From the IMG/VR virus record IMGVR_UViG_3300017917_000690, positions 1-29,228 of that record: a DNA stretch of 29,228 bases, one strand, 5' to 3'. A program made the translations under genes and the position numbers. How positions within the stretch are numbered: the first letter of the stretch is position 1; every line of letters starts with the position of its first letter. This document shows, piece after piece, positions 1 through 29,228 of the stretch. The DNA comes from a virus. The notes beneath the pieces were generated by a model. It was not told the DNA's origin and ran no database searches. It saw only the letters and a program-made list of their open reading frames with translations.

Positions 1-2
1 CT

Positions 3-2570
3 GATATTGAAACAATTAAGATTGGTAATGGAACCGATCTTTATGGCAAACTTCCAGAGATAAATGTTCTGTACGCAGCATACCGTCTTTGCGATCCAGG
101 GAATATTACAAGCGATACAGCGGCCAATTGGGCGGCGGATACAACAACGATCCTTGGAGTTGACGAGATAGGATATGAGACAGATACCGGCCTATACAAA
201 ATCGGGGACGGGGTAAATATCTATTCCGATCTTCCAGACCCTACAAGATATACAGCATCCAAATTTATTTCAAATCTTGGAATTGGATTAACATGCACAA
301 TGGGTGTGAATTGGGAGTATTATCATACAGATGGTCTGCACCCAAATCCATATGGAGCAAATGTTATTGCTGAGGCTGCATACAAGAAAGCAAATGATTA
401 CATCTCTCTTGGTGGAGATTCAAGAAACTTTGTATTTGCATGGGAAGAGCAGGAGCCACCTAATCTTGATCCTGTAAATAAGGTATGGGTTGGGCAGGGG
501 ACTCCATTCCATAAGACAGATAATTTTGACGCTGGCGTATCAACAAATGGAATTGGCGGAAGTTGGGAGGCGTTATCTGGACTATTTGGGAGAACATATG
601 ACGAAAGAGCATATGTAGTATCACCACACAACGGAACTGCAACATTTGAGGATGAATTTGTAAGAGATGAAAGTGCGACAACACTAGGCTCTCCTTGGAC
701 CGCTGGCGCTGGAACATGGGGTATTAAGAATAACCAGGCATATCTAGTTACAAATGCTGCAAATGCAACTGCATATGTTGACACCACAGTAACAGACCAT
801 TATGCAGAGGCTGTTGTCGGTTCTGATATTGATAATGGCTGGTCATTGGTATGTCGTTACAAGAATACAAGTAATATGCTTCGTTTGCGTGCAGCGCCTT
901 CTCTTGGAGGGTGGATTGTAGAGAGTTATGTTGCCGGTGTTGCAAATACAATTGGAACACTTGCTCTTGTAACTACAGCATCAGGAACTGTTGCAAGACT
1001 ACAAGTTTCTGGAACAAACGCATATGCCTTTATCAATGGCAAATCATATGGGCCATATACAATTCCTAATACTGGTGGACCTGATGGAACGGGTCTTACA
1101 ACATATACAAATGCTGGCATTTATGGAAACACAAATGTAACTACAGATTCAAGATGGGATTCATTTAGAAGCGGGGCTACTCCAACAACTGATCCTTCAC
1201 TTCTAATTTTCAACAGAATTGCTGTAATTGATGAGGGATGGTCTGATGGATATATTGGATTTACAGTAGGTCCAGAGGATAATGAAAACTATTATGGTCT
1301 TGCATTTAGAGTGCAGGATAAAGATAATTATTATGTATTCTATTCAAATACAACATATGGAACGCTTGTATTCGCAAAGGTAGTTGCTGGTGTTGCTACC
1401 AACCTCGATTTCATCCTTGGTGCATATGAAGAGGATGATTTTGTTGTTGCTCATATGAATGGAAATGATTTTGAATTCTTTGTTAATGGAGAATCTGTTA
1501 TAACATATACAGACTCAACATATCCATCAAATACAAAGCATGGAATTGTAACATCATCACATACATTTAAAGATTACTGGTCGGGAGAGGTATTTATTGA
1601 TGGTGCAAATGATGGAGATTCATATGTAAATACAACCACAGGAGAGATTTATGCTCAAATGAGTAATGGGCAGTTTGGTACAGCATCTGCTATTGGATAT
1701 ACATCTTCTGATGGTGTATTAATCCTCCCAACTCAAACATCTAATCCAACTGCTCCGTCAACAGGATATGGAAAAGTATTTATAAAGAATGTTGCTGGTA
1801 AAGAGGGATTGTGGTTGAGAAGTTCAACTGGATCACTTAAGCAAGTAACTGGTATGCCATATGATCGTACATTCTGGCAAACATACCCACAGAATACAAC
1901 AACAATGAGAAATGCTGGTGCTGGTGCTGGTTCTGCTGTTACAGGAACACATTCAACACCGGGCATATCAACAGATGGATGGCTAGGAAATGTTGTTTCT
2001 GCTGGTGGTGCTGGTGTATCAGCAAATATTATTCCGGCAGCAGGAGTTGGCGCTCTCTATTATCGTGGAGCGTCAGGAGATAATTATGCAGGATTCTTTG
2101 CCCACTTTAGAGTTATGTTCCCTGACGCATCATATAATGAGTCTGGCGCATCTACAGGATCAAGAATTAATGTTGGTGTATGGAGCGCAACATCTGTTGC
2201 CGCAACAGATCGTGCAACTGGTGTTCACGGTGTAGGATTCCAGCGAAACAGCGTCAACGGAGGAACTATAGATACAGAATGGCAGTTTGTAACATCAAAC
2301 AATACTGGATCATCAACAGTAACTCCTACAACAATTACTTTTGCCGTAAGCAAAGTTTATGATGTTTATATTTGGTGTCCAGCGGGTTCATCAACAATTT
2401 ATGGAAGAATTGAAGATGTTGCTGCTGGTACAAGTTGGGAAGGCTCAAATACCGGAACGCTCCCAGGAACAACAACAGCATTGTTCCCAATTATTGATGT
2501 TAGGTCTATAAATGCCGTGGCAAGAAACTTTAGATATAGCAGAATGTATATCGAGTCTGACAAAGGTTGA
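3..2570 (+). CDS. Tail fibre / receptor-binding protein with SGNH-hydrolase end and lectin-like domains (5' partial)
   Basis: The reading frame is open from base 3, so the gene starts outside the window and the ATG at 300 is internal. At least 855 residues are visible. In order: two short beta repeats at about 3-50 and 160-235 (IKIGNGTDLYGKLP; ETDTGLYKIGDGVNIYSDLP) like the N-terminal repeats of phage Mtd-type fibres; the motif DGLHPNPYGANVIAEA at 330-377, which matches SGNH/GDSL hydrolase block V with its catalytic Asp-x-x-His; two concanavalin-like domains (about 640-1170 and 1199-1590); a short beta motif GDSYVNTTTGEIYAQ near 1615; and a Gly/Ser/Thr-rich beta tip from about 1855. The family role would be host-surface binding, possibly with deacylation of surface sugars. 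SGNH blocks I-III are not in the window, so enzyme activity is unproven. No terminator separates it from the next gene. Confidence 0.85.
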   Translation, partial: DIETIKIGNGTDLYGKLPEINVLYAAYRLCDPGNITSDTAANWAADTTTILGVDEIGYETDTGLYKIGDGVNIYSDLPDPTRYTASKFISNLGIGLTCTMGVNWEYYHTDGLHPNPYGANVIAEAAYKKANDYISLGGDSRNFVFAWEEQEPPNLDPVNKVWVGQGTPFHKTDNFDAGVSTNGIGGSWEALSGLFGRTYDERAYVVSPHNGTATFEDEFVRDESATTLGSPWTAGAGTWGIKNNQAYLVTNAANATAYVDTTVTDHYAEAVVGSDIDNGWSLVCRYKNTSNMLRLRAAPSLGGWIVESYVAGVANTIGTLALVTTASGTVARLQVSGTNAYAFINGKSYGPYTIPNTGGPDGTGLTTYTNAGIYGNTNVTTDSRWDSFRSGATPTTDPSLLIFNRIAVIDEGWSDGYIGFTVGPEDNENYYGLAFRVQDKDNYYVFYSNTTYGTLVFAKVVAGVATNLDFILGAYEEDDFVVAHMNGNDFEFFVNGESVITYTDSTYPSNTKHGIVTSSHTFKDYWSGEVFIDGANDGDSYVNTTTGEIYAQMSNGQFGTASAIGYTSSDGVLILPTQTSNPTAPSTGYGKVFIKNVAGKEGLWLRSSTGSLKQVTGMPYDRTFWQTYPQNTTTMRNAGAGAGSAVTGTHSTPGISTDGWLGNVVSAGGAGVSANIIPAAGVGALYYRGASGDNYAGFFAHFRVMFPDASYNESGASTGSRINVGVWSATSVAATDRATGVHGVGFQRNSVNGGTIDTEWQFVTSNNTGSSTVTPTTITFAVSKVYDVYIWCPAGSSTIYGRIEDVAAGTSWEGSNTGTLPGTTTALFPIIDVRSINAVARNFRYSRMYIESDKG

Positions 2571-2595
2571 TAAATAGAGCATTTCATGGTATATT
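2567..2595 (+). promoter_or_regulatory. Promoter before the protease-capsid unit
   Basis: TTGATA (2567-2572) overlaps the stop of the preceding gene. It is followed by a 17-base spacer and the extended -10 ATGGTATATT (2586-2595). Transcription would start near 2602, leaving a 15-base leader that contains the GGAGG Shine-Dalgarno site (2604-2608) for the ATG at 2617. This is the only one of the six related promoters with a good -35 box at 17 bases. Confidence 0.65.
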
Positions 2596-2616
2596 GTATT
2601 ATTGGAGGTCGAATCA

Positions 2617-3951
2617 ATGCAAATGAATGATTTTAATATTCTATTCCCATTGCAAAAAGTTAATCAAGAGAAACGAATTGTAACAGGAATAGCAACAGCA
2701 AACAATGTAGACCTTGCAAATGATGTTATTGAGTTTGAAGCATCACTAAATGCCTTTGCAAATTGGGTTGGAAATATTCGTGAAATGCACGATCCAAAGA
2801 AAGCCGTTGGAACGATGATTGATTATCGCCCAACCTCAATTATGTATAACGGTAAAATGTATGATGCTATTGAAGTTGATATTTATATTTCAAAAGGTGC
2901 CGAAGATACTTGGCAGAAAATTTTGGATGGAACTCTAAAGGGCTTCTCAATTGGCGGGAAGGCTTTAGAGAAGGAAAATAGATATGACCCTGAAACTGGT
3001 GAAGTAATAACACATGTAACCAAGTATTTAATGGGTGAATTAAGTGTCGTGGATAATCCATGTAATCCTACTGGAATGTTCATGCTCATTAAAAAAGCCG
3101 TAGATGGCACTCTTGTTGATGTATCAGAGGCAGAAAATCAGTCCGTTTTTTATTGCGAGACTCATAAATATGCTACAATTAATAATAACAAGTTCTGTCC
3201 TGAATGTGGACAAGAGATGAAAGAAATTGGGGTTGTTGAAACGTTTAACGCAGACGTTATCAATAAAGTGATATCCGATTTCGAAAATAGTAAAAAAGAA
3301 GGAGAATCAGGAATCATGGACTTGCATGAAAATACAAATAATGCTACTATAAGCAATATGAATGATTTCACTGACGAACAAAAGACTACTCTTTTAAAGA
3401 GACTAGGTTCTTTCCTATTTGATGGAGTATCAGCAACCCCAGCGGTGGCTCCTAATGTGACTGTAAATATTCACAAAGGATTGCTTATTGATGAGGTAAA
3501 AGAAGTCGAAGATAAGGTTGAAAAGTCTGTCGATGAAATTAATATAGAAGAAAAGGATGACGCTGTTGAGAAGTCTGTAGACCTAGGCAGCGAAGTAGAG
3601 GATTCCAATAAGGAGGATGAAATGGATATTGAGGAACTTCTTAAGGGTGTAAGTTCTCTCCTTGATGAGAAACTAGGCGAAGTTAAGGCAGAAATCTCAG
3701 CAGAGGTTGACGCTAAGATTGATGAAATCAACAAGTCAGTGTCAGATTTTAAGGACGAGACAGATGCAACTCTAGCAAAGAATGCAGAGGAATTGGAGAA
3801 GGTAGCAAATACCGGAGCAATTCAGAAGTCAGTAGATATTGAGGAAGTAGAAGAAGATAAGATTGAGAAGTCTGTTTCTACAGTAGAAAGTTTTTGGGGC
3901 GGAATTTTTGTCCCAGGTGAATTCGCAGAGGCTCTCGGATACGATAGCTGA
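2617..3951 (+). CDS. Prohead protease (XkdF/S78-like) fused to a scaffold domain
   Basis: A 444-residue protein, from the ATG at 2617 with GGAGG 8 bases upstream; the in-frame TTG at 2602 overlaps that site and is unlikely. Residues 1-160 match the XkdF-type prohead serine protease: candidate catalytic His58 in EMHDPKKAVGT and Ser111 in GFSIGGKAL, then LSVVDNPCNPTG. Next comes a zinc-ribbon-like segment (Cys180, His183, Cys194, Cys197). The rest, about 205-444, is acidic, Lys/Glu-rich and predicted helical, as in scaffolding domains, with five KSV[DS] motifs. The protein would mature the capsid and template its assembly. It is followed directly by the major capsid gene. An in-frame ATG at 3622 behind a perfect AAGGAGG may make a separate scaffold. 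The protease assignment is confident; the scaffold role is inferred from composition and position. Confidence 0.85.
   Translation: MQMNDFNILFPLQKVNQEKRIVTGIATANNVDLANDVIEFEASLNAFANWVGNIREMHDPKKAVGTMIDYRPTSIMYNGKMYDAIEVDIYISKGAEDTWQKILDGTLKGFSIGGKALEKENRYDPETGEVITHVTKYLMGELSVVDNPCNPTGMFMLIKKAVDGTLVDVSEAENQSVFYCETHKYATINNNKFCPECGQEMKEIGVVETFNADVINKVISDFENSKKEGESGIMDLHENTNNATISNMNDFTDEQKTTLLKRLGSFLFDGVSATPAVAPNVTVNIHKGLLIDEVKEVEDKVEKSVDEINIEEKDDAVEKSVDLGSEVEDSNKEDEMDIEELLKGVSSLLDEKLGEVKAEISAEVDAKIDEINKSVSDFKDETDATLAKNAEELEKVANTGAIQKSVDIEEVEEDKIEKSVSTVESFWGGIFVPGEFAEALGYDS
3610..3951 (+). CDS. Probable internally initiated scaffold protein (start 3622)
   Basis: Inside the protease gene, AAGGAGG (3610-3616) lies 5 bases before an in-frame ATG at 3622 (protein begins MDIEELLKGVSSLLDEKLGE). 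Translation from there would give 109 residues, acidic and predicted coiled-coil, sharing the C-terminus of the protease fusion. Lambda's Nu3 scaffold is made the same way inside its protease gene, which is the precedent. A second in-frame ATG at 3316, with AAGGAG 11 bases upstream, could give a longer form of 211 residues. The signal is seen; its use is inferred. Confidence 0.5.
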   Translation, partial: KEDEMDIEELLKGVSSLLDEKLGEVKAEISAEVDAKIDEINKSVSDFKDETDATLAKNAEELEKVANTGAIQKSVDIEEVEEDKIEKSVSTVESFWGGIFVPGEFAEALGYDS

Positions 3952-3968
3952 GTTTGGAAGGAGGAATA

Positions 3969-4988
3969 ATGAGCGCAAGAGATTTACTAGAAAAGGTAGT
4001 TAATACTACAAAAATTGGTGCCGATGGTGGAGGTATTCTAAACGCCAAGCAGGCAAATCGTTTCCTAGACTATGTATTTGACCAGTCAGTTCTTATGAAA
4101 ACTGCAAGAGTCGTTCGTATGTCTGAGCCAACAGTTGATATCGACAAGGTAGACCTTGGAAATAGAATCATGAGAAAGGCATCTGAGGGTGTCGATGATG
4201 GCGTAAATGCTGATCCTACATTCTCAAAGATTTCTATGACTACAGTTAAACTACGTCTAGATTGGGAACTAACAACTGAGGGTCTAGAGGATAACATTGA
4301 GGGTAATTCATTGGAAGATCATGTTGCAAGCCTTATGGCAAGAGCAACTGCTAATGACCTAGAGGATTTGTATATTCATGGTGATACAGCATCAACTGAT
4401 CCACTTTTGAAGTCACTTGATGGTTGGAGAAAGAGAGCAAGAGCAGACGCCGCAGTTTATGACGCAGCAGGAGCAAACTTGACACGTCAGGTTTTCGACG
4501 CAGCACTTCGTCAGATGCCTAACAAGTATCTACAGCGTAGAAGTTCACTAGTTTGGACTACATCAAGTTCACTACTACAGGATTACGCATGGAGTTTGTC
4601 ACTAGATGTTGCTGCTACTGGTGGTCCATCAGCAGGTTCAACAATGGGTGATGCTATTGTTAACGCAGGTCTAGGTGGTGCTCAGGGCGGTGGAGCAGGT
4701 GTTGCATCTGTTGCAGGTGTCCGTCCATTTGGTATCAGCCTAATGGAAGTACCTCTATACGAGGAAACAGAAGCAGGAGATTACTCAGGTGCCACAGGTG
4801 ACCACGGTGTTGTAGAACTAACATTCCCCAACAACCGTATCATTGGTATCCAGCGTGATATCGTAGTCTACCGTGAGTTTAAGCCAAAGAAGGATGCTAT
4901 TGAGTATACTCAGTATATCCGTGTTGCAAATCAGATTGAGAATGCAGAGGCTTATGTCCACGTAAAGAACGTAAAGGTTCGTTCATAA
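3969..4988 (+). CDS. Major capsid protein (HK97-like fold expected)
   Basis: A 339-residue protein from the ATG at 3969, with a very strong ribosome-binding site GGAAGGAGG (3956-3964); an in-frame TTG at 3954 is rejected because it overlaps that site. The call rests on place (right after protease/scaffold, before the connectors), size, and a family-like layout: helical N-terminus (MSARDLLEKVVNTTKIG), long central helix-rich domain (SLEDHVASLMARATANDLED), Gly/Ala-rich loop, and a C-terminal strand region ending in EYTQYIRVANQIENAEAYVHVKNVKV, typical of HK97-fold capsid proteins. Codon use differs from the fibre genes: leucine is mostly CTA, as expected of a gene tuned for high expression. A strong terminator follows, fitting a unit that ends after the most abundant virion protein. 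No separate decoration protein is obvious. Confidence 0.85.
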   Translation: MSARDLLEKVVNTTKIGADGGGILNAKQANRFLDYVFDQSVLMKTARVVRMSEPTVDIDKVDLGNRIMRKASEGVDDGVNADPTFSKISMTTVKLRLDWELTTEGLEDNIEGNSLEDHVASLMARATANDLEDLYIHGDTASTDPLLKSLDGWRKRARADAAVYDAAGANLTRQVFDAALRQMPNKYLQRRSSLVWTTSSSLLQDYAWSLSLDVAATGGPSAGSTMGDAIVNAGLGGAQGGGAGVASVAGVRPFGISLMEVPLYEETEAGDYSGATGDHGVVELTFPNNRIIGIQRDIVVYREFKPKKDAIEYTQYIRVANQIENAEAYVHVKNVKVRS

Positions 4989-5015
4989 GACTAATTAAAA
5001 TTTGTGAATTGTGTG

Positions 5016-5044
5016 AAAGGGATCAGCAAATGCTGATCCCTTTT
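5016..5044 (+). terminator. Rho-independent terminator after the capsid gene
   Basis: GGGATCAGC (5019-5027), loop AAAT, GCTGATCCC (5032-5040), then TTTT. Three A-T pairs extend the 9-bp GC-rich stem to 12 bp. It sits 28 bases after the capsid stop, and a new promoter begins right behind it. Confidence 0.85.
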
Positions 5045-5051
5045 CATTTAT

Positions 5052-5061
5052 ATGCTATAAT
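5052..5061 (+). promoter_or_regulatory. Extended -10 promoter ATGCTATAAT, leaderless
   Basis: TG-C-TATAAT ends exactly 6 bases before the ATG at 5068, so RNA would begin on the A of the start codon. No Shine-Dalgarno site lies between the terminator and the ATG. A possible weak -35 (CTGATC, 17-base spacer) falls in the terminator stem. Confidence 0.7.
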
Positions 5062-5067
5062 ATTCAC

Positions 5068-5373
5068 ATGGAAGATACTGGAAATGCAGCAGAGATAATA
5101 GCGGGAAAACTTGATGCTGGAACTATTGTATTTGATTTTTCGGGAGGTTTGATGGAAGGAAAGATATGCGTATTCATGAGGCGTGGTGCCTCATATTCGT
5201 ATGACAATGTTAAATTTACAAAAGAACATCCATTTCAAATGATAGAAGAGGCAGCGGCAAGACACCTAATATCTTCCCAACCTGACAAATTTGAAGAGGC
5301 AACTAGGGATCAGGTAAGAGATTTTTATAACAAATCTTCAAAAACTGGACCGCAAAGAATGAGAATGGTATAA
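5068..5373 (+). CDS. Unknown small protein, leaderless
   Basis: 101 residues; not recognised. The N-terminal half looks like a small beta domain (GTIVFDFSGGLMEGKICVFM). The C-terminal half is charged and helical (MIEEAAARHLISSQPDKFEE) and ends in a basic tail. No signal peptide, membrane segment or metal site is visible. It opens the transcription unit that leads into the Ig-like and giant fibre genes and lies straight after the capsid terminator, so a minor virion or fibre-assembly role is possible but only a guess from position. The start is fixed by the promoter spacing rather than by a ribosome-binding site. Its last two codons and stop (ATG GTA TAA) are part of the next promoter. Confidence 0.65.
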   Translation: MEDTGNAAEIIAGKLDAGTIVFDFSGGLMEGKICVFMRRGASYSYDNVKFTKEHPFQMIEEAAARHLISSQPDKFEEATRDQVRDFYNKSSKTGPQRMRMV

Positions 5374-5374
5374 T
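5365..5374 (+). promoter_or_regulatory. Extended -10 promoter ATGGTATAAT overlapping a stop codon
   Basis: The element spans the last two codons and the stop of the gene ending at 5373. RNA would begin near 5381, at the first base of the AAGGAG site (5381-5386) that serves the ATG at 5394, giving a leader of about 13 bases. No convincing -35 box. Confidence 0.55.
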
Positions 5375-5393
5375 ATGACGAAGGAGTTTTTCA

Positions 5394-5759
5394 ATGTCAT
5401 CATTACCAATCAAAAAAACTTTAGATGTTAGAACCGGAGATACTTTTTATTTTTCTTTTTGCATAAAAGATAAAGATGATCTTGGTGTTATAACAGTAAG
5501 AGATATTACAGGATATACAGCATCTGGACAGATTAGAAAGTATCCTTCAAATGACAGTCTGCTTATATCAGATATGACATTCTCATCAACAGCGGATGAA
5601 TTAATTAATGGAACAATTGTTATGAAGATTGATGCGTTAGATACAGCAGATTTTGAATCTGGAAGTTATTTTTATGATATATATGTTGATGATGGCAATG
5701 GAATTATTTTAACATACTTTACCGGCAAGTTTATTGTCGATCCAAGGATAACTGATTAA
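5394..5759 (+). CDS. BppU-N/Ig-like virion protein
   Basis: 121 residues, with AAGGAG 7 bases before the ATG. The sequence is almost all beta: KKTLDVRTGDTFYFSFCIKD, then an ITGYTASGQIRK strand, and a final GSYFYDIYVDDGNGIILTYF hairpin. This pattern (a 'tgDtf.f.f.i.d...vidltGy.a..qir' opening) is typical of the N-terminal domain of baseplate upper proteins and of Ig-like domains in front of phage fibres. It overlaps the giant fibre gene by one base, so the two are probably translated together, and it may be the attachment or collar piece of that fibre. The domain class is fairly clear; the exact place in the virion is inferred. Confidence 0.7.
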   Translation: MSSLPIKKTLDVRTGDTFYFSFCIKDKDDLGVITVRDITGYTASGQIRKYPSNDSLLISDMTFSSTADELINGTIVMKIDALDTADFESGSYFYDIYVDDGNGIILTYFTGKFIVDPRITD

Positions 5760-8700
5760 TGTCAGAAGAAATTATAAGCATTGTTAATGAAAACGAAGTT
5801 AACATAGTAAATGAAGCAGAGATAGAAATTATTCATCAAGGACCACCCGGGGCGGCTGGTCCTTCTGGCGCTGCAACTGTAGATGCAATAGGGAATGTTT
5901 CTGTCTCTACCGCTGGTGTTTCTGGAAGTGGAGTTGGACTTCATATTGCTGGCGGAAGTAATATAACTCTTAATCATAGTATTGATAATCAAGATATAAC
6001 AATTTCAATCATTGGAAATTCTACAACCCCACAAACTGTCCAAACACAGAATATGGTGTCCATTCTTGGAAGTTCTGGAAATATTTCGTTTGTAAATTCA
6101 AATGGAATAACATTTGGCGGAAGCAACTCAACGATAACGGCGAGCCACAATGCTCTTACAACTCAAACAATTCAGACTGCTGGCATGGTTCGTTCGCTTA
6201 ACGGTTCTGAGGGCGTTATGTCAATTTCAGGGGGTAATGGTGTAACTGTAGGTAATACAGGTAGCACTATCACACTATCCGTAGCAAACCAGTCCGTGCA
6301 GACGCAAGGTATGGTTTCACTGAATGGATCTACTGGAAATCTTTCACTAGAAAATGCTAACAATGTTTCTTTCGGCGCTACTGGATCAACTATTACCGCT
6401 AGCGCTTCTTATCCAGCACAGTCAAGTCTTTCATATGCCGCTGGCGGAATTATAAGCACAACTCTTAGCGGATCAACTTTGACAATCTCTGCTACCGTTC
6501 CATCACAGACAAGCCTTTCATTTGTTCAGCAGGGAGCAATTGTAACAAGTCTTAATGGATCAACACTATCTATTTCTGCTCCAACACAAACCGTCCAGAC
6601 ACAGAACTCAGTTGCTATCCAGAATTCTTCTGGAAACATCTCCTTTGCAAATGGAAATGGAGTAACTTTTGGTGGAAACAATTCTACAATAACTGCTAGT
6701 GTAAATATTCCAGCACAGACAAATCAGTCTATTGGAGTTTATGGATCGTCACAGACAACAGGTCAATCTTCTTCATCAACTTATGACGCAAGATCATTAA
6801 CAATTCGTGGAGCAGGAATTGTATCTGTAGGAAATTCTGGCGGAGAAATAATCATTTCTGCTACTGCTGCTGGTGGCCCTGGTGGTGGAGGGGCCGCTAT
6901 TTCCGCTGGAAGTCAGACGGGAAATACCACTGGAACGATAGCATTTTCAAATTCAAACAATGTTTCATTTGGAATGAGCAACAATTCAGTTGTTACTGCT
7001 AGTGCATCATTTAATCAGACGGTCCAGACGCAGAACTCAGTTCAGGTACAGGGAAGTTCTGGAAACATTTCTTTTGCTAATGGAAATAACATAACGTTTG
7101 GAGCAAATAACTCAACAATTACTGCATCTGCTTCATTCAATCAAACCAATCAAACTATCGGTGTTTACGGATCAGGGAATACAGCAGGAACATCTAGTGC
7201 AACAGCAGACGCAAGGTCGCTGTCTATTGCTGCTTCTGGATCGCTTACTGTAAATGTATCTGATGGAGTCATAAGACTTTCTGCACCAAATGTTTTAACT
7301 ACCGCTATGGCTTCAAATAGAGGAAGTGATTTCGTACAAGCTACCGCTGGTTTTGCAGGTACAAATGCAACCGGAACAATTGCTTCAAATGGAATTTCTG
7401 TTAGCGTAGCTGCTCCTGTTGCACAGACAAATCAGACAATAGGGCTTTATGGATCATCAAACACAAGCGGTACTTCTACTGGAACAGTAGATGCTCGCTC
7501 CCTGACAGTCGTTGGTAAGGGTGGCGTAAGTGTTGATATGACGAACGGACAGATCGTCCTTTCGGGTCAGACTACAACTCCACAAACCGTGCAAACACAA
7601 AATATGGTTTCCGTGCTTGGAAGCACAGGAAATATTTCTTTTGCGAATTCAAACGGAATTTCATTTGGTGGTAATGGATCAACAATTACTGCAAGCTATA
7701 CGGTTCCTAGCGTTCCCGCTCAAACAAACCAAACTATAGGGCTTTATGGATCGGGAAATACCTCTGGAACTAGTACGGGTACAGTAGACGCACGATCACT
7801 TACATTTAATGTAGCCGGTTCACTTACTGTTGATATGACAAACGGAAAGGTGAATATTTCTGCTCCTAATGCCATCACAACAGCAATGCAGAGCGGTGCC
7901 TCAACTCAATTCGTACAAGCAAATGCTGGATTTGCGGGGACTAATGCGAACGGAACAATTGCTTCCAGTGGTATTTCTGTGTCTGTTCCAGCACAAACTA
8001 ATCAATCAATAGGACTTTATGGGCTTGGTAATACATCGGGCACTTCAACTGCTACTGTAGATGCAAGATCACTTTCAATTTCTGCTGCTGGATCTATCAC
8101 AGCAGATATGAGCGGTGGAACAATTCGCTTGTCTGTGCCAAATGCTATTACAACCGCTATGGCATCAAATAGAGGTACAGATTTTGTGCAAGCCAATGCA
8201 AACTTTAATGGCACAAATGCTAGTGGAACTATCGCTTCAAATAATATATCAGTATCAGTTGCAGCACAATCAGCACAAACTCTAGGGGTATATGGTTCTG
8301 GAAATACCGCTGGAACAAGTTCTGGAACTCTAGACGCTCGCTCACTAACTTTTGATGTAGCCGGTTCTTTGACCGTAAATATGTCAAATGATGGCAAGAT
8401 TCATTTTAGTGCTCCCAATGCAATTACAACTGCTATGGCCTCTAACAGAGGTTCTGACTTTGTTAATGCAACCGCTGCTTTCGCTGGCACAAATGCTAAT
8501 GGAACTATTGCCTCAAATGGCATTTCTGTTTCTGTGCCTGCACAAACAGTTCAAACTCAGGGTCTAGTCCCTTCTGCTGGCGTAAGCACGGGTGGAAATA
8601 CATCTGGAAATACTGGTCTTACTTCTGGCGTTCCACTTGTATTCCAGGGCGGGAATGGATTGAGACTCTCTCAGGCAACTGCTACAGATGGTGCAACAAT

Positions 8701-10195
8701 AGTTATCTCTCAACTTTCTCAGGCATACGGTGTGTCTAGTGGTGGAAATACATTAGGTGATACTGGTGTTGTTCAATCTAGATTGGTTTTTGCTGGCGGT
8801 AATAACATTACACTTTCACAATCTACCGCTGCTGGTCAATTGGCTACTATAACAATCTCAGGACCAAATACAGTTGAACAGACAAATCAGACAATCGGGA
8901 TTTATGGAAGTTCACAAACTACTGGACAATCATCCTCATCAACATACGATGCACGATCTTTGACAATTCGTGGTGCTGGTGTAGTAAGCGTTGGAAATTC
9001 AGGTGGAGAAATTCTTATCTCCGCATCTCTCCCAGCAGGGGCCGGTGATGGGTATAATATTCTTGCCGCTGGAACACAAACGGCTAATACAAGTGGAACA
9101 GTTGCATTTGTCAATTCAAATAATATTACGTTTGGCATGAGCAATAGTTCACAAATAACCGCATCGTTTAACCCTATTAATATTGGCGTTTCCACTGGTG
9201 GAAATACGGAGGGAACGACTGGAACTCTAGATGGTGGAGGGGCGCAGTTTGTATTTGTTGGTGGATCAAATGTAACTTTAAGTCAATCACTTAATGGGTC
9301 TAGTGGAACTTTATCAATTCATGCTGGACCTGATTACGATTTCTTTGAACCGCTACCTCCATTACAGTCTGGCTCAACAACGTTTGCCCCAGGAATCTCA
9401 TCTTGGTATTTTCAGCCAGTTCTAATCCCTGGTTATATTGGCCCTGGCAGGCTGAATGTGCTGCATACAATGGGGTCAACTTCATCTAATATCCTTCAAG
9501 GTTCAAACGGCACTTCTTATGCAAGTAATACAACTGGCGGTGCCAGCCAATCATATGTTTTGTCAAGAGTTGTAGCACTTTATTCTAGGGGGGCTGGAAC
9601 AAATAATACTCGTTTGGAGTCGATGTGGGCCGCTACCTTCCCCATTTCAATTTCTCATTCAGTAGGAGTAAGCCTAAGTAATGCTACTCAGATCACGGCG
9701 TCTAGACAGGTTGATGTGCGTTATCCATCGCAAGTTGATATTTCTGGAAATTCTACCATTGCTACATTGCAAGCGACCCATGCAACTTCGTCTGCTGGTT
9801 CAACTGTTGGCACGTCGTTCTTTACCTCGGCCTTGTCGAGCGTTTATAACGTCCTGTCTGGCGCAGTTATGATGCATATTCCAATTACTGCTGCGATTTC
9901 GCCGGGGAATTATTGGTTGGCTCACGGGTGGATTTCCGGGCATACTACTGCTGGATCGACTTTGCCAACCCCGCTTCCAGCACTTACGGCTTACGGTATC
10001 TATAACTCATCATCATATAATGCTAGGGCATTTGGTGTCACCGCCGCATCATCCGGTTCGCAATATAACCCAGGACACGGAGTCTACTCGGTCCAGTCGG
10101 CAGCGGCTCCAAATAATGTTGGTTTGAGGGAAATCAGGTCATATGCATCTAACGCAATTCCTTACTTCAATATTATGGCGTCGAGCGTTTCGTAA
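5759..10195 (+). CDS. Giant repeat-built tail/side fibre protein
   Basis: 1478 residues, starting on the last base of the previous stop codon, with a weak AAGGATA upstream. Layout: N-terminal region rich in Glu, Asn, Ile and Val, a short collagen-like stretch (QGPPGAAGPSGAA, residues 27-39), about 1100 residues of beta repeats rich in Ser, Thr, Gly and Asn, then a non-repeated C-terminal domain (about 1195-1478) that is presumably the receptor-binding tip. Four repeat types recur: 'VQTQN..S..GNISFANSNGITFGG.NSTITAS'-like, 'QTNQTIGLYGSGNTSGTS..DARSL'-like, 'AITTAMASNRGSDFVQA..GFAG'-like and 'GVSTGGNT.G.TG'-like. A trimeric beta-fibre is the likely structure. The tip is clearly more GC-rich than the repeats, which suggests it was exchanged. 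Ser/Thr richness makes it a possible target for the adjacent glycosyltransferase. Function inferred from architecture. Confidence 0.8.
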   Translation: MSEEIISIVNENEVNIVNEAEIEIIHQGPPGAAGPSGAATVDAIGNVSVSTAGVSGSGVGLHIAGGSNITLNHSIDNQDITISIIGNSTTPQTVQTQNMVSILGSSGNISFVNSNGITFGGSNSTITASHNALTTQTIQTAGMVRSLNGSEGVMSISGGNGVTVGNTGSTITLSVANQSVQTQGMVSLNGSTGNLSLENANNVSFGATGSTITASASYPAQSSLSYAAGGIISTTLSGSTLTISATVPSQTSLSFVQQGAIVTSLNGSTLSISAPTQTVQTQNSVAIQNSSGNISFANGNGVTFGGNNSTITASVNIPAQTNQSIGVYGSSQTTGQSSSSTYDARSLTIRGAGIVSVGNSGGEIIISATAAGGPGGGGAAISAGSQTGNTTGTIAFSNSNNVSFGMSNNSVVTASASFNQTVQTQNSVQVQGSSGNISFANGNNITFGANNSTITASASFNQTNQTIGVYGSGNTAGTSSATADARSLSIAASGSLTVNVSDGVIRLSAPNVLTTAMASNRGSDFVQATAGFAGTNATGTIASNGISVSVAAPVAQTNQTIGLYGSSNTSGTSTGTVDARSLTVVGKGGVSVDMTNGQIVLSGQTTTPQTVQTQNMVSVLGSTGNISFANSNGISFGGNGSTITASYTVPSVPAQTNQTIGLYGSGNTSGTSTGTVDARSLTFNVAGSLTVDMTNGKVNISAPNAITTAMQSGASTQFVQANAGFAGTNANGTIASSGISVSVPAQTNQSIGLYGLGNTSGTSTATVDARSLSISAAGSITADMSGGTIRLSVPNAITTAMASNRGTDFVQANANFNGTNASGTIASNNISVSVAAQSAQTLGVYGSGNTAGTSSGTLDARSLTFDVAGSLTVNMSNDGKIHFSAPNAITTAMASNRGSDFVNATAAFAGTNANGTIASNGISVSVPAQTVQTQGLVPSAGVSTGGNTSGNTGLTSGVPLVFQGGNGLRLSQATATDGATIVISQLSQAYGVSSGGNTLGDTGVVQSRLVFAGGNNITLSQSTAAGQLATITISGPNTVEQTNQTIGIYGSSQTTGQSSSSTYDARSLTIRGAGVVSVGNSGGEILISASLPAGAGDGYNILAAGTQTANTSGTVAFVNSNNITFGMSNSSQITASFNPINIGVSTGGNTEGTTGTLDGGGAQFVFVGGSNVTLSQSLNGSSGTLSIHAGPDYDFFEPLPPLQSGSTTFAPGISSWYFQPVLIPGYIGPGRLNVLHTMGSTSSNILQGSNGTSYASNTTGGASQSYVLSRVVALYSRGAGTNNTRLESMWAATFPISISHSVGVSLSNATQITASRQVDVRYPSQVDISGNSTIATLQATHATSSAGSTVGTSFFTSALSSVYNVLSGAVMMHIPITAAISPGNYWLAHGWISGHTTAGSTLPTPLPALTAYGIYNSSSYNARAFGVTAASSGSQYNPGHGVYSVQSAAAPNNVGLREIRSYASNAIPYFNIMASSVS
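5990..9330 (+). repeat. Coding repeat array in the giant fibre
   Basis: By reading the translation I count about eight copies of a type ending in STITAS, seven copies of a type containing IGLYGS...DARSL (near 6714, 7139, 7426, 7720, 7996, 8275 and 8876), four copies of a type beginning AITTAMASNRG (near 7286, 7870, 8140 and 8416) and three copies of a type beginning GVSTGGNT (near 8578, 8728 and 9182). Copies are close at the protein level but well separated at the DNA level. Confidence 0.85.
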
Positions 10196-10224
10196 TTATC
10201 AGATTCTATCTGAGCAGAGATATT

Positions 10225-10234
10225 ATGGTATAAT
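10225..10234 (+). promoter_or_regulatory. Extended -10 promoter ATGGTATAAT, leaderless
   Basis: TG-G-TATAAT ends exactly 6 bases before the ATG at 10241. No Shine-Dalgarno site and no good -35 box are present. A small dyad (TCAGAT-TCT-ATCTGA, 10199-10213) lies where a -35 would be. Confidence 0.7.
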
Positions 10235-10240
10235 AGAAAA

Positions 10241-10966
10241 ATGACAAAACCACAGATTGTAAGAATGGATAACTTGGAGGGCTATCATAATAATGATGAC
10301 AGTAGTTCAAGCAGACTAGAAAATGGAAAGGCTTATAAAGACCTTTCAACAATTTGCATTGTTCCAACAAGAGGATTGATTCCGGCAAAGGTTGCACAAT
10401 CTTGGATGGGAATGATGACACCAATGAATAATAAATTTACTAGAATTTTTGTTATTGGAATGGAAGTTGGAGATGCATATTCTCAAACTATTCAAGCAAT
10501 TCTTGATAATGAGGAATTATCAAAATGGAAATATATATTGACACTTGAAGAAGATAATATGCCGCCACCTGACGGATTACTAAGGCTGTATGAAGGTATG
10601 GATGAATATGACGCAATTGGCGGGTTATATTGGACAAAGGGAGTCGAAGGACAGCCTATGATATATGGAAATCCATATGAGGCTCCGAAGAATTTTCTTC
10701 CACAAATCCCACAGCCAGACACAATACAACAGTGTAATGGTCTTGGAATGGGATTCACTCTGTTTAAGACAGAAATTTTTAAGGATGAGAGAATTCCTCG
10801 TCCCTGGTTTAAAACAGAACAATCTTATATTCCAGGGCAGGGAACAAAGGCTTATACACAGGATTTATATTTTTTTGAAAATGCTGCAAAATATGGATAT
10901 AAATTTGCGTGTGACACTAGAGTTAAGGTAGGACATTATGACATTAACGAAGATATCGTGTGGTAG
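10241..10966 (+). CDS. GT-A-fold glycosyltransferase
   Basis: 241 residues. A beta-alpha nucleotide-sugar fold is visible: the first strand STICIVPTRGLIPAKVAQSW (36-55), a second strand IFVIGME (69-75), and KYILTLEEDNMPPPDGLLRL ending the metal site (Glu-Glu-Asp at 103-105 in place of the usual DxD). Later come GLGMGFTLFKTEIF (167-180), the acceptor-side TQDLYFFENAAKYGYKF with candidate catalytic Asp208, and a late His (VGH, 230-232) that could bind metal. This is the layout of family-2-like transferases found in many phages. It would move a sugar from a nucleotide donor to an acceptor; donor and acceptor are unknown. It overlaps the methyltransferase that follows by 29 bases and sits between fibre and connector genes, so virion glycosylation is an attractive inference. 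Start set by the leaderless promoter. Confidence 0.8.
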   Translation: MTKPQIVRMDNLEGYHNNDDSSSSRLENGKAYKDLSTICIVPTRGLIPAKVAQSWMGMMTPMNNKFTRIFVIGMEVGDAYSQTIQAILDNEELSKWKYILTLEEDNMPPPDGLLRLYEGMDEYDAIGGLYWTKGVEGQPMIYGNPYEAPKNFLPQIPQPDTIQQCNGLGMGFTLFKTEIFKDERIPRPWFKTEQSYIPGQGTKAYTQDLYFFENAAKYGYKFACDTRVKVGHYDINEDIVW

Positions 10967-11561
10967 TGAAGGTGAAGAGATTAAAGTATCGCTTGCCTGT
11001 GGACAAAATAAACCGGATGGATTTATTGGAATTGATTGTGTTGATATTGATGGTGTTGATCTTGTTTGGAATCTAAACTACTATCCGTGGCCTATTGACG
11101 ACGGGTCGGTAGATGAAATTGAATGTTCACACTATATTGAACATATTCCTTTTGATTGGCATGATGCTATTAATACAGCAACAAATGATATATATATTGA
11201 TCCAGGCAAGACAGCGCCAAGAAAAGATGGACTTATAAAGTTTATGGATGAATGCTATCGAATTCTAAAGCCTGGTGGTAAAATGAGTGTAGTTTCTCCA
11301 TACTACTCTAGTGTAAGAGCGTGGCAAGACCCAACACATAGACGTGCTATTTCAGAAAATACTTTTTTTTATTTTAATAAACAGTGGAGAGAGATGAATA
11401 AATTAGACCACTATGGAATTGATTCAAATTTCGATTTTCAGTGGGGATATTCTTGGATGGGAACATGGGGGCAGCGCCATGAAGAGGCTCGGGTATTTGC
11501 GACAGCGCAATATATTAATACAGTAGCAGATATCTACGTTACTCTTCAAAAAATTGCTTAA
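10938..11561 (+). CDS. Class I SAM-dependent methyltransferase
   Basis: 207 residues, from an ATG with AAGGTAGGA 4 bases upstream. Motif I is degenerate but recognisable (VSLACGQNKPDGFIGID, 17-33). DDGSVDEIECSHYIEHI (54-70) is the usual motif before the active-site helix, and DECYRILKPGGKMSVVSPYY (104-123) is the typical post-motif helix and strand of small-molecule methyltransferases. DPTHRRAISENTFFYF (131-146) is often seen in members that act on sugars or on phage targets of unknown identity. It overlaps the glycosyltransferase by 29 bases and is surely co-transcribed, which suggests that it methylates the transferred sugar or the same acceptor. Substrate not visible. Confidence 0.8.
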   Translation: MTLTKISCGSEGEEIKVSLACGQNKPDGFIGIDCVDIDGVDLVWNLNYYPWPIDDGSVDEIECSHYIEHIPFDWHDAINTATNDIYIDPGKTAPRKDGLIKFMDECYRILKPGGKMSVVSPYYSSVRAWQDPTHRRAISENTFFYFNKQWREMNKLDHYGIDSNFDFQWGYSWMGTWGQRHEEARVFATAQYINTVADIYVTLQKIA

Positions 11562-11573
11562 TTTCAAGCACTC

Positions 11574-11583
11574 ATGATATAAT
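11574..11583 (+). promoter_or_regulatory. Extended -10 promoter ATGATATAAT, leaderless
   Basis: TG-A-TATAAT ends exactly 6 bases before the ATG at 11590. A partial -35, TTGCTT (11554-11559), lies 18 bases upstream, inside the end of the methyltransferase gene. No Shine-Dalgarno site. Confidence 0.7.
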
Positions 11584-11589
11584 AAAAAT

Positions 11590-12456
11590 ATGAATCAATA
11601 TGATTATTACACAGATATAACTGAGCAATTCACATTTCCGGCAGCGCCAGATGCAAGTTCTGCTGTTGCCACCGTATATTTTGAGTGGGGAGATGAGATT
11701 GTTGCGGAAACTACTGCTACACTAGTTAGCGGTAATACATACTCAATTGATGTTTCTGCCGAGTTGGTTGACTCATTTGGAGTTTGGAGGATTAAATGGG
11801 CATGTACCATAGGAGGTACGGCATTTTATGCCTATACAAATTTCAAAGTAGAGCGCCCTTACGTTTCAGAGGCTACATTTATGGCTGCCCATCCAGAATT
11901 CAATACCGCTGAATATACAGGATCGGTATTTGATAGAGCAGAAAGAATTGCAAGAGCAATAATTAATACATACACTGGACAGGATTTTCAGGGTGTAAAA
12001 AATAAACAATTAGTAATTGACGGAACAGGGAAGCGTAGCATTATGCTTCCCAATATTCTTAATTGGTTCACAGAAGTTTTGGTTGATGATATTGATTATA
12101 CTGATGCTGTAGAACTTGATTATAATAGTAAAAGATATTTAAGATTAATGTCAGATTTTGACGTTGTTGACGGACCTATATCAATAACAAAGTTTCCAAA
12201 AGATATTCCTGTGTATATTACGGGAGATTGGGGATGGATTGATATTCCTTGGCAGGTAGAAGAGGCTGCAATATTATTGATCATTGATCTTCTAGATGAT
12301 ACAAGAAGAGAAAATCATCGCTATGGTGTTTCTAGAATTTGGCAGGACACAAATAGAATTGAACTTAAGGATGGTATTTTCGATACAACTGGAAATACTG
12401 ATGTTGACGTATTGATCATGGATTTTGTATATTGGGTGCCTAGTTATGTCAGTTAA
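11590..12456 (+). CDS. Head-tail connector (gp6-like) with an N-terminal Ig-like domain
   Basis: 288 residues. Residues about 9-93 form a beta domain of BppU/Ig type (VYFEWGDEIVAETTATLVSG ... GTAFYAYTNFKVERPYVS). The remainder begins SEATFMAAHPEFN and carries the helix-strand pattern of phage head-tail adaptors (RAERIARAIINTYTGQDFQG; an IMLPNILNWFTEVLVDD strand; VEEAAILLIIDLLDD helix), as in the gp6/gp15-type ring below the portal. Position supports this: first of a run of connector, closure, neck and terminator genes. Such adaptors usually lack the first domain, so this is a fusion or a domain gain. Start set by the leaderless promoter. Moderately sure of the adaptor role. Confidence 0.7.
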   Translation: MNQYDYYTDITEQFTFPAAPDASSAVATVYFEWGDEIVAETTATLVSGNTYSIDVSAELVDSFGVWRIKWACTIGGTAFYAYTNFKVERPYVSEATFMAAHPEFNTAEYTGSVFDRAERIARAIINTYTGQDFQGVKNKQLVIDGTGKRSIMLPNILNWFTEVLVDDIDYTDAVELDYNSKRYLRLMSDFDVVDGPISITKFPKDIPVYITGDWGWIDIPWQVEEAAILLIIDLLDDTRRENHRYGVSRIWQDTNRIELKDGIFDTTGNTDVDVLIMDFVYWVPSYVS

Positions 12457-12823
12457 AAGAACAATAATGAGAATGCCGCATAAAGTTGATCTTTATGAAA
12501 AGTCTATTGAGGAAAATGATACCGGACAGAGTTTTGCTACTTGGTATTTATCAGAAGAGGAAATAAGATGTTTTGTGACGCCATCTGGCTCTGCTGCGAG
12601 TATTCGTGTTTCACCGACTGCGGAAGAGGCTGATTATCTAACTGTAATGCTTCCGTATGATACAAACGTATCATATACAACAAGATTTGATAATTTTTCA
12701 AATTTATATGGAGAAACTATTTATCCTGGCATATTTCAAGTTATTCAAATTGATCGCCATGTTTCTGCAATAACTGGACGAGTTGAATATCTTCAACTTA
12801 AGCTTAAGTCGGTGATTGAATGA
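12446..12823 (+). CDS. Head closure protein
   Basis: 125 residues, mostly beta. The start is placed at the ATG at 12446, which overlaps the upstream gene by 11 bases; a TTG at 12425 is less likely, and ATGs at 12467 and 12473 remain possible. Opening MPHKVDLYEKSIEENDTGQS followed by a strand-rich body and the late RVEYLQLKLKSV strand fit the small beta-barrel stopper (SPP1 gp16-like) that seals the connector. The call leans on gene order: after the adaptor and before the gp10-like and terminator genes. It overlaps the next gene as ATGA. Confidence 0.65.
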   Translation: MSVKRTIMRMPHKVDLYEKSIEENDTGQSFATWYLSEEEIRCFVTPSGSAASIRVSPTAEEADYLTVMLPYDTNVSYTTRFDNFSNLYGETIYPGIFQVIQIDRHVSAITGRVEYLQLKLKSVIE

Positions 12824-13230
12824 GCGACGGATTTGATAGAATAATAAATAAAATAGATAATTTAGAGGCATCATCTCAAGGATATATTGTTGAACTTGCC
12901 ATTGCTTCTAGAGCGGCTGCTGAGCAGGCATTAAATATGAAGTTGGGCGCTAAGGCCAAGCATTTTAAAGTCTCTGTAGAGAGCACAGGAGCGACCATTG
13001 CGGTCACAGTAGAGCCGATAGATGATGCTGGAAGGTTTATATATTACGGAACGGCACCACATCAGATTGTTGCAAAGTCTGGAAATGCCATGCCGATTGG
13101 TGGCGGAAACTTTTCTATGAAGGTTAACAACCCTGGCACAAATGGTATGAAGGATGAAATTGATGAAGTTGTATTGGCTGCTGTAATTGCTGCCAAAAGA
13201 TTAATTGGCGGATTTGGAGGTAGGATATGA
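12820..13230 (+). CDS. HK97 gp10-like neck / tail-completion protein
   Basis: 136 residues, overlapping its neighbours by 4 bases on each side. The family signature is visible: an N-terminal helix, then GRFIYYGTAPHQIVAKSGNA, an FSMKVNNPGTNG loop (the usual 'hPG' turn) and a C-terminal helix DEIDEVVLAAVIAAKRLI. Members sit at the head-tail joint. Gene order agrees. Confidence 0.75.
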   Translation: MSDGFDRIINKIDNLEASSQGYIVELAIASRAAAEQALNMKLGAKAKHFKVSVESTGATIAVTVEPIDDAGRFIYYGTAPHQIVAKSGNAMPIGGGNFSMKVNNPGTNGMKDEIDEVVLAAVIAAKRLIGGFGGRI

Positions 13231-13685
13231 TTTCGGTAGAACTGAATACAGCAGTTAAGGCTAAGTTTCAGACATTAGGCAGCCCCTATAATGCTATTAA
13301 ATTTATCCCACTCTCTGCTTATGAAAACACAACCGCACCGCTTATTATTTATACGGAGTTCCCAGGAACTTTTAATGATGAGCAGTTTTTCATGAGCGTA
13401 TCAAATGTAGTATATTCAATTTATGATAATAATATATCAAGGATGAAGGATATTGCTTATCAGTTAAATAAATTTCTAAATGTTGGAGATAGACTTGACG
13501 AAGTTAAAAGTTATTTAACAGTTCCTTATCAGGGTGTCAGCGGAGAAACAGCATATAGATATCGTATAACTGGATGCAGACAGGTTTCGGGATCGGCTGT
13601 AGCCCCTCCTGAAAGAGAAGGGTTTTCTGTTCAGACCTTAAATTTTAGAATAACCTATGTTGGGAATACAGGTGGAATATCATAA
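13227..13685 (+). CDS. Tail terminator protein
   Basis: 152 residues, from an ATG overlapping the previous stop (ATGA), with GGAGG 6 bases upstream. Opening helix with ELNTAVKAKFQTLG, then the strand APLIIYTEFPGT, a central SVVYSIYDNN-type strand, a helix MKDIAYQLNKFLN, and a terminal QTLNFRITYVG strand. This alternation is that of the small alpha/beta terminator (lambda gpU / HK97 gp10-neighbour class) that caps the tail tube. Assignment rests on fold pattern and place just before the tail tube. Confidence 0.7.
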   Translation: MISVELNTAVKAKFQTLGSPYNAIKFIPLSAYENTTAPLIIYTEFPGTFNDEQFFMSVSNVVYSIYDNNISRMKDIAYQLNKFLNVGDRLDEVKSYLTVPYQGVSGETAYRYRITGCRQVSGSAVAPPEREGFSVQTLNFRITYVGNTGGIS

Positions 13686-13726
13686 CATTACATCTTATTG
13701 CTTTATAAGGAAATACGGGGTAGTCT

Positions 13727-13918
13727 ATGTTTAAGGCGATAACCTATATTGGATACGACCATAAAAAGGTCGTGAAGATAAAAAACAGAGTTTACGAATT
13801 TGAGTGGCAGAAATCGGTAGGAATCGGTAGCCGCTTCGATGAAGTAGAATATGATCATGCCATAAAAATGTCCAAGTGGTGTGATAAAAAAGGACGAAAG
13901 GTATTCAAGCTTGAATAA
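13727..13918 (+). CDS. Small conserved-looking protein between terminator and tail tube
   Basis: 63 residues, basic, no membrane segment. A GGGGT site is 6 bases before the ATG. The sequence has two short strands and a closing FDEVEYDHAIKMSKWCDKKG helix plus a KVFKL strand, a pattern seen in small phage proteins of unknown role. Its stop lies 11 bases before the tail-tube ATG and overlaps that gene's ribosome-binding site. A tail-assembly or DNA-binding role cannot be told from sequence. Confidence 0.6.
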   Translation: MFKAITYIGYDHKKVVKIKNRVYEFEWQKSVGIGSRFDEVEYDHAIKMSKWCDKKGRKVFKLE

Positions 13919-13929
13919 AGGAGGTTCTA

Positions 13930-14466
13930 ATGGCTATTACTTTTACTAACATTGTTGTCGGTGAGGGAACTATTTCTGTGGGTGCTAACTCAGGATCAGC
14001 AGTAGACTTGGGTGCTACTCAGGACGGTGCTGAAATTGCCTGGGAGCCAGATATGGTTGATATTGAGGTAGATCAGTTCGGTGACGCTGCAAGAATCGTA
14101 CAGTCAAAGGTTAAAGTTTCTCTAAAGACTAAGTTGGCAGAGGGTACTCTAGAAAACCTATTGATTGCATGGAACATGCCAGACAGTGATTTGACAACTG
14201 GCGTAGGAACAAAGACTTTTAGTATTGGATTGTGGAGCACTTATCCACAGGAGAGATACCTAAAGTTGGTTGGTAACGCACCAGGCTCAACAGCATCAAC
14301 TACATATTTGAGAACATATGAGTGCAATAGAGTTGTTTCATACTCTTCAAGTTCACATATGTTGAAGCGTTCAGAGAACGTTGCTTACCCTGTAGATTTC
14401 CGAATCCTACCTGATCCAACACAGACAGGTGCAGAGTACGGAACAATTGTTGACGAAACTGCCTGA
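13930..14466 (+). CDS. Major tail tube protein
   Basis: 178 residues, with a near-perfect AAAGGAGG six bases before the ATG. Beta-rich with the usual opening GEGTISVGANSGSAVDLGAT and the strand pair IEVDQFGDAARIVQSKVKVS, then a long helix-loop (GTLENLLIAWNMP) and late strands ending in YPVDFRILPDP. This matches the tube proteins of siphoviruses that stack as hexamers along the tape measure. It shares the CTA-rich leucine and AAG-rich lysine codon use of the capsid gene, as expected for an abundant protein, and is followed by its own terminator. Only one such gene is present and there is no sheath. Confidence 0.85.
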   Translation: MAITFTNIVVGEGTISVGANSGSAVDLGATQDGAEIAWEPDMVDIEVDQFGDAARIVQSKVKVSLKTKLAEGTLENLLIAWNMPDSDLTTGVGTKTFSIGLWSTYPQERYLKLVGNAPGSTASTTYLRTYECNRVVSYSSSSHMLKRSENVAYPVDFRILPDPTQTGAEYGTIVDETA

Positions 14467-14492
14467 TAGGCAAAAAAAGAATTAAGTGTTAC

Positions 14493-14520
14493 ATAATGGG
14501 TCCGGAAACGGACCCATTAT
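14493..14520 (+). terminator. Terminator-like hairpin after the tail tube gene
   Basis: A perfect 12-bp inverted repeat (14493-14504 and 14509-14520) with a GAAA tetraloop. The following tract is AT-rich (TATGATATAAT) rather than a pure T run and is shared with the next promoter, so termination may be partial. Confidence 0.7.
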
Positions 14521-14521
14521 T

Positions 14522-14531
14522 ATGATATAAT
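14522..14531 (+). promoter_or_regulatory. Extended -10 promoter ATGATATAAT for the tail operon
   Basis: It immediately follows the tail-tube terminator. RNA would begin near 14538, giving a leader of about 21 bases with AAGGAG (14545-14550) before the ATG at 14559. No clear -35. Confidence 0.6.
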
Positions 14532-14558
14532 AGTGAGATACTTTAAGGAGAGTGTGAT

Positions 14559-14861
14559 ATGAGTAATGAAGTAAGACGAGGGGTGGATGTTGAGTTCGCA
14601 GATAAGACACGAACAATCTATCCAGTATCATTGAAGCAGTTGAGAAAACTTCGTGGAGCAATGGAAAATATCAATTTTACAGATGATAGTCCATATCCAG
14701 ATGAAGGAACTATTGACGCTATGGTAAAGGCTGCACAGATCGTGCTAGAAAAGGTCGATCCTGAATTGGCAGCCGATTATGAAAGAGTCGAAGATTTAGT
14801 AGACATTAAGGCTTTCAACAGTATGCTTGAAGCCGCAATGGGCGCAGACCCAAACGAGTAG
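14559..14861 (+). CDS. Tail assembly chaperone, short form
   Basis: 100 residues, AAGGAG 8 bases before the ATG. Small beta N-terminus (VDVEFADKTRTIYPVSLKQL) followed by helices (GTIDAMVKAAQIVLEKVDPE), as in gpG-type chaperones that coat the tape measure during tail assembly. The slippery heptamer CCCAAAC (14849-14855) comes just before its stop, and a second ORF in the -1 frame follows. Placement between tail tube and tape measure is diagnostic for this pair. Confidence 0.85.
   Translation: MSNEVRRGVDVEFADKTRTIYPVSLKQLRKLRGAMENINFTDDSPYPDEGTIDAMVKAAQIVLEKVDPELAADYERVEDLVDIKAFNSMLEAAMGADPNE
14849..14855 (+). promoter_or_regulatory. Slippery heptamer for -1 frameshift
   Basis: C CCA AAC in the zero frame, an X-XXY-YYZ site. 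Slipping by -1 moves to CCC AAA and then reads CGA GTA GGC without meeting the TAG at 14859. The -1 frame is open from 14831 to 15212. Confidence 0.8.
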
Positions 14862-15214
14862 GCGGGGGTTCTGAGTCGGGCGTGACATTCGATGACCTCC
14901 CTCTTATTGAATATGAGAGGGAGGTTTTTGCAGAATGCGGGGCCTGGAAGAATTTCATTGATTTGGAAGAATCTCTTAGCCTAGATGAGTTGCTTGAATT
15001 ATATGAAGCGACTATTGAGCGTCAGAATCGACAGATGAAGATGATTGCTGCCGCTTGGGGTGCAGAGATTGACGAATCCCCATCAGAACGAGGTAATTCT
15101 AGACCGGCATATGCTATCGACCCAGCAAAGGGTGGAGAGGCTACGCCGCTATTTGGCGAGCAAGAAGTTGCAAGTTTGCCAATTAATCTAGGATATACTA
15201 AAATGAATGAATAA
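14855..15214 (+). CDS. Tail assembly chaperone, frameshifted extension
   Basis: This -1-frame ORF has no ribosome-binding site before its first possible start (GTG 14882) and is best read as the second half of a fusion. The full product, 99 residues from the first gene plus 119 here, would be about 218 residues, like the gpGT protein of lambda. The extension is helical and acidic (FIDLEESLSLDELLELYEAT; RQNRQMKMIAAAWG), as usual for the T half that binds the tape measure. It ends 24 bases before the tape measure gene. Frameshift efficiency cannot be judged from sequence. Confidence 0.8.
   Translation, partial: RVGGGSESGVTFDDLPLIEYEREVFAECGAWKNFIDLEESLSLDELLELYEATIERQNRQMKMIAAAWGAEIDESPSERGNSRPAYAIDPAKGGEATPLFGEQEVASLPINLGYTKMNE
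14895..14925 (+). other. Strong hairpin followed by a T run inside the chaperone extension
   Basis: ACCTCCCTCT (14895-14904) pairs perfectly with AGAGGGAGGT (14916-14925). Two further A-T pairs and one G-T pair can close the loop to 5 bases, and TTTTT covers 14925-14929. It begins 39 bases after the slippery site. Confidence 0.7.
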
Positions 15215-15238
15215 AGTGTGATTTTTGGATGGTGAGAT

Positions 15239-18200
15239 ATGAGTGAAGTTAAAGGCCCTGGTGGTGTTTTTAGTGAAAAGTTCAGACTAGAAATTGAAGC
15301 AGACGCAAAAAATGTAAGAACTGCTACAGAAGAACTAAGGCATCTACAGGCCGAATATAAAAAGTACCTAGCACTTCTAGCAAAGGCTCAGGCTCAAGGT
15401 AATAAGGGCATGGAGTCAATCCGCACAACAAGAGTTCAGGCTGAATACGCTAACCTTACAGGCCAGATGAAGAAGATGCTTTCGGTAAAAACTGCCGAAA
15501 AGCTTAAGAAAGAACAAAAGGCTTTTGAAGATTTAAGAGGCGAAGCGAAGAGACTTACTGAGCAGTATAAGCAGTTAGATGCTAGTAAGAACACATTTAC
15601 AAGAGGCTTTGGCGGATTAAAAACCAAGCAAAATAAAGAAGATTTTAAGAAGTGGCAAGCGGCAATGAATTCTGCTGGACTTCCAATTGTTGGTCGTCCA
15701 AAATCTATTGAGATGGCAGTTGCCAACTTTAGAAATCTAAAATCATCACTCAATGATATAAATAAGGCCGGTATTGCAACCAAGGGAACGGTCACAGCAC
15801 TTGAAACCGGACTTCCAAGCGCATTTAAATCTGGACTATCTTTTGCTCAAAGATTCCAGATTCAGTTGGGTGCTGTTAGAAAAGACCTAAACTCACTATT
15901 CTATAACCTGCACAATCATGCTAAGGATACACAATGGCTAGGACGCCAGATGATCCAGGGTATTACCGTTCCAGTTCTAGGACTTGGAGCAATGGCTTTA
16001 TATGCATTTAATGATGTTAATAGATCAATGCTACAGGTTAAGAAGTTGTTCAATTTTGAGGGCGACTTTGAAGCAATGCAGAAAGATATTAGAGAGGTTG
16101 CTCATGAGTTTGCTTTGACAGACAATGCAGTAACAAAACTTTATGAGGATATTGCAGCCCTAGGTGTTAAAGACCCTGGCGAAATTAAGAAGTGGGCTGG
16201 TGGTGTAGCACAGATTGCACAGTTGGGCGATGTTAACCTAGGAGATGCAACTACTCTATTCAGAGTTATGAATGCTACATTTGCAAATGGTGATGTTGAT
16301 AAAACTAATAAGATCATGGCAGAACTCAATGCTGTTGTAGACGAGTCATCAATTAGATTGAAAGACCTAGTTGCAACACTTCCAACTGCTGCACCAGTTA
16401 TGAAGCAGTTGGGATTTGACGCTGCTGGAACTGCTATTGCGCTAACATCAATGTATAAGCGTGGTATCGACGCCAACGTTGCTGCTCACGCTTTATCATT
16501 TGGTATGCAAAGAATTGCTGTTCCAACAGCCAAGGGTAAGGAAGCGATGGATTCACTTGGAATTTCATTCTTCAATGCCGCTGGAATGTTCACTGATGCA
16601 GATAGAAATCTTGCAAACTTTGCTCTAACCGTAGAGAATCTTGCTCCGCAGGATAGGCTAAAGGTTCTTGGTGATATTTTCCAGACTAGACAGGCAAATA
16701 AGTTCTCAGCAATGTTTGAGGATATGGCAAAGGGACTTCACGAGATTCAAAACGCCAGCAAAGATGGAATAATTACAAAAGATGAATTTGCCACATTTAC
16801 ATCTGACTATGCAAGAACAATGGCTGCATCTGGAAAAATTGCAGTTGAGGGTATGGAAGATATTCAAAATAGATATGATAATCTATGGAAGAAATTCCGT
16901 GATGACCCAACAATGCAATTGGACAGATTGAAAGGTGATTTTAAGGCCATTTTAATTAGTCTTGGTAACCTAATAGTTCCAGCATTATTGCAAGCAGGAG
17001 AGAAGGTTCTTGCGTTCTTTGAAAAGTTAAACTCAATGCCAAACTTTGTAAAGAAGGGCATTGCCGCTGTTGTGCTTTTGGCCGCAGCAATGGGTCCAAC
17101 TATTTATGCATTTGCTCAGTTGGAGCATTCAATTGCTACATTTGGTCGTATTGCAACCGCTGTTCTTCCAAAGGCATATAAAGATATTGACAAGGTTCAG
17201 GCAATTAAATTGTTTAATGAAAATCCTGACCGTACAGATATTGCCCAGGTTGGAAATAGATTTGTTAAGTTGAAGGAAGGAAAGGGCGCTCCAAAGGGTG
17301 GTAAGGTACTAACAAAAGATACTCTTGAGTTAACAGCGGCAGAGAAAAAACTTGAATTGCAACTTGATGCTACAAATGAAGAGATTCGTGAGCAGGCAGC
17401 ATCATTAACTGCCGATTCAAAAGCGACTTCAAAAACAAGCGGAAGAACACAAAGGCTTGCTCGTGAAAAAGCGTTGCTTGAAGATCAGGTAAAAGAGGGA
17501 GAAAAAGCAAGAAAGAAGATTGAGAAATTTGCTGATAAAAAGACTGTATTATCTCCAAAGAAACTATTAAAGCTTGACAATCTTGTTAAAGATGGTGAAG
17601 ATGCTGGTAAAAAACTTGAAAAGATGCTTGCCATAGAAGGAAGAAGATCGGGTAAAGCATGGGGGCTTGAAGCAACAAGAGGTATTAAGTCATCATTATC
17701 TTCTAAGTTATCAGGTATTGGGAAATTGTTCTCTAGATTAATGCCAAATGGAAAGGGAAATGGTCTTGGATCACTTATGGCTCAAGACTTCTCGCTTGCA
17801 AAAAAAGAGGCCAGTGGATTAAAAGGAGTTTTATCTGGACTGTTTGCTGGCGGCAAGACAGGCGCTACAGAGATGGGGTCATCAGTTATGAAGATGGCTC
17901 TTTCATTTGGCAAATTCACAGTTATAATTGGAGTTGTTATTGCTATTGGTGCATTGCTAATGACAATGTTCAAAGACTGGCAAAAAGGTTTTAAGATAAT
18001 AAGAAATGTTATCGCACAGCCACTTGCAAATCTAAAAGAGGCGTTTTCAAGGCTTGGACAGGCATTTTCTGAAATTGGCGATAAATTCAAGGGGGTTATT
18101 GGAGAACTTGGCGGCGGAGATGGTCAAGGGAAGAACACTTTAGACTTCTGGCAAACCATTGGTAAATATATTGGTAAAGTAATCAATCTAGTTGCTGCAT

Positions 18201-20287
18201 CAATAGCATTGCTTGCAGAGGGTGTTAAGGCTGCGTGGCCGCTAATTAGCGGTGTTGCGTATGTCGTAAAAGATGTTATTGCAATGGTATCTGCCGCTAT
18301 ATCAGGAGATTGGAATACAGCATTCCAATACTTCTTCGCAATTGTATATGAATTTATTCGTCCTGTAATTGGATTATTTGAACTTCTACTTAATGCTGTA
18401 ATATGGACAATGCAGAGAATTGTCAATGTTGTATTCGGAGCGTTTAAGCCAGTTCAGGCATTGATTAATGGATTCCTTGGATTGTTTAGCGATGCAAAAA
18501 TGACACTTGTTGACGATGCAGAAAAGAGTATTAACGATGCATTACAGGGGGCAGCCGATTTCAACCTAGTTGACTGGATGGATGATATGTTCAGAAACAA
18601 TATGCCAAAGGTTGATATGGGCGATAATGTTGATGTTAATATTCCTGAGGATAAGGCAAAAGAAAGTGGAGATAATTTTGCTAATGACTTTACTAATCAA
18701 GCAAATGAAAGAATTCCTGATGCATTAGCAGAAGGTGTAAAAGATTGGCTTCCAGAGTGGCTATCTGCTGTAAAGAGCCGTCTACAGAAGCAGATCGAGG
18801 AATTGAAGAAGTCTGCTCAGAAGGCATTTGAGGCTTCTCAAAAGGCTCAGATGGATGCTCTAGATGGAAAGATTAAGGCAATTGATGACCTAGAAGAAGC
18901 AGAGCAGCGTCTATATGAAGAGCAGCAGTATATTGAGAAAAGAAAGGAAATGCTATATAAGCGTAGCATTGATATTCAGAATTATCAGAGAAATCGTGCC
19001 TTGGCAATTTATGAGGGACGAATTGATGATGCACGTATGCTTGATCTTGAGGAACAAAAAAATAAGCATGATTTTAATAAAGAACTAAAGAACCTTGAAG
19101 ATGAAAGATCAAGAGCACTTCTAAAGCAGCAGAGAGATGCACAAAGAAAGGCTATTGAAAAAGAAAAAGAAGAGTTAGGAAAGAGACAGGAAATTGAGAA
19201 AGAGGCATTTGAAAAGTCTCTTGAGCAAATAACAGAGTATACTCCTAGAACAGTTGCCGAGTATGAAAAGATGCTTGGTGGAATCAGCGGCCTTGTTAAT
19301 CAGTACGGTGGAGAGTGGCCTGTAGCGGCTGGTACTGCAATGACAAATATGGCCCTGGCATTCCAACAGGCCAATGAAGATATTCGTCAGGACTTCTCAT
19401 GGAGTGGTCTTGCTTCAATAACATCATGGATGGCTGCATTTGCTGCTCCTGACGTTATTGAAATGCTTAGAGCGCAAAGCGCAGGAAACGGCTCTGCTGT
19501 TAAGGATGGGTTTGATTCTGGAATGGCCGGAATTGGTGATGATCCATTTGCAGAAATGAGAGATAATTCTAAGTTTACAATGGATGAGATGGGCAAGGAT
19601 CTATTCGACTTCGGAAAGGATATTGGAAAGTTTTGGGACTCTATTGGTAGCGGCTCGTCAGTAAATCTTGATGCCATATTGAAAGATTTCTGGAATGGCG
19701 TAGAAGAAATTAAGGGATGGTTCGGAAGGCTTCCAGAGGCAGTTTTTGGAAGTCTAAGAAATGCTCTTGCGGGATGGGGAAATATAATATTTGAATTTAT
19801 TGAGGGATTGATTGAAACTGGAAGGCAGGCTATTAATGCAATGCCCGGGCCTGATATTGCTCCGATTAAACTTCCACGATTCGACCGTGTATATGCAACC
19901 GGAGGTTTGGTAACAAATGGAATGACAGCATTGGCTGGTGAGGGTGCCTATCCAGAATTCGTAATTCCTACCGATCCTAAGTACCGCTCAAATGCTATGC
20001 GTCTAACTGGACAACTAGTTTCACAACTAAATGGTAAATCATATAGTCGTGCAGGAACATCATCTGCAACATTGAATGGAAATGTTGCAAGTGTAGCCGG
20101 TGCTGCTGCTGATGCCGCTGGAACAACATTCATTATTGACACAATGATCGGAGAGGAACAGTGGTTTAATAAGAATATGAAAAGATGGGACAAGACAGTT
20201 GCTGAAAAGAAGGCAACAGCAACAGGCTCTCAGAAGAGAGTTATTTCAAAGTATAATGATAACCAACGTGGAGGCTGGTCAAGATGA
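15239..20287 (+). CDS. Tape measure protein
   Basis: 1682 residues. The start ATG has a poor site (GGTGAG). Residues about 6-60 are helical and Lys/Glu-rich. A TP901-type tape-measure core spans about 231-500 (QWLGRQMIQGITVPVLGLGA; EFALTDNAVTKLYEDIAALG; LDATTLFRVMNATFA-like segments; KRGIDANVAAHALSFGMQRI). Hydrophobic segments occur near 602-626, 891-911, 976-1022 and 1028-1069. A long charged coiled coil spans about 1182-1330. A Gly-rich C-terminal part ends near YATGGLVTNGMTALAGEGAYP, a motif often seen near the end of tape measures. It sets tail length and helps DNA entry. At 0.15 nm per residue the tail would be about 250 nm. It overlaps the next gene by 4 bases. Confidence 0.9.
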   Translation: MSEVKGPGGVFSEKFRLEIEADAKNVRTATEELRHLQAEYKKYLALLAKAQAQGNKGMESIRTTRVQAEYANLTGQMKKMLSVKTAEKLKKEQKAFEDLRGEAKRLTEQYKQLDASKNTFTRGFGGLKTKQNKEDFKKWQAAMNSAGLPIVGRPKSIEMAVANFRNLKSSLNDINKAGIATKGTVTALETGLPSAFKSGLSFAQRFQIQLGAVRKDLNSLFYNLHNHAKDTQWLGRQMIQGITVPVLGLGAMALYAFNDVNRSMLQVKKLFNFEGDFEAMQKDIREVAHEFALTDNAVTKLYEDIAALGVKDPGEIKKWAGGVAQIAQLGDVNLGDATTLFRVMNATFANGDVDKTNKIMAELNAVVDESSIRLKDLVATLPTAAPVMKQLGFDAAGTAIALTSMYKRGIDANVAAHALSFGMQRIAVPTAKGKEAMDSLGISFFNAAGMFTDADRNLANFALTVENLAPQDRLKVLGDIFQTRQANKFSAMFEDMAKGLHEIQNASKDGIITKDEFATFTSDYARTMAASGKIAVEGMEDIQNRYDNLWKKFRDDPTMQLDRLKGDFKAILISLGNLIVPALLQAGEKVLAFFEKLNSMPNFVKKGIAAVVLLAAAMGPTIYAFAQLEHSIATFGRIATAVLPKAYKDIDKVQAIKLFNENPDRTDIAQVGNRFVKLKEGKGAPKGGKVLTKDTLELTAAEKKLELQLDATNEEIREQAASLTADSKATSKTSGRTQRLAREKALLEDQVKEGEKARKKIEKFADKKTVLSPKKLLKLDNLVKDGEDAGKKLEKMLAIEGRRSGKAWGLEATRGIKSSLSSKLSGIGKLFSRLMPNGKGNGLGSLMAQDFSLAKKEASGLKGVLSGLFAGGKTGATEMGSSVMKMALSFGKFTVIIGVVIAIGALLMTMFKDWQKGFKIIRNVIAQPLANLKEAFSRLGQAFSEIGDKFKGVIGELGGGDGQGKNTLDFWQTIGKYIGKVINLVAASIALLAEGVKAAWPLISGVAYVVKDVIAMVSAAISGDWNTAFQYFFAIVYEFIRPVIGLFELLLNAVIWTMQRIVNVVFGAFKPVQALINGFLGLFSDAKMTLVDDAEKSINDALQGAADFNLVDWMDDMFRNNMPKVDMGDNVDVNIPEDKAKESGDNFANDFTNQANERIPDALAEGVKDWLPEWLSAVKSRLQKQIEELKKSAQKAFEASQKAQMDALDGKIKAIDDLEEAEQRLYEEQQYIEKRKEMLYKRSIDIQNYQRNRALAIYEGRIDDARMLDLEEQKNKHDFNKELKNLEDERSRALLKQQRDAQRKAIEKEKEELGKRQEIEKEAFEKSLEQITEYTPRTVAEYEKMLGGISGLVNQYGGEWPVAAGTAMTNMALAFQQANEDIRQDFSWSGLASITSWMAAFAAPDVIEMLRAQSAGNGSAVKDGFDSGMAGIGDDPFAEMRDNSKFTMDEMGKDLFDFGKDIGKFWDSIGSGSSVNLDAILKDFWNGVEEIKGWFGRLPEAVFGSLRNALAGWGNIIFEFIEGLIETGRQAINAMPGPDIAPIKLPRFDRVYATGGLVTNGMTALAGEGAYPEFVIPTDPKYRSNAMRLTGQLVSQLNGKSYSRAGTSSATLNGNVASVAGAAADAAGTTFIIDTMIGEEQWFNKNMKRWDKTVAEKKATATGSQKRVISKYNDNQRGGWSR

Positions 20288-20691
20288 GTGTATTATTTTT
20301 CCCCGCAGCGATATGGGTAGATAACCAACCATTGACAGATCAGGGCAGAGCACCAGTTGAAGTCTCAAGAGATGAGCGATCAGATATTGTTGAACTTGCA
20401 ACTGGTAAAAGAAAAAAATATATTAAGGCTATTAAACATACATTTAGAACAAGTTGGAGTTGGCTTGTAGACGAAGATTCTGATACAATTGATGGTGGTT
20501 ATGCGAGAAAAAGTATTAAGGATAATTTCGGATATTCTGGCGACGTACACACGTTGAGATTCTTTGACGCAAATGGTGAGTGGACAGAATACACAGTTTT
20601 TGTCAGTGGATATAACGAAACCCTTATAAGACGTGATCCGAACAGCGGGCGTCATTTTTGGGAGGTTTCAATTGATTTCGAGGAACAGTGA
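20284..20691 (+). CDS. Small tail-tip protein, Dit-like by position
   Basis: 135 residues, start overlapping the tape measure stop (ATGA). Beta-rich, with FPAAIWVDNQPLTDQGRAPV at the start, HTFRTSWSWLVDEDSDTIDG in the middle and a closing RHFWEVSIDFEEQ strand. Location directly after the tape measure and before the hub is where the distal tail protein usually lies; at 135 residues it would be only the N-terminal ring domain. No sequence motif is decisive. It could also be a small tube-closing protein. Confidence 0.6.
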   Translation: MSVLFFPAAIWVDNQPLTDQGRAPVEVSRDERSDIVELATGKRKKYIKAIKHTFRTSWSWLVDEDSDTIDGGYARKSIKDNFGYSGDVHTLRFFDANGEWTEYTVFVSGYNETLIRRDPNSGRHFWEVSIDFEEQ

Positions 20692-20696
20692 GATAG

Positions 20697-23600
20697 ATGA
20701 TAACAGTTACAGATACATTAGCAGATGCAATAATTGACAACTCACAGTATGTAACTGCATCTATAACAGCACGATTTGCTGACAATAGATATAACGATAA
20801 TATCGTATGGTCTAGTTCATCAGAGTTTTTTGAGAATCAAATTCTCAGAAACTCTCCATTTGTTTATTGGAGATTTGATGATCTTGTTTTTGCTCCTACA
20901 AAAACAGGCGATCTATCTGGAAATGGAATTTACGGAACTCTTACAGACGTTGCATATGCAGAATCAGCCATTCAGAGAATTTACAAGCCAATGGAACTTG
21001 TTTCAGATTCTTTTAACAGGGCAAATAGCACAGATGGTTTAGGCGCTCTTTCGTCAAACTCAAAATATGTATGGAACACAGACCCATTCACAATTTGGGG
21101 AATTGACACAAATGAAGCATATATTGTTGACAAAGACAACTCTTCAAACGCAGATGATCTAAGTTTTGCCTGGATTGATACAAATGGTCCTGATGGATAT
21201 ATTGAATGCACAATTGGTTCTGGAACTATTCCAGACGGATTCGGCCTTGTTTGTAGATATATCGACAGAAATAATTATATTGCATGGAAGTATACCCCTG
21301 GTGTTGGTACGCATTCGATTAGGCAGGTTGTTGACGGAACTGGAACAACACTAGATTTTGCTCTAGGAACATTTACAAATGGTGATGTTGTAAAATTTGA
21401 ATTTGTCAATCAAGAGGTTAAAATATATAAAAATGGAACTTTAACTACTGTTGACACAGTAATAACAGATGATCAATTTTTAACAGCAACAAATCATGGA
21501 ATGTTTATTGAGGCTGGCGTTGCAACATCTGTTGATGCACGCTGGAACTCAATTGAGATTGATACATATGATGTTATAGATTATGCCGGGACATTCAATG
21601 GGACAAGTTCTGTTGTAACGTCAACCACCCTTCCAACCACAATTCCTTATACAGATGATATTACAGTTGGAATGTGGATTAAGCCTACAGATATAAGTGC
21701 TCAATATTATTATGCATCAGAATGGGATGGTATTGCAACTCCAACGTTTGCAATTTTAAATGATGGAAGTAAACTATCATTCTTTCTTACAGATGATCTT
21801 GGAAATACAAATCAGTATGATACTTCTCCTGGCGCTCTACAACTCAATGAATGGTCTTTCTTTGTTGCAACAAAGAAAGATAATTTTGTAACATTATATG
21901 TCAATGGAAGTAGTGTAGGATCATATTATGCAAACTATAGCATATTAAATGATGGTACTGAAATTGCTGTCGGGGCAAATCCTGTTGGCTCAAATTATTC
22001 ATATGGATATATTGATGAGTTCTTCGTTTTAAAATCAGGGCTTACAGATAGACAAGTTGAAATGATGTATAAGTGTGGTTTGAATACAGGAACATTTATA
22101 GGCGCTGGAAAACATTTTACTGCTGATCAGGCTATTAATGGATTTACTGAGGAATCTATCTCATGGGCAGTTCTAGACGGGCTGGATGAGTATGAAAATT
22201 GTATTGTTTCAAATGGTACTTATAAAGTTTTAAATAGCACAGTGGCTGCAAATTCAGAATATGGATGGTGGTCAAGGAGCAAGTCTGCTGCGACATTATT
22301 CACAGATGATGAAATTGCGTGGTTTGAATTTGATGAAAGAAAAGGGAATAAACTTATTGTATCAACTGGATATCTATATGGAAGATTGCAGGATATCAAC
22401 TATTACTATAGATCGGCAGGAGTAATAACTTCTGGAACCGCTTCATTTGCCGAGGGTGAGTCAATTGTCGAGATTGACCTAGGCGCTGATTATGATATTG
22501 ACGGCTTTGGAATAGAGATGGTTTCAACGTGGAACGACTCTGATTATGGAAGAATCTTTGAAGCCGATCTTGTCTATGATGTTGATATAACAGATTATAT
22601 TGTGTCGTTTAACTTTACAAAGTCAAGAGAAAATTACGACTCAACATTGCCAATTGGGCTTACAGCATCTAATACTCTTAATATCACTCTTGATAATACA
22701 GAGTTAACATTTAATGCATTTGGTACAAATACACTCGCTCCATATATTGCTGATGGTACAGAATTCTTTGTAACTCTAGCATGGCAAACAGATGCGGGAG
22801 AAGAGTCTATAAAGGTTGTAGATTCTATGTATGCTGATTCATGGGATATATCTTCCAGCGGAATGACAGTAAGCGTGGATTGTAGAGACTGGTCAAAGTT
22901 TATTCAGGAAACCACAAATGATATTGGGTTTATGATGACAAATTCAACGGTCGGAAGGGCTGTTGATAAGGCGATGAAGTCTGCCGGATTCCCAGCAAGA
23001 AAGATTATATATTATGATACATACTATCATTCACTTGTTACAGATAGACCAATGGCTTTGTGGAGAATGTCAGATACAGATGGAGCGACAGTATCAGATG
23101 AGGGCGGGAACTTTGATGGAACCGCAACAGATATCTCGTTTATAACTCAGGGAGTGCAAAGCATTGTTCCTCAGTATCAGAATGCTCCTGCTTATACAAT
23201 TGATAGAAACAATACATCTATATCTGATCCAGATAGACTACCATTCTATTCAACATCTTTTGATGGAACGGCAGATGGAAGTTATGAAATTCCAACAACA
23301 GCAGAATTAGATATTGAGGGTGATTTTACAATAGAATGTGTTGTTAAATTTGGCATGACACCGGGAGTAAGTGATCCATATTCATTTATAATTGGAAAAC
23401 TAAGCGATGGTGCTGTTGATGGCTATGGAATAACGATGCATTATGTTAGTGCGGATGATAACAGACTTGAGTTTATAGTTGGAACTACTGGTGATGGTGG
23501 TTATATACTTAATAAGGTTTATACAGATGCAGAGGTTTTAGCGCAGCCAACTGTTCATATTGTGGCAAGAAAAAATGGAAGTGACGTTGAGTTATGGGTA

Positions 23601-24926
23601 GACGGGGTTTTGGAAGATTCAGGGATTTTGACTGACCCTGTTGTAGACACAACAACAAACTCACTCGGAATAGGCGCTGTATATACTTCATTGGGTGCTG
23701 CATATGCATGGGTTGGAACTTTAGGTCCAATTACAATGTGGAATAGACCACTCACAGATGCAGAGATAGCAAGACATTATACATCATACATGTTAGAAAA
23801 GATATATGTATTTAATTATCTATTTTTTATCGACTCAACACCTTGGGATGGTATGCTTGAGTTTGCAACAGCAGATGTTGGAATCTTCTATCTTGATGAA
23901 GATGGATACTTCAATTATGAATATGGAAATACATTCCACGAAACAGTCTTTGATAGACATAGAACATCACAGTATACAATAACTGACGAAGAGCATATTA
24001 AGGATGGAAGTTATAATGTTGAGGTACAAGCAAATAGAGTCATCGTAACTGTCAATCCGCTTATCACACTTAACACTGGATATGACAGTGTTTGGCGTGC
24101 CCAGGGTGGCGAATCATTGGCGGTGACAACGCTTACCGCTGATTGTGCAATTGATGCTTTATCAATTGATGTGACCGATACTGAAAATCCATTGTGGCTG
24201 ACGGCGGGGTATCTAAAAATTGATGATGAAATTATAGGATATTCTGGAAAAACTCTTACGTCATTAACTGGACTAACAAGGGGGCTATTCGGAACAAAAG
24301 CAGCCACTCATTCTAACGGAGCATTAGTTAGAGAGACACGTCACTACGAAATAGAGTATAGTAGTAAGCCTGTGGTTGCTGTGAAGTATCCATTCCTCAC
24401 AGCCAAAGAATTCGATATGCAGGCGGATATTGATAAGTTCGTTACTACTCCATTCAAGGCAGAGGTAATTGTTTCAGCGAATGAAACAAATGCTGAGGGA
24501 GACTTGGTAATTCTAGAAGGAAAAAATCCTGTTACAGATATTGAAAACTTCTTTGCAATTGCTGGTATTCCATTGGAGCCAAAGAAGAGTGATGAAAAGG
24601 TTGTTAAGGAAGTAAGAGAAATTTCTGCCGGGATTAAAAGATCAAGACCAAAAGAAATAACAATTGATAATCAGTTCATTCAAGATAAGGCATATGCATC
24701 ACTTCTAGCAGAGTTTATATTGAAATACTTCGGTGTAAAGGTTCCAATTATAACAGTAGAGGTAACAGGAATTCCTCAGTTGCAACTTGGTGATCTTATC
24801 ACCATTGAGAAATTTGAGAAATTGGGGATTTATAATGTTGACTGGTGGGTAATTGAATCATCAATGAATTTTGATGGTGGATTATCACAGACACTAACAC
24901 TAAGGCAGTATACAGAGGGATTATAA
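20697..24926 (+). CDS. Tail hub / tail-tip protein carrying lectin-like domains
   Basis: 1409 residues; GAGGAAC lies about 10 bases before the ATG. Hub segments: about 578-775 (SFNFTKSRENYDSTLPIGL; SGMTVSVDCRDWSKFIQ) and the C-terminus about 1035-1409, which includes a compact beta domain (TAGYLKIDDEIIGYSG ... GLTRGLFGTKAATHSNGALV, about 1141-1216) common in phage hub proteins and a closing strand set with LQLGDLITIEKFEK. Inserted are two LamG/concanavalin-type domains. One begins at 47-88 (FVYWRFDD), is interrupted by another sugar-binding-like domain at 101-288, and resumes at 297-461 (ITVGMWIKP). The other spans about 778-1035 (MALWRMSD; NRPLTDAEIARHYTSY). It would form the tail tip and bind host sugars. 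Enzyme motifs are not evident. Confidence 0.75.
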   Translation: MITVTDTLADAIIDNSQYVTASITARFADNRYNDNIVWSSSSEFFENQILRNSPFVYWRFDDLVFAPTKTGDLSGNGIYGTLTDVAYAESAIQRIYKPMELVSDSFNRANSTDGLGALSSNSKYVWNTDPFTIWGIDTNEAYIVDKDNSSNADDLSFAWIDTNGPDGYIECTIGSGTIPDGFGLVCRYIDRNNYIAWKYTPGVGTHSIRQVVDGTGTTLDFALGTFTNGDVVKFEFVNQEVKIYKNGTLTTVDTVITDDQFLTATNHGMFIEAGVATSVDARWNSIEIDTYDVIDYAGTFNGTSSVVTSTTLPTTIPYTDDITVGMWIKPTDISAQYYYASEWDGIATPTFAILNDGSKLSFFLTDDLGNTNQYDTSPGALQLNEWSFFVATKKDNFVTLYVNGSSVGSYYANYSILNDGTEIAVGANPVGSNYSYGYIDEFFVLKSGLTDRQVEMMYKCGLNTGTFIGAGKHFTADQAINGFTEESISWAVLDGLDEYENCIVSNGTYKVLNSTVAANSEYGWWSRSKSAATLFTDDEIAWFEFDERKGNKLIVSTGYLYGRLQDINYYYRSAGVITSGTASFAEGESIVEIDLGADYDIDGFGIEMVSTWNDSDYGRIFEADLVYDVDITDYIVSFNFTKSRENYDSTLPIGLTASNTLNITLDNTELTFNAFGTNTLAPYIADGTEFFVTLAWQTDAGEESIKVVDSMYADSWDISSSGMTVSVDCRDWSKFIQETTNDIGFMMTNSTVGRAVDKAMKSAGFPARKIIYYDTYYHSLVTDRPMALWRMSDTDGATVSDEGGNFDGTATDISFITQGVQSIVPQYQNAPAYTIDRNNTSISDPDRLPFYSTSFDGTADGSYEIPTTAELDIEGDFTIECVVKFGMTPGVSDPYSFIIGKLSDGAVDGYGITMHYVSADDNRLEFIVGTTGDGGYILNKVYTDAEVLAQPTVHIVARKNGSDVELWVDGVLEDSGILTDPVVDTTTNSLGIGAVYTSLGAAYAWVGTLGPITMWNRPLTDAEIARHYTSYMLEKIYVFNYLFFIDSTPWDGMLEFATADVGIFYLDEDGYFNYEYGNTFHETVFDRHRTSQYTITDEEHIKDGSYNVEVQANRVIVTVNPLITLNTGYDSVWRAQGGESLAVTTLTADCAIDALSIDVTDTENPLWLTAGYLKIDDEIIGYSGKTLTSLTGLTRGLFGTKAATHSNGALVRETRHYEIEYSSKPVVAVKYPFLTAKEFDMQADIDKFVTTPFKAEVIVSANETNAEGDLVILEGKNPVTDIENFFAIAGIPLEPKKSDEKVVKEVREISAGIKRSRPKEITIDNQFIQDKAYASLLAEFILKYFGVKVPIITVEVTGIPQLQLGDLITIEKFEKLGIYNVDWWVIESSMNFDGGLSQTLTLRQYTEGL

Positions 24927-25507
24927 TGGGAGATTATACGGAAATATTCTTTGATCAAAATGAGCCATTAACAATTGATGATATGTCTGCTATCAGCAAC
25001 AATCAGCAGTTCTTATATGAGAAAATTTATCAGCAGGCACCAAGGGGTGCGGTATTGTGGCACACAAATACTGGATCAATATCATGCTCCACAACAAATG
25101 CTTATACAACCCTAACAGGATTTTCTTTTACATGGACCCCTGAAAGTGATAGACTATATTTGTTACAATTTAGTTCAAATTACATATCTGCCGCTGCGGG
25201 GGCCGGAAATCAAAAACTTCACCTTGGAATATTTATTGGTGATAAGATAGTCGGAGTTGGTAGAAGTTCTTATATGGGTCCATCAACAACAAATCAGCCG
25301 ATACATTTAGTTGGCATTGCAAACTCGCCACTTCCTGAGCCTACAACTGTTGAGGTAAGATATCTTCTTTCAGAGTCTACAGCGCCCTCTGCAAATGTTG
25401 TTGGGTCAGCAGCGTCACCAATAACGTTTTTGATTGAAGATATTGGCGGCTCTGTTACAACACTTGATTATGATAATATTACAATTGGAGATGGTTTGTA
25501 TGGTTGA
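24926..25507 (+). CDS. Minor tail protein, copy 1 of 3
   Basis: 193 residues. The ATG shares a base with the upstream stop (TAATG), with GAGGGA upstream. N-terminal helix (IDDMSAISNNQQFLYEKI), then APRGAVLWH, a jelly-roll-like beta body, and a C-terminal FLIEDIGG. The same layout recurs in the next two genes, so this is the first of three related proteins, probably trimeric tail-tip decorations. It does not resemble an enzyme. Confidence 0.7.
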   Translation: MGDYTEIFFDQNEPLTIDDMSAISNNQQFLYEKIYQQAPRGAVLWHTNTGSISCSTTNAYTTLTGFSFTWTPESDRLYLLQFSSNYISAAAGAGNQKLHLGIFIGDKIVGVGRSSYMGPSTTNQPIHLVGIANSPLPEPTTVEVRYLLSESTAPSANVVGSAASPITFLIEDIGGSVTTLDYDNITIGDGLYG

Positions 25508-26108
25508 TTATGCCTTTAAAGAAAATGAATATACGCAAATTAATACAGGAATTGCGACAAAACTGTCTCATGAGAATTTTACAAATATAAATAATAATAT
25601 AAATTATCTTTACAATAAATATAAAAATGGCGCTAGAGGGGTTTTATATGCATATAAAATTACTGAGTCAGTAAATATTTCTGCTAATTCAGACTCTTCT
25701 TTTTCATATGTAAATATTCCATATGAAACTCCGACAATTTCTTTCGAATCTCAAAGAATATATTTGCTTGAGGTATATATACCATCTATTGTTTCTGAAA
25801 GTCTTGGCGGAGCAACGTATGAAACTATATCTATAAATTCTCAAACTGGTGTTGCGGTTCCAGATGCCATCATAACAGGTGCAAATGGATTTCAAAGAAT
25901 TGATGCTGTCGGCTTATATCCAAGTATGAATGCACATTATTTTTTATTTTATAATTATAGTATTCCTAATAATAGAGATATATTTAATGATATTATAAAG
26001 CTAAATATATTTATTGTAACAGCATCAACAACAACGTCTAAATTGATATTAGAGCAACCTATTTTATTCTTAATAAGAGATATTGGAGAGTATTCAACAT
26101 GGGTATAG
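25500..26108 (+). CDS. Minor tail protein, copy 2 of 3
   Basis: 202 residues from the ATG at 25500, with GGAG nine bases upstream and an 8-base overlap with copy 1; an in-frame TTG at 25434 is rejected because it would add a hydrophobic shadow of copy 1. Helix with NFTNINNNINYLYNKYKNGA, then RGVLYAYKIT, a beta body, and FLIRDIG near the end. Very AT-rich (one 60-base line has about 9 G/C). Confidence 0.7.
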   Translation: MVDYAFKENEYTQINTGIATKLSHENFTNINNNINYLYNKYKNGARGVLYAYKITESVNISANSDSSFSYVNIPYETPTISFESQRIYLLEVYIPSIVSESLGGATYETISINSQTGVAVPDAIITGANGFQRIDAVGLYPSMNAHYFLFYNYSIPNNRDIFNDIIKLNIFIVTASTTTSKLILEQPILFLIRDIGEYSTWV

Positions 26109-26632
26109 AATATAATCAAATAATTTGGGAGATTGAGTCTGACATAGATAAGAATCTTTCAATTATAAATAAAAATAATGATGAATTATTAACTTTTGCT
26201 GATAAAATTTCAAAAGGTGTATTGCTTTGGGGATATCCAACATCAAATTTAAATATATCTGCAATAGCAATGACAACAAACTTATTAAGTAAAACATTTT
26301 GGGTTCCTCAAAATAATAGAATGATTAAAATTGTAATGTTTCCTACAACATTTAGTTGCTCTACCGCTGGTTATCCCTATAGCCAGCAGGTTGATTATTC
26401 AGTATTTATTGACGGTGTGCAGAAGATGCAAATTATTAGCGATTATTTTACAATAACAGACGGAACATCAAGAGGTTTTCGAAATGGTGGATTTGTATTA
26501 TTAGACGATTTAACCGCTGGAAATCATACTATTGATGTATATGCAAAGAAGAGTAACGCTGGCGCTACAACTCCCGTATCAACATCTTTTGTTTATATAG
26601 AGGACATTGGTGAGGTAATTGCAGAATCATGA
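26099..26632 (+). CDS. Minor tail protein, copy 3 of 3
   Basis: 177 residues, ATG overlapping copy 2 by 10 bases, with GGAG eight bases upstream. N-terminal helix (DIDKNLSIINKNNDELLTFA), then KGVLLWGYPTS, beta body, and FVYIEDIG near the end. Same pattern as copies 1 and 2 but diverged. Overlaps the HNH gene by 4 bases. Confidence 0.7.
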   Translation: MGIEYNQIIWEIESDIDKNLSIINKNNDELLTFADKISKGVLLWGYPTSNLNISAIAMTTNLLSKTFWVPQNNRMIKIVMFPTTFSCSTAGYPYSQQVDYSVFIDGVQKMQIISDYFTITDGTSRGFRNGGFVLLDDLTAGNHTIDVYAKKSNAGATTPVSTSFVYIEDIGEVIAES

Positions 26633-27063
26633 CATTGATAAGTAGAAGAAATGATATTGAATGGAAACCACCTGGCGTTGGAGATACAAATCCAAATTTC
26701 AAGGGCGGTAGATATATAGATGATAAGGGATATATTAGAGTCCTTCGTCCAGAGCATCCCTTTAATAATAAGGGATATGTCTATGAACATAGACTTGTTG
26801 CTGAAAAGCATCTTGGGCGATACTTACAGCCGTGGGAGGTTGTTCATCATATTAATGAGATTAAACTTGATAATAGATGGGAGAACTTCTATCTGACAAC
26901 TCCCGCAGAGCATTCTTCGATCCATCGTGAAGGAAAGAAGTATACAAAAGAGCGTCGTGAAGTTATGAGAAAACATGCCCAAAAACGTGTAGGGAATAGT
27001 AAGCGTAATAATGGCAAATTCACAAGATTGTCCGACACATTCGGCGCAGAAGTGGTAGACTAG
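26629..27063 (+). CDS. HNH endonuclease
   Basis: 144 residues. The family motif is clear: YVYEHRLVAEKHLGRYLQPW (51-70), then EVVHHINEIKLDNRWENFYL (70-89) and EHSSIHR (94-100). His74, the Asn of DNRWEN and the late His are the metal and catalytic residues of the HNH_3 type. A basic tail (about 101-144) may bind DNA. The gene starts as ATGA on the previous stop, with only a distant weak ribosome-binding site, so translation is probably coupled. Free-standing HNH nucleases of this type either act as homing enzymes or assist genome packaging when next to the terminase; the sequence does not decide. Confidence 0.9.
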   Translation: MTLISRRNDIEWKPPGVGDTNPNFKGGRYIDDKGYIRVLRPEHPFNNKGYVYEHRLVAEKHLGRYLQPWEVVHHINEIKLDNRWENFYLTTPAEHSSIHREGKKYTKERREVMRKHAQKRVGNSKRNNGKFTRLSDTFGAEVVD

Positions 27064-27088
27064 TCGGACTTAAAGAAAGGTGACGTGT

Positions 27089-28315
27089 ATGAAACATTTA
27101 GTCTTTGATGACGAAACACTAAACACGCCAACTAAGAACAGTGTTGAGAAACCTCGTAAGGAACCAAATTTCAAACCAACGGCAACGATAAAGCCAGGGC
27201 TAGAATGGGATGGGGAAAATGTCGAGGTAACTAGCGAGGTTTATGCAGAACCAGTTAAAGATTGGGATACGCTCCTAAATGAATTAGGTTACGATCCAGA
27301 ACTTTATGAGGTTATTGAGCCTGTAAAGATTTCATCTTGGGATACACCAACAGAGGATGGAACTAAGAGACTATATTCTTATAAAACAAATATACGTGTA
27401 AAGAAATCTACAATTTACAGAGATGAAGATTATAAGGAATTAGTTGCTCAAATTAAGAAGCATAGACCTAAAAAGACTGATTTTGGTACAAAGGCGGGCG
27501 AGGGATATTTTGTAGTAAACCTCGCAGACTGGCAATTGGGTAAGGCTGATGGCGATGGAACATCTGGAACAGTTGAGAGAATTCTCAGAATGATTGATGA
27601 TGTTGACGCTAGAATTGACGAACTTAAGAAGTCGGGAAGAAATATTGATACTCTTGTTGTAGCCCTTGTTGGTGATATGATTGAGAGTTGTGAGGGGCAC
27701 TATCCCTCTCAGACGTTTACGGTTGAATTGAATCGTAGGCAGCAGAATAGATTGCTTAGAAGGCTGCTAACAAAAGCAATTACTACATGGGCTAAGAAGT
27801 TCAACAGAGTAATTGCACTAGCGGTTCCAGGGAATCACGGGGAGAATAGATCAAACGGCAAGGCATATACAACTAGAGGCGATAATGACGATGTTGCCTG
27901 TCTAGAAGCCGTATACGACATTCTCTCAGCAAATCCAGATGCGTATGGTCATGTTGAGTTTGTCATTCCTGAGGACGATATTTATGTGACATTGCAGTTG
28001 GGTAATAAGATAGTTGGATGGGCACATGGGCATATTACAAATGGCGGTGCTGATCCTCAGAAAAAGATTAAGGACTGGTGGAAAAATCAGGCTTTCTGTA
28101 AGGAACCAATTGGTGATGCAGATATTCTAGTATCTGCTCATTATCACCACTTTTATTGCATCGAATATGACGACGACAAGATTCATTTTGGCTGTCCAAC
28201 GATTGAGAGCGAGTCAACTTGGTGGAAAGATTTGACAGGTGCAAACTCTCGTAAAGGCACGTTGACATTCGTTGTTGATGATTCACGACCATATCGTGAT
28301 CTAGAGGTTATTTGA
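27089..28315 (+). CDS. Calcineurin-like metallophosphoesterase
   Basis: 408 residues from the ATG at 27089, with AAAGAAAGG 8 bases upstream; a GTG at 27080 overlaps that site. Residues 1-135 form a poorly known N-terminal region. The phosphoesterase domain carries its metal-binding motifs in order: ADWQ (146-149, Asp-x-Gln where Asp-x-His is usual), GD (195-196), GNH (248-250), HGH (313-315) and HYHH (351-354). It would cleave phosphoester bonds; DNA, nucleotides or protein are all possible. It lies near the HNH and MerR-like genes rather than among tail genes, so a DNA-related or late-regulatory job is plausible. Confidence 0.85.
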   Translation: MKHLVFDDETLNTPTKNSVEKPRKEPNFKPTATIKPGLEWDGENVEVTSEVYAEPVKDWDTLLNELGYDPELYEVIEPVKISSWDTPTEDGTKRLYSYKTNIRVKKSTIYRDEDYKELVAQIKKHRPKKTDFGTKAGEGYFVVNLADWQLGKADGDGTSGTVERILRMIDDVDARIDELKKSGRNIDTLVVALVGDMIESCEGHYPSQTFTVELNRRQQNRLLRRLLTKAITTWAKKFNRVIALAVPGNHGENRSNGKAYTTRGDNDDVACLEAVYDILSANPDAYGHVEFVIPEDDIYVTLQLGNKIVGWAHGHITNGGADPQKKIKDWWKNQAFCKEPIGDADILVSAHYHHFYCIEYDDDKIHFGCPTIESESTWWKDLTGANSRKGTLTFVVDDSRPYRDLEVI

Positions 28316-28327
28316 GGGGGTGAATAG

Positions 28328-28636
28328 ATGGAAGCAGGAGTATTTGGAATCGCAGGATTGGCTGGTGTAATTCTTCCCTTCGTTATTTCTTTCCTAAAGG
28401 ATACAACTTGGTCTACACAGATTAAGCATCTAGTATCCTTTGGTCTTTCAGCCGTAGTTGCATTTGGAATTACAGTTGTTGACAATGGAGTTGTTATTTC
28501 TAACTGGACAGAGTTCCTAGCAAATCTTGGTGTAATTTTTACAGTAGCAAATGTTGTTTATACTCAATACTTTAGTAATACGGAGTTGAACAAGAAGATT
28601 GAAAACGTCGGTGTCGGCGCTGGAAAGGCGGTGTAG
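28328..28636 (+). CDS. Small membrane protein, holin-like
   Basis: 102 residues; GAGGGGG site 7 bases before the ATG. Three hydrophobic segments are visible (about 3-23 GVFGIAGLAGVILPFVISFL; about 35-51; about 61-82), with a short charged tail. The size and topology suit a class I holin, which would pierce the membrane at lysis. No endolysin gene is visible beside it, so the lysis role is an inference. Confidence 0.6.
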   Translation: MEAGVFGIAGLAGVILPFVISFLKDTTWSTQIKHLVSFGLSAVVAFGITVVDNGVVISNWTEFLANLGVIFTVANVVYTQYFSNTELNKKIENVGVGAGKAV

Positions 28637-28638
28637 CG

Positions 28639-28869
28639 ATGTTTTGTAAAAGATGCGGAGGAAAGTTATACGAAGAAGAAATATTTACAGCAGATGACGA
28701 TGTAACATATATGCAGATAGGATGTTACAATTGTCCAAATAAAATATATTGCTCTCTTAAGAAATGGAATAAATTTAAGAGAGATTTGCAAAAAGATATT
28801 CTAAGAATAAAGAGAGAAAAAAATGAAAGAAGTAAGGCTGCAAAAAAACAGGCTCTATCTTCTTCCTAG
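28639..28869 (+). CDS. Zinc-ribbon protein
   Basis: 76 residues, AAAGGCGG 7 bases before the ATG. Two CxxC pairs (Cys3-Cys6 and Cys29-Cys32, with another Cys at 38) make a small zinc ribbon; the rest is a highly basic helix (KKWNKFKRDLQKDILRIKRE). Probably binds nucleic acid. Its end overlaps the next gene by 47 bases. Confidence 0.65.
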   Translation: MFCKRCGGKLYEEEIFTADDDVTYMQIGCYNCPNKIYCSLKKWNKFKRDLQKDILRIKREKNERSKAAKKQALSSS

Positions 28870-29228
28870 TGGTAGCATAGCAAGTGTCATAGCGGTGAAT
28901 AAGACTGTTGAGAAAGTTTTTATTCATAACTATGACACTTCTGCTAATGAGGCAATTGACCTTGACTTTGCAAAAAAATTTTTCAAACCAATGTTTAAGA
29001 TAGGCGAGGTAGCAAGGATGCTTGATAGGTCGCCTCAGACTTTAAGAAAGTACGAGCGTGAGGGTTTGATTGATAAGGCAAGACAGTTTAAGGCAGGGGA
29101 GGGAGTGATAAAGACGATAAGACTTTATTCCCCCGATGATATTGCCGATCTGTTAGAATTCTTTGCGGATCGACGTGGCCCAGGAAGGCCAGCCCTACAC
29201 AATGTAGGAAAAGTAGACAAGGAAAAAG
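28823..29228 (+). CDS. MerR-like DNA-binding protein (3' partial)
   Basis: The frame is open to the right edge. From the ATG at 28823, 135 residues are visible. Residues 1-57 are a small beta-rich N-terminal part. Residues 58-114 are a MerR-type winged helix: KIGEVARMLDRSPQTLRKYE, then EGLIDKA, and RLYSPDDIADLLEFF. After it comes RRGPGRPALHN, which resembles an AT-hook. An alternative start is the ATG at 28991 directly before the DNA-binding part, but the upstream part reads as protein. Phage MerR-like proteins near the late genes can be regulators or small-terminase-like. Role not decided. Confidence 0.75.
   Translation, partial: MKEVRLQKNRLYLLPSGSIASVIAVNKTVEKVFIHNYDTSANEAIDLDFAKKFFKPMFKIGEVARMLDRSPQTLRKYEREGLIDKARQFKAGEGVIKTIRLYSPDDIADLLEFFADRRGPGRPALHNVGKVDKEK

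Follow-up and report, generated by a model that had tools for sequence, protein, structure and literature searches.

The stretch of viral DNA analysed here, hereafter the window, comprises 29,228 nucleotides (IMG/VR record IMGVR_UViG_3300017917_000690, positions 1 to 29,228), and all coordinates refer to it. According to PHROG matches, the tail assembly chaperone gene follows a major-tail-protein-like gene and precedes a tape measure gene of 1682 aa, and the same gene order is found in the Streptomyces phages Francob, Wakanda and Circinus. The chaperone ORF shares 31-32% identity with annotated Streptomyces phage tail assembly chaperones (E ~4e-3). Near its end, a slippery heptamer of the X XXY YYZ type lies in the 0 frame within the codons GAC CCA AAC GAG TAG, and a -1 shift would lead into an extension. 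Two hairpins, H1 and H2, and a composite fold are predicted downstream of the heptamer. The features are as follows.

14559..14861, plus strand: ORF of 100 aa, 0-frame product (G-like) of the tail assembly chaperone, with stop codon UAG at 14859-14861
14849..14855, plus strand: slippery heptamer C CCA AAC for -1 frameshifting, located by a frame check
14849..15214, plus strand: -1 frame extension (T-like), obtained by translation and conserved as a protein in relatives
14864..14870, plus strand: 5' strand of H1, GGGGGTT, 8 nt past the heptamer, with extra pairs possible at 14861-14862
14894..14900, plus strand: 3' strand of H1, GACCTCC
14895..14907, plus strand: 5' strand of H2, overlapping the 3' strand of H1
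14913..14925, plus strand: 3' strand of H2, codons GAG AGG GAG GT (Glu-Arg-Glu-Val)
14925..14929, plus strand: T-run, Val-Phe codons GTT TTT
14865..14872, plus strand: base helix of the composite fold, capped by H2 and paired with 14949-14956 in the minimum-energy fold, 9 nt past the heptamer
14949..14956, plus strand: 3' partner of the composite base helix in the minimum-energy fold, not evidently selected

To place the locus among its relatives, IMG/VR was scanned, yielding overlapping sets of 7, 64 and 25 loci. The 64 loci and the window together reduced to 41 distinct stretches, window included, and a script found no in-frame heptamer in three of these (L059, L061 and L068). After duplicates were dropped, the group of the window comprised 17 distinct relatives (L009-L014, L016, L019-L022, L024, L027, L028, L086, L089 and L090), all of which keep an identical CCCAAAC. 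A second clade, also carrying CCCAAAC, was found by DNA pattern search (L073, L074, L076, L077, L079 and L082). A third and more distant set includes Stanwilliamsviridae Streptomyces phages (L056 being BillNye), with CCCAAAT, CCCAAAA or CCCAAAC as heptamer. Pattern scans returned no strain-level near relative of the window, and near records may be absent from the scanned set.

The -1 extension is conserved in two protein alignments (A1 and A2), with 44-63% identity to the window protein across 11 relatives in A2. Neither the extension itself nor, by megablast, the 10 kb around it has a match in the phage collection searched, and the species genome collection gave no match. Pfam gave nothing above the curated cut-off for the 0-frame and extension proteins, and no Rfam family reached its gathering score when the window and six relatives' loci were searched. 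A sub-threshold Rfam match to a miRNA (E 0.55), which covers H2 on the minus strand, was taken as chance. Taken together, we infer from gene position, heptamer, stem and conserved extension that the functional element here is a frameshift cassette, in which ribosomes would shift to the -1 frame.

The initial annotation had singled out a terminator-shaped hairpin at 14895-14929 with a perfect stem of 10 bp, extendable to 13, and a following TTTTT, and both the sequence and an inverted-repeat search bear this out. The hairpin proper spans 14895-14925 and has the loop TGAAT. More specifically, the core of H2 pairs 14895-14904 with 14916-14925 by Watson-Crick pairs throughout, and U-G, A-U and U-A pairs extend it inward to the 5-nt loop, giving 13 pairs in total. 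The inverted-repeat search returns the arms 14895-14907 and 14913-14925 (13 nt, 92% complementary, 5 nt apart), and an additional G-U pair can close the hairpin at 14894/14926. Because position 14925, the first of the T's, is also the last stem partner, four unpaired U's follow the full 13-bp stem, or five if the terminal A-U pair opens.

No other 40-nt segment of the plus strand of the window folds as stably as H2 (-23.1 kcal/mol), with two intergenic hairpins ranking behind it. When the 48-nt H2 stretch was recoded synonymously 20,000 times, no variant was as stable, and among 12 synonymous shuffles of the whole CDS only one contains any more stable 40-nt window. The 39 nt that the annotation had counted between the end of the heptamer (14855) and H2 are confirmed, as is its view that this distance exceeds that of a usual stimulator, so that H2 by itself would not qualify as one. 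The usual spacer of -1 stimulators is 5-9 nt according to PMC5009743. Thus, the hairpin first described is real, unusually strong and terminator-shaped, and it does lie within the -1 extension; what had been overlooked is a nearer stem that shares one of its strands.

This nearer stem, H1, is common to the relatives. In 17/17 window-group relatives, a helix of 5-13 bp begins 3-10 nt past CCCAAAC and ends on Pro-Leu codons; in the window, it begins at 8 nt. Stimulators of -1 frameshifting sit a few nucleotides after the heptamer, which is where H1 of the relatives begins. The sequence GATGACCTCCC of the window, on which the 5' strand of H2 is built, recurs identically in L020, L022, L024 and L027, and in these four relatives it forms the 3' strand of an H1 of 12-13 bp. 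Elsewhere the stem is kept by different bases, such as GGCAG/CTGCC in L021 and GCCAGCGAGG/CTTTGTTGGC in L028.

Synonymous recoding was used to assess whether H1 exceeds what the protein sequence imposes. For the 69-nt H1 stretch, no more than 25 of 500 recodings are as stable in each of the 14 group relatives that this test covered (all but L086, L089 and L090). For the H1 helix alone, at most 20 of 400 recodings are as strong in 14/17 group relatives and in 5/5 members of the second clade, the exceptions being L014 (34/400), L086 (129/400) and L090 (70/400). The two strands also fit each other better than they fit those of other genomes: among 18 sequences, some of them closely related to each other, own strands pair with a mean of -17.0 kcal/mol compared to -14.3 kcal/mol after permutation, and 1 of 20,000 permutations does as well (6/20,000 with 14 representatives). 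Column covariation of H1 is weak in the eight gap-free sequences, with one double-sided change and equal results in 70 of 500 shuffles, which is explained by a pairing register that shifts along the G-runs.

The members of the second clade have a stem of their own at this place. It comprises 13-14 bp, begins 5 nt after CCCAAAC and ends on the Pro-Leu codons in the five members measured (L073, L074, L076, L077 and L082); the extension sequence differs there, and these stems rank among the strongest frameshift stems of the present comparison.

In the window, H1 and H2 are mutually exclusive, because both draw on positions 14894-14900, H1 for its 3' strand and H2 for its 5' strand. When folding energies are followed along the growing RNA, the curves of the two folds intersect once the RNA reaches about 14922-14924, after which H2 wins by several kcal/mol. 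The final energies are -45.8 kcal/mol for the H2 fold vs -30.4 kcal/mol for the H1 fold, and in the full-length fold of the window H1 is displaced by H2. The H1 helix of the window is not above synonymous expectation, with 81 of 400 recodings as strong. Because H1 is weak here and H2 strong in their respective recoding tests, selection in this lineage could have favoured H2.

H2 itself is missing from the relatives. The stretches homologous to H2 in the 17 relatives fold with only -0.5 to -10.3 kcal/mol, compared to -22.7 kcal/mol in the window, and 0/14 group relatives show excess stability downstream in the recoding test. In L089 (same contig as L084), the identical peptide Tyr-Glu-Arg-Glu-Val-Phe is encoded with GAA AGA GAA GTT, and H1 is formed and H2 is not.

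We next consider the resemblance of H2 to a terminator. With the d'Aubenton-Carafa formula, H2 scores 15.8, the highest value in the window, followed by intergenic hairpins at 5018-5041 (13.1) and 14494-14519 (-3.8). None of 300 synonymous shuffles of the whole CDS reaches 15.8. In shape, H2 is a GC-rich hairpin with a U-tract, albeit of five U's of which one pairs with the first A of the stem. It lies inside the CDS and not at the end of a transcription unit, and its absence from all 17 relatives rules out a conserved terminator as a feature of the family. A consensus terminator scan of the window does not list the H2 site, probably because the stem drawn by that tool takes in the first T's. 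The T-run is a consequence of the conserved Val-Phe codons: at least five T's occur at these codons in 11/17 relatives, all of them without H2. On the explanation favoured below, the terminator look of H2 has three sources, namely the C-rich strand inherited from H1, the choice of G-rich synonymous codons facing that strand and the T-run imposed by Val-Phe. The likeness to a transcription terminator is thus probably, though not certainly, fortuitous, and H2 is probably not there for ending transcription, although termination or pausing may occur in this one phage. An ATG at 14935, past the SD-like 3' arm of H2, opens only eight codons in the third frame, as read from the sequence.

The explanation we favour, with confidence that goes about halfway, is that H2, a feature of this lineage, competes with the stem that stimulates frameshifting or replaces it, and is not primarily a terminator. 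H2 would have been built, in the window only, on the inherited 3' strand of H1, with the codons GAG AGG GAG either happening to be or having become complementary to that strand. H1 would be displaced once the RNA extends to about 14924. If H2 is active, it would most likely affect ribosomes at the slip site, either by weakening H1 or by capping the longer composite stem whose base starts at 14865. Three observations go against this explanation: H1 of the window is at synonymous expectation, H2 has the top terminator score and covariation of H1 is weak. Two of the readings below, chance and a relocated stimulator, overlap with this one, which sets no size for the effect of H2, and the probabilities of the readings are therefore not meant to add up to one.

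The most serious alternative, which we consider rather unlikely, is pure chance, with H2 a neutral by-product that affects neither ribosomes nor polymerase. When the 5' strand of H2, the inherited C-rich strand, is held fixed and the remainder recoded, 207 of 20,000 recodings (~1%) are as stable; H2 is moreover present in one genome only, and many features were screened at first reading. Nevertheless, 1% is still small, and the frameshift site is exactly where this hairpin, the strongest plus-strand fold, is found. Because H2 physically competes with H1, a total lack of effect would also be surprising.

A less probable alternative is that selection acted on H2 because it caps the long composite stem (14865-14956), which would replace H1 as the stimulator at the slip site. 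The base of this stem, 9 nt past the heptamer, falls inside the 5-9 nt spacer range given in PMC5009743. The 121-nt fold has a Z of -4.34 relative to shuffles, and the weakness of the window H1 in its own recoding test would fit such a replacement. Recoding the left flank of the composite fold matches its energy in just 10 of 3000 cases, and recoding both flanks in 25 of 3000. Recoding the right flank alone does so in 466 of 3000, however, so the outer 3' half carries no sign of selection, and no relative of the group has a comparable downstream structure. We regard a relocated stimulator as improbable.

The third alternative, to which we give only a small chance, is an attenuator coupled to the reading frame, with H1 as antiterminator and H2 plus the U-run as terminator, so that transcription of the tape measure gene would rise with frameshifting. 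A ribosome stopped at the UAG (14859-14861) would cover the 5' strand of H1, only H2 would form and transcription would end at about 14930; a ribosome at the slip site would leave H1 free, and a shifted ribosome would run over H2. The edges of the ribosome footprint used for this topology are assumed. In the predicted folds, the topology is exact: the two stems exclude each other as antiterminator and terminator would, and when the RNA is masked up to 14871 only H2 forms. The terminator score of H2 is the best in the window, beyond every coding shuffle and comparable to that of the 5018-5041 hairpin. Furthermore, the hairpin between the major tail protein and chaperone genes is strongly terminator-like in most close relatives and has a poor T-tail in the window; yet L014 and L090 have a likewise poor upstream T-tail and lack H2. 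Against such an attenuator stand also the absence of H2 from 17/17 relatives and the T-run, which protein coding explains and which offers only 4-5 U's. A strong terminator would, in addition, cut off the tape measure gene, since most ribosomes would stop in frame 0. If the attenuator were true, transcripts would be cut short ahead of the tape measure gene by frame-0 stops, whereas frameshifted ribosomes would let transcription continue. In the literature covered, which lacks most subscription journals, a paper joining frameshifting with terminators or attenuation was found only on engineered RNAs in mammalian cells, to judge by its abstract, and this is no proof that the idea is unpublished.

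Returning to H2 as a competitor or replacement of the stimulating stem, the locus can be compared with known systems. Attenuators of the trp/phe type use antiterminator and terminator stems under leader-peptide control before genes. The window resembles them in topology only, in that two stems share a strand and the position of the ribosome decides between them; unlike in these attenuators, the site belongs to an extension that only frameshifted ribosomes would translate, and termination is putative. With the lambda-type gpG/gpGT arrangement, as reviewed in PMC5009743, the window shares the gene position, a heptamer shortly before the 0-frame gene ends and the -1 extension; it differs in the stem 3-10 nt past the heptamer in all group relatives, to which the window adds a stronger competing hairpin. 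The heptamer, short spacer and stem-loop are also those of bacterial -1 cassettes such as dnaX and IS elements, as described in PMC5009743, whereas the window has two mutually exclusive stems. In IS3411-like elements, a second stem-loop 44-104 nt 3' pairs with the first (PMC5009743); loop-loop pairing of this type was considered by eye in the window and not established. T7 gene 10 frameshifting involves a terminator sequence whose role is described as unexplained in PMC5009743. As in T7, a terminator-like hairpin in the window is tied to a frameshift site; the T7 terminator, unlike the hairpin of the window, is itself established and lies far downstream of the frameshift site.

Frameshifting in tail assembly chaperone genes is common across the tailed phages, and PMC10274946 gives a count of 2,397 such genes annotated as joined in 3,679 SEA-PHAGES genomes. 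The present comparison adds two related environmental phage clades with a plain, often very strong stem right after CCCAAAC as candidate stimulator. The element itself is of an ordinary kind, and what is unusual about it is local. If H2 proved functional, a single RNA switch would couple the reading frame to the ratio of the chaperone products and to expression of the tape measure gene.

Tandem hairpins were also seen past the slip site of ten relatives (L030, L032, L041, L045, L046, L047, L050, L051, L053 and L062). The first hairpin is robust in all ten, and the second, about 50-110 nt downstream, goes beyond recoding expectation in four. A homologous second hairpin across the Streptomyces-type clade was rejected: 8 of 22 sequences show excess downstream stability (<=25/500), but hairpin 2 itself passes at 5% in only 4 of 15. 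A consensus fold of ten freshwater members contains no hairpin 2 pair changed on both sides. Hairpin 1 passes in 10 of 15 sequences of the Streptomyces-type set, none of the five Streptomyces-like ones among them. In these Streptomyces phages and their kin (L056, L065, L069, L112 and L113), which have CCCAAAT, neither stem is above synonymous expectation, so stimulation may differ there.

Hairpins were also noted elsewhere in the window. Between the major-tail-protein-like and chaperone genes (14493-14531), a perfect 12-bp hairpin is directly followed by an extended -10-like TGATATAAT (14523-14531), a layout suggestive of a promoter-like site that overlaps a terminator. In most close relatives the equivalent place is likewise occupied by a hairpin, with a better T-tail (scores of 16.8-60.4 in L009-L013, L016, L086 and L089), and TGNTATAAT or one-off variants of it occur just past this upstream hairpin in close relatives. 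The same layout recurs at 5016-5060, where a perfect 13-bp intergenic hairpin is followed by a T-rich stretch and an extended -10-like TGCTATAAT. Finally, an inverted repeat of 18 nt, 89% complementary and with no gap between its arms, lies at 21850-21885 inside the long ORF at 20697-24926.
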